From the NCBI GenBank assembly GCA_023362775.1, contig JALMGJ010000025.1, forward strand, positions 9,339,501-9,403,500: a stretch of DNA of 64,000 bases, given 5' to 3'. This document shows positions 1-64,000 of the stretch, one piece after another. Source of the stretch: Charina bottae (lineage: Eukaryota > Chordata > Lepidosauria > Squamata > Charinaidae). The translations under genes and the position numbers were made by a program. Below the pieces are notes generated by a model, which saw only the letters and a list, made by a program, of their open reading frames with translations, was not told the DNA's origin and did not search any database. Every line of letters begins with the position of its first letter. The stretch's first letter is position 1.

Positions 1-2405
1 CTGGCTGCTGTGGGCTCTGATGGATAACCACATCACCACCACTTCTACCAGGTCCTGCTCTCTGCTGCTGCAGCAATTTTATATAGGGCCGCTTGCCCTT
101 TAAGACTGGACCTACAGACTTCAGTGGTGGAACAGTGAAATCCGGGCCATTTCTTTGTTTTTCCTTTTTACTAGGTGAAATTAACAAGTTTCTCCTCCAA
201 GCCCAGGAAGAACTGTAGAATTGTTTCTTTTCCCCCCCTATCAGTCCTCAAAAGACCAGCCCATGGAAGGGTTTTGCTTTCCTAGCATGAGTGAGAGAGG
301 AAAAGCAGCAGGGGAATCCACCTCTCAAGGGACCATGTTAACCATGGTCCAGACAAAACATCTGGTCATCATTATGGCCAAAGAGGAAGGAAGGGTTGAA
401 ATCCCCAAAGAGATTTCTTAAGCTGGGTTCACGTCCAGGTGGTTTACATATGGGAGACAAGTGGCTGAAGTTTGTAATGTGGATAAGCCTTAAGAACAAC
501 AAGGCAGGAAACAAGGAACAACCAGTCCAAAACACTCAGTATGCAGGAAGGGATGGTTGCAAAGATGTTATTCTAACTTCTTACACAATTACCTAAACCC
601 CACTATTCCTGAATTTAGTGGTATATCACCCTGCACAAAGCTATCAAACTTTCCTTCTTCCTCTTTTGTAGGTCTTAGACATACGGATCTCAAATAAGCC
701 TCTAAATTTCTCCAAAACTTTCAGTTCATTGTGTCAATGCATGGCATCTGCAAACCAGAGTAACAGCAAACATGTGGATTCAGGCATTTGCTACACCAAG
801 GGACAATGTGGATAAAATGTTGCTGTAAGGTTGCAGCTCCAGCTTGAGCTCTGCTTCCATTATCCACATATTAGCAAAGAGATCCGAGACAGGGAAGCCA
901 TGGAATAGGCCTACAGCCTTTCCTACATTTTGAATCCTGCTTGAGGAAGCCTACATGTGTGGCAATATGTACATCTGTATTTTTTTCACTTTGGCTGTCC
1001 ATACAAACATGCAAATGTTGGGGGCATGCTTCTGGATGTGGTCCAGAGCTCCAACCTACCCACATATCCATTTCAGACGATAGTGCAAACAAGAGGCTAA
1101 AAATTCCTGTGTTCTGCAGATGCTAGAGTGAAATGCAGGGTCAATATTTTGCTGAGAAGGTTCAACAATTTACTGTTCCAAAGTCTGGATATGCTAAATA
1201 ATACACCAGAGAGACATACTTTGAAATGTGGATACCAGCTTTTCCTTACTTAAACAAAACAATTCTGCTGCCCCCTCTCTATTTACAAAAGAAAATAGGT
1301 GCACAAAAGAACTGCAGTGAACACATTCATTCCATTCACACTGCTGTGCTGTGTAAGGCGGGAATAATTAAACCTCAGATTGTGATGTAAGCTCCAATAG
1401 AGAGAGTGGATGCATTATGCATGAGAAACGGCTTTTATTGCTGGATTCTTTCCCCCCCCTCTCATTTGGTGCCATTATATACCACTTGGATCAATCCATG
1501 TCTTTTAGAAAAAAGATCACAGTGGTTTGGGAATTTTCTCCATATTGAATGCATAGCATGCATATTGTCTACATATATTCTCAGCTGTTATCATGCAGCT
1601 GAAAATGCTTTCCAATTTTTTGAAAGAACATTTATTTTGTGGCAGAGCTCCTGATTCTTCTACCCCTCCCTATCCAATTAGAAGCTTCTGGATTCACTGG
1701 ATATAATTTTTAATGTTTCTGCTAGTAGTATAAAATTTTAAGATTAGTACCTTTGGAAATTGAATCTGATTTTTAATGATTATAGTGTCACATTTCCAGC
1801 CCAAAATACTTTTAAAATGTCATTAGCAGGCATACCATTAATCATTTTGATATTTTTACCATTAAAATATCTTTCTTTTTTCATTAAAGAAATAATGAAT
1901 TTGAAAACAGAGATAGAATCTATAACATATTAATGGCAGGGATGGAGACCAGATTAATATGCTTAATTCTCCTCTGCTCATGACACTTCTGGTTATGTGT
2001 TGCTTCTATGTAAGGGAATGGTAGCTTCTTAAAAAAAACTTTGCTAAATCTTCAGTACTTGGGTATTTTTTTCCCTTAATATATTTTTCCTCTTCCATTT
2101 GCTCATGTACAATCATATGTTTTTCCTGTTGTGTTTAACCAAGTGGTTAGTTTTATATTCCCAAACACATCTCTCATAATGAGTAAGCTCATTTTATATG
2201 AGTCTATTCCCAACCAAAGTTACTCTACGTAAGAGTTACAACACTTATCAAAAATTATACTCCTCACTGATTTGAATGAAATGATGGTCTACGTTATACA
2301 GACACCAAGCGTGACAGTAATGCAGTCAACTGTATGAAATGTAGAACATGAGTCACATCTGAAAGGTTTACCCAGTCAGCTAGCTCACATATGTGAGAGT
2401 TTGAC
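1..2405. other. No recognised feature
   Basis: AT-rich unique-looking DNA. All reading frames are short (82 codons or fewer), none resembles a known protein, and I recognise no repeat family or RNA gene. Confidence 0.5.
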
Positions 2406-2428
2406 ACACACACACACACACACACACA
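2406..2428. repeat. (CA)n microsatellite
   Basis: Perfect CA dinucleotide run of about 11 units in otherwise unique DNA. Confidence 0.9.
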
Positions 2429-3080
2429 AAAATATCCCACACAACTCACTGTGTTCACACTGTGTAAGGGAAGGGAGCCTAGTTTACATATAATGAACCC
2501 AATTCAAAAGTGTTTTGGAGCTCTTTTGAGGAATGGTGCAAACATGCTGCCAAAACTGGGCTACTAGATCTGTGCTACTAAAATCCAGGCCATCACTGTC
2601 TAGCAGCACAGAGATGCAGAACTAGTGATCATCTGAAATATTGCAGTTCAGATCTGGTAGGCCTAGACTGAACTCTACATTCATATTTGAGTTCCATTTT
2701 TGGCAGCACTGAAATAGAAAGGGGAACACAGGAATTATGTGGAATTTTTCAAGGCCCTAGATCTTTCAGTGCATGCTCTGATGTCTCCAATTTCATACTG
2801 TGCAAAAACAGTGGAATAATTGAGGAAAACTAAATGTATCACATCAAGATGCACATATACTGTAGAGACTGCCCTGTGATATTTTTTCCTCCCAAAAATA
2901 CCAGAGAGAATTTCAGAAGCCATACTGGGTTTCATAATGTAGTCCATAATTGCATAGTTGAGAATTAATTTATTATATAGTCTATCAATATGTAATAATC
3001 CTTGAGTGGTAATGCTGAATCCTAATATTGGTGCAATACAGGAGGACCTCCCTCTATCCTGCTAACTTTGTGATTATATA

Positions 3081-3706
3081 TTTATTAGATGTTAGGTAAA
3101 TGTAAAGGTTTTCCCCTGCACAGTCATGTCTGACTCTAGGGGGTGGTGCTCATCTCCGTTTCTTAGCTGAAGAGCCAGAGCTGTCCGAAGATGCTTCTGC
3201 AGTCATGTGGCCAGCATGACACACACGGAACGCTGTTACCATCCCACCGAAGTGGTACCTATTAATCTACTTGCATTTGCATGCTTTCAAATTGCTAGGT
3301 TGGCAAGAGCTGGGGCAAGTGCGGGAGCTCTCTCCATCACACAGCGCCCGGGTCTTGAATTGTCAACCTTCCAATCAACAAGCCTGACGCCTTAACCCAG
3401 GGCTTTCCAAAGTGCCGCCGCCGGCGACACACCGGTGGCGGTGGCGGCAGCGCAGCGGTGGCGCCATGGGGGGTGTGCGGTGGCGCGCGCGTGCACGGTG
3501 GCGGAGTGGGGGGCATGCGGCGGCAGCGGCGGCACCCTCCGCTAAAACGCGGAAGCACTGATCCCACACCGCTGCCGCCATGCACGCGCGCACCGCCGCT
3601 TCCAGGTGGTGTGGCGACACACTTTTGTGTCACGACACACAGTTTTGAAAGCTCTGCCTTAACCACTGAGCCATCGCACCCCCATTTATTTATTTATTAG
3701 ATGTTA
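3081..3706 (-). mobile_element. Sauria-type SINE with target-site duplication, split by a hAT-like MITE
   Basis: Minus-strand tRNA-derived SINE. Its 3' tail is at the left (CTTTAC-type tail, then the gagtcagacatgactg motif shared with BovB) and its tRNA-like head at the right. The central body includes the conserved reverse-strand text for 'gcatgcaaatgcaagtag'. The 14-bp duplication tttattagatgtta flanks it at 3081-3094 and 3693-3706. A 259-bp GC-rich element sits inside the head at 3398-3656. It is more diverged than the other Sauria copies here, so probably older. Confidence 0.85.
3398..3656. mobile_element. Non-autonomous hAT-like MITE, GC-rich
   Basis: A 259-bp CpG-rich block bounded by imperfect terminal inverted repeats: cagggctttcc on the left, and cagagctttca reading in from the right. 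It is flanked by a perfect 8-bp direct repeat ccttaacc at 3390-3397 and 3657-3664. An 8-bp duplication and CAGRG termini are typical of hAT transposons. The interior has no transposase frame, so it would depend on a helper. It interrupts the tRNA-like head of a Sauria SINE and is therefore younger than that SINE. Confidence 0.8.
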
Positions 3707-4802
3707 CCAAGCTAAATAATTCTGAATAGTTTCTTATTACTGATATATAAAAAGTTTGCTATTATACAGAAGAGGTGTGACTGGCTTCCTAACTCACACC
3801 AGACAGAGATGCTATTATAATGTTGGCACGATGTTTGCAGGATCTAGAGGAAGGAAATGCCCATGGCATTTTGAGGGAGGGAGGAAGTCAATAGCAGAGC
3901 AGTTGAAAGCAAGATTCAAAGACTCAGATTGGGGGAGGCAAATTAAATCAAACTATTCCAACTGAACAGCCAAAGTCTGTCTATAGGAACAGACCTTGTG
4001 AAATCCTTCAACAACTTTCCTAATTTGGAAAGTACTTATTTTGTACTCCTACCTTTCAGTCATAATCTTGATAACCAGTTAGAGCCTCAGCTGTGGTCTT
4101 CAAAGGCCAAGGACTATAGTGTATGCTTACAAGGTTGAGTCACTTGTGAGTTAAACCTGACTGAGATCTGAATTCATAGAAGACCCAGATCCATCTTGTA
4201 TAGTGCAATCCTCTAATCCACAAGATTCTATTCAGCACATGCTAATCCTCAGAAATGGTTTCCTTGGAAATAAGTTGAAACATTTATTATCTTGTTGGCC
4301 AGATAGAGCAGAATGGAAGAAAGCCAGCCCAGACAGGAACAACATAGCTTTCCCCCCTCTCAAGTCTTGCCTCTCTAGCTAACAGCTTAAGGGAAAGCAC
4401 TACTTGCTTATAGTTTCCATCATTCCGGGCTTCCTATGCACTCTTTTCTTGAAGAAACGTACCTGAGCAACATGCTACCCTCTCCATGCTGCCACAACCC
4501 CAATAGAATGCTACAAACTTTGCCCTGCCATTGTCATCCTGGTAACACAGCTTACATCTCCTTCCATTGGCCTTGCCCATTCCATGCCCCAATGCTGGTG
4601 TGTTGTTCCCTCATGTTTCCATCTAGATTTTAAGGAGACGGGGGAAAGAATCTATTCCTAGCATATTACCAGAGGAATGATATTATTAAAACCTGCTCAA
4701 TTTTGTGAAGGCCATGTCTTCCCCAAAAGAGGCAAGAATGGCATGGACTTCCTTTGCATCACTGGTAACAGCTGTTAGGACAGTCAGCTGTCTCTTTAAA
4801 GC
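3707..4802. other. No recognised feature
   Basis: Unique-looking sequence with only short uninformative reading frames. Confidence 0.45.
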
Positions 4803-4866
4803 ATTGTGGGGAATTCTGGGAGTTGAAGTCCACAAATCTTCAAGTTGCCAAGGCTGAGAAACACTG
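4803..4866 (-). repeat. Half of a hAT-like palindromic MITE
   Basis: Contains 'gaattctgggagttgaagtc' and ends in 'gagaaacactg', the terminus of a common squamate palindromic repeat whose other half starts cagtgtttctcaacc. That opposite half appears at 12521. Only one arm is present here. Strand is nominal. Confidence 0.5.
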
Positions 4867-6323
4867 CTTTAAACTAAACATTTTCCATTAAAGTGTGGCT
4901 TTCATTGGGTCCCTGCCAGGACACAGTAATCAGACATTGTGATCTGTTTGTTCAAATAAAACCAGCAAAGTTAAAGTTTAATCTCTTTAAATGAAGCAAA
5001 ACATAGCATGGCACCAGGAATGGGGTGCCAAAGAAAAGTTTGATTCAAAGATAGACTGCTGTGCAGAATAGAAAAAGCTGTGCCGAAGGCCCCTAAAATA
5101 TTAAAGCTGTACTTCTTGAAAAAGATTTACCCAAGCTGGTGGGTTATACATATGGGAAGCAGGTTATTATGAAAACAAAATTAGTAAAAACAAGTCATCC
5201 AACATTCCTAGATTCTTCAGAGCCAAAAATAATGTTGTTTAGAACAGCATGCAAATTATAAACTGAAAACAGCCAATCATTTAAATGTTTCTGCTGATGT
5301 GAGAAGATATTTCTAAACTAGCACTAGGCCAAATTGCTGGTTTGCCCTGGTTCTGTATATGTGTGTGAGTGAATGTGTGTGTGAACTGATCTCTGGTGTA
5401 TGGTGCATGATTTTGAGGATGGGATGTGGCTCAGATTGGGCAGGATGCTTGTTTCTACAATACCTGGAATATCTTTCTACTTTACTATCCTTTTTTAGAA
5501 TCTTGCCAGTGGCAGCAGCAGCCTATAGTAGTTCTGGCTGTTATGCAGTTCATTAGATCCCCATCCAGCCATGCTAATGGCATACTCCTGGCACATCATT
5601 CCAGGAGGATCTGGGGAAGGGCATAGTGGCTTTGTGTAAATAGTAAAAAGAAAGCAGGGGAGCAAGAGCTGCCATTACAACTGCAGTGTTTTAAAGTAAG
5701 TAAACCAAACAATGATGACCATTGTTCCCACTGTCTCCCTTCATCTCTGAAACCACTTGAATCATTTTGGTCCCCGTGCCTAGAAATAACTGAAGTAGTC
5801 CTATATATGTCACCTGGAAATGGAATCAAGAGTTTCTATCTGAAGGAAAAGTGAATCACTTAACATAATACAAGAGGTTAAAAAAAATAGAGCTACAGCT
5901 GATAATCAGACCTGCAAAAACAACCTCCTTCATAAGAAGCTGGATTACTGTATACTACAGGATCAACATTGTGCATACCTACAACTTATTTTGAAAAATG
6001 TAGATATTGGTTTAGATAATGTATTCCAACTATGCCAGGCTCATGAAATTACAGCATTGGATTTAAAATGAATTATGTGGCCTCTGGGATATAGGATTAT
6101 CTCATTCTTCCTCCACTTCCTCCAGGGTCAGAAACTAAATTCCAGAATGTTGAATGTGAGAACAGATTGCTTCTTATTGTCTTGCCATCAAATTATGAGG
6201 CTGATATCAAGAAATACAGATTTCAGAAGAACCCCAAAAGCACCTGTGATGGATCAAGTATGGGATTAGGCCAATAGGTGACCAGCAGAAGGGGCTTAAT
6301 TCCCCCTAGCCTTTCAACCCATC
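4867..6323. other. No recognised feature
   Basis: No repeat family, coding potential or RNA gene recognised. Confidence 0.45.

Positions 6324-6386
<63 letters not shown>
6324..6386. repeat. (GTATAT)n 6-bp tandem repeat
   Basis: About ten near-perfect copies of the hexamer tatatg/gtatat. Confidence 0.9.
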
Positions 6387-6414
6387 CCCCACAAAAGTCT
6401 AGCCATTTTATTTC

Positions 6415-7990
6415 CAGTCATATATTTGGAAGTGGTAGTTTAAACTACTGAGTCCAATTCCCTGCTCAATACAGGAATCCAAATTAATAGATCTCCAACA
6501 GATGGCTGTCACACACCACTGTCATTGTGGACAGTGATGTGAAGTGAAGCTCACCACCTCCCTTGATAATTGATTCCACTTAACTGATCTTACTGTTAGG
6601 AAGATTTCTTAACATTCAGGTAGAATTTTCTTTCCTCTAACTTAAGAAAATTATTCTTTGTTCTGCACTCTGGGGCAATACAGAAGAGGACATGGCCATC
6701 TTTTGTGTGACAGCTTCTGATATATTTGAAGAGGACTCCCATATCTTCATAATATAACTAGGATTGTCAGAAAATAAATAGATTTGTTGTAAAATCAAGA
6801 ATTCCACTTATGACTCTACAGTACTTGCTAAAAAAAGCCATAAATCAGGCCATAGACTTTTGCCCAGATTGTGAAGAGTGAGGCAATTATAGTATCTGAG
6901 TCAGTCCAAGAGTAAAAACTCCAACAAACAGTCCACATACAATGGTCCAGTTCCAAGAGGGAGATAGAAATCTTGTCTGGGTATCAGGAATTTACACAGC
7001 ATGCACAACACCTGAAGACACACTGAATACACTTTCCCTGCAAGTGGCCACCTTTTCCAATTGTTAACTTCTGGCTCTCTGCACATTGCCACTGGCTAAA
7101 GTGCCTTGCCTGCAGTTCAGATCAGCATCCTCTGAATCATTGTCAAGGGCGGTAGGGCCTGAATCTGGGGTTTCACCCCTGATACTGTGGCTTATTCACC
7201 AGTTCTGGAGTTACTAAGTTAATTGGCTTGTTATTTCTCTGAGGAAGATGATATGTCCAGATTAACCCAGATCCCCGTCAGTCTTCTCTTTTCAGAGCTA
7301 AACTTAACCAGTTCCTTCAATCGCTCCTTGTAAGGCAAAGTGTCCAGTGACCATCTTTGCTGCTCTTCTCTAAACCTGTTCCAGATTCCCTGAATCTTTC
7401 TTAAAATGTGGAGCTTGACTGAGTACTTCAATGACTGATTTTTGCAGAATATAATGAAACTATTACTTCCCATGATTTGGAAACTATATTTCTGTTGATA
7501 GAGCCTAAAACTGCCCTTTCTTTTTAGCAGCCATGTCACACTGTTAACACTTATTCAGTTGGGCATCAACTACAGTTCGAAGATCTTTTCATACTGCATA
7601 TACTATCATCAAGTCAAGTTTTCCTTGTCCTTTTCCAACTTTGTAATAGTTGCTTCACCTCACCAATCTCCTGAGGCCTCTTTTAGCAGTACAAATAGAT
7701 AGAGTAGGTTTCCATTTAGCTACTACTGGTTATTGCAAGTGCTGATTGATGCTGTGAGGCAATGTGAAGTGCATCTTTGGAGCAAACTGTGTTGCCACTT
7801 CACCTCAATGAGGAGAATCATGTTACCTCCTTGTTATACAGTTCTTCATTAAGATTCCAATTAACTTTCCCAACTAGTTTTAAATCACCCACAGATTTGA
7901 TAAGAATTCCCTTCACATCTTCATCCAAGTCATGCGTGAATACGCTGAAGAGTTTCAGGCCAGGACCACCTCTTCAAAATTGCTCCATTG
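6415..7990 (-). mobile_element. CR1-type LINE remnant, interrupted
   Basis: Two blocks resemble consecutive parts of a CR1/L3-type LINE read antisense. Block one (6415-6760) includes 'ctcaccacctccctt', 'tgattccactta' and 'gtgtgacagcttctgatat'. Block two (7262 to about 7990) includes 'gtcagtcttctcttttc', 'ccagttccttcaatcgctcc' and 'ttcatccaagtcatgcgtga'. The reading frame is destroyed. About 500 bp of unrelated DNA lies between the blocks, consistent with a later insertion. Assignment is by recalled family text; divergence is high. Confidence 0.6.
6761..7261. other. Unclassified insertion inside the CR1 remnant
   Basis: This roughly 500-bp stretch separates two CR1 blocks that would otherwise be contiguous. 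It starts near 'tgtcagaaaataaatag', loosely like the terminus of the solo LTR at 34831. No matching far end or clean target-site duplication was found. Confidence 0.35.
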
Positions 7991-8149
7991 AGTACATTTT
8001 TATTTCTTATGGAAGATTGAAAGACAAACAGACAGGAGTCCAATAGTCCTGCATTTTCTTTATTATCTATTTCCTTTTGCCAAGGGTACTGAACAGCTGG
8101 TATACAGTTTCTTTTGAACATATCTGAAGAATATGTTAGCATCCTTACT

Positions 8150-9270
8150 AACCTTAGCTCTTCTGAGTTTTAGCTTTCCTGACACCATTGCTACAAGTCC
8201 TTGGTGAAACGTTCTTTCAACCTACTATATGTGTTTTATTATTTGTTTGGTTGGTTGGTTTTGGATTTACACTTAGCTTTTTGTGCAGACAGAATTACTT
8301 GTTCTGCTGGCTTGTTTTCCTTGTTGGAATTGCCTGTGATTCTGCTTTTAGGACTTTGCCCTTTTGGGATCTGCCACCTCTTAACTTCACCTGCCACAGA
8401 TTTCTACATATTAGGCCTGTGGGGAGTAATTCAGATTTGACTTAATAAAGAGAATCATACTACAGAGGTGACATGATCGTCTTCAACAAAGCAAGGAGGC
8501 AAATTGGGTTGCTTTGATGGAGCACTTCATGTTGTCTCAAAGTCCTCCCCCCACCAAACACACATACACACACCCATGTCTCCTACCTGTCGTTTACCCA
8601 AATAAGAAGAAGCTTTTGTTCAGGCATACACTAAGCAGAAGCTTCTCCTGGCTTTGGGAAGGGCACACTGATAAAGGCAAGTGAATTGGTTAAAGCTCTT
8701 GGCAAGCAGTATCAGAACAGCTGAGCAACGCATCTATCCACAGCATGCACAGAGTGATGCCAGAGGAGGCTGAGCAGAGTCTCCAGCAGCATCCTCAAAG
8801 TTTGGTGAGCACTGCCAGATAAACTGTACTGCAGACAGACTGTGAAACAGCCAAGCAACATGGTCACTATGCTTCACTCTCAGAAGCAAGGGGCCACCTT
8901 GCTTTGTGAAGCAGCTTCAAAGGAGTGTTTCTCTTGCACTTGTATTGAAATGAAACCCTTTGAAATATTTGTACAGCCTTACTAATAATTACTGTGAGTT
9001 TATTAAAACCCATTTTCTTGAAGGCTTGTGACTATTCTCAGATCTAGTTTCCCTTAATATCAAGAATTCTAGGATTACATAGTCACTTTTTGTTAAAATT
9101 CCCACTCCTGTTACCTTTTCTGCTAAGTCATTGCTAACCACTAATTCTGCTAACCACTATTAGTAATTTAGTATCAAGTCAAAGGTCGCTGATCCTCTAG
9201 TGCTTTCCTTCATCCTCTGAAAGGAAAGGTTTTCAGCAAGAGAGGTCACAAAGGACTAGGCAGTTTGTCT
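8150..9270. other. No recognised feature
   Basis: No feature I can support. 8160-8450 could be further decayed repeat, but I cannot assign it. Confidence 0.4.
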
Positions 9271-9650
9271 TCCAAGATGATAATCAAACTGTTGATTTCT
9301 GCCTTTTTGAAAGTTCTACATTTACTTTTGGAAAACATAATCCATAGTTTTTCCTGATTAGGTGGTTGTTAGTAGACACCCAAAACAGTGCTGCTTTTGG
9401 GCAGTGTTGAGCTTCAGGGTTTAGTGACCATGGTTTTGGCAACAGATTTGTTGACATTTCAGCAGCAACTCTGGCTGGCATCTTTAGAGGCAAGGTAATC
9501 TGCTACATAGATCACAGGTAACCGAGCAGGGACTGACTGGGCTCCTGTCTTTATAGCCAGGTGACCTGACTTCTGATTGGTCTTTAGCCAATCTGCTTTC
9601 TGATTGGTGCAGATTGGTGATGGTTGGTCTCTGATTGGTTCTCACCAACC
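9271..9650 (-). mobile_element. Penelope-like element promoter/LTR remnant
   Basis: Read on the minus strand, five CCAAT-type motifs lie within about 60 bp (9576-9637), four in the promoter orientation and one inverted at 9588-9592. They are followed by a TATAAA at 9555-9550 and then a hammerhead-like motif at 9487-9453. CCAAT/TATA promoter plus hammerhead is the known layout of Penelope-like pseudo-LTRs. No GIY-YIG or reverse transcriptase frame is attached. The left boundary is uncertain. Confidence 0.5.
9453..9487 (-). ncRNA. Degenerate hammerhead ribozyme motif
   Basis: On the minus strand the order is CTAAAGA, a stem-II arm pair (tgccagc / gctgct, one mismatch), GAAA, T, then GTCA. This matches the Penelope type-I hammerhead with a minimal stem III, except that the invariant G of CUGANGA is A. 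Catalysis would be lost. Seen directly; the ribozyme identity is inferred. Confidence 0.45.
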
Positions 9651-9660
9651 TTCACTTGAT

Positions 9661-10180
9661 AGAGCAGCCATGAAGACCTTGGAAAAGCTATTCAGATGCC
9701 ATGATGTACCTATACCTACAAAGATCAGAATAGTGCAAGCCATGGTACTCCCTGTGACACTCTATGAAAGTGAAACTTGGAATTTGAAGAGGCAGGATAG
9801 GAAGACTATTGGCACTTTTGAACTTTGGTGTTGGAGAAGACTCCAAAGAATACCATGGAGATCCAAGAAAAGAAACAATGGATTATCAAATGAATCAATT
9901 TGTGCACTCAAGGCACAAATGACCAGGCTTAAATGATCATACTTTGGACATATTATGCAAAGACCTAGCTCTCTGGAGAAGGCTCTAATTCTGGCAAAGT
10001 TGGAAGGAAAGAGAAGAAGAGGACAACCAGCAGTAAGGTGGATGGACTTAGTTACAGTGGTGATGGGTACATCATTGGAAGACCTGAAAGACCAGGTTAT
10101 GGTCAGATTGTCATGGAGAAAGTCTATCTATGTGGTGACTAAGAGTCAACACCAACTTGAGAGCAACTCGATTGATAATA
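9661..10180 (+). pseudogene. RTE-type reverse transcriptase, C-terminal fragment
   Basis: Two adjoining plus-strand frames (around 9604-9936 and 9955-10284) read as the carboxy-terminal part of an RTE-clade LINE protein. Recognisable stretches are 'KIRIVQAMVLPVTLYESETW', 'FELWCWRRLQRIPW' and 'GKRRRGQPAVRWMDLV'. These match the same blocks in the BovB frame at 10785-12023 but are clearly diverged, so this is another family, the one also seen at 40750-44060. The catalytic reverse transcriptase core is absent (5' truncated) and a frame break lies near 9937. It abuts the Penelope-like remnant. Confidence 0.8.
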
Positions 10181-10284
10181 AATCACTTAAATTTGCCATG
10201 CTTGGCCAAACCCCTCCTTTTCATGACAGCACTATATTATCTATAATAGATACTATGGTCTCAGAAACCAAATCTATCCTTTAA

Positions 10285-10764
10285 AGTCTATTTCTGAAGC
10301 CAATCATTCATCTGCAGTGTTATTCTTTCCCTTTCCAGTTTTCTTCCATGGACTAGAAAAATGAATGAGAACACCACCTTATCTTCTAGCTTCCCTCCTG
10401 GAGATTTTAAGTCCAGGGTGATGGGTGTAACTGCTCTTTGGTCACCTTGGAAGCAGGAAGAAATACCTGTCAATTGACTTTGGCAGCTGCGCTGTCAACA
10501 TCCCTGAATAGTGCTCCTCAGTAGTTTGCCCAGTTCACAAGGCTAACTTGTGCCAGCTGTGAATCCAGCTGGCACACATTAGTTTCTGTTTCTTGTAGGA
10601 GGGTTCAGTGCTACAGTTCTCCTCTATAACCTCTTACAGATCAATAATTCAAATTAGGGTTCCAGCTTCTTAATTCCTATTCAGTCTAGTCTCTTTTTCA
10701 TTCCTAGATACTCCAAACCAATTGCATTGGAAGAAGATGGAAAGATGCAAACTTCTGCCTCTTT
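10285..10764. other. No recognised feature
   Basis: Spacer between the RTE fragment and the BovB insertion; nothing recognised. Confidence 0.45.
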
Positions 10765-10775
10765 ATTTCTGTCCT

Positions 10776-12062
10776 TGTTGTTGTTCAGTCGTTCAGTCGT
10801 GTCCGACTCTTCGTGACCTCATGGACCATAGCACGCCAGGCCTTCCTGTCCTCCACTGTCTCTCGGAGTTTACTCAAATTCATGTTCATTACATCGGTGA
10901 TGCTATCTAACCATCTCATCCTCTGCCGTCCCCTTCTCCTTTTGCCCTCAGTCTTTCCCAGCATCAGGGTCTTTTCCAGTGAGTCCTCTCTTCTCATTAG
11001 GTGGCCAAAGTATTTGAGCTTCAGCTTCAGCATCTGTCCTTCCAATGAGCAGTCAGGGTTGATTTCCTTTAGGATTGACTGGTTTGACCTCCTTGCAGTC
11101 CAAGGGACTCTCAAGAGTCTTCTCCAGCACCACAGCTCGAAAGCATCAATTCTTCGGCGCTCAGCCTTCCTTATGGTCCAACTCTCACAGCCATACATTG
11201 CTACTGGAAAAACCATAGCTTTAACTATACGGACCTTTGTCGGCAAGGTGATGTCTCTGCTTTTTAATATGCTGTCTAGGTTTGCCATAGCTTTCCTTCC
11301 AAGGAGCAAGCGTCTTTTAATTTCATGGCTGCAGTCACCGTCTGCGGTGATCTTGGAGCCCAAGAAAATAAAATCTGTCACTGCTTCCATTTCTTCCCCT
11401 TCTATTTGCCAGGAAGTGATGGGACCAGATGCCATGATCTGGGTTTTTTTAATGTTGAGTTTCAAGCCAGCTTTTGCACTCTCCTCTTTCACCCTCATCA
11501 AGAGGCTCTTTAGTTCCTCTTCACTTTCTGCCATTAGGGTGGTATCGTCTGCATATCTGAGGTTGTTGATATTTCTCCCGGCAATCTTAACTCCGGCTTG
11601 TGATTCATCCAGCCCGGCATTTCTCATGATGTACTCTGCATATAAGTTAAATAAGCAGGGTGATAATATACAGCCTTGTCGTACTCCTTTCCCAATTTTG
11701 AACCAGTCGGTTGTTCCATGTCCGGTTCTAACTGTTGCTTCTTGACCCACATTCAGGTTTCTCAGGAGACAGGTAAGGTAGTCTGGTACTCCCATCTCTT
11801 TAAGAATTTGCCACAGTTTGTTGTGATCCACACAATCAAAGGCTTTAGCGTAGTCAATGAAGCAGAAGTAGATGTTTTTCTGGAACTCTCTTGCTTTTTC
11901 CATGATCCAGCGAATGTTGGCAATCTGATCTCTAGTTCCTCTGCCTCTTCGAAACCCAGCTTGCACTTCTGGTAGTTCTCGGTTCACATGCTGCTGAAGC
12001 CTAGCTTGTAGGATTTTGAGCATAACCTTGCTGGCATGTGAAATGAGCGCAATTGTACGGTA
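10776..12062 (-). mobile_element. BovB (RTE) LINE, 5'-truncated, with target-site duplication
   Basis: A 1287-bp minus-strand insertion flanked by the 11-bp direct repeat atttctgtcct (10765-10775 and 12063-12073). The 3' end, at the left, has the BovB terminus (gttgttgttcagtcgttcag on the plus strand). The 5' part with the endonuclease domain is missing, the usual truncation of LINE copies. An open frame covers nearly the whole copy, implying a recent insertion. BovB is the presumed helper for the Sauria SINEs, which share its tail. Confidence 0.9.
10785..12023 (-). CDS. BovB reverse transcriptase fragment, uninterrupted ORF
   Basis: A 412-codon open frame encoding the reverse transcriptase and C-terminal region of a BovB LINE. 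It would copy element RNA at a nicked chromosomal target if a full protein were made. Visible blocks in order: 'EVQAGFRRGRGTRDQI' (near residue 20), 'FIDYAKAFDCVDH' with a catalytic Asp (near 55), 'KGVRQGCILSPCLFNLY' (near 110), the YADD catalytic box in 'LRYADDTTLM' (near 155), then 'FELWCWRRLLRVPW' and 'GKRRRGRQRMRWLDSI'. The first Met is internal to the family protein: the frame simply starts where the copy is truncated, and the endonuclease domain is absent. It is therefore not an autonomous gene. No internal stops indicates youth. Stop lies just inside the 3' end. Confidence 0.9.
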   Translation of the reverse strand: MLKILQARLQQHVNRELPEVQAGFRRGRGTRDQIANIRWIMEKAREFQKNIYFCFIDYAKAFDCVDHNKLWQILKEMGVPDYLTCLLRNLNVGQEATVRTGHGTTDWFKIGKGVRQGCILSPCLFNLYAEYIMRNAGLDESQAGVKIAGRNINNLRYADDTTLMAESEEELKSLLMRVKEESAKAGLKLNIKKTQIMASGPITSWQIEGEEMEAVTDFIFLGSKITADGDCSHEIKRRLLLGRKAMANLDSILKSRDITLPTKVRIVKAMVFPVAMYGCESWTIRKAERRRIDAFELWCWRRLLRVPWTARRSNQSILKEINPDCSLEGQMLKLKLKYFGHLMRREDSLEKTLMLGKTEGKRRRGRQRMRWLDSITDVMNMNLSKLRETVEDRKAWRAMVHEVTKSRTRLND

Positions 12063-12520
12063 ATTTCTGTCCTAGGAGCCTGCAATCACCAGGGGTCTGG
12101 GGAGTGCCAGAATGTTCTGATATCAGAATTCTCTAAATTGAAGATAGGATTTTCCTGTGCAAAATGGAGCCATTATAACCTAATCTGACTGTTATTCATG
12201 CTTTACAATGAATTGTATTGATGTCCAGGCCTGACTAGGCTGACCATATTTCCTTGAGACAAAAACAGGACATTGGGATGGCAAAACGGGACAGGGTTAA
12301 ACTTATGTAATAAAAATGGGCAGAACTTCCATCGTCCCCTTGTGGCCGCCATTTTGACTTTTTTGACCACACCCTGCAGGCACCCCTGAACATGGATGTG
12401 CCCTAGGAGTCTCCAGGAGCTAGGCTTGACCAGAGAGTGCTGTGTCTCCTAGCCTTTGAAGGATCATTCCATGCTGGGTAGCTGGGACTTCGCTTTCTCC
12501 AAGGCTGCATCTCTCCAGAC

Positions 12521-12604
12521 CAGTGTTTCTCAACCTTGGCAACTCTAAGATGGGTGGACTTCAACTCCCAGAATTCCCCAGCCACCATGGGAATTCCCCA
12601 GCCA
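12521..12604 (+). repeat. Half of a palindromic hAT-like MITE
   Basis: Starts 'cagtgtttctcaaccttggc' and contains 'ggacttcaactcccagaatt', the opposite arm of the repeat at 4803-4866. A short duplicated 'gggaattccccagcca' follows. The right arm is absent, so this is a truncated insertion inside the larger TIR element. Confidence 0.5.
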
Positions 12605-12989
12605 GCAAGGACGGGAAAGCTGGGTGCTCCGCTTTCCTGTCTTTCCCGACTTTCCTGTCCTTGGCGGAGCCAATGCCGGTGAGGGGGCAGCGCGCACGCG
12701 CGCTGCAACACCCCCTCCCTCGCCGTCCCTTGCCTGCATCACAAGTTCCCTACAAGAATGGGGACGGGGTCTATTTAAGAATAGGATTTTTTTTAAAAGG
12801 GTGGAGCACACCACCAATGGGACTGCCAACCCTTTACTGAAAAGTGACCATGTGTCCCAAACTCCAACACACACCTAGCTGCTGAGTGAGAAGGGGGAGA
12901 AGGAGAGAGAGGAGGGAGGGGGTGGGGAGGAGAGAAGAGATTGAGGGAGGAAAACAATGGGTGTGACAGTTCCAAGGGACCCTGCTTAC

Positions 12990-13083
12990 CGATCTCCAGC
13001 ACAATAAAGACGACATTTACATTTTTAAGTCCCGGCTTTATGTCTTTTATGATTAAGAGGTACGTTTCATTTGCCATGCTCAT
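12990..13083 (-). pseudogene. NABP1: Captured first coding exon of a NABP1-like (SOSS-B) gene
   Basis: On the minus strand, ATG at 13083-13081 opens 31 codons plus one base, ending at a consensus-like donor (G|GTAAGC, GT at 12989-12988). The peptide contains 'KDIKPGLKN' and 'NVVFIVLEIG'. From recalled family sequences this is the N-terminal strand region of the OB fold of NABP1/SOSS-B2, the ssDNA-binding subunit of the SOSS DNA-repair complex; about 19 of 21 residues from 'KDIK' onward agree. NABP1 fits better than NABP2 (VLEIG versus VLETG). As I recall, the exon ends where the NABP coding sequence is also split by an intron. A donor present means genomic DNA was captured, not an mRNA copy. 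No second exon (RVTKTKDGHE-type) occurs in the window, so this is a fragment. The reading frame and donor are intact. Confidence 0.8.
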
Positions 13084-13914
13084 GCTGCTTGCTCAGGAGG
13101 AAGACACGGGCGTTGCAGGGGCAGATTGAGCAAGACAAACCGCCCCTTCCCAGAGGTGTGCTCGGTACAAGAGGGTGGCTGGGGACCGGGGGTGGGGTGA
13201 GTTTGACCAGCTCTTCAAAAAAGGAGTGATGTGTACAGCCCGGGGTGGGGGGGGGAGGCACTTTTTAAAGAGATGACAAGGCACGCACAGCAACCCCCCT
13301 TTCCTGTAACTCAAACTGGTTGCTCTCCCAGTAGGGGAGAAAACCTGATCGCAGACAAATCTAAAGCTGGGCTGGGGTTGGAAGCCTGGGTGCTGTGATT
13401 ATACAGGCAAGGCGTTTGGCCGGCTTCAGCTACGACTTCGACCCCTGTTGGGGGTCCCCTGAAGGAAAAAACCAGTCCAGCATTCTTTGCCTCCCTGCTT
13501 CTCACAGCGCTAGCTCCTCTGAAAAAAGAGGGAAGGAGAAGAGAAAGTGGAGTGCTTCTCTTGTTCCTTATTATTTTACAACGACTAAGGTGCTTTTCTG
13601 CTTATCTTGCTCATTCACCCCCTCGTGAGCATGCTGCCCCCCAGAAAGGTAACTGCTCTGCTCTCAAACGCTCCCCTTTATGGAAGGAAAGCATCTGCCA
13701 CACCACGGCTGATCCATTTGCACCTCATGAGGGGAAGGGAGAAAAGACAGTTAAGGATGGCATAAGAAAAGCAGGGAGCCCAGCGGATTCCAGACGGGAG
13801 GGCTTCCTCTTCCAGGCTGCCTCCAAAAACGGGACAATATTGAGATTTATATCAAAAAGACGGTACGGTTCAAAAATGTTTAAAAAACGGGGCTGTCCCG
13901 TTCAAAATGGGACG
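13084..13914 (-). promoter_or_regulatory. Probable captured 5' flank/promoter of the NABP1-like exon
   Basis: This 0.83-kb stretch lies upstream of the NABP1-like ATG in its orientation and inside the transposon ends. It is richer in G+C and CpG than neighbouring DNA, as expected for a vertebrate CpG-island promoter and 5' UTR. No TATA box was identified. The promoter role is inferred from position and composition only. Confidence 0.4.
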
Positions 13915-13935
13915 TATGGTCACCCTAGGCCTGAC

Positions 13936-15096
13936 TGAACCCTGGAAATGATTTTAAGTGTCACTCCTTGGTGAAGAAGGAGCTACAAGGGTGAAAGATG
14001 TTTGCAGCAATCCTCTCTCAAGTGTTTTCAGAAGGTTCAACTAACTTACCAGGTCCTGTAAATGATTATTGGAAAATGGAATGTGGTTTGAGAAAGATCA
14101 AGGGGAACAGAATAAAATAGATCTCTGCCTCTTCAAGATTGTTTGGATGTCTTAAAAGAAGGAATTGGAATAACACTACTGCTAAAATACAATGAGATGC
14201 CTCCAGAATTGTCTTTGGAAAGCTATCTTCTGTTTCTCTGCTGAGATGTAGCAAAGACTTTGAGGTGCTGATTCCTTTCTTCAGGAGTGCCCAGCATTAG
14301 GGTCTACAAAGTTCCAAATGGCCCACCCAATTTCCTAAAGCAAAATTTTAAAGGATGCAGTAGGAAAGAAGAGAAAAAAAATAACTTTCCCTCTCTACTC
14401 CCATAAATGATATTCTGGTAATGAAATTATGGAGAACACTATCATACATTTTAGAGCTCTCACAGAATAGTAAATATGTATAGATAGAAAGTTTGGCTTT
14501 AGAAATGTTTTTTAAAGATTTATATATGCAACTGCAAAATCACAGACTTCTGCTTCTCTTCCTATGAAAGAGCTGGCAGATATTCCTTTCTTTTTACAGC
14601 TTCTGATTATATGGCTACACTATTAAGTATAAGCACATATCTGGTAGCAGTTGACAGATTATCAAGAAGATCAAGATCAGACCAAATCAGGGATTTAGCA
14701 TTATCCATGTCAACTTAATGAAGAAAAGCTGTATAAGAAATTATTTGACAAGAATTTGTGGAAGCAATAGCAATAAAATCTCCATGCTTCAAGGACTGAA
14801 AGATATCACCATAGGCAGACTAGGTATCATGTATTTTATTTTAAAGTTGAGCTAACTTTCCAGATTGTTCCCAAAGATCCACTAAAGAATAAGTTTGTGG
14901 GGAAAGAGTAGGACCATTTGGGCAATTAAAAGGTAGAAAAAAAGTCAGAGCTGTGATATGCAGGTATCAAATGAATCTGCATATTGAGTAGTTCCTGAAA
15001 CCAAGTGACACATAGCTGTAATGGCTAGGCAGTAGGAAGAATATGTTTATTTGATTAGACAATGCCAAGTTAAAGGCATATTATAAAGTGAATATT
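13936..15096. other. No recognised feature
   Basis: AT-rich DNA, no repeat or coding signal recognised. Confidence 0.45.
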
Positions 15097-15340
15097 GCCA
15101 GTTTGGTCTAGTGGTTAAGGTGCTGGGCTAGAAACCAGGAGACTGGGAGTTCTAGTCCCACCTTAGGCATGAAAGCCAGCTGGGTGACCTTGGGCCAGGC
15201 ACTCTCTCTCAGCCCAACTCACCTCACAGGGTTGTTGTTGTGGGGAAAATAGGAGGAGGAAGGAGTATGTTCACCGCCTTGAGTTATTTATAAAAATAAT
15301 AAAGGCGGGATAAAAATTAAATAAATACATAAATACACAA
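15097..15340 (+). mobile_element. tRNA-derived CORE-type SINE with L2-like tail
   Basis: The head has pol III box-like motifs (tggtctagtgg as A box; agttctagtccc as B box). A MIR/CORE-like middle follows ('gggtgaccttgggccaggcact', 'caactcacctcacagggttg'), then a tail ending 'ataaaggcgggataaaaatt' and AAAT repeats. The tail resembles L2-type 3' ends, suggesting L2-driven mobility. A close copy lies at 53355-53599. Confidence 0.75.
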
Positions 15341-15839
15341 ATAATCAATCAATCCTGGCAAAGATCATCTTTTGGTGTTTTGCCATTACTTGCCAATTCC
15401 TAAAATGCCTTGCTGAAAAAAATAATGAGGTAATTATGGCAATCTTCTTCTCATGAAATGCAAATACATTTATTAATACATAATAACAATCCATAAGTTG
15501 GTAGACACTGATTTTAAAAATTGCTAGGAATTATGAGTTTTAAAACATAGCATCACATCATTTTTTTTCTGCCATAAAACAGGCTTGTAGGAAAAGGTAT
15601 AAGATACTAAAAAACTGCTTCCAAAATCCATAGATTCAGAATTATATTTACTCACAGATGCTGAGGTACAATCTAATAGAATGTCTTTGGTACACAGGAA
15701 ATCTCCAGAATGAAATGTTTCTCCACAGCAACCTGAGAATTCAGCTTTCAAATTCAGTTCTACAAGAAATGAATTGTCTAGAAAGATTTTTTTAAAAAAC
15801 AAAACCTACATTTCCCACAAAATTCTACCTCAATCCTAA

Positions 15840-16150
15840 AAGGGATATCAGGCTTGGGAGATGGTCTGACACTTAAAAGAAGCAGGACAGAAACTAAGTT
15901 TACACACAATACAACACAATAGACCCTAATCAAGGAACTATTAACTCAGTCAACCAAGCAGCAAACAACAACCCAATCAAGGTACTACCAAGGAGAGTAC
16001 AAGACCCCCACCAACACAGGCAGGACAAGCCAGGGTATATAAACAGAGAGCAAGTCCTGCTCCCTTTTCGCACTGAAGATGTTGCCTAGCCTGGCAATGA
16101 AATGTCTGCAAGAAAACAACAAGGCTCAGAGAGCACCAAGGACTCCACAG
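15840..16150 (+). mobile_element. Penelope-like element promoter/LTR remnant with hammerhead
   Basis: Contains a TATA box (tatataaa, 16036-16043) about 30 bp upstream of a hammerhead ribozyme-like motif (16066-16117), followed by 'aggctcagagagcaccaagg'. This layout matches Penelope-like pseudo-LTRs. No protein-coding part is present. Boundaries are approximate. Confidence 0.55.
16066..16117 (+). ncRNA. Hammerhead ribozyme motif (Penelope type)
   Basis: Core elements appear in order: CTGAAGA (16073-16079), stem II ttgcc/ggcaa (16082-16086 with 16093-16097, extendable by a G-U pair), GAAA (16099-16102), one base, and the cleavage triplet GTC (16104-16106). Stem I can form from gca/tgc, extended by ttttc/gaaaa after a two-base bulge. 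The near-absent stem III is characteristic of Penelope-element hammerheads. The core matches CUGANGA...GAAA...GUC fully, so self-cleavage is plausible. Confidence 0.6.
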
Positions 16151-17640
16151 AAACTAAATTGCTTGAGGACCTTCTTGGTCCATCAGTGCTTGGGTCTGGC
16201 CATTCTGTCTGGATTCAGAAGAGAGCCATGCTGAAATTCCATATAGTGGAGAACTCAACCAACATTTCTATTTAGTGTTTGGAACAATTGTATGAAATAT
16301 GCAGGAATAGTGTTTCTTTGAATGAAGCTAGCCTGTTTACAAAATATACTGCAGATGAAGGAAGGAACTTGTATGGGATAACCCTAATTTTTCAATAGGT
16401 GTTGTTGAGGTGTGGATTGGTATAAACATGACATCTCACTTAGAAGTGTCCTACAGGATTTCAGAAGAAATTTCTTAAAGCTTCCTACTTTGACCTGACT
16501 GCCAGGTTGAACCTAAGCCTCCCCGTACTCTACAGAAGAATAGTGCAGTTCAGTGATTTCAGGTGGGAAAAGAAGTGTTACTTTCTGTCCTTCACGAAAA
16601 TCCCGGAGAACACAATAATGATTTTGTCTGAAGCAGGAAACACTTTGGAGGGCAAACTGCAACATTTTATTTCATATTTCTTTAAATATTGGTTTGAAAT
16701 TAATTTCTTTTGAAGTTTAGGGTTACTAATCACATTCTTACTTTAAATAGCAATCACAAGGATCAGCAGGCAGATCCAAAAATGCAACTCTTTATTTCTT
16801 GATAGAATGTGCAAACAGTAGACAGTTTACTAAAATTATATTTGCTTGCTTTTCTCAACTGTTCACTCTGAGGCTTATACATAATTTTGAGTCATTTAAA
16901 TATAGCCAACAAGGTGAACACAAGCCAGTTTGATTCCTTATGTTCTGAACCTGAAGAATATCTTACATACTCTCCAAGGAGCTGAACATTTGTTTGTTTT
17001 CCAGAGAGAATGTGTACACTGTAGCTAAGAAATGACAAAAGGGGTAGGGCAGGGTGAAGGGGGAGAGAGAGAAACATAGAGAGCAACAAAAATACAACAG
17101 CTGGAAATATTTCAGGTTGCTTTATGTTATTTAGGGCAACATGGGGTGCCATCATACCCCCGGGCATTGGCTTAACTACTAGGTATCTGTAAATACAGTA
17201 GCAGCTCTAGACAATGACAGAGTAATCGCACCTCCTCAAACACTTTTCATATGTAATGCACAGAACAAGCATCTACCAAAACCTGACAAAGTAATTGATA
17301 GGTTAGGTTGCCTACAGAGAGCAAATCTTTTCCAGAAACAGTATGTACTTTACAACAATTGGAGCTATGTCAAGTTTGAAAATGATTTTTGAACAAATGG
17401 TGTTATTTATTATTGAGATGTGCTTGGCTTCAATGCTGTCAGGCACGTTTGATGGAAACCCACAAATATACAGTATAATACACACACATGCATAAATGCT
17501 TGCATACTGCACATACATGCACCCCACAGAGGTCCTAGAATAGATGCAGTGTTCATGGATGAGGGGATTAATAGACAGGCATATGCAACATTAATTGTTT
17601 GATGTGTGCTTTCCGAATGCAGAGGCTTTGACTTAATGTG
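16151..17640. other. No recognised feature
   Basis: No repeat or gene recognised. Confidence 0.4.
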
Positions 17641-17668
17641 TATTTGTGTGTGTGTGTGTGTGTGCGCG
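17641..17668. repeat. (TG)n microsatellite
   Basis: TG run ending in TGCGCGCA. Confidence 0.85.
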
Positions 17669-17927
17669 CACCTGTGTGTTTATAATAAGCACTGCCTATT
17701 TACTATTGAGAGTTTAATTTACATGCTTTGGAGCTACCAGAAAGGTTATTTAAACCAGATTTCTCTGATGTTGGTTGAAATGGAAGGCAGGGTATCAACT
17801 TGATGGACTTTGGATCTGTTAGATTTCAATTCCCAGTAATATTACCTATGCTGCTTGAGAATTCTAATCCAACCACAGGTTCAATATACCTGGAGGGCAT
17901 CCAGTTGATGAAGCTGGTTTAAATTGT

Positions 17928-17930
17928 TTT

Positions 17931-17982
<52 letters not shown>

Positions 17983-18070
17983 TTTTCTATCCCACCTTTT
18001 TTTATAAATAACTCAAGGCGGCGAACATACCAAATACTCCTTCCTCTTCCTATTTTCCCCACAACAACAA
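17928..18070 (-). mobile_element. Truncated CORE-type SINE (3' part) with expanded tail
   Basis: Reverse complement of the 3' half of the SINE at 15097: 'ataactcaaggcggcgaacat', 'tattttccccacaacaac'. The tail has expanded into about 12 TTTA units at the left. The tRNA-like head is missing. Confidence 0.75.
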
Positions 18071-19824
18071 ATTGTGATTCTCCTCTTGCCTATTCTCTTT
18101 TATTGTATTCAACAATGTTATTATAAGGTCTTATTTGGTGACATGGATTAGATCATTGGAATAATTTTATTCAAAATAGAATTTGAACTGAATGAAGAAA
18201 AACTGATTCAATAACATTTTTCTTTCAAAGGAGATTAGGATTCTGTTGCAGTATTAATGGTAATTAATTCAGACACATTTATCTGCCATATCACCATTAT
18301 ACCTCATGGAAATTCTCCAAAACAAATGACATTGTAACATTTATTTTTGTTTCTGTCTGGGTGGTGGCATGATGATGATGATGTTCAAATGATCAAAAAG
18401 ATGAATATATGCATTTACAAAGGTTCAAGTTAAGTCTGTTCTTACCAGGATTTGATATAATTCAATGTAATACTAAAATAATATATTACATGGGCTGGAG
18501 TACTCCTCCATACGTAAGATGGAAAAATGAGGCCTCCTCGGAATAAAATCTATAGGATCAATAATGGTTTACACATCATGTTAAGTCATAATGTAATTTG
18601 ATTGATTTTTGGCTTAAGATGTTGTGGTTTATTTTGAATAGTTTATTTAGTAAATTGTGATTAGGCAAACCATGGCTAAGTGCAATGTGTGAATCAGTCA
18701 ATGCCTTCACTGCGAGGTGAGATGTGGCCATCTAGTTCCTTCAGCCCAGAATGTGACCCACCATCTGACATGTGAGCATGCATAGCAGTGGTTTTATGAT
18801 GAGTTAGAACGTCTCGGTTCATCTCCTCTGGCATTGTCTATCCTGACTGGCAAGGAACTTCATTCTAGTGCATGAATAAAACATCACTGTTGCAGCTGCA
18901 GCCCCAGTGAGTCAGCAGTGGATTTCATTCTCAGCATGTTAGCTGAAAGGTTGCTGATACGCCAGATGTCCCACAGGATGCCACAGCAATTTGTTGTGCT
19001 GAAATCTATTGTCAGGCCAAGCTATTAAACTGCTGGGGACATTTTAACTATGCTGCTGTACAAGAGTTAAAGGATGTTGGGGGTGGGGGTGGGGAGATAG
19101 AAAACAAGAAAAGGAGGAAAAAACTCTGGAATGCTTACATGCATCTGAGAGACAAGTTGGATGGGAATAGTTAATGCTATGCTAATAGTCTTTAATGTAT
19201 TTTAATATCTAGACCACATAGTAACTTGAATCTGCAATACAGGGCCATTTTATATTTCTTAAAATCTCTGTGTGTGTGTGTGTGTTGGTGGAAGGGAGGA
19301 AGGGAAGGAGGGGCAGATGAGGAATTTTGGTTCTTCAGAAGGTTTAACCATCTATACCAATTTTGAACCTCCTGTAAATGAATGAATGAACATGTAATAG
19401 TTGCAGAACTATGCTTAAAATAAAATAGTCTCACAACAGAATCTTGGAAAACTACTTTACTGAAAAGTTACTGCATACAAGAGAAAGTTGTTTCTGGAGA
19501 AAAGCGCGGGCTTCCCTCCATTGATATATGTCCCCACAACCCCTCCCCCTTTCTCAGGCCACGTTGATGGTACTTTCCATTTCTTCAGACACTCCACGAC
19601 CTTGATCTACCACTGGCAGATTGCAGGTGAAAGTATGCAGGCACGGCATCTTCCCCCCTTAACTCCTTCAATGCATGATCTCTGATGCAGAGCTTCAAAG
19701 CTGTGAAACTGGGATCATGACAGAACGAACCTGAGAGACATGGTTGCTGAAAACTACAGTTTAAAGGAAGTTGTGATATGGTTCATGTACATAAGGGAAA
19801 AATATTCACAAACATGAGTATAAG
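18071..19824. other. No recognised feature
   Basis: No gene. 18560-18700 contains 'aaaccatggctaag' text reminiscent of a widespread reptile repeat, too weak to call. A short (TG)n lies at 19267-19284. Confidence 0.4.
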
Positions 19825-20152
19825 GTAAAGGTTCCCCCCGCACATTTGTGCAGTCGTGTCCGACTCTAGGGGCCGGTGCTCATCTCCGTTTGTTAGCCAA
19901 AGAGCCAGCGTTGTCCGAAGACGCTTCTGCGGTCATGTGGCCGGCATGACACATGCGGAACGCTGTTACTACCCACCGAAGTGGTACCTATTCATCTACT
20001 TGCATTTGTATGCTTTCGAATTGCTAGGTTGGCAAGAGCTGGGGCGAGTGCGGGAGCTCACTCTGTCATGTGGGGCTAGGGATTTGAACCTCCGAACCTG
20101 CAATCTTCCGATCAACAAGCCTGGCGTCTCACCCGCTGAGCCACCATGCCCC
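19825..20152 (-). mobile_element. Sauria-type SINE, near full length
   Basis: Minus-strand copy running from the GTAAAGGTT tail at the left, through the BovB-shared tail motif, to the head 'gtggctcagcggg' (reverse) at the right. B-box-like text is present in reverse as 'gatttgaacctcc'. No clear target-site duplication. Confidence 0.85.
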
Positions 20153-21560
20153 TATCTTCCTTTGTATTGCTTTATAAAACTAAATAAAACTAAAGTCAGC
20201 TTTGAATCTAGCCCAATTCCAGGTGACTTGGAATTGAACATATCCCTGTAGTTTTCTTGATAATGGTACCAAGGTGAGTATATTAGGGATATATAAAAAA
20301 TATTTGTGAGATAGGTAACCACTAGGAAGGTGAAATTGTACGAAACTCATTATGAATATTTGGAGTAATGATTTTGCCAAATTAGTATATTGTGATGCCA
20401 ATCAGAGCTTTCATTTGGCAAAATGAGAAATTTGGAGACAAATGGGATTGAATCAGTTATTTCCATTGTCCATAGGTCAGCGAAAGGAGGCTAGAGTCTC
20501 ATTGTTTATTCTTAAGGACAAATTCTGAATTCAGGACTATGAAGATGACACTTCTTTTGGTGGGGTCCATATTAGATCAAGGTACACAGCCCTAATGGGT
20601 CCTGTACCATCAATGTATGGCCAGTTAATTAATCAATAAAAGACTTATTGAAAAATTACTGTCATGTAATTGCCTCAGCTAGGCAATATGCTGAAAGTGA
20701 TATCACTATGCTAGGACATTTTAGTTTTATTAACTCAAAATAAAAGTCTACTGAAGCCTGGATCTGTGCCTCAGTATAATGCACTTTAAAAAAATGCTAG
20801 TACAATTCATTTACTATGCAACAGAAGGAATATTTTGCATAATAAATTTCCAATATGCAGCTACAGATACCACACATTTTGCCCCATCTCTCAATGTCAG
20901 TAGTTATTCAGAAGTGATTTATTGATGGCTTATTCTGGAGGGGGAAAAAGGCAGAGGTAAATTGCATTAATATCATTAGCATATTATCTGTTGGACCCCA
21001 GGGCATTCACTATTAAAATAATAAAAGGGAAGTTTTTATAATCTTTTATTTGGCCTAAAGTATGCACAGACTTTCTCTAGAACACGCCTGATGCCGTTTA
21101 AAGCAACAACAACAAAAAGTTGTAAATGCCAATGCAGTCTTCTCTGACCTCCAAGTGAGAATGGCATAAGTCCAATGGGGTAGAAAATGGATTGAAGGTC
21201 AAACTAGACATTATTTGGGTTCTTTTAAAAACAACCTCCAAGGGATGTTATTTGGATCACAACTGAAGTGTGAAGAGAAGGGTTACTCACCCTTTCCACA
21301 CATGCTTACCTATCCTAAACGAAATACACTTCTTTGAATGAAATAACTTCCTGGGAGTTGCTCTTATCTCTGGTTTGGGTTGGGGGGGGGTAGGAACAGC
21401 AAGAAAGTTCTGCCTTTTAAATCACACAATATTCTTACCCAAATTGTTCCTAACTTTTTGGGAAAGGGACAGATTTATAAGAGAGATGCAGTTCATATGA
21501 ACTGCTCTGAAATTTTCTGGTAGCTGCATTAAAAGTAAGAACAATCAGATATTATCCCTT
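20153..21560. other. No recognised feature
   Basis: Nothing recognised. Confidence 0.4.
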
Positions 21561-21892
21561 TAAAGGTAAAGGTAAAGGTTCCCCCCGCACATTTGTGCAG
21601 TCGTGTCCGACTCTAGGGGCCGGTGCTCATCTCCGTTTGTTAGCCGAAGAGCCAGCGTTGTCCAAAGACGCTTCCATGGTCATGTGGCCGCATGACACAC
21701 ACGGAACGCTGTTACCTACCCACCGAAGTGGTACCTATTCATCTACTTGCATTTGCATGCTTTCAAATTGCTAGGTTGGCAAGAGCTGGAGCTAGTGCAG
21801 GAGCTCACTCTGCACGCAGGGCTAGGGATTCGAACCTCCGAACTTGTGATCTTCTGATCAACAAGCCTGGCGTCTTACCCGCTGAGCCACCT
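21561..21892 (-). mobile_element. Sauria-type SINE, near full length
   Basis: Minus-strand copy with two TAAAGG tail units at the left. The tRNA-like head at the right ends 'cccgctgagccac', a few bases short of the full 5' end. B box in reverse at about 21829 (gattcgaacctcc). Confidence 0.88.
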
Positions 21893-22636
21893 AAAATGCC
21901 ATGAGTTGTGATGTTTGCATTCTTATCTGGGAGAAGGTCCTGGAGGACTCTTTGTTACAAATTTTTGCATTGGGCTGCAAAGGATTACACTGTACAGTTC
22001 TGAACATTCCAGCAGTTATCTTCTATACAGTCATCAGAACACATTTGGGCAAAGGCACATTTATGCATTGTGTAGCACATTTAGCACAACAAATATCAAA
22101 TTTTATGTATGCTACTGCTCATGATATTTACAAATAGGAAACCAAAATCCACCTGGTCACTTCCCTACAGATATGCTTCAGTGGGACAATCCACAATGAA
22201 AAGCATGCCACAAATCACCTTGATTTGATGAGTTCCCTGATGCAGAGGACGTTAGAATAAGTGGTCTAATTCCACTTATTCAATTATCTCTCCCCACAGA
22301 TGGAACTGCTTCCATCAGTGGAATGGGCAAGCAGGAAGTTTTCTTGCACCCCTCCCCACCACAAAAAAACCCACAAAATCTTCAGGAAGTTGGGTAACTC
22401 TTCAGGATATACATTTGTTGCAGTGGAGATGCATTGGGAAAGACAACTGGCAATGTCTACAAAATGAGCAGAAATCCATTTGTTCAAAGTGTGATTTTAC
22501 CCATCAGTAGTCAGAAAGGCTCTCATCAGTTTAGGATGATGTTTGTGTAAATTTCTTGATATGCAAGTAATAATAGCCAGAGCCTCCCCTTTTCATTCAC
22601 AGTCACACTTGCCTGTACTCACATGTGCATGTGTAT

Positions 22637-22672
<36 letters not shown>

Positions 22673-23345
22673 CTTCTATTCCCATACATGAGTCCTTTGC
22701 AGAAAGAATGAGGATGAGAATCTTTTTCATTATGTTAAAACAATTAATAAGAATTATTAGTAATTAACGCATATTAATTGTTGACATTCACAGCACAATG
22801 GCCTAAAAATCTCATGTAAAGATAATTACATTCAAGGCAATAACTTTTTATTATGTGCTGCCTGGCTTGCTCTACTTTATTTTCACCTACCAACTTCACC
22901 AATGCTTTGCCTGAGCCTTAAACACAAACATGTACATGCACACAGAGTACAGAAGAGGGAAATAAAGAAATGGATCACAGATTACAACAAGCTTCTAATG
23001 TCAAATGGGCAGGCAGACAAACTAGATAGATGTCAGTTGGCACTAAGTGACAGTAAGCAGCCTTATGGTGTCCCCTGAATGATGGATGAGGAATCTTATT
23101 GTTATACAGATGCTTAACTCACTGATGTGCATTATAATTTTGAAGATGCCAGCTGATTTGCACAGATTAGTATGCTATGTAGCTAGAAATACAGTTAAGG
23201 GGATAGGAAAGTAGAACTGATTTCATTCATTCATTCTCTCTCTGTGTCTCACTCTCTCTCTCCTTCTTGTTTGTTGCCTGATAGCTTTAACTCTGAGACC
23301 ATTCATTATGACACAGTAAATTTAGAGAAATCTAGAATGAAAATT

Positions 23346-23417
<72 letters not shown>

Positions 23418-24163
23418 GTAAAATGTGGGAAGGTTTCTACAGAACTGATTTGCATTTTAGATATGGTGATTGTTACACTGAAATAGAAAATATTGGAATG
23501 GGGATAGGGATTAGGAATGGAATTCTACTGCTGTTAAGATCAAAAGAAAGTGTGCCACATAATTCTTTAGCGCCAGGATCTATTTCCACCTGAGATAATG
23601 ATATTGCAGCTTTAATGGAGCATAGGAGGTAGTTCTGGACAAGGTGACATGAGAACAATTGTTCCCTCATGCCTTCCAGAATATCTTCCAGAATACCTTC
23701 ATGTGTTCTGATATTCCCTATTCAGTGTGATTTGGGGCTTATAAGCACTCTGTAGTGGCAATGAATTCCCAAACAATGTGGGAAAGAACATCTGTTGAGG
23801 GGGGGTATGTAATTTTCCAGTCAATTAGTTCTGTCAGGAAGATAAAGTATTTCATTCCTTTGAAGAGGCCAACAGTATAGTTGAGGGGGTCAGAGAGGAA
23901 AGCCCTATGATGCTTGAAACACAGTATAAAGCAAAGTAGTGTCTGAAGAGGTATTCACTCTGTGCATGTGTAAGCGAATGAGTGAGCTGATCAACTCTTC
24001 TTGTAGCTTGGACAGTTTATTTCTGCATTTGCTGTATATCTTGATTACATAGAAACTGAAAAGGACTAGAGTGGTACATCATCTCCTGAAAGAGCTCTTT
24101 TTGATTAATTCAAAATTCATCTGTGGAAATATTTGCCCCAATATATTTGCTCATGTTTTTGTG

Positions 24164-24165
<2 letters not shown>
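21893..24165. other. No gene; microsatellites only
   Basis: Unique-looking DNA with a (CA)n run at 22638-22671 and a (TTTC)n run of about 18 units at 23345-23418. Reading frames over the repeats are artefacts. Confidence 0.6.
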
Positions 24166-24257
<92 letters not shown>

Positions 24258-24400
24258 CTGTATATACATATATATACTGTATGTATGTATGTGTGTGTGT
24301 GTATATACACACACACACATATATATATATATACATACAGTATATATATACATATACACACACATACATACATACATACAGTATATTCATACATACATGC
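24166..24400. repeat. Compound (GATA)n(GACA)n microsatellite
   Basis: About 13 GATA units pass directly into about 10 GACA units (to roughly 24257), then into degenerate TATG/TG/CA/TACA runs to 24400. GATA/GACA is the Bkm-type repeat first described from snake sex chromosomes. Frames across it give low-complexity peptides and are not genes. Confidence 0.9.
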
Positions 24401-25565
24401 ATACATACATTAAATGAACTATGTGAAATAAGTTGCATGCCCTCTAGACCAAAGGGCTAGTAAAAACAATCAATAACAGCCTACAGAACTCATGCCACAA
24501 GATGGGGAACGCTTGTGCTTTCTTGTTCCTTTTCCTCACAGCAGATCAAGTGTGGCCATTAAATGAATAAAGCTGAATGGCTTGTAATGTATTATAGGCT
24601 TTCAATCCGATACACTTAGGGGCTCCCCAAACGCTGCAAAATGATTTACAAACTGCCCTGAAAGGTTTCTCCTGTACTGTGCTGGTTCTTATCATTGGTC
24701 TCTTTCTTCATATTTCCTGTGGAGGAAATAGTTGTGTATCAAGGAGGAGAAATATTAAATAAATTCAAATGGTAAGGCCTTTTATGCCTTTTTGATGTTA
24801 ATTTATCATCCTTTATCAGGCTTTGCTTTGATTTGTGTCTTATTTACTTTGTCTATGTAACGATAAGGGGATCAATTTTGAAATTGGATATTAAAAGCAG
24901 ACCAGGGGATACAAACACCCCTCTCATCAGATGTATCTCATTTTACACGAAAAAGTATATAAAAAGGGGGATATCTATGGGTTTCGGATTTGAGTTCCCA
25001 AAGATTTTACTATCACGGGACTGTGTTTGACCAAGATGAATAGCTAATGGTTTCCTAGATCAAGTGGGTGAAGTGCTGGATTGTTAAAAAGTAAGAATAG
25101 CATGGCCAATTTAAACCTGACAACCTAGATTAGAAAAAGAAAATATTAACTTTATGATTGTGGTTAAGCAGTTGTGATTCTTATATTAGACATGTTTAGA
25201 ATCATTTACAGGATCAGACCTGAAACTCTTAAATCTTTGGAACTCTTTTTTATAGAAATGGACCCATGGCCTTAGTAATGAGAAAAATGATTTGATTAAG
25301 TAGTTCAGTTCAGACAAGCTCAAAATAAATTCATCCAATTCCCAAATGGTGAGTAGTGAAAATAAACAACGGTGTACAGATCTATGAAACCTAAACATGA
25401 GTAACTAATTAAAATGAAATAGAATCAAAAATACTAAATGCCATTTGCTAAAAAATAAGTAATCAGCTCGTCTGAGTTCGCAGGACATCTAAAAGCTGTC
25501 CTTGAAAGGGTACCTTGAATATTGCAGATACTGTAGCAAAACAGTGGCTATGGATTTTGATTAAG
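24401..25565. other. No recognised feature
   Basis: Nothing recognised. Confidence 0.4.
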
Positions 25566-25917
25566 TAAAGAAAGTGTGGTGGCTCAGCGGGTAAGATGTC
25601 AGGCTTGTTGATCGGAAGATCTCAAGTTCGGAGGTTCGAATCCCTAGCCCTGTGTGTGGAGTGATCTCTCACACTAGCTCCAGCTCTTGCCAACCTAGAA
25701 ATTCGAAAGCATAGAAATGCAAGTAGATGAATAGGTACAACTTCGGTGGGAAGGTAACAGTGTTCCGTGCGCGTCATGTGGCCACATAACCGTGGAAGTG
25801 TCTTCGGACAACGCTGGCTCTTCGGCTAACAAACGGAGATGAGCACTGGCCCCTAGAGTCGGACACGACTGCACAAATGTGTGTGGGTGGGGGGACCTTT
25901 ACCTTTACTAAAGAAAG
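25566..25917 (+). mobile_element. Sauria-type SINE with target-site duplication
   Basis: Plus-strand copy at 25575-25908. The head 'ggtggctcagcgggtaag' has an A-box-like motif, with the B box 'ggttcgaatcc' following. The tail is 'gagtcggacacgactgcac' then 'acctttaccttta'. The 9-bp direct repeat taaagaaag flanks it (25566-25574 and 25909-25917). Confidence 0.9.
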
Positions 25918-26029
25918 ATGAGAAAGGGCTGACATATCTCTGAAGTATGGCCCATTTTCATAGAAATATTCCTACCATTTTGTTTCTCACAGAGGCCAAC
26001 TCAATGGCTCTGGGATGCTAACCAGTAGG

Positions 26030-26370
26030 AGACAGAGGCAGGCCCCTCTCCAAAAGTTTTCCCTTGCAACCTGGAGATAACTCTGGATTTCAACTCCAAT
26101 CGCCCTCATTAGACCTCCATGAATTTATCCAACCCCCTTTAAAGCCATCCAAGTCAGTGGCCATCACCACAACCTGTGGTGATTAATTAATGATTAACTC
26201 CACAGGTTAATTACATGCGTCCCTTTTTCTGTTGTAAAATCTCCCTCCATTTCACTTCTTTGGATGAATTCTGGTCCTTGTATATTGAGAGTGAAAGAAA
26301 CCGTTCTCCCTGTCAATTTTCTTCATGCTCTGTGCAGTTTTGTATACCTCTCTAGACAGAGTTAGATCTG
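26030..26370 (-). mobile_element. CR1-type LINE fragment
   Basis: Contains 'aagccatccaagtcagtggc', 'catcaccacaacctgtgg' and 'tccacaggttaattacatgc', which resemble the non-coding/3' region of CR1-type LINEs in reptiles. Diverged, without an open frame. Orientation is inferred from the same antisense reading seen at 6415. Confidence 0.55.
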
Positions 26371-27143
26371 GATTACAGTTACAATTTGTTTCAGAAACAC
26401 AATGTCAGTCATTATTTGTTTCTTCATCCCAGTATTTCTCAGCATGGTCAGTATAACCTGAAACTATCACAGAGTCCAGAAGAACTTAATTTAAATATCT
26501 GTGACTTCCTTAAGTTTTTCATCACAAAAGTGTAACTAAATGCTTGTTCATAATTTCAGTATGAGACATTTTTGTCTTCTCCATGTCTTTTGCTTTGCTT
26601 TGTTTACTATTTAGCTTTTTTTTTAATTATCTTTATTCTTTTACAAAATAATAATACATAGAAAAAAAACAATAACTAACATAACAAAACAATACAATAC
26701 ATTACATAAAAGACAACCTTTAAATTACATTATAAAATTAAGTACAACTTCAACCCTCTTTCACAACCACCTTTCGTTTCACCTCTCATACTTAGATTTT
26801 CTTACTCTCTTTAACATTCTCAAACTCTTACTTTAAACATACTTCCTCTTATACACACAAACCCTGTCTAAATCTCCTCTCCTTTAACCTTCTTATACCC
26901 TCTACTCTCTTCTCCCACTCCTCTACCTACTCTTACCTTCTCTACTTCCTAATCCCCCTGATCCCCCTTTACTCTCTCCTAATTTTCACCTATTCTTCAT
27001 TCTACCCCCCCAAGAAAAAAAAACCAAAAAACAAAAAACGACTAACAAACAGGACTTCCTACTTTCCCACCATCATTTTCTACAACTATTTAGAAATAAT
27101 CTCTAACATAATTAATTATTTATAAAAAAAAATATTATTTATG

Positions 27144-30100
27144 TTAATTTCCCAATTGTATTTTTTGAGTTTTTTCTATAAATTTATAGAAAGGGCTCCA
27201 ACATAAATTAAATCCATCCATATTCTTATCATTTAACAAATCCGTTAATTTAGCCATCTGTGCTAAATCCATCGTTTTTATCAACCATTCATTGATTGTA
27301 GGTATGAAGTCCTCTTTCCAATGTTTTGCGAAGATGGTTCTGGCCGCAATTATTAAATAGAATAATAATTGCCCATATTTCTTATGTATGTCTGGTTTTG
27401 TAAATCCCAACAGGTAGTTCTGGTTCTTTAGTAATGTCTTCTTCCAGTATTTCACATAAAGTTTGATGAATAGTATTCCAAAATCTTTTGGTTTTCTGGC
27501 AAGTCCACCAAAGATGAAAAAAGGTGCCCACTTCTTTTTTACATTTCCAACATATATTGGATGTCATAATATTCATTTTTGACAATGTGTTAGGGGTTAT
27601 ATACCATCTGTACATCATTTTGAAAAAGTTTTCTTTCATATTATAATTCAAAGTAAATTTTAAATCTTTTAACCACATTTTTTCCCAATTATCCATTTGG
27701 ATGCTATGGCCTAAATTTTCTTCCCATTTAATTATGCAGTTCTTTTTAGGTAGATTTGTCGAATTAATTTGGATTAAAATTTTGTAAATTTTAGCTATCA
27801 AATGGTCATTTTCTTTCCATAACACATTGTCCCAATTTACTGAATTTTCTTTAAACTTATAATTTTATTATCCATTTTAAATTGTTCTTTAATCTGTAGA
27901 TATGTAAACCAATTACAATTAAACCCTTCTTTTAGTAAGTCTTCTCTTGTTTTTAGTTTGTAGTTAGTACCCTCAAATACTAATAGATCTTTATATGTTA
28001 ACCAATTACCTATATTCAAGTTTCCATGCCACGCTTGTGCTTCCTGTGGTGAAATCCACAGAGGCAAATTGGGTAAGAGTGAATTTTTATATTTATTCCA
28101 AATTTTTAAAATTGATTTTCTAATAGGGTGATAATTAAATGCCATGTTTGCTTTAATCTTATTGTACCAAAGGTATGCATGCCATCCAAATCTAAGATCG
28201 TGCCCTTCTATATTAAGTAATTTACGATTATCCAATTTTAGCCAATCTCTAAGCCAACTAAGAACACATGCATCATAATATAATTTTAAATTTGGTAGAC
28301 CAAAACCCCCATTTTCTCTAGTATCTTGTAAAAATTTGTACTTTATTCTCGGTATTTTCCCCTGCCAAATAAATTTAGCCAAATCTCGTTGCCAATTTTG
28401 AAAAGTTTTATCGGTTATTACAATTGGTATTGTTTGAAATAAAAAGATGACTCTTGGAAGAATATTCATTTTTATCGTAGACAGTCTACCCAAAAAGGAT
28501 ATCTGTAATTAAGTCCAAACGTGTAAATCCTGTTTTATTTTATTCCATAGTTTTGTATAATTATTTTTAAATAAATCCGAATTATTTGATGTTATTTCCA
28601 CACCCAAATATCTTAATTTTTTAACATTTGCAAATCCCGTAGCCACTTCCATATTATGTATATTGTTTTGGTTCATATTTAAATTTATCATCTTTGTTTT
28701 TTGGTTATTTATTTTAAACCCTGCCAATTCACCAAAATCTTGTATCTTTTTTTGTAATTGTTTAATTGAATTTTCTGGATTTTGTAAAGTGATTACCACA
28801 TCATCAGCAAAAGCCCTTAATTTATAGTTTTCTTGTTTTATTTTTATCCCTTCAATTTGATTATCTTTTCTTATATTTTCTAAAAGAACTTCTAATACCA
28901 AGATAAATAGGAGTGGAGAGATTGGGCAACCTTGTCTGGTACCCCTTCCTATAGTACAATTTTGGGTTGTGTCACCATTTACCACTATCTTGGCTATCTG
29001 CATTGTATATATAGTTTGAATAGCGTTAATGAAGTTCTTACCATAGTCCATACTTTTCAACGTTTTAATCATAAAATCCCAATTTAAATTGTCGAATGCT
29101 TTTTCAGCATCTAAGAATAATAGTAAAATTTGTTTTTTTTTTATATTCTTTTGCATACTCAATTATATTTATAATAGACCTAATATTATCTTTAATGTGT
29201 CTTTTTGGGAGGAAACCAGATTGATCCACATTAATCGTATCTTGTAAAACAATTTTTAATCTATTAGCCAAGATAGTGGTAAAAATTTTGTAATCAGTAT
29301 TTAGCAGCTAGATTGGTCTAAAATTCTTGCATAGTGTCACGTCCTGGTCCGCTTTAGGAATCAAGATTATATTAGCATCGGTCCATGATTTGGGAACTGT
29401 ATTTCCAGTCATTATCAAATTTAATAGAGTATTAAACGGTAATATGAGTTGTTCTTGGAATAATTTGTGATATATAGCAGTAAATCCATCTGGACCTGGA
29501 GTTTTACCTGATTTTTGTTTTTGGATGGCATTTGAAATTTCTTGCATAGTAATGGGTTCATTAATGATTTCCTTTTGTATTTTAGATATTTTTTGCAATT
29601 TACTTTCTGTTAGATCTTATATCATCCCTAGCCAAATCTATTTGTTGTTTTTGATATAAAATTGTATAAAAATCATGAAATGCTTTCTTGATACTTTGAT
29701 TGTCTATTAACTCTTCCCCCTTTTCTCTAATCTTATTTATAATTTTTTCCCTTCTTTTCTTAACTTAAAAGCTAGCCATTTACCAGCTTTATTTGCGTGT
29801 TGAAAGTATATTTGCTTAACATACCTCAAGTTTTTTTCCATTTCCTCAGTTGTTAATAATTCTAGTTGTTTCTGTAATATAGTAATTTGATTTTTGGTGT
29901 CTTTGTCTCTTGGGTTACTTTGAAGTTCAATCTCTTTCGTCTTAATTTGTTCACATAATTTAGAACATTTTTTTTTATTTTATTTTTTTGATGTTTGCCT
30001 AAAGACATAAAATGGCCACTAATATATGCTTTACTTGCATCCCAAACTGATGTTATATTTATATTATCATTCATATTTAAATCAAAAAATTCTTTTCGTT

Positions 30101-30874
30101 TATTTTTGCTCTCATCTAAATATACTTTGTTCTTAATATGGATTTGTTTAGTCTCCATCTGTATGTCTTTGATAAAATTTTTAAATCTAATTGAATTGCA
30201 TTGTGATCTGATAGTATTTTAGCCAAAATCGTCATATCTTTAGTTTTTTGAGATCCAAATCATATCAATTCTGGAATGGGACTAAAATCTATCAGAGAAA
30301 AAAGTGTAATCTTTGGCGTTACCCATCTTATGTTTCCAGGCATCAACCAATTATAAGTTATTTGTAAGTTGGAAAAATTCTTGAGGTAGTTTGCCTTGGT
30401 TTACTTTGATTTGTGTGTCAGATTTCCTATCCATTAGGGGGTTAACTACTCCGTTCGAATCACCCATAATAATCCAATTTTTATTTGGCAAGTCTGATAG
30501 ACAATTCAAAAGAACTTTAAAAAAAATTTCCGTTTTTCATTCGGGGCATGTACTCCCACTAATATAACCTTTAAATTTTGAATTTCTATTTCTATGATAA
30601 TAAATCAACCCTTGTCATTGGCTTGTATCAAATTTGGTTTTAAGTTTGGTTTAATATAACAGACTATACCATTTTTCTTGTTCTCACTTGTCGATATAAA
30701 ATCTAGACCTAATTTTTTATTTAATAACAATTTAGCATCTTTCCGTCTAATATGTGTTTCTTGCAAGCAAATTATATCGAGCTTATATTTATTAAGAGTA
30801 TGAAAAATTTTATTTCTTTTAACCGGAGTATTTAAACCATTGACATTCCATGAGAGACATTTCACATTACTCAT
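27144..30874 (-). pseudogene. L1 ORF2 (endonuclease-reverse transcriptase), broken
   Basis: Remains of the L1 enzyme that nicks target DNA and reverse-transcribes the element. Segments from the 5' end: an endonuclease start with 'SWNVNGLNT' and 'CLQETHIRRKD' (30605-30874); a linker (29862-30158); the reverse transcriptase start with 'KTPGPDGFTA' (29308-29598); then 'LDAEKAFDNLNW', 'GTRQGCPISPLLFIL' and the FADD catalytic box 'AFADDVV' (28509-29162); a post-RT region (27837-28493); and a Cys/His C-terminal motif C-x2-C-x8-H-x4-C in 'CWKCKKEVGTFFHLWWTC' (27382-27825). At least five frame breaks separate these pieces; the middle of the endonuclease (about 30160-30600) is the most damaged. The start at 30874 overlaps the end of ORF1 in another frame. 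Confidence 0.88.
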
Positions 30875-31741
30875 TTTCTGTTTGGTTGCTTAGATCTTGG
30901 GAACTGACTGCTAAAGAAAATAATTTAAACTTTTCTGCTATCTCTTCTTTTTGCCCACTGTTCCCTACTGAATGTTTATCACCTTTTTCCAATTTTCTGA
31001 GAAAATCTTTTGCCTTTTCAATTGAATTTAATTTAAACCTTTGGTCATTGTATAACACATTCACCCCTTCCAACATTTCCCATCTATACATATTTTTTCT
31101 CCTTTTCAAAACCTCTGTTAGGAAGAGGTACTCTTTTCTTTTTTCAGAATTGCAGCTGGAATTTCCTTAAAGATTTTTATTTCTTTACCTTCTATATCTA
31201 TTTTCTTTTCAAACGCAGTCTGCAGGATCATGTCTCTTAACTTTTTTCTGCTAAATTCGATGACTAGGTCTCTGGGTATATTATGATCCCTGGCATATTT
31301 TGAATTAACTCTATATATGGATTCCATTTCCATTTCTAATTGTTCTGATTCCCAATTTATCAATTCCGCCAGCACTTGAATAATTGTGTTTTTAATCTCT
31401 ATTTCTTTGCCCTCCCTTAAACCTCTTATTCTTTAACATTTCTCTTTTTGCTTTTGTTCCAATAAGGTTAATTTATCAATCTCCTCTTCTTTTTGTTTTT
31501 CTATTTTTTTCACTCTTTCTTTCATTCCTTTGATTTCTGATTGAAATTTTTGCTCCATATTATCAAGTTTTTTGTCAAGGCTCTTTTCAAATCCCTGAAT
31601 TTTCTCTTCTAATAAGGTGGTTACATTAGAAGTAATACTCTGTATGGCTTTCTTTGTAAAATCCTCAAAAAGAGTTTTTAACCATTCCCCTTTATCCTCT
31701 CCTGAGTCTGACCCTCTTCTGAACATTTTTTTAGTACTCAT
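30867..31741 (-). pseudogene. L1 ORF1 (RNA-binding chaperone), broken
   Basis: Remains of the L1 nucleic-acid-binding protein. The first piece (31433-31741) starts 'MSTKKMFRRG' and runs into a Lys/Glu-rich coiled coil of about 70 residues (ending 'EEEIDKLTLLEQKQKEK'). The second (31118-31375) carries the C-terminal-domain block 'NIPRDLVIEFSRKKLRD'. The third (30867-31109) has 'VNVLYNDQRFKLNSIEKAKDF'. Stops or shifts lie near 31430 and 31115. Order and content match L1 ORF1 (coiled coil, RRM, CTD), though the RRM part is hard to see. Confidence 0.8.
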
Positions 31742-32334
31742 TATTTTAAAAGTTCTCTTCCACCAGGCTACAATTTATAATTTATCTTAATCTTATTTTC
31801 CTAAAGTTAACAGAAAATATACAGTTAAAGTCTAATGCAGTAAATATGGCGTTGTTAATTATTAATTAAAGAGTCCATTTCTCCTGCTTTGCCAAAAAAC
31901 GCTGAAGTCCCAGCCGCCTTCTTTCTTACTATTTAAAGTTTCTTTTGGTGCGAAGGTAATCTTAATATTGTCTTTTTTTATGAATTAAGTTTCTTTTTTA
32001 ACAAAAGTGAAGAAAAACAGCAGCAATCCCTAAACTTCTTAGGGAGAGAAAGCGAAGATTAGTGCATACCCAGCTTCCCGGCTTCCTTTCACTGCAAGCT
32101 GTCAACCGGCTGAGAAAGTGAAAGTGTCGTATTGCAGCCAATTTTCTCGCCGCTGCCATCCAGAAGCTGCAGACTTTTCTTTTCTTAGGGTCCACCCTTA
32201 TGTCGGCTTCCCTGCCAGTCTGCCCGACTGGCATTTCACGGAGTCGGCTTGTAATCTTCGATTTAGTTTTAAGTACTTGATGAGCTGTTAATTTGTTCAT
32301 CCGCTCGCCATTTTTCTTCACCGGAAGCCCTATC
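31742..32334 (-). promoter_or_regulatory. L1 5' UTR / internal promoter region
   Basis: About 590 bp between the L1 5' terminus and the ORF1 start. The first 350 bp are GC-richer than the coding part. The terminus reads ttccggtgaagaaaaatggc, similar to the 5' ends of the 1.53-kb elements at 46041 and 55377. Promoter function is inferred from L1 biology. Confidence 0.55.
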
Positions 32335-32351
32335 TGTTTACTATTTAGCTT

Positions 32352-34067
32352 GATGAAGGGTTCTGGATACATTACCCATTATTCTGTGACTTTGGTTTGG
32401 CTTAATAAAGATATTGCCCTAATATGAATTTTCTATGTTTTATGTAGCAAAGCATTGGTTAGCTCACAAATTTTAGAGCTATGGTACTTTTGCTGCTAAT
32501 GAGCTGTAAGAGCCAATTAATATCATCTGTTTCATGAGTCCCTGTAGTGAAATACAAGGTGACAAATTAGGACCTTTGTTTATAGTCACCACAAATTGTT
32601 GAAACTGCATAGGACTCAGCAGATTTATTTAGTTACAGCTTTTAAAAACCCACCTTCTGTTGCCTCATAGTCTTTGTTCAAGCACATCTATGATCTTGCA
32701 TATGGAGACTTAACATCAGACATGAAAATGAATTAAAATAGCTGTAGTACTATCTCATTTCAGATGAAGGGGGCACAAACGATATCATTTCCTGTATCAT
32801 AGACTCTGAGACAATGCTGTCTTTCCCATCTTTTGGTTACAGTTTCCATTGGGATGAAAGTGAGGCATTCTTGACTTAATATGCTGTCACAAAATGGGCA
32901 ACTGATGATATATTCAAATGTGATTCTCACACAACAGGTGCCTGCATAGCTATTATTAGGAATTTGATAACCATCACAATTCATTTTAAAAGTAGAATTG
33001 AACATGGATAGGCCTGAAGCACTGTTTCTCTTGAAATCTTGACTATCCTAGGGAAAATAATATGGAAAGCAGCATGGTGACTTGGAGAAAGGAGGAAGAG
33101 AACTAGCTAAAATAGTTACTTCAGAAGTTTAATTAAAGATCTAAGCTTGTAATTCCCAGATGTTGAGATCCAACAAGTCCCATTATCCATACTGTTGGGG
33201 AAAGAGGAATACCATAGCTAGACAACATCTGAGAACCCAAAGTATGGAAAGGACAATAAGATTTACACTGTTGTTTTAGGCACTTTATTGTTTGAACAGT
33301 ACAAATTATTGTGATCAAAAAAAATGGTCAGATAACACAATTTTCATTGCAGAGATGGCTACATTAACCTCTTTGATCAGAGAAAAAACAATATCTACAT
33401 TTATGACTGACTGGAAACCCCTTATGGACTTTTTGCATGAAACAGAAAAAAGGCACTTATGATCTGTGGTTTTGATGATTAAAAAAAACCTGGATAATAG
33501 AAAAAAGTGAGCTTTTTTTGTAATCATAGAGTAGGAGATAAGTTTGTACTTATATTTGCTGCAAAGGAAATCAGAAGCTTCTCCTTCCTTCCTTCCTTCC
33601 TTCCTTCCTTCCTTCCTTCCTTCCTTCCTTCCTTCCTTCCTTCCTTCCTTCCTTTGCTGCTTCTACTCTTTATTAGTTTGTGTTAGTTTTTATGTTCTTT
33701 GTAAAACTTTTAATAAAAAAAATATTTTAAAAATAACACAATTTCCCAATGAAACCCAGATGTATCTGAAAATAGGCAAATAGTCATTTTAAAGACTCTG
33801 ATGTTCTGAAGTTGAATGCTTGTGGTTTACATCCCTTCCATATTTATTGCAACAGCAGAGTCTAACAATTTACTGCCTATTTTAATCTAGTTTACCATTT
33901 TATGGCAGGTGCATGTTAGCTTTACTATCCTTTATCTATGTCTGTCCTCCAAAAGCTAACTTGGAGCCACTTGGCAAGTGGCTAAAATACAGTTCACTTG
34001 GAAATGCTACCAATCCTTTGAATACCTCATTTCTAGAAATGGCAGGAAATTCAGTTAGGATAGCATT
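32352..34067. other. No gene; one microsatellite
   Basis: Unique-looking DNA with a (TTCC)n run of about 19 units at 33579-33654. Nothing else recognised. Confidence 0.5.
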
Positions 34068-34808
34068 GTGAACTATTTGTTGTTGTTGTTAGTTGCCATC
34101 AAGTCATTTACAACTCGTGGCGACCCTATGTATAGTAGAACGAAATGGTAAACAGTCTTGCGCCAACTGCCTGACTGTTCCAATATTTGCATCCATTGTT
34201 GTGGTAACTGTATCAATCCATCGCATTGAAGGTCTTCCTCTTTTCTGCTGGCCCTCAACTTTACCAAACATGATGTCCTTTTCAAGCAATCTATCTTTCC
34301 TGACAAGGTGCCCAAAGTATGAGAGTCTAAGCCTAGTTATCCTCGCCGCTAGTGAACATTTTGGTTGTATTTCTTCTAAAACTGATTTGTTTGTTCTTCT
34401 GGCAGTCCATGGTACTTTCAGTAATCTTCACCAGCACCACAATTCAAATGCATCAATTCTTCTTTTATCTTCCTTTTTTAATGTCCAAGTTTCACAGGCA
34501 TACGTGGCAATTGAGAAGACCATAGCGTGAGTCAGACGCACCTTTGTTTTTAAACTGACATCTTTACTTCTGGAAAGTTTAGATAGGTCTTGGATGGCAG
34601 ATTTTCCCAATGCGATACGTCGTTTGATTTCTTGGTTACTACTTCCCTTGGCATTGATTGTTGATCCAAGTAGAATGAACTCGTTGACAACTTCAATTTC
34701 TTCTCCATTTATTGTGATATTACTTATTGGTCCATTTGTTAGAATCTTCGTCTTCTTCGCATTCAAGTGTAGTCCGTATTGCTGACTACAATAAATAGTG
34801 AACTATTT
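34068..34808 (-). mobile_element. RTE-type LINE, 5'-truncated, with target-site duplication
   Basis: A 719-bp minus-strand insertion (34079-34797) flanked by the 11-bp repeat gtgaactattt (34068-34078, 34798-34808). It encodes the C-terminal third of an RTE protein in two frames: 'KKTKILTNGP', 'FILLGSTINAKGSSNQEIKRR' (in parts), 'KVRLTHAMVFSIATYACETW' and 'FELWCW' (34428-34766), then 'GQQKRGRPSMRWIDTVT' (34104-34289). Homologous to the BovB frame here but clearly a separate family. The frame shifts near 34430. The catalytic core is absent. Confidence 0.85.
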
Positions 34809-34830
34809 AGCCATAGCTTAAATCTGAAAT

Positions 34831-35276
34831 TGTCAGGGCGAGCGGATGGAGCGGCCTGCTTTTCTCCTATGCGCCAGCGATCCAAGTACTATGCAGTAAA
34901 TAGACTCCAAACAGAAGTTATATCAAATATCCTATTTACTTATATACATACGTATTTACAGATCACTTCCACAGGTAACAAATGATACACCAACGATACA
35001 GCATTCACGAGGTAAAATGGGAATAAAATGGAATACAGAATATCTCTGCTTATATAGTCAAACTGACCAATCACATTATAGGTCAATCTCATTAACTACC
35101 ACACCCAACTTAACTCTTAGCACCTGTTGTATGAGTCACACATTGACACATCATCCCTACAACAATGGCTGCTAATTGGGTGACACTGCAGAATATTTCA
35201 CCTCTCACATAGAAATCAAGCCTCTCTGTATAATTCATATCTAACAGTAAATTCCTGGGTTTATCAAACCCCAACA
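34831..35276 (-). mobile_element. Solo LTR
   Basis: A 446-bp unit that, read on the minus strand, starts TGTTGGGG and ends CCCTGACA. The 5-bp direct repeat gaaat flanks it (34826-34830, 35277-35281). A TATA box (tatataagcagag on the minus strand, around 35056-35068) lies centrally, as expected for an LTR promoter. No internal region or second LTR is adjacent, so it is a recombined solo LTR. The 5-bp duplication suits Ty3/gypsy- or Copia-like elements; the family is not identified. Confidence 0.75.
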
Positions 35277-35281
35277 GAAAT

Positions 35282-38056
35282 GTTGACATCCAGATCCATC
35301 TTACCATCTATTACTCTTGCTATTTTCTTCATCTGTGCTTATATTTCAGCTACGGAGAAGAATGAGCAAAGGTTTAGCTTACAAACTTAAATCAATAGGT
35401 AGTTTTCAAAACTATCTTCTTTGGGATAGGGGAAAGTCTCAGCAAAACCAAAACATGCAATAAAATGCAGTTGCCCAGGAGCCCAATTTCTGCCTTGACC
35501 TTCTGCTGGCTGTCAGCTCACTGAACCACTTTCCTTCCATTTTCCAATCCAAATGTTGCCAACAGGCCTTATGGAAGATCAGTTCCCATGAAGACTTCAT
35601 GAGTATTTGAGGAAAGACCCAGATCTTGCAAACCCCCAAAAGCTGCAATTTCAAGAACCCACAAAATATTGCAGAACCTTAGAGGTGTCACTTCCATTTG
35701 GGCACTTATTTTTCCTACAGATGTTAGGTACTTTTCTATTCAGAAAGAAATTATTATTGTAACATTATCATATTACTTCTTCAGATGTTCCTATTAACAG
35801 AATGAAATTCTTTTAATTCTATTTCTCCCATCTTTCCCATACATTGTAGAAAGTCCCCAGAACTTGCCAGAGAAAAGCTTTCAGGCAGGCCAGAAGTTGT
35901 GGGGGAGGTGGAGTTAGTGGAAATAGCTTCCTCCTCCACCAACAGGCAATAACAGTATCCTTTCTATAGGTAGAATTCCAAAACAGCTTTTCAAAATAGC
36001 CTAAATATTGACACTTGCCTTTTTTTAGCTGTGGATGATTCAGAAAGAAACCATTGTCCCTCCATTTGAAGATTCAGCTGAAAAAAAAAGGCAAAACTTC
36101 ACCTCAGTAAAAATGATGCACCCTTACCCCCCCCAAAAAAAGCATTTTACTGAGTATAATTGGGGGCACACAGCTGATTTCCTAAACCTGAAAATTGAAT
36201 CTAGAACTCAAGAATGTGAAATATTATTTAAAATCTCACATAAATAATGCATTTTTCTCTATCCTTGAGGTGATTTTATTAGAGATATTCTGTATAGAGT
36301 TACCTAAAGAGTGAAGAACTTTCAGGCACAGTTGGAAATGAGCATGGCGTATTTCTCTGTTTCTTATTTCCACTGCTGTTTCTCCCTGTCCAGTGACTTC
36401 AATTCATTCCCCAACTGTGTAGTTGCATATCATAGAGTTGCCTGGTGTCCTTCATTTTAGGGACATCTCTCATTTTAATGGGAATTGTCTCTTATTCAGG
36501 AATACTATAACTCAGTATAATATGATGGATGTCTCTCATTTCAAAAGACTATATATAGCTCAAAACACTGACAGAGCAAACACGGATGCTCTGCTGTGTC
36601 CCTTATTTTTGAAAATTAGATTTTGCCTCTCTGCCCCATCATGACATTATTGTGGTTGGCAAGGGGTGAGGAAGACTGGTGGAGGCAGCACAACTGATTC
36701 TGCATGCCAGCATCTCCTTCCACATTTGAAAATCAGCCATTGGTTGATGAGCCTTCAGCCATAATGAATAATCTGGGAAGGCATGGCCAGGTTGGAAAAA
36801 GCCTATGAGGTAATGCAGCTACCGAGAGATGGAAGAAGCAACTATGTGGCAGAGGGTCTGTGCTAGGAAAATGTATATCAATTAAGCTATCTGCTATAGT
36901 TCCTTTTTAAGAAATATTTCACCAAAGCCTATAACTACTACAAATTACTAGCGGTCACAAGGATCCATAGGCCTATTCAAATCAGCAATGTTACCTAAAG
37001 GGTACACTGAGGAAAGCAAATGCTGTTTAGCTTAATACCAGAGAAACAGAAGGTACTGGAATACTACTTTTCGTAGATCACCCATGCTTTACTGAATTCT
37101 GACTTGTTCAGCTGGGGGGTTTTGTACTTGGTGCATCCATGGATAGAAGAGACTGGGGCAAAAAAAGGAAGGATGCGTATTCACTCTCCTCCTTCAGGTG
37201 TACACTAAACACTTTGGAAGAACACTGAATAAGGCACACCAACCCCACTGATTGCCAGAGCTATGAAACTGCAGTTTTAATGCTGAATGGAAGTTCTGAC
37301 TCAGATAAGAAAGTTCGGATCACATTTGCTAAGGTGTGGGAGATGAGAAATAGATGAATGGTTTGCATCAACATTCCAGCAAAAGGGAATATATACAAGG
37401 CATGGATGGCAGGTCCACCAGTGTCCCTTCTTTAGTTTAAGATAAGTAGAAAAACAACAGAAAAAAACACTCACCCTCTCCCACCCAGTGTACTCAAGCA
37501 TTTCCCAGCTGTGTACCATATTTATTTGTTTGTTTGTTTGTTTGTTTGTTTTATTTATTTAGCAAATTTATCTGGCCATCCATCTTAATGAAGTAACTCT
37601 GGGTGGCTAACAAGGGATAAAAACAAAAACATACATATAAAAACAGTAGAAAAGAACAATAAAAGGCACCAGATAAAAAAAATATTCGACCCCTCAATCA
37701 ATGTAGAACAGAACACACACCCTATCCATAAAACCTGAGGGTTTTATGGCCTTCCAAAAGACCAACAGGTCAGGGCCATCCAAATTCAGAGGGCTGTTCC
37801 ACAACGCAGGTGCTGTGACAGAGAAGGCATACTCTAACTCCTGGGTCCCGTAAGATGACACTGTTTCATAGAAAGGACACATGGCTTCTTCTGTTTCTAT
37901 CCATGAGATGTACATGTTTGGTTTCTCCCTGGCCTACCAAGCACTGCCCTTCACATGCTCAGCTAATAAAACCAAGCAGTTGATCTTTCACCATGTCCAA
38001 GCATTCTAAGTTATAACATCAATTTGGACGTCTAGTAGGACATGATCATTATATAA
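35282..38056. other. No gene recognised
   Basis: No recognised coding sequence. A (TTTG)n(TTTA)n run lies at 37525-37560. 36430-36640 has several 'gtcccttattt'-like phrases that may be old repeat; not callable. Confidence 0.4.
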
Positions 38057-38256
38057 AAAGGTTCCCCCCGCACATTTGTGCAGTCGTGTCTGACTCTAGG
38101 GGCCGGTGCTCATCTCCATTTGTTAGCCAAAGAGCCAGCGTTGTCCGAAGACGCTTCCATGGTCATGTGGCTGGCATGACGCATGTGGAACGCTGTTACC
38201 TACCCACCAAAGCGGTACCTATTTATCTACTTGCATTTGCATGCTTTTGAATTGCT
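38057..38256 (-). mobile_element. Sauria-type SINE, 5'-truncated
   Basis: Minus-strand copy with the tail and central body only. It stops at 'gaattgct', losing the tRNA-like head. Confidence 0.8.
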
Positions 38257-40749
38257 ATATATAACACAATACTATCCTAGCACATTTTATTTAAGATATA
38301 TTTTTCAGTGCTGAGTCCAAAGCAATCAGGTTTGCAAAGATTTTGTCAACCATGAACATATCTTTGCATTTTGAAATATTTTTTAGAAGGGCTATTTTTC
38401 TCCCTTTTGTTTTAAAGCAGAGAGAGTATGCCAACAACAAACATTCAAAAGATTCACATCTTCCCCCATATCTAGCAGTCATAGCAGGACAGATACTCCT
38501 TTCTAGGCTTATTTACAATCTTTGGTATCATATTCTATTCTAAAACCCCTCAACTTAGGGTTTAATATTATAGCCACACATGAATGATTGAATGATGAGT
38601 GATAATAATACAGAATATTAAATAAGACAACTCAAAGTGTGGACAATGGTTATTCAATAATCATTACTCTCAGTCTAAATAGCTATGGTTAACTTCAGTG
38701 ACATCATCATGCAGCTAAATCTGATTTAAATTAAGAAGGAAGAGAAATATTTTTTTCAGTAAAAAATGGCACAGGACTGCATCCAGTGCCAGCATGAAAT
38801 AGCACAAAGCTACTTTGAAAAACAAGATGTATGTATGTGTATGGGAACTTTTTTTAAAAAAAAAATCAATTATAGAATGAACTTTAATATTTTGGTTCAT
38901 TTTTGTTTTGACATCAGAACATAAAATTTTAAAAGAGAAAGACAAAGTAGAAGGGATGGGACAGCTGTCCCCACAGCAAATTACAATTCACATCTGACCA
39001 AACTATGAGGATCTAACAGTGAGAGATCTCACATTACTGATCAAGCGAGAAAGAGGGAGGGAACACACAAAGATCATGAATCTTCAACATTCCAAAGCTG
39101 CTTCTTACTACCTGGTGTCAATTGGCCTTTATTTCTGTCCTGTTAGAAATAGACTTCAGATTTTAACACCTTTTTATCACAAGAAATTCCAGCAACCAAT
39201 TAGTAATATCAACAGAGTTGTGTTTTAAAATAACTCCTTAACTACAAAAAAAAAGGGGGGGAAAGATAATTTATTCTTCTGTGTGGACCCATCTTATGCA
39301 TGTCTATCAAATGCATTTACTCCCATTTAAGTGTGCTTCATTTCTTTCACTTGATCCTAACAGTGTGACATGGTTTATTTAAAAACATGCATGATTTAGG
39401 CTTCAAACTTGAGTCCCACTGAACATAGCAACACATGAATAGGACTGGACTGCTAAAATCAGGCTAAATAAGGTCATACATAGATTACTTTCCATGACTT
39501 TAAAAGACACAGTGCACAAAAGTATAATCTGTAAGTAACAATATAATAAGCAGCTGGTAGTCAGTTGGTATAGCCTAGAGAATGTTTTATATAGTACAAT
39601 AAGTTGCTCATTCCATTAGGATAATATTCTTTTTATAACTGATTGAGAAGCTAAAGTCTTATGCAAACATTAATTATATGTAGAAATTAAAATGTGTAAA
39701 AGAGAAGTTTGAGATTCCTGGCCTTATCCTAACCTCTACATATTCCTGATGCATTTTGTATGAGAGTATGTAAAATCATATACATTTTCCTGGAGAGCTT
39801 CAAAAATGCATGCAGATCAAGAGTTAGACTGCATATCTCCCACCTTATGTCACTGATATATCATATCTTAGATTAGGGGAATAATGAAATCAATATTAAT
39901 GGGATGAAGATTGTGTTCTAAAACTGCTGAACTGCACAATATTCCCATGATTCTGGAAACCCGAGCCATTTATAACCATAGCAATGGGGAAAGAACAGTT
40001 CCTTTAATGTAACACTTACTATACCAAATGCTGAGCTGTGTTGTGATGTGCAAACCAAATCACCCTGTACAATAGAATAATGCCTGCTAGTGTCTTTGTG
40101 TGATGGGTCTAATAACGAGCGAAAAAGTCTCTTTTCTGCAGTCGACACTCCTTTCAGTGAGTTTATTGGCCATATCAAGTTAAATGTTAATTGCAGGCTA
40201 CAAAGAGGTTACTTATCCCTTTGTAATCAAATCTCGCTTTCATTAACTACCTGTGCAACTGTATACCTGCTACTCAACATCTGACTGAGCCTTTTGTGTT
40301 CAGAGCACAAGAAAGCAAATGGGCAATAGCTGAGATGCCTTAAAAGCTCTGCTACAGTCCTTGGAGGATGGCAAGCCACAAAAATTCATTTTAAGCTTTG
40401 AATACAACAAACTGAAAATGCCACAGAAGGGTAAAAGGCCAAGATATAAGAAAAATGTAAAGCATTTTAGTTTTTTTGGAAAGACTCTTGGAGCCAGAGA
40501 ACTCAGAGAAATGATAGACTCTCTTTCCCATAATTATTTTCCCATTACTTACTGACCTCCAGGGTGACCTTGGTCAGTTCACTTTCTCCTCCTAACCAAA
40601 GTATTCCAAATGTGATCCTTCAAATGAGCCAGCTATTTTCACACTTTGAAGACATAACTTTGTGAATGTACCAAATCAGTAATTCATGAGGTTGTCACTC
40701 CACCTGAATTGTATTTTCTCCATAACATTTTTTTCTTTGCCAGAATTTA
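38257..40749. other. No recognised feature
   Basis: Nothing recognised. Confidence 0.4.
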
Positions 40750-41638
40750 TTTGATTTGATTATGTGCCATCACGTTGCTGTCAACTCTTAGTAACCACAT
40801 TGATAGATCTTCTTCAGGATGATCTGTCTCCAACCTTGTTCCTCTGGTCTTCCAGTGGTGTACCTATTTCTGCTCTAATTGAGTCCATCCACCTTGTTGC
40901 TGGTCACCATCTTCTTGTGTTTTCCAGCATCAGAGTCCTCTCCAGAGATCTAGGTCTTCACATAATGTGTCTAAAATGCGATAATTTCAGCCTGGTCATT
41001 TGTGTCTTAAGTGAGAACTCTAGATTAATCTGTTCTATGATCCATTTGTTTCTTTGTTTCCTTTTGGCTATTGACAGTCTTTGAGATAAACCAATTCAGG
41101 AAATACAGAAGTTTATTACACTGATACAGGCTATATGAAAACCTTTCTCTTTCCCTCCTTTTTATACCAAAGAGTATCATAGTGGGCCCATTTAAGTGTT
41201 TTCCTTGCCCCCTCCTGTCTTTCCAGGCTAAGCTAATCTTTGTATAATGGCTGTCACATACTTTCTTCAAAGCTGTCTCCATAATTCTCTACAACTACCC
41301 ATGGTATTCTCAGGAGTCTCTTCCAACACCAACATTAAAAAGTGTTAATGCTGTCTCTATCCTGCTTCTTCAAAGTCCAACTTTTGCTTCAGAGAGTGTC
41401 AGAGGAAAACTGTTGTCTGCACATTTCTGATCTTGTCTTGAAAAAACATGTCACAGCATCTGAATATCTTTTCCAAGGTCTTAATTGCTACCCTACCACA
41501 TGCTAGTCTGCAGTGTATTTCTTGACTGCCGGTTCCTTTACTGTTGATAGTTGATCCTAAAAGGCAAAAGCTATTCACCACTTCAATATCTTAATTGTCA
41601 ATTCTAAAGCTACTTCCTATACCTGTGACATTAGTTTG

Positions 41639-41854
41639 GCCAGTTTGGTGTAGTGGCTAAGGCATCAGGCTAGAAACCAGGAGACTGTGAGTTCTAGTCC
41701 CACCTTAGGCACAAAGCCAGTTGGGTAACCTTGGGACAGTCACTTTCTTTCAGCAGTAGGAAGGAGGCAATGGCAAACTACTTCTGAAAAACCTTGCCAA
41801 GAAAACTACAAGGACTTGTCCAGACGGTCTCCAAGAATTGGACACAATTGAACG

Positions 41855-41856
<2 letters not shown>
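41639..41856 (+). mobile_element. Chimeric SINE: CORE-type tRNA head with BovB-like tail
   Basis: The first 120 bp match the tRNA-like head and core of the SINEs at 15097 and 53355 ('aaaccaggagactgtgag', 'tcccaccttaggcac'). The 3' part is different: 'caatggcaaactacttctg', 'ccttgccaagaaaactac', ending 'ttggacacaattgaacgg', which aligns with the BovB terminus (agtcggacacgactgaacg). A (GATA)n run of about 10 units follows at 41855-41895. Confidence 0.7.
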
Positions 41857-41896
<40 letters not shown>

Positions 41897-42168
41897 ATCA
41901 TAGTCCAATTTTTTTTAAAAAAAATGTGCTCCTTGAATTTAATTATTAGTGTTTCCAGGTCATCATAGTAGCTGTGTCATCAGCATAATGCAGGTTATTG
42001 ATTTTCTTCATCCAGTTTTAAAACCACACTCATTTTATTTCAATCCAACTTCCCTCCATATATATTCAACATACAGGTTGAATGAATAAGGGGAAGTTAT
42101 AAAGCCTTGTTTCACTCCTTTGACAATGTAAAGCCAGTCTGTTTTGTGATGTTCCATCTTTACTGTGG

Positions 42169-42527
42169 CTTTCTGGGTATAAAAATGTAAAGGTTCCCCC
42201 CGCACATTTGTGCAGTCGTGTCCGACTCTAGGGGCCGGTGCTCATCTCTGTTGGTTAGCCGAAGAGCCAGCATTGTCCGAAGACACTTCCACGGTCATGT
42301 GGCCACATGACACGCAGAGAACGCTGTTACCTACCCACCGAAGTGGTACCTATTCATCTACTTGCATTTGCATGCTTTCGAATTGCTAGGTTGGCAAGAG
42401 CTGGAGCTAGTGCAGGAGCTCACTCCGCACGCAGGGCTAGGTATTCGAACCTCCAAACTTGCCATCTTCCGATCGACAAGCCTGGCGTCTTACCCGCTGA
42501 GCCACCATGCCCCTCTTTCTGGGTATA
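42169..42527 (-). mobile_element. Sauria-type SINE with 13-bp target-site duplication
   Basis: Full-length minus-strand copy (42182-42514) flanked by ctttctgggtata (42169-42181 and 42515-42527). Nested in the RTE pseudogene. The tRNA-like head reads on the minus strand as 'ggtggctcagcgggtaag'. Confidence 0.92.
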
Positions 42528-44060
42528 GGTTTCACATATTTTAGGATTCCCATTTTCCTAGGAACATTCCACAGCTTGACATGGGTGACACAACTGAAGG
42601 CCTTTCCATAATCAGTGAATCACATATTGATTTCTGCTTTGTATTATTTGGCTGTCTCAGTTATCAACATGTATCAGCAATAATATAACTTTTTTCTCAG
42701 ACTTAGCTTCAACAACTGATATCTCTCTTTCCATGTAGAGCTGTAATCTGTGTTTGATGATCCAAAGCATTATTTTGCTAGCATGTGAAATTTAAGATAT
42801 TGTACAATAGTTTGTACACTTTACTAAGTCTTTTTTCTTCTGTATTGGTATGTAGACTTTTCTCTTCCAATCACAGCCACTGTGTCATTCTGCAGATGTC
42901 TTGGCCTAGTTTAGTTAGAACCTTTACAATATTTTTCTTCTGTTGCTTACCACATTTCTGTAGATTTTCCATCAATTCCTGTAGTCTTCCAACTTCGTAA
43001 TAACTGGAGTGCTGACCTGACTTTATCTTCTATTACTAGAGGTTCTTTGTAAATACGGAACATCATCTAAGATATCTTGGTTGTTGACATATCTACTGTA
43101 CAGAATTTCAGTATATTCCTTCCATCTTTGATCTTCTTTGAATAAGTTACTCTCTGTCCATTGGCATCCTTTACCATACCAATTCGAGGTTGAAACCTCC
43201 TTCTGAGTTCAGAGATCTTTTAGAAGATTTTCTTTGTTTTCCCATGTCTATGTTTCTCTTCAGTGTCTTTACAGATGCCATTGTAATATTGCTTTTTGTT
43301 TCTTTGAATGGCTCTCTGAAAGTTTGCGTTATGTTCCTTCCTGAGATCTTTACCTTTCTTGACTTTGGCTTCTCTTTTCTTCTTTGCAATTTCTACCATC
43401 TGTGCTGATATCCAGTTTGTTTTCTTCTGTTCTTGCTCTTTGGCAGCCTTTTTTCACATTCTTCCTTAACTATGTATTTGATTTCATTCCACAATTTCTC
43501 TGGTTCCCTATCAATGAGATTCAGGATTTCAAAATGATTCTCAATGTTCTCCTTGAAAATGGTGGGTATACACTCAAGATGGAAACTGGTTGGCTTTGTT
43601 CTTTGTTGTTCTGCTTTGACTTGGAACTTGCACATGAGTAGTTTGTCATCTTTTCCACAGTCAGCCCCTCCATAGGAAGGAACTTTGCTGTTATAATTGA
43701 GATCTTCTACCTCCATGTACCAATAATATAGACAATCTTATTTCTTTTTACTCCATCTGGTGATTCCATGTATATAAATGTTGTTTTGTTGTTTGAAGAT
43801 TGTATTAGCAATTAGGAAATGATTGGATTGTCAGAAAGTTAGAAGTTTTTCTTCTGCTTCATTTCTGTTTCCTACACCATTAGTTAAGTTAGAAAGTTAA
43901 TATTTCTAATTTTGGCATTCCAGTCTCCAATTGCATCTTGCTTGCATGTTATGTTGATTGCAGATTAAACTTGACCATAAAATCATCAACCTCCTTCTTC
44001 TTCTTCATCATCATCATCAATGGTTGGAGCATAAACATGGATCATAGTCTGCAAAGTCTA

Positions 44061-46026
44061 ATTCATATTATTCAGACATTGACTGTGTTGTAGTGAAGTA
44101 CTGTCTTTGCTATATTGTTCCTGACTGTGAAAGGACTGTCATTCCTTCATTGTTTTTCATGTCCTGAGGAGGGAATTCCATTGAGCCAGGCAACTGTAAC
44201 ATGCAGCTGTGTAGAAAACATATCTTGGGGTATTTATAGCATATCATCAGCATCAGCATCCATAGAAGTATATGAATGCAAATACCATGCACAGTGTACT
44301 AATATGACAGCCTCTTCCACCTATACATACACTAAGGGTCCAGGATATTTCAGTCAAGAAGATTTAAGTGTCTTATTGTACACTATAGCACAATCCAGTT
44401 GCATGTCTCCTTAGACATAAGGAATGAATCTCAAGAACATGTTTGCACTTAGACTATTTCTCAGCCAGAGATACTCCTATGATCCCACAGCAATCCTAGA
44501 CATATGAGCTAAAGGAAACCCACCAGCTGCTCTTCTTAGAAAATATTCCCCAATGTTTTCTCTGAGCTCAGACTGCCTGTCGAGTGTGGAGAGTATTGCC
44601 TGCCATATAAGACTGGACTGCCTGAATGACATTCTTAAATAGTGCTTTGGGTCCAGATGTTAAAAGAGTTCAGGTTGGAAAATCAGCCTGTTCCTGGCTT
44701 ACGTTACTATTGCCTGCCAACATATTTTATATATCTGCTGTAATTTTGTTTGGAACTGCACAAAATTTCACCTTCAAATGTCCAATTCCGGAAATCTAAT
44801 TTTTTTCTCCAAAGCTTTTGAAAATATATTTTGAAATATCAGAGGCATTTGCTGCTAGCCATAGTGATAAAAAATGACATGCACACACAAAAACATAATA
44901 TAGAAAAAATGACATGCATACACAAAGACATAACGACACAAACTCCACCCTTTTATACATGTTCCTTGATGATTCATGTTTTGTCTCTTTCTTTCCCCCG
45001 TGGATGCCAGTGTGAAAGATTTGTTTTGAGTTGACCACAGAGCTAGTATGCTTGGGAAGTGCAAAAATGGAAGGATATCTGGCAAAGCTTCACACATTAG
45101 TCCTGGAGTAATGAAATAGCAGTAGTGACATCTAGCACATCCAGTGACCAATATTTGTTGTACTGTGGATTCTTTATATTAAACATGCAGTTGAGATTTA
45201 GGTGACAAAACCTTGAAATTATAAAAAAAAAAAAGATTCTCCATTGCAAGGGCCACATCTAGTCTTGAGTCAATGTCATTTCCTTTTTATACCAAGAATA
45301 GAGTCTTAGACCCATTTTCCAAATGTACTGTTAAAACGTTCTGAAAATTATATACCATGATATCATCTTGGAAGACAATTAAGAGCTGACCATTTTCTAG
45401 AACTGGACTAAAAATGCTTCAGCCCATTTCATGTTATGTTTTACTCATGCACGATATCCTTTAAACTCAAAATCAGAAAAACAACTGTTCGGTTTTTCTC
45501 AGACCATCTGTTCCTGGATACCTGACCCATACTGAAAGCTAAACATTGTAAAAGCACATTGCCTCCTTGGATTTTCTCACTGTCTTCCACATTCTGAATC
45601 ACTCTGCAATATGGTCAGTAGATACACTGAGATTGAAGCCTTCTAAGAGATCACTGGCCTCAACGTCTGTGAAGGTAGCTGCAAGCTGGCAGGTGCTTCT
45701 TTGTGGCTGTAATTAACTTGATGAAGTAATTATAGTCATTTGACTGCTTTAAAGAGCAGATATATACAGTAGGCCAATCAAATATTACTTATCCACCACC
45801 CTTTCTGGAATAAAGGATATAAAAATATATGACTCTTATGTAGAACTAGAACATGACCACATGCACTTTAATACATCAGTCATACCAGTTTGAATCCACA
45901 TATCTTGGATTTCTGTTTCTAGTGATTTGCAGATAGACAAAACAAATGTCTTAGATCTTGCTTTTTCTTCCCAAAATGGAGCAGAAGTAAGCTTTTTCAG
46001 CTTCCTGTATTCTCTACCACTTATGT
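44061..46026. other. No recognised feature
   Basis: No gene or repeat recognised. The first part may contain further decayed RTE endonuclease sequence. Confidence 0.4.
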
Positions 46027-47585
46027 CCTTAATATCTGCTTTTTTAATAGTAATTTTATTAAACATTACAATTAAAAAGGTAAAAACTAGTACAAACTAA
46101 AAAAAGAAAAAGAAAAAATAGAAAGTGCAAAAAAGAAAAATAGAAAAGAATGAAGAGAAAGAAAAAATATAAATGTAGTAAAGAAAAGAAATATATAAAG
46201 AAATGACTTCCTCCTTCATCACAATAAGTATAAACAATTTTAGTAACTTATCATCTTCTGTTAAACTAAAACAAATGATCTCTTCTTCCCATATCCCATC
46301 TCTTATCTATAAACAAATCCTTAAAGCCTTGTTGTTTCAGTCCCAATCAGCAAAAGTCCATTAAGGGTTACCAGAGATAACAACATATCTATTTTAACCT
46401 TGATCAAATAAACCAACTTTATATTCCCTCCTTTTGCTTTTAACAATCTTTATTTTTAACAATCCCTTCAAATAGTGTCCTAGAACTTTATTTATTTTCA
46501 TTTTTTCTTTGTCCCTTCTCTCAAAATTCTTCAAAGCTTTAACAAGCCTCTTTTGTAAATCCAACATAGGAAAATTATTATCAGGTCATTCTCTTGGATT
46601 GTTATTTGTTTTTCCCTTTTAATTATTAAGACATCAGCTGGCTTCTTTTGTATGTCCAGTGTAGCATCTTTTCCCATAACATTCTTGTAGCCTGTCATTT
46701 TTAAATCTACTTTCAACTCAGTCTCAATCTTGTCAGGTAGAACCTGTTCCTCTTCCATAACATATTTTAGACACAGTCTCTCCATAGAGGAAGATGTCTC
46801 TGTTGACACTTAAAATTAACTTCTGAGTCCATTGTTCCAAAATATCCTTCAATATGTCCAATGTTAAAATATTTTCATTCTGTATTAGTAAGTCAAATGT
46901 AAGTGTTCTTCTCCTTTAATCTTTAGTTCCTTTTGGTTCCCTCTAGTGTCCAAACTTCAAAGTCTCATCCTATCATTTTTTTAAAAAAAGAATTCAAAAT
47001 AAAAGCATTTTCCCATTGGAAGGATTCTTACGATTACTTCCAAAATCTTATTTCAAATCCATCTGGACCCTTAGTCTGTTCGTAACTTTCCAAAATCAAA
47101 GTTCTAACCACCCTTTTGCTGTTTATTCCAAAATATTTTTTTAAGTCCTTAAACTTGTGTTTAAAACTTCTTTTGTTAAGGATTGAAGGAAACTCACCCA
47201 GTGCTGTCAAACCTGTCGATCCAAAGGTTCTTAATAGCTGAAAAACAGTTAATAAGCAATATCCAAAAATGATTAGAAAAGGAATTATGCGAACCCAGGG
47301 TCCATTTTGAAGTTGCCGACCACAGTTTCAGTAAGATGGCTATTCCCTCCTTCCCAGAGCTCTAAACCCACCAGAGACCACTGTCTTGCGGTCTTCTTAT
47401 GAGGAGCAACTTATGAGGAGCAACACTTGTGGACAATCTCAAGTCATCTGCATGTCCAGAGAGGAATTACAAAGAGCCAATCTACTCACTGGCTCTTCAT
47501 TCTGCCGCGGTCATCAGTTCCAATTTTAGCGGAGCTGTCTTCAGTTCGCCATTTCTTCCCTGGAAGTTCCCCCTTAATTTCTGCT
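46027..47585 (-). mobile_element. Non-autonomous L1-like element, ORF-bearing, copy A
   Basis: A 1531-bp minus-strand element (46041-47571) flanked by a 14-bp direct repeat with one mismatch (ccttaatatctgct / ccttaatttctgct). Its 5' end starts near gaagaaatggcgaactgaag, like the L1 5' terminus at 32334. Its 3' end is a short A-rich tail after an AATAAAA-type signal. Copy B at 55377-57263 has the same ends and, without its nested SINE, nearly the same length (about 1539 bp), so the family is naturally short. It resembles the 'half-L1' class but lacks ORF2. A 14-bp tandem duplication (ttatgaggagcaac) at 47398-47425 is specific to this copy. Confidence 0.7.
46531..46809 (-). CDS. Unrecognised protein fragment of the 1.53-kb element (copy A)
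   Basis: A 92-codon frame starting 'MSTETSSSMERLCLKYV' and continuing 'DKIETELKVDLKMTGYKN' and 'TLDIQKKPADVLIIKR'. The same peptide appears in copy B (56313-56681) with scattered substitutions, so the family once encoded it. It is charged and mostly helical in character, compatible with a coiled-coil ORF1-like protein, but I see no sequence match to the L1 ORF1 at 30867-31741 and assign no function. It is probably a decayed piece of a longer frame: copy B extends about 50 codons further upstream. Confidence 0.4.
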   Translation of the reverse strand: MSTETSSSMERLCLKYVMEEEQVLPDKIETELKVDLKMTGYKNVMGKDATLDIQKKPADVLIIKREKQITIQENDLIIIFLCWIYKRGLLKL

Positions 47586-48269
47586 CTTGAGGACTGGCAG
47601 ACACTTGGGAATGGTGTATATTTTTATTTGTTGCTTTATAACATCCAATCTTGTGGGTAACATGCAAAAAAAAAATAAACTTCAAACAATAAAAACATGG
47701 CAATTAGTAATGACATCCAAATACAACATAAAACCATCATCAATAGCGACATCAATGTTTTAATATTGAAATTAATGCAATAATGTTTACAGAGGGAAAA
47801 AGAACAGGACAATTTAACCCTCTTCACCTTGAACTGAAAGGGAAGCATCCTGTGAGCCCTTCTTGAGAGAACATTCTATAAATGAATGTTTCATTAAAGA
47901 CACCCCCTTCCCCTCTTATAGCTACCTTTCAAACAGGGTGGATTTAGACAGTGCTCTCTGCTAATGATCCAAGGCAACCCATAGCACTAACTTTGAACCA
48001 CAAGATCATACCAGCAAAACTCAGCAGCAGAGTTTTTCTGCTGTGTTTAAACAAAATCATCCTAAAACAATTCTGCTAAATACGTGGCCAACATAACACA
48101 TCAATTTAGAGTTTAGAAGTACCATCCCTCCTCCTCCTCACACACACAAGAAAGACCCCAAATGGGCCCCTCCTTCATCTTATGACATCACTGCAGCATT
48201 TCCACACACCCTTAGCCCTTAGAGACTAGAAGCGGCCAGTACAATTTAAAGACATGGCGAAATACACTT
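47586..48269. other. No recognised feature
   Basis: Nothing recognised. Confidence 0.4.
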
Positions 48270-48460
48270 TTTAATTGATTACGTACCATCAAATCAGTGT
48301 CAGCTCTTCATGGGCACATAGATAGACTTTCTCCAAGACAAACTGTCCTTCAAGTCTTCTTGAAGGACAGATCATCTGTCCTTCACCCTTCACCCTTTCT
48401 GCTGGTTGTCCTCTTCTTTTTTTCTTCCACCTTTCCCAGCTTTATGGACTTCTCAAGGGA
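48270..48460 (-). mobile_element. RTE 3'-end fragment with a perfect hairpin
   Basis: Resembles the 3' end of the RTE family at 40750 ('gtaccatcaaatcagtgtcagctctt' in parts, 'cacatagatagac', 'ttatggacttctcaaggga'). It contains a local inverted repeat at 48343-48370. Confidence 0.6.
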
Positions 48461-48588
48461 GGCTACAAATGAGAGGATTTATGTATTTCTTCCATTTCTA
48501 AGGTCAACCACTTGCCAAGCAACTTTGGGAAGCTTACAAGAGAATTAAAATGAATTATGTTAATTTATTTATTAATTCATTAAGACAA

Positions 48589-48989
48589 GGATTTGTTGGT
48601 GTATTATTCCTTGAGGAGTAAGTCACAGCAATAAAGCCTTATTAGGTAACCACCTGCAAACTTTAAAAGGTCAGGCAGCACGTGGTCCAGGCTGAAGAGT
48701 ATAAGAGAACCTGCCTGCCCCACCCTGCTTACTGCTTCCTTCTTCTGCTTCAATGCCTGCTTGCTTCTACTCCTGCTTGCTTACGACTTACCTTTTCTGG
48801 TGAGTGATGAAAGAATTGTAACACTTCCAGGGATCTGGAAGAGAACTGTAAATAGTATATGTTTGAATGAGTAACTAATACAACTGCCACTAATTTACTA
48901 CAAATGACTGGCATCATTTATTGGTCTCTGAATGCTAATCGCTTTCTGATACTCTGCGTGTGCAAGAAAACACACACACCAACAGAATT
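48589..48989 (+). mobile_element. Probable solo LTR
   Basis: A 391-bp unit (48594-48984) starting TGTTGGTGT and ending with the inverted ACACCAACA. It is flanked by ggatt and gaatt (4 of 5 matching). It has a TATA-like tataag at 48700-48705 in the plus orientation. The phrase 'ctggaagagaactgtaaata' parallels 'gtggaagtgatctgtaaata' in the solo LTR at 34831 (minus), suggesting related families. Confidence 0.55.
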
Positions 48990-49294
48990 GTCTGCTTTGT
49001 TTGTTTTGTGCTTGAAGGGGAAGTCTAGCATTCCAGTTCCATCAGTACTGAAGGAATTCATTATCAGTTGCAGTCCCAAAATACCAGTCTTGCAACTCCT
49101 AAGTCTTGCATCTAAGCAGCCCATGTGCATTGATTAAAAAATGATCCATTATTTTAAACTTTAAACCTTCCTTGAATATGTTCATGAAAAGGCTGCATAC
49201 TAATGTCATGACTAACTACTGTAACTAATTAACTGCATGCTACTAGAAGTGGCTTCACTCCTCCATAGCTTCTTTCTGTTTTTCAATATGGACG

Positions 49295-49650
49295 TTACAA
49301 ACGAAGGGGCGTGGTGGCTCAGCGGGTAAGACGCCAGGCTTGTCAATCGGAAGATCGCAAGTTTGAAGGTTCGAATCCCTACTCCGTGTGCGGAGTGAGC
49401 TCCCGCACTAGCTCCAGCTCTTGCCAACCTAGCAATTCGAAAGCATGCAAATGCAAGTAGATGAATAGGTACCACTTTGGTGGGTAGGTAACAGCGTTCT
49501 GCACGCGTCATGCGGCCACATGACCATGGAGGCATCTTCAGACAATGCTGGCTCTTCAGCTAACAAACGGAGATGAGCACTGGCCCCTAGAGTCGGACAA
49601 GACTGCACAAATGTGCGGGAGGAACCTTTACCTTTACTTACATTACAAAC
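49295..49650 (+). mobile_element. Sauria-type SINE with target-site duplication
   Basis: Full-length plus-strand copy (49303-49642) flanked by ttacaaac (49295-49302, 49643-49650). It has 'ggcgtggtggctcagcgggt' (A-box region), 'ggttcgaatcc' (B box) and the tail 'aacctttacctttac'. Confidence 0.92.
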
Positions 49651-50870
49651 ACTTTTGAAATAAACTCCAAATTTAGCATTCTTTTTTTTTTTTTTTTTTT
49701 TAAATTTAGCATTCTATTTGTGTCTTTGGTTACCTGGCTGGGATGTGGATAATGTTCTAATCACATCGGATTTTACTTTTTGCTGGCCACATGTTAGTTT
49801 TATGCCCTGTTCAGGGAGCAGCATATGCTTCGACTAAAGAAAGAAACGATGTTCACAGGAAACTCTCTTAACAAAGTGTAGGACACTGCAAACAAGTTTT
49901 TGCTTCAAAATGTCCAGTGAAGAAAGTTGATTCTAAACTCAAAACAATCCCTGTTCACCTTGAATTGGGGTGGGGGGGAAGGAAGGAAGGAAGGAGAGAA
50001 ATGTTAGAGAGGGGTAGGGTGGGTTTCTTTTTTTTTTTTTTTGGCCGGTCATTTAATCAATGCACTCAGAGGAAAATTGATATGTCTGCTATGAAAAGTG
50101 AAGACTATGAGAGCCGTTAACCTACAGGGTTTCAATGCTGAGCAGAACCTTCTGATAGGCGAGGAGCCCCGGTTCGCAGCATGGGCATCAATGGTGGGAA
50201 GGGGGAGCTGCTTGTCATCAATGCTTAAAGAGTACCGTGACCTGAGAAGGTCAACCGGGTTTCTCAAATGCCTGAAAATGAATAATAACTCACACCTGGA
50301 ATCTTAAGTGGCACCGCTTTGTGAATTAAAAGGAGCTAAAAGGATCACACCTGAAACTAGTTTAAATAGGAATGTTTGGACTGTCCAAATATTGAGACAT
50401 TGTTCTTTGTTGCCATATCTGAAACCTTGAGAAGTGCCTAGCACAATGGAACAGCTTAATATTACCACTTCATATTAGTTCAGAGAATAACCACTTCACT
50501 GTTTTCTGGGCTCACAAAGAAAACTGGGGAGGGATCAATTCGCCTTTTTTTTTTCTTACTCCTGACTCCAATTTTCTAAAACCTCTAATTCCTTTTCTCC
50601 TATGCATGAAGAAATTTGTGCATTGGGGTAAGAGTTAATTTTTAAGATGCAACTTCATCCTTCTGAACCCATCGAATTCAAAAGGGACACCTATTTCAAA
50701 CATGGTGAGGAACCTGCTGTAACTGCCTATCCTGTAGCTGTGTGTGTTATAAATGATTTCTGATCATGGCAACCCTCCTTTAGCAGTAAAAATATGGTTG
50801 AATTCAAGCATTTAAAAATAATCTGCCTGGATGGACAAATCTGTCAGTTTCTCTTTTTGACATGTTCTTT
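49651..50870. other. No gene; poly-T runs
   Basis: Poly-T at 49682-49702 and 50028-50042. 50040-50290 is a CpG-containing unique stretch. No coding gene recognised. Confidence 0.4.
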
Positions 50871-51010
50871 TATTTATTTATTTATTTATTCATTCATTCA
50901 TTCATTCATTCATTCAATCAATCAATTTATATCACCGCCCATCTCCCCCCACACGGGGACTCTGGGCGGTTTACAGCAAAATTGATTAATTAAAAACATA
51001 TAAAATACAG
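50871..51010 (-). mobile_element. L2-like LINE/SINE 3' tail
   Basis: Minus-strand tail: (TTTA)n(TTCA)n(ATCA)n, then 'caccgcccatctcccccc' and 'ggactctgggcggtttac', the typical 3' end of squamate L2-mobilised elements. Confidence 0.65.
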
Positions 51011-53354
51011 TACATCATTCTACATGAATTAGACATAAATATATAAATATATAAATATATATAAAAATCCAGGAGGCTATGATGTTGTTTAAAGGAGCTC
51101 TATGGTGCCAGCCACCCCCAAGAAGAGCTATTTTCCTAAACGAAAACAAAAAAAAAAAACAAGCTGCTTTGAGTATCTTTTGACTAAAATTCCCAGATCT
51201 GAGTCCCACAAATCCGGACCTCCATTAGATGGCAACAGAAAGTGTTTTCTCTTTTTGCTGCCATCTAGTGGTTCTACAGATTTTTGGAACCTAATTTCAT
51301 AGCCTTACCTCCAACAGGAAAGCAAGTTATAGCAACAACAACAACAACAACAACAACAACAAAGTTATGTCTTTCCAACATTTTTTGGTTTTGTCAGATC
51401 CCTTTTTTGCCCATCCCTATTAAATGATAACTTATTTTCAATCTATGGAAAAACAGTTGAGCAAATGACAACATTCACTGTAAGGCTTGATATAAATGCA
51501 GTGTAAATCTTCAGATTCCTTGAAAGATTAGTAAAATTGCCATTTTGTGCCTTTACAATTGTTTGATAGCTAGCAATTCATTAGGTCAAGCTTTCCCTCA
51601 GAATTATGATACAGTAAGAAAACAGCTCTATCTTCTGAATTTCCACTGCCATTGAACTCATAAGGCACAAAATATTCAGGCCACTAGACAAACAATGGGG
51701 GAGGCTACAGGGATGACCGTAGATCATGCAGAAGTGGCATTGGTGCAAATGCATAATGAAATTCCAGGAAGAACTAGCTAATCAGTTGGTATTAATTGTT
51801 CCTTCCTGGAAATGGAACAAGTCCTGACTTTTGTATTAATGGCTTGAAACACTGATATCCTGAGATCAAATCTTAACAGAGATTTGGTAATGAGAGCTCT
51901 GTTTCATATGCAGTTCCATTAGCTTAGGTAATCTCATCAGTTTTCAAAGGAGAGAATTTTTCAGAGCTTTTGGAGATTTCAAGTACTCTTAGAAGTCTAC
52001 TGGCAGGTGGATGAAAAGATTCTTATGATTTTGGACTTGAAAAAAGAATGGGAAAACACATCCAACCTTCCTCCCCCTTCCTACCTTATGTTTTATAAAC
52101 CTCCAGAAAGCTAGCTTAATGTATAAATTATAATTATACTCAAATAAGGTACAGGAATCACAGCTATATAACTAAGGATAAATCTACTCTAGACAACTGG
52201 AAAGAAGGTAGTCCACTGTTCTAATTAAAGCAGTTGCCAGGAAGCATTTTAAGCCATTCTGGAAAGCCTTCAGAATAGCTTTCTTTGGGAATTTGATTTG
52301 TGCATAGTGTTGAAATTTGAGGAGGAGGAGAATAGAGATGGGTATGCCAGCTCCATCCAGTGTGGAGTCTATCATAACAGTGAGATGGATGCAAACCCTC
52401 AAGGAAGATGGACAACTTGCAGTATATGGACTGCAAGCAGCCTCCCAATTCCACATTTATGCCCCCAGCAGACTAAGGTCATACTGCTAAAATTGGGCAG
52501 CAAGCTAGATGATTTGGGGTGGTTCTTTCCCCCCACCTTTTTTCCCTCAGAAACATGGCCTTGAGAACATATTCTCAGGTACTGTACATGGCCTACAGAA
52601 AGCCAACTGCTCCTATTCCATCCTTACAATCCTTCTTTCCCCTTGAATACCAAGGCAGATTGCATCAGCTTAAAGTTGAAGCCCATTCAGCAGTCTGTTA
52701 GAAGTACTGAAATGGAGCAGAGCAGCTAAACTTGTGTACAGAAAAAGAATATTGTTTAAAAACAGAGCCCATGAGCATATTAGAGAGATCCAGGTTAGTC
52801 TTACACCCTTAGCCTACCCAAGCATAAAGAAATGCACGCTTAGACATGGCAGATATGAAAAGTAAGTACAAAAGAGTCCTTACGTTTATTCATTGCAGGT
52901 ACAGCATTTTGATAGATAAATGATGTTCCATTTCTTCTTCCTGTTCCCTAAACCTTATACCTCTTGCCCTGCTTGCTGCAAGAGATGCATGTAGAAAGGG
53001 GGAAAAATCTCTTAGGCCCATCCATGGGGTAGGATGGGGCAGCACACAGCCATGTGCTTGCTCCCGGTCCAAGGAGAGAGAGAGCGACGTGCTGCTTCCA
53101 CCTCATGGAAGAAAAAAATGCAGAGAGAGAGAGAAGAGGAAGTGGGAGTGGCCACACACAGCTTCCTCAAAAGCATGGAGGGCTTGCATCCTAGAGCAGC
53201 CATTCATATGCTGATGAGGCATGCTAGATTTGCCAGGAACTCCAACAAAAGTAAAGCACCAAGATAGAACTTGCCTACTCTGTGTAGGCCTATAATATAT
53301 ACTAAATATATATACCAAAATGCCTATAATATATAGGCATTATATAATAAGAGA
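51011..53354. other. No recognised feature
   Basis: A (CAA)n run at 51331-51361. Otherwise nothing recognised. Confidence 0.4.
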
Positions 53355-53599
53355 GCCAGTTTGGTCTAGTGGTTAAGGCAACGGGCTCGAAACCAGGAGA
53401 CTGAGAGTTCCAGTCCCGCCTTAGGCATGAAAGCCGGCTGGGTGACCTTGGGCCAGTCACTCTCTCTCAGCCCAACTCACCTCACAGGGTTGTTGTTGTG
53501 GGGAAAATAGGAGGAGGAAGGAGTACTAGGTATGTTCACCACCTTGAGTTATTTATAAAAATAATAAAGGCAGGATAAAAATTAAATAAATAAATAAAC
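53355..53599 (+). mobile_element. tRNA-derived CORE-type SINE with L2-like tail
   Basis: Close relative of 15097-15340 with better A box (tggtctagtgg) and B box (gttccagtccc). It shares the core 'gggtgaccttgggccagtca' and the tail 'ataaaggcaggataaaaatt'. An AT-rich 9-bp inverted repeat (aatgcctat / ataggcatt) lies just upstream at about 53320-53342. Confidence 0.8.
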
Positions 53600-55355
53600 C
53601 AAATAATATAACAAAAAATGCATACACACTCTGAGGGTAGTGGCCAAATGAGCCAAATTTTGGTGACATGACTTGGGGAATGGAAAGTTGCCCACTCCTG
53701 CCAAACATATCCTGAGGATAGTTATAGAGCATGCTGTTCCATCATCTGTTTTGAAGATTCAGTGGCCATTTCACTGAGGTTTAGTACATCAAGCACATGC
53801 TTTGGTCTCTACCTTCAAATATCAAAATGCATTGAGTCACTTAGGGATTCTACCCTCTCTCTTCCCTTAATCACTATTTCCATAGCATTCTTTGTGTAAA
53901 TCACAAAGATTTACACAAAGAATGTGTAAATGAATTTACGGTGATACAAATTTAAATAATAAATAAATAAATATCATGCCTGCGTTCAGTGGTGAGAAGA
54001 TTCTCTGCACCAAGGCTGGCCCAAGATACTTTGTTGCCATCTCCCATTCCATTACAAAAACCAACTGGATTAACAGGCGACTCTTTCTTCAGCGCTGATA
54101 TTGATATAATGGGTCTCTACCAACTAAGGTGATTGCCATAGTTGTCTAATGTTAGGGCTGGAGCTGCTCCACACAATGTAGAATGCTGCTCTCCACTGAA
54201 AGGCTTTCATTGCATACAGACAAACTCATGCCCTCTCCCCAACATACTTGCCCTCTTCCTGTGCAGACTTTCTGTGCAGTTTGGGTGGACAAAAGAATCA
54301 GAGATAATTAAATTAACTTTCAACCATATAGTCAAAATAAGATCAGTATATTTACCTTTCTACCCCAAGACAAGTGTTATTCTTTGAGTTGTGAAAAGAG
54401 AGTTTCAGGAACGATGAATGGAAGCACTGACAAATAAGCTGCTTTATTGGCACTCATCATCTTCATGTGTTTGCTTCTTTTCCATAAGATGAACAAGAGT
54501 GCATGGACTCTCAATCTATATGTTACTGTACAAAGCTTTGATGGGATGGTTCAATTCAAGGGGAAGCTATCCGTTTACATTTGAGATTGGACAACCATGT
54601 GGCTTCATTTTCTCTGGATCTCTGGCCCTTCAGTGGCCTTCTGAGTGTACCACATCTGAGCTGAAGTCACTTGCTGTGAAACAAAGCAGTTGACTTTGCT
54701 TGAGACTTGAGACGCTGAGTATGTTATTTCAGTGTTTCATGCAGATCTTGTCACATCCAGCACTTGAAGTATAATTCCTATTCAGGGAGATGGGCGGGGA
54801 TAAATTAAATAAATAAATAAATAAAGGTGGTGAATTGAACCTACGTCATAGAAACCTATAATATATGCACACCCTTGTTTTTACATGAGTGGCTACATGT
54901 CTGAAGATTTTACCATAGGACATAGAATGCGGAAAAGTGTAGCTCCTTTATGCTTTCATTAAACATTCCTTGAACACAGCCACAGTTGTATAAATACAGA
55001 CAAGAGCAAATAATAGAATGTCTTTTTTCAACATACAGTATCTGTACTTCTATGGATTTGATTTTACATATTGTATTGATAGAGCTTACTGTATATATTC
55101 TATGTTTTATTGCAAATAACTTGGATTTTTCATGAGAAGTGGTATGAGCATTCCTTCGATAATTGGATGGAAGGATGTATGGAAATAGACAGATGGAGAG
55201 TAGATAGACAGACAGACAGAGGGAATAATGGCCAGGTGGCTATAAAAAGAGTATAGGACAAGGCATGGCAGAAAAGTCTACCAAAGCTATTATGTATGGT
55301 GGCCCCAGTAGCCACCTCTCACTACTAGTCTGAGTATTGAGATTCAGCAGCATTG
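53600..55355. other. No gene; inverted repeat and tail fragments
   Basis: Contains a 17-bp-arm inverted repeat (53886-53924), L2-like tail fragments with AAAT runs (53930-53973 and 54781-54829), and otherwise unrecognised DNA. Confidence 0.5.
53886..53924. repeat. Perfect inverted repeat, 17-bp arms
   Basis: cattctttgtgtaaatc (53886-53902), a 5-base spacer acaaa, then its exact reverse complement (53908-53924). Fold energy was not computed. Confidence 0.95.
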
Positions 55356-55627
55356 AGCCTCATATAAAGATTCATATTTTTTGTAGTAATTTTATTAAAG
55401 ATTATTATTACAACAGTAAAAACTGATACAAACTGAAAAAATAGAAGAATAAAAAGAAAGAGTAGATGGTGCAGAAAGGAAAGAAAAAGGAAAAAAAGAG
55501 AAAGAGAAAGAGAAAAGAAAGGAAAGTAAGAATACAGTAAAGAAAAATAAAAGAAATATATAAAGAAGTGACTTCTCACCTTTATCACAACTAGTATAAA
55601 CAATTTTAGTAACTTATAAAGAGGATA

Positions 55628-55989
55628 CTTATTGTATCCTAAGGGGCGTGGTGGCTCAGCGGGTAAGATGCCAGGCTTGTCGATCGGAAGATCACAAGTT
55701 CGGAGGTTCGAATCCCTAGCCCTGCGTGCGGAGTGAGCTCCCGCACTACCTCCAGCTCTTGCCAACCTAGCAATTCGAAAGCATGCAAATGCAAGTAGAT
55801 TAATAGGTACCACTTCGGTGGGTAGGTAACAGCGTTTCGCGCATGTCATGCGGCCACATGACCGTGGAAGCGTCTTCGGACAACGCTGGCTCTTCGGCTA
55901 ACAAACGGAGATGAGCACCGGCCCCTAGAGTCGGACATGACTGCACAAATGTGCGGGGGGAACCTTTACCTTTACCTTATTGTATCCTA
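55628..55989 (+). mobile_element. Sauria-type SINE nested in copy B
   Basis: Plus-strand full-length copy (55642-55975) flanked by cttattgtatccta (55628-55641, 55976-55989). The head, B box (ggttcgaatcc) and tail (aacctttacctttac) are all present. It proves that copy B was already resident when this SINE moved. Confidence 0.93.
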
Positions 55990-56312
55990 TTAAAATACAA
56001 CAAATAAACTCTTCTTCCCATATCCCATCTCTTATTAATGATATCCATAAATCCATAAAGCATTTCAGTCCTGGTGTCAGCAAAAGTCTATTAAGGTCCA
56101 TTAACAACATATCTATTTCAACCTTGATCAAATAAACCAACTTTATATTCCTTCCTTTTACTTCTAACAATCTTAATCTTTAGTCCATTCAAATAATGTC
56201 ATATAACTTGATTTCTTTTCATTTTTTCTTTGTCCCTTCATATGAGATTCTTCAAAATTTTAACAAGCCTCTTTTGCAAATCCAATATTGGAAAATTATC
56301 CAGGTCACTCTC

Positions 56313-56681
56313 TTAGTTTATTGTTTGTACATCCCTTTTAATTATTAAGATATCAGCTGGCTTCTTTTGTATGTCTAGTGTAACATCTTTTTCCATGTCA
56401 TTCTTGTAGCCTGTCATTTGTAAATCCACTTTCAACTCAGTCTCAATCTTGTCAAGTAGAATGTGTTCCTCTTCCACAACATATTTTAGACACAATCTCT
56501 CCATAGAGGCAGATGTCTCTGTTGACACTATTAAAATTAACTTCTGAATCCATTGTTCAAAAATATCCTTCAATATGCCCAATGTTAGAATATTTTGCTT
56601 CATTCTGTAATTGTAAATCAAGACTATGTGTTCTCCTTTTATTGTAATCTTTAGTTCCCCATAATTCCCTCTAGTGGTCAA
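56313..56681 (-). CDS. Unrecognised protein of the 1.53-kb element (copy B)
   Basis: A 122-codon frame starting 'MTTRGNYGELKITIKG'. Residues about 50-118 match copy A ('STETSASMERLCLKYV', 'DKIETELKVDLQMTGYKN', 'LDIQKKPADILIIKRD'). Conservation between copies of an otherwise unrecognised peptide points to a family-encoded protein, perhaps an ORF1-like coiled-coil RNA binder. That function is a guess from element class. The first 50 residues appear only here as a frame. No reverse transcriptase or endonuclease motif is present. Confidence 0.4.
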   Translation of the reverse strand: MTTRGNYGELKITIKGEHIVLIYNYRMKQNILTLGILKDIFEQWIQKLILIVSTETSASMERLCLKYVVEEEHILLDKIETELKVDLQMTGYKNDMEKDVTLDIQKKPADILIIKRDVQTIN

Positions 56682-57284
56682 TTTTTAAAATCTTATCTTC
56701 TTATGTTTTTTTTTTAAATTCAAAACAAAAGCATTTTCCCATGGGAAAGATTCTTTATAATTAATTCCAAAATCTTATTTCAAATTTATCTGGAGCCTTA
56801 CTCCATTTGTTACTTTCTAAAATCAAAGTTTTAATCAGCCTTTTGCTGTTTATTAAAAAAAAAAACTAAGCTCTTAAATTTGTAGTTAAAACTTTCTTTT
56901 GCTAAGGATTGAAGGAAACTCACCAATTGCTGTCAAACTTGTCAATCCAAAGGTCTCTAATATCTGAAAAGCAGTTAACAAGCAATTTCCAAAAGTGATT
57001 AGAAAAGGAAATATGCAAACTTAGTGTCCTTTCAAAGGTGCTGACCGCAATTTGAGCAAGATGGCTATTCCCTCGTCTCCCAGAGCTCTAAACCCACCAG
57101 AGACTGCTATATTGCAGTCTCCTCACAAGGAGCAGCTGTCTGGAGCACTTCTGAGAGATCTCAAGTCCTCTTCTTGTCTGCAGAGGAGATATCGAAGAGC
57201 TGGTCTACTCTCTGGCTCTTCATTCATGGTCTTCAGTCCACCATTTCTTCCTCCACAAGCCCAAGCCTCATATAAAGATTCATA

Positions 57285-58537
57285 GATGAAAGAGAAAACT
57301 AATCTATATAAATACACTGGGAGAAGACTGTGGCTGTCAAGTTCTCTGGTTTTGGAGATGGCCCATTTGAAGAGAAAGGAGATTGAATGAGGTAGATGTA
57401 TGATCTGATTCAGCAGGCCTGCCCTTAAGCTGAGCCCTTACTGCACAAAGGAGCAACAGTTTTTGGTTAACTATGTTTTCTCAGCCATCAAATCTATCCC
57501 ATTCTTTTTTTCTCCCTGTGCACTCCCTATTTTAATATTCTTTGCTTTATGGTTATTTTTCTTTCTCATTTTTTTTAAAAAGAAAGCCTGAAACTCCAAA
57601 GCAGATGCAACTTTTAATCAATGTATTTGTTTAAAGTATCTAGCCTGTTTTTTCCCCTTGTATTATTTCATCTGGGATATGGCTGTCATTTTATCATGTC
57701 TATTTGCTTTAGGCATGCCTCAACCACAGGCAATTTCAGCGATGTTCCTCGAGGCACATTCTTCAATCCCCAGGTCCCTTTCACTAAGTCTTAAAATGAG
57801 CTGCACCACTACGCATTTATACATATTACTGAGATGATACCACGGTTTGAATCTTGCCCTTAGGGTTAAGCTCTGTTTGGAGGTGCCAAAATGGTTTCTC
57901 GGTTCTCAGCTGACAGTGTGACACATGGTCACTCATTCATGAGCTGCAAATAAATTCATTGGAGTGACTTTGGTACACCAAAAAGGACTATACAGTATTT
58001 CAACAATCTATAGTGCATGATGCCTGAAGTCGTGGAAAGCAATTGGAACAGGGGGTCGACAGGGAGGAGCGGAGAAAAGGCTTCAATTTTAACTGAGTGC
58101 ATTACTGCATATTTTTCTCACCCTGCTGAATATTATATATTGGCCAAGTCCAGGAAATGAACATGTAACTAAAACCTCCTCTTCCAGCTATCCTGCTTAT
58201 TAAAGCATGAATTAGAAATACTTTTTACCTGTTTTTCAGAATCTTGGGTGGTATTAACAATAATATTCGAAGCATAGCCTCCAGCCTATGCTGTGACCTT
58301 TTAAGGCCCTTCATGAAGCTGAGTCTTGATACTACTTCTTCCACCAGAGGACTCCTGGATATTAATAGAGTTCCTGTTGGCATGCACGTCTGTGACACGG
58401 GGTTTTGTTATCTAACCAAGCATCCATATCAGTTTAAGCCATCCAGGAGACAGAGAGACAGAGAGACAGACAGAATAACATTCTTTATTAAAGGACAAAC
58501 ATGGCTATTTTGGAGTCTTATAGTATAAAGACAGGTG
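57285..58537. other. No recognised feature
   Basis: Unique-looking DNA, nothing recognised. Confidence 0.4.
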
Positions 58538-58590
58538 TATGTATGTGTGTGTGTGTGTGTGTGTGTATACAGTATGTGTGTGTGTATGTG

Positions 58591-58628
<38 letters not shown>
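58538..58628. repeat. Compound (TG)n(TA)n(GA)n microsatellite
   Basis: TG runs, then TATATA, then GAGAGA, directly before a Sauria SINE. Confidence 0.9.
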
Positions 58629-58636
58629 ATAAAAAC

Positions 58637-58974
58637 GGGGCGTGGTGGCTCAGCGGGTAAGACGCCAGGCTTGTCAATTGGAAGATCGCAAGTTCGGAGG
58701 TTCGAATCCCTAGCCCCGCATGACGGAATGAGCTCCCACACTCACCCCAGCTCTTGCCAACCTAGCAATTCTAAAGCATGGAAATGCAAGTAGATGAATA
58801 GGTACCACTTCGGTGGGAAGGTAACAGTGTTCCGCATGCGTCATGCCAGTCACATGACCGTGGAAGCATCTTCGGGCAACGCTGGCTCTTCGGCTAACAA
58901 ATGGAGATGAGCACCGGCCCCTAGTGTCGGACACGACTGCACAAATGTGTGGGGGGAACCTTTACCTTTACCTA
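58637..58974 (+). mobile_element. Sauria-type SINE, full length
   Basis: Plus-strand copy from 'ggggcgtggtggctcagcgg' to 'aacctttacctttacctat'. It has A- and B-box motifs (ggttcgaatcc). The left side is a microsatellite and the right a 7-bp tandem array, so no target-site duplication is legible. Confidence 0.9.
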
Positions 58975-59125
<151 letters not shown>

Positions 59126-62100
59126 AGTATAAAGAACGATTCATTATAGTGCAGTCTAAGTTTGCATTCCCATTTCAAATTTAGATTGGTATTCATAGAA
59201 ACAATGGGAATTCATCGAATTCCAACTCCATCAAGCAAACTGGGATAGAGTTGTTTCCTTTTCAAGAAAGGAAATAAAGTAGTTTTCTCTAGTATGTCAA
59301 TCAGGTAAGACGTTTGCTATCTTTCAATTAATATCAAACAATTGATGGGATAATTGGAAAGGACTGTGCCCTTGCAGTTTGCTGCAGAAGCCAGCAAATC
59401 CATTCCATGTCATAGTCACTTTATAAGTGTGCATTACAAATACCAAATGGCGACCATCAAACTTACTTTTTATGCAATATGTTTTGATCAGATATTGTCC
59501 TTTCCATGAACGAAGGGCTGCAAAAAATAGTTAAATGTAGAGTTAGAAAAACAGAATAAGTGATGAAGCTAACGTCTTTTTGAGAAAAGCTCCTGAGAAT
59601 GTTGCTACATTGCAAGGTAGTTTCTTTCTTACAGTGGCATGTTAGAGGAACAAAGGAATGTTCTGACTGTGGAGTCTTAAAAAAAATAATAAAATAACTA
59701 AATAAACATGTCTGGAATGATAAGCCATTTGCTCCATTAAAATGATTAAAATTCACCCCATACCCCTAAATTGTTCAATATTTTCCCCATTTTCACAGAG
59801 GATTAATGGTCCATGAAAACAAAGAGAAATATTCAGTGCAGCTTCAAAGCAAACCTCATACATACAAACCCTATTCTTTTGGGTAAGCAATGTTATAGTA
59901 AAGTGCAGCAAAAGACTAAAACCTAGTAAGCCAAAGAAACTGGAGGCAGAGATAAGAAAAAAAAGAAAAGAAAATCTAATTACATCTAGTTTACAGTAAC
60001 GCCGTTCACTATTCCTTTCCATATTTTTCTACTATTGCAAACGTTCTTGATTCCACTTCATCCATATTCTGGTTCATACAAAATCTTTTGTTCTTTTTAC
60101 TTCTCACCTCTCTCTTTTTAGGACTTCACCAACTGAACCCAGGCCCAACTTTCTTGGTCTTTCCCTCCCTTCTTGACCCATTCACTCCTCCTTCGTGTGT
60201 TTGTTCTGCAGATCAGTCCTCATCCAGTCTCTCAATATAAACAAACCACCTCAACATATTTTCTTCATGCTGGCCACTCACGTTTGTAGGTATTCATTCA
60301 CCACCTGATGAAATATAGTTCTCATTTGTGGGTGGAAATATATGTTTGCTGCTAAGAGTTTAATTAACAAGCACTGGGAGGAAGGATACATGCACAAGGA
60401 CAAATCAGGAAGCACTTTCTTTTAAAAAAAGAAAGTTCTGAGAATTATGTTAGCTGACATATCTTTAGTCAATGCTGAGCTGGCATTTCCCATAGAGAAA
60501 AATCTGTGGGCGGGGAAGTAGCGTAACCCCATTCATACTAGATTCCATGTCAACCTTTACCAGCACACAAGAAAGTACAGGCTGCTTATTCTTCTTGTGT
60601 GCCCTCAGAGGTTGATTATGTTCCCAGAACTACCCTTGCCATTCTTTATCATTCAGGGATACAACTTGCTATTGAATTTGGGCCTCTCGTTGCCCTGTTA
60701 CTAAGCCACCAGATCAGACTGAAAAAACATGTGTCAGTGTCCTGTATATTATCTTTGGACCTCATGGGTGCCACATTCCTATCACAACATTTATGTCTGA
60801 AAATGCCATTCAAGGTTGCCACTTGTACACATCAGGGCACCACCAGAAAATGGTTTACAATAGGGACAGTGAAAAAGATGTAAAGATAATCATTTTTTGT
60901 TATATGTTTTCTTTGTGTGAGAGTATGTGTTCCTTATTATTTTGCACAGTAAGGTTTTGGAATGTTTATCCTCATCCAAATGTTTTTGTAACTTCATGAA
61001 CATGTCAAAGGTCCTCTGCAGGAATTCTGTGGGAAAATGTAGAATGACCTGCACATAAGAAACAAGGAAAACATCTCAGCATGGGACACCATGGAAGCAT
61101 CTTTAGAGGTTAAAATGAAGTATCTGCATCTCTGCAAATGGTGCTTTCAAGATCTTTAATGGGAGGTCCCTGTTAAAGGACAAACACAATACTATGCTCT
61201 GATCTGGAATGAAAAATGGATCCATTACAGCCCTGCAGAGTCTAATCACTACTTAAAATGCTTATCACTATTTCTAAATAAAGAATACAGTTTATTACTC
61301 TATTTAGAAAAAAAATGTGAGATGCATACACATATATACACACACAAATATTTCACATAACAATATGCTATTATAAAGGACAACTAGTTTAAGATAACTA
61401 GGTAGCTATACTCTTGTTTTCAGATGAATCAGATACTAAGGAAAAAAATACCTCAAAACTTAAATATAAGGCAAAATTGACTCACCTCATTTCATATATT
61501 AAATAATAATGACAAACAATGCTTAATCCTATAAGAAAAATACAATACAGGTATTCTCTATGATTTTTAAAATTAGAGTAAATGTTAATAGCCCATTCAT
61601 GTCAAAGAAACTTCACTACTTCTTTAAAAAGTCCTATCTGCTGATATTTATCAGATGAATATATTAGTTTTCTTCTGTGAGAAAGAACACTTCCTTTTAT
61701 ATTGCAGAAGCGATAATGGAATCCAATAAAATATGATACACTGTGCTGGATCCAGACTGAGTTGGCTGAAAATAAGTTCCACTGAAATCAATTATGCTCT
61801 TCAGTCGTTAATTAACTGAAGTCCTACTGATTGCAGCGATAGCTAAATTGCAACTAATAGTGCAATAAGTAATAGTGCAGCCTTAGATTTGATCTCACCC
61901 TTGATTTCCAGTTGTGTAATACATGTGTAAACCTGTTCCTTTCACATACATCAGTCGCAAAACCATAATATATACATAAAGTAACTATTGTTCCTATATA
62001 GTTAATTGGACTGTTTCTCTTTCGTCTATACATTTTAGTCAGTTCAATATCATAAAATAACCAATATGTAATATGTAATTTTAAAGATTTATATGCATAA

Positions 62101-62992
62101 ATGAAGTGCTCTCACAATAAACACTTCAATAAAGTGCTGATTTATATACATCATTGGAACATTATTGGGAAAAGAATGCAGGTTTTCTTGTACGTTGACC
62201 TTATTGAACGTAAATGATATCAATAGAAACCTATTAATTAAAATAAGTGAAAAAATATATTAAAATTTAAAACAATGTACTGTATATGATCCAGGCACAT
62301 GCTTGGATGTAAGCCAGAAATGGTCAGCAGCAATGAACTCCAAAGGAAATCCAAGTTCAAACAAGATAAACTTGATGGAGTAACAGGCAGCCAATTTTAT
62401 AGGCCCATACAGTTGAGGACTGAAAATAAGGCATCGTTCCAGCAACTAGGAAACAAGAACTTTTAGACCTGCACTATCACAGCCCTGCCCAAACTCAGCT
62501 GGAAGGCATCAGAGGCGGCCTTATAGAATGCCTACTCATGAAGATGATCTGTACCGTCTGATCCCCAGCACTACTTTGGACTGGATGTGGCAGTCTTTTT
62601 CAAATCAGAGCTCTCTCCACCTTCTGTGGAAGTCAATCAGAGAATTGTACCTCAGTGAACCAGCACCATAGGTTTGCCCTGAGGTTTATTGGAGAAAATG
62701 GCTCTTTAGAGATTCTCAGATACATTTCTTCCAAGGAAGAATGGCACTGTTTCTGTCCGACTTGGCCCGTAATGGGTTTACTTCTGAGAAAGCATGCATA
62801 GGATTGCATTGTTAGGTTAAAAATATCAGTCCTTGATTGTTACACTGTGTATGCATGTGGGTGGGTGCTTTGCTTGGTGAAAAATATGGAAGCAGAACAG
62901 ATTTATGAATGAATAGATGCAGAACTGACATGGTTTGAAGAAAGACTGATCAGTACATGTCATATTGGGCCACAAGGATTGTCAGATATAAT
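59126..62992. other. No recognised feature
   Basis: AT-rich unique-looking DNA. Short frames (94 codons or fewer) resemble nothing known. Confidence 0.45.
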
Positions 62993-63080
62993 ATTTTATT
63001 TATTTATTTATACTTATATTTATACCCCGCCCATCCCATCCCTAACGGAGGACTCTGAGCGGCTTACATACATTGTTATA
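62993..63080 (-). mobile_element. L2-like 3' tail
   Basis: Minus-strand (TTTA)n then 'taccccgcccatcccatc' and 'ggactctgagcggcttac', as at 50871. A GC-rich stretch (63110-63280) follows, which may be further element body, then poly-T at 63318-63337. Confidence 0.6.
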
Positions 63081-63337
63081 CATTATACATCATTATACAA
63101 TCCGCGTGTAAGGGGAGGGGGTAAGGGAACAGACTCTTCCTGGCTTTCTGGACTACATGTCCCACGATGCCTTGCGTCGGAGCCGGCTGCTGACGTCCTG
63201 TGGGTGTTGTTACTGCCTGGATCTGCCGCCATTCGAGGATCTTCCGTCTGGTGGAACCTGACCCCCGACAGGACAGGATGCCAGCATATTGCCATAATGC
63301 CATAATATTCTGGGTGGGTTTTTTTTTTTTTTTTTTG

Positions 63338-63428
63338 GTATTATGTCTAGTTTGATGACATTCTGATCTCACAGAAGTTCCAAATGTCCTATATCTTGGA
63401 AAAAATGACCTATGGCAAGACCATAGAT

Positions 63429-63468
<40 letters not shown>

Positions 63469-63856
63469 AACTGAGCAACTGAGCCAAAGAGCAAATGAAA
63501 GGTATGAAGGTAGGGAAAAAGGCCATTCTCTCTCTGTCTCTCTCTTTTTTTTCTTTCACCATATATTATTCTGTACCACTTTAGCAGTCTGCATATGGGA
63601 TATTTTTGTAGCCTGTGTCAGTGATAACAGTTTCCAGGGTGAAGCATTCAGTCTTTGCCACAGATTTTTTGACCTTCCGTTCCTCCCCATGAAGCCTCCC
63701 AAATGCAGCCAGCAGTTTGGAACAGATGACAACACTGTTTCTTTGTTCTCCTATCCTGTGGCTGGAGGCACAGAGGGGGCTTCGCTGCACAGTTGGTCAG
63801 TATTGTGTGCATTTTCTTTTCTTTTCTTTTCTTTTCTTTTCTTTTCTTTTCTTTTC

Positions 63857-63887
<31 letters not shown>

Positions 63888-64000
63888 CTTCCCTTTCCTT
63901 TTCTGACACAGCAAACACTAAGGAAACACAGTAACATAACTTGACACAAATGATATTTTTAATAAGATAAACAGACACATAAGCCCTTATAGATGTATGT
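63338..64000. other. No gene; microsatellites
   Basis: (GT)n at 63431-63467 and a (TTTTC)n pyrimidine tract at about 63810-63898. Nothing else recognised. Confidence 0.6.

Follow-up and report, generated by a model that had tools for sequence, protein, structure and literature searches.

How did the start of a host gene come to lie between the ends of a transposon in the 64-kb stretch of squamate DNA analysed here (the window), and has it travelled with that element? We conclude, at a probability of roughly 0.96, that a hAT element took up a piece of the NABP1 5' region once and then transposed as a unit to about eighty places. This reading follows from a single parental locus, the same breakpoints in both subfamilies of the element, a derived insertion and distinct 8-bp target duplications. 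The features of the locus are:

12228..12235, no strand: target-site duplication (TSD), left, GGCCTGAC
12236..13927: non-autonomous hAT-type element, 1.69 kb, with transposon-like ends, terminal inverted repeats (TIRs) and a TSD
12236..12248, plus: TIR, left, TAGGCTGACCATA
12236..12741, plus: left non-NABP1 part (transposon end and a GC-rich stretch), without a match in the parental NABP1 5' region
12521..12580, plus: interspersed-repeat fragment within the left part; its 60 bp are 92% identical to window 4866-4807
12742..13776, minus: captured host DNA, NABP1 5' region, 1,035 bp, homologous to G000:C111:17994077-17995128
12742..12989, minus: 5' part of NABP1 intron 1, about 250 bp, from alignment to the parent
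12984..12989, minus: splice donor GTAAGC (GTAAGT in the parent)
12990..13083, minus: coding exon 1 of NABP1 (94 nt) as captured, reading MSMANETYLLIIKDIKPGLKNVNVVFIVLEI plus one base
13052..13054, minus: 3-nt in-frame insertion within the exon
13084..13776, minus: NABP1 5' leader and upstream promoter-position DNA, about 690 bp, from alignment to the parent
13777..13927, plus: transposon end, right, absent from the parent
13915..13927, minus: TIR, right, TAGGGTGACCATA, 12/13 against the left TIR
13928..13935, no strand: TSD, right, GGCCTGAC

The limits of the element are set by its flanks and termini. Both TSD copies flanking 12236-13927 are identical over 8/8 bp, in agreement with the earlier note, which had reported 8-bp target repeats; it had also described 13-bp matching inverted termini, and inverted ends are indeed present, but only 12 of their 13 bases match. 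A window-wide scan for pairs of identical 8-bp repeats, separated by 0.3-5 kb and abutting 13-bp inverted ends, gave this unit as the sole case with at least 12 TIR matches; seven further cases had 11 matches, all within one ACAC stretch. When bases were permuted inside 500-bp blocks in 100 control windows, at least 12 matches arose in 0/100 and at least 11 in 15/100. In the whole 64 kb there are three occurrences of AACGGGAC or its complement, all within the two element ends, and the ends of the element family carry the terminal motif TAGG(C/G)TGACCATA. Short TIRs of the TAGGGTGACCATA type, which we take to mark the hAT superfamily, are found in the window and in other copies, and the 8-bp target duplication is likewise that of a hAT element. 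Helitrons have no TIRs and make no target duplication; the element has both, which argues against its membership of that group. An Rfam search gave no match, and a bacterial promoter scan is not meaningful for this DNA. Adjoining the element on the minus strand is a 428-aa reverse-transcriptase-like frame (window 10785-12071), presumably BovB/RTE-like.

The minus-strand start exon and donor were recognized as NABP1-like in the earlier note, an assignment borne out by protein comparison and by the parental gene described below. The captured exon matches SOSS-B1 (SOSS complex subunit B1) chains (E 2e-6), and its best fit, among the best 120 of 1034 proteins found with the human NABP1 sequence, is Python bivittatus NABP1 (30 identities in 32 columns). 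Once the 3-nt insertion is left out, the exon encodes exactly residues 1-31 of the Python protein. Window positions 13147-13091 also match Hemicordylus NABP1 (P0104) within its translated 5' leader (E 1.5e-4, 2.1 kb searched). A protein search with the ORF covering the upstream region and the right end returned 0/188 candidates at E ≤ 10 and thus gave no outside support there; the parental locus supplied it. Using nine squamate NABP1 proteins, tblastn revealed no NABP1 exon 2 or later exon in the window, all other matches having E ≥ 1.5. An inner TIR-like motif at 12844-12859 was considered as a nested end and rejected, being intron sequence that is also in the parent with 1-2 base differences.

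The parental NABP1 gene lies on another contig, C111. Its exon 1 occupies 17994401-17994318 (as matched by tblastn), its exon 2 lies at 17993908-17993741, and later exons follow as far as 17986738; the last exon of its protein stands at 94% to Python, 83% to Rhineura and 81% to Protobothrops, which makes a python- or boa-grade snake the likely host. Over its whole length the cargo aligns with the 5' region of this gene, so that the origin proposed for it in the earlier note holds within the same genome. Consensus A (built from 21 copies) aligns at 507-1532 to L079 378-1429, the fetched stretch corresponding to C111:17994077-17995128, with 947 of 1008 ungapped columns identical (93.9%). Consensus B, built from another 18 copies that were fetched as subfamily B, matches the identical parental stretch with its positions 434-1491 at 95.0%, and the window copy agrees with the parent at 92.5% of 1009 columns. 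Homology to C111 stops sharply on both sides, and the cargo limits 12742/13776 in the window were taken from these consensus breakpoints; 12236-12741, which is also found in other family copies, and 13777-13927 have no counterpart at the parental locus. NABP1 upstream DNA was thus captured, as had been claimed, but only 12742-13776 (1.03 of 1.69 kb) comes from the gene, and the GC-rich stretch at about 12611-12741, compared with the parental locus, is foreign. The intron-1 assignment is further supported by the read-through ORF P0122. This is the arrangement of a Pack-TIR: host DNA sits between the two ends of one TIR element, its parent is identifiable elsewhere without a flanking element, and it keeps upstream DNA and intron 1 and is therefore not a retrocopy.

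A separate degraded NABP-like sequence at G000:C110:152945318-152946969 spans the exon 1/2 boundary and has stops; it is either a retrocopy or NABP2-related.

The element is multicopy. We searched 1,804,297,929 bases (1.80 Gb) in 278 contigs, and the whole unit gave at least 45 DNA matches with 40 of 6204 first-look candidates scored, a count that is a lower bound; full-length matches other than the window's own were 88-97% identical. A search of the genome with the Python NABP1 protein (114/114 candidates scored) gave 87 matches: 6 in the parental gene, 2 in the degraded piece on C110 and 79 to exon 1 elsewhere, 31 of which have no stop within the match. Pooled, the searches define 89 non-redundant places on 26 contigs, of which 10 had no exon match in the protein search and none is on C111. 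We read 58 elements (the window plus 20, 19 and 18; three later stretches stand outside these counts), and 41 have both ends. Exact 8-bp duplications flank 36 of these 41 and are all mutually different; the flanking 8 bp match at 7/8 in two copies (L027, L036), and three have no matching duplication in register (L012, L026, L093). The termini therefore recur elsewhere, and the dispersed promoter-position DNA and exon envisaged in the earlier note were recovered as copies with the same cargo and independent duplications, far from the parent, as in a multicopy Pack-TIR. A search with the read-through ORF (21 matches) found NABP1 exon-1/intron-1 read-throughs such as P0122 and no further element copy; it had no power for copy number, because the window's own ORF was missing from its matches. 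The terminus pattern had 0 matches in viral contigs and 0 in the genome_contigs collection, and with the read-through ORF three viral stretches fitted a pattern, none of which was confirmed.

These copies point to one capture. The 3-nt exon insertion (TTAAT) is present in 49/49 long copies (the 58 minus nine short pieces) and absent from the parent. In a tree rooted on the parent, A forms a shallow burst and B a second cluster, beside a few older branches; being rooted in this way, the tree cannot alone prove a single origin. The shared breakpoints and the shared insertion together are most simply explained by a single capture and later amplification. It is very improbable that an old hAT copy at the site was instead patched with NABP1 DNA after a break, leaving an immobile cargo. 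Tan 2021 (PMC8277862) describes such gap filling as the commonest mode in animals and the usual source of single-copy Pack-TIRs, and it could still explain how the first chimeric element arose; as an account of the spread it is refuted by identical breakpoints in both consensuses, the insertion common to all long copies and 36 distinct duplications.

It is similarly improbable that segmental duplication or satellite-like growth accounts for most of the spread, the transposon ends being carried along passively. The copies at intervals on C46 and on C110 (14.45-14.76 Mb), together with short pieces that have the same truncation points on C228, C243, C244 and C110 would suit such growth, whereas the 36 different 8-bp duplications on many contigs, in a comparison covering the 8-bp flanks, argue against it as the main route. 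Two other accounts can be set aside. That the window is a functional NABP1 locus flanked by transposon ends by chance would fit an open exon with ATG and donor, but this is refuted by the NABP1 gene with exon 2 and later exons on C111, and by a window with no exon 2, an exact TSD and dozens of equal copies. That a retrotransposed NABP1 transcript inserted into a hAT element is just as remote, since upstream DNA and intron 1 are colinear with the gene and nothing was found in its favour.

Local rearrangements of the family were seen alongside, and some copies resemble segmental or tandem duplicates rather than separate insertions. Five exon-bearing copies lie at intervals of about 38-73 kb in C46:24077795-24269775 (G000), probably a segmental duplication carrying the element, and similar clusters are found on C110 near 14.45-14.76 Mb. 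The nine short pieces fall into three sets with common truncation points. L041, L042, L043, L046 and L047 (C244, C243, C228) share one inside the exon, at consensus 807, and so are probably duplicates of a single broken copy; the other two sets are L038/L039 and L044/L045. On C13, L100:21-474 is a 454-bp deletion derivative in which the left 150 bp run directly into the final 290 bp of consensus B; it retains NABP1 upstream DNA, and its flanking 8 bp match at 7/8 by eye. Shorter offspring of this kind may be numerous; 2243 first-look candidates have words in common with the right end. In L099 (C110:230708712-230710200), a subfamily B copy, some 130 bp interrupt the element; judged by eye, this insert is similar to the terminal part of the RTE-like frame (window 10785-12071). 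L098 (C100:16949918-16951900) is an A-type copy with rearranged cargo, consensus 900-1239 being followed by 1067-1683.

In the reading we favour, a non-autonomous hAT-type element took one contiguous NABP1 piece comprising promoter-position DNA, the 5' leader, coding exon 1, its donor and about 250 bp of intron 1, possibly by template switching or gap repair. The chimeric element then moved as a unit, presumably by means of a hAT transposase acting in trans, and its spread gave rise to at least two subfamilies and about eighty dispersed exon-bearing copies from one parental gene. Candidates for such a transposase exist in the genome: the hAT dimerisation domain PF05699 gave at least 86 matches (150 of 285 candidates scored), of which 18 lie in 656-aa frames with near-identical scores (e.g., G000:C212:36100389). 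Seventeen of these 18 have no stop, which suggests an autonomous, recently active hAT family. The terminal motifs of the element family were absent from the one PF05699 match examined (1/86), in 601 bases around the end of its domain and beyond. Counted against single capture and transposition is that no autonomous partner was found, on the basis of that one match, and that no cargo-free progenitor was identified.

The exon is a passenger of the element and diverges like the remainder. Among the 21 A copies its divergence from the consensus is 1.8%, within the range of other regions (1.2-3.4%), and there is thus no sign of constraint. The ATG is kept in 44/49 copies, the frame has no stop in 30/49 and the GT donor persists in 46/49; all three are retained, with the reading frame intact, in 24/49. 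A stop at codon 13 is found in 14 of the 18 copies fetched as B, so that spread did not depend on a coding exon. The earlier note had spoken of a captured promoter; DNA from the promoter position was captured, but "promoter" is used here for a putative element assigned by position, and its CpGs are eroded. The CpG observed/expected ratio is 0.67 for the parental stretch, against 0.43 for the A consensus and 0.33 for the window copy. Across the copies, the 49 sites that are CpG in the parent read CG 963, TG 605 and CA 341 times, compared with GC 2531, GT 254 and AC 211 times at 73 GpC control sites. This pattern is what one would expect if the copied promoter region has been methylated and has decayed.

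Some copies might start transcription and splice into their neighbours. If sense copies upstream of or inside host genes still had a live NABP1 promoter along with the ATG exon and donor, they would act as dispersed gene traps that drive chimeric transcripts, a reading we hold as tentative and rather unlikely. Were it true, several host genes would have gained the promoter and a common N-terminal exon of a DNA-repair gene, and the family would be a cut-and-paste counterpart of the bat element HelibatN3.

Pack-type capture by hAT elements is already established in vertebrates and other animals, and is better documented than the earlier note's "rarely described in vertebrates" implied: Tan 2021 (PMC8277862) counts 370 Pack-TIRs in 100 animal genomes, 208 of them hAT-type and four multicopy, and has the multicopy ones arise by template switching into a chimeric element that is then moved by transposase. 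According to the same paper, Pack-hAT-N8_XT of the western clawed frog resembles the present case as a multicopy hAT element with 5' host gene DNA and distinct TSDs; it carries 291 bp of CAPSL 5' UTR on three chromosomes, whereas here about 1.03 kb of upstream DNA, exon, donor and intron is found with 79 exon-bearing places. The Ssk-FB4 Pack-TIR of Drosophila, described there too, also moved a captured 5' region and gene body as a unit with distinct TSDs, but is FB4/MULE-type, with nearly a whole gene in four copies in a fly. HelibatN3 of vesper bats (PMC4778049) is likewise an amplified vertebrate promoter-exon-donor cargo (NUBPL promoter, coding start and donor), but as a Helitron it differs from the present element with its TIRs and 8-bp TSDs. 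Plant Pack-TYPE elements including Pack-hATs (PMC8903248) hold host gene fragments between TIRs as here, a likeness drawn by description only. Ranked results from open-licence PMC text held no report of a NABP1-carrying transposon or of a hAT family with about eighty exon-bearing places, and a literature search by terminus sequence gave best-ranked titles unrelated to transposons. For a squamate, a hAT cargo of the promoter-exon-donor kind in so many copies looks new.

The NABP1 element family is a well-resolved vertebrate case of a cut-and-paste element that captured and amplified promoter-position DNA, a first coding exon and its donor, with the parent, breakpoints, shared mutation and TSDs all within one assembly. 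It lets one ask directly how frequently copies of this kind turn into alternative promoters and by what means the host keeps them silent, and the codon-13 stop in the B copies lets one ask whether spread is affected when the cargo carries a nonsense mutation.
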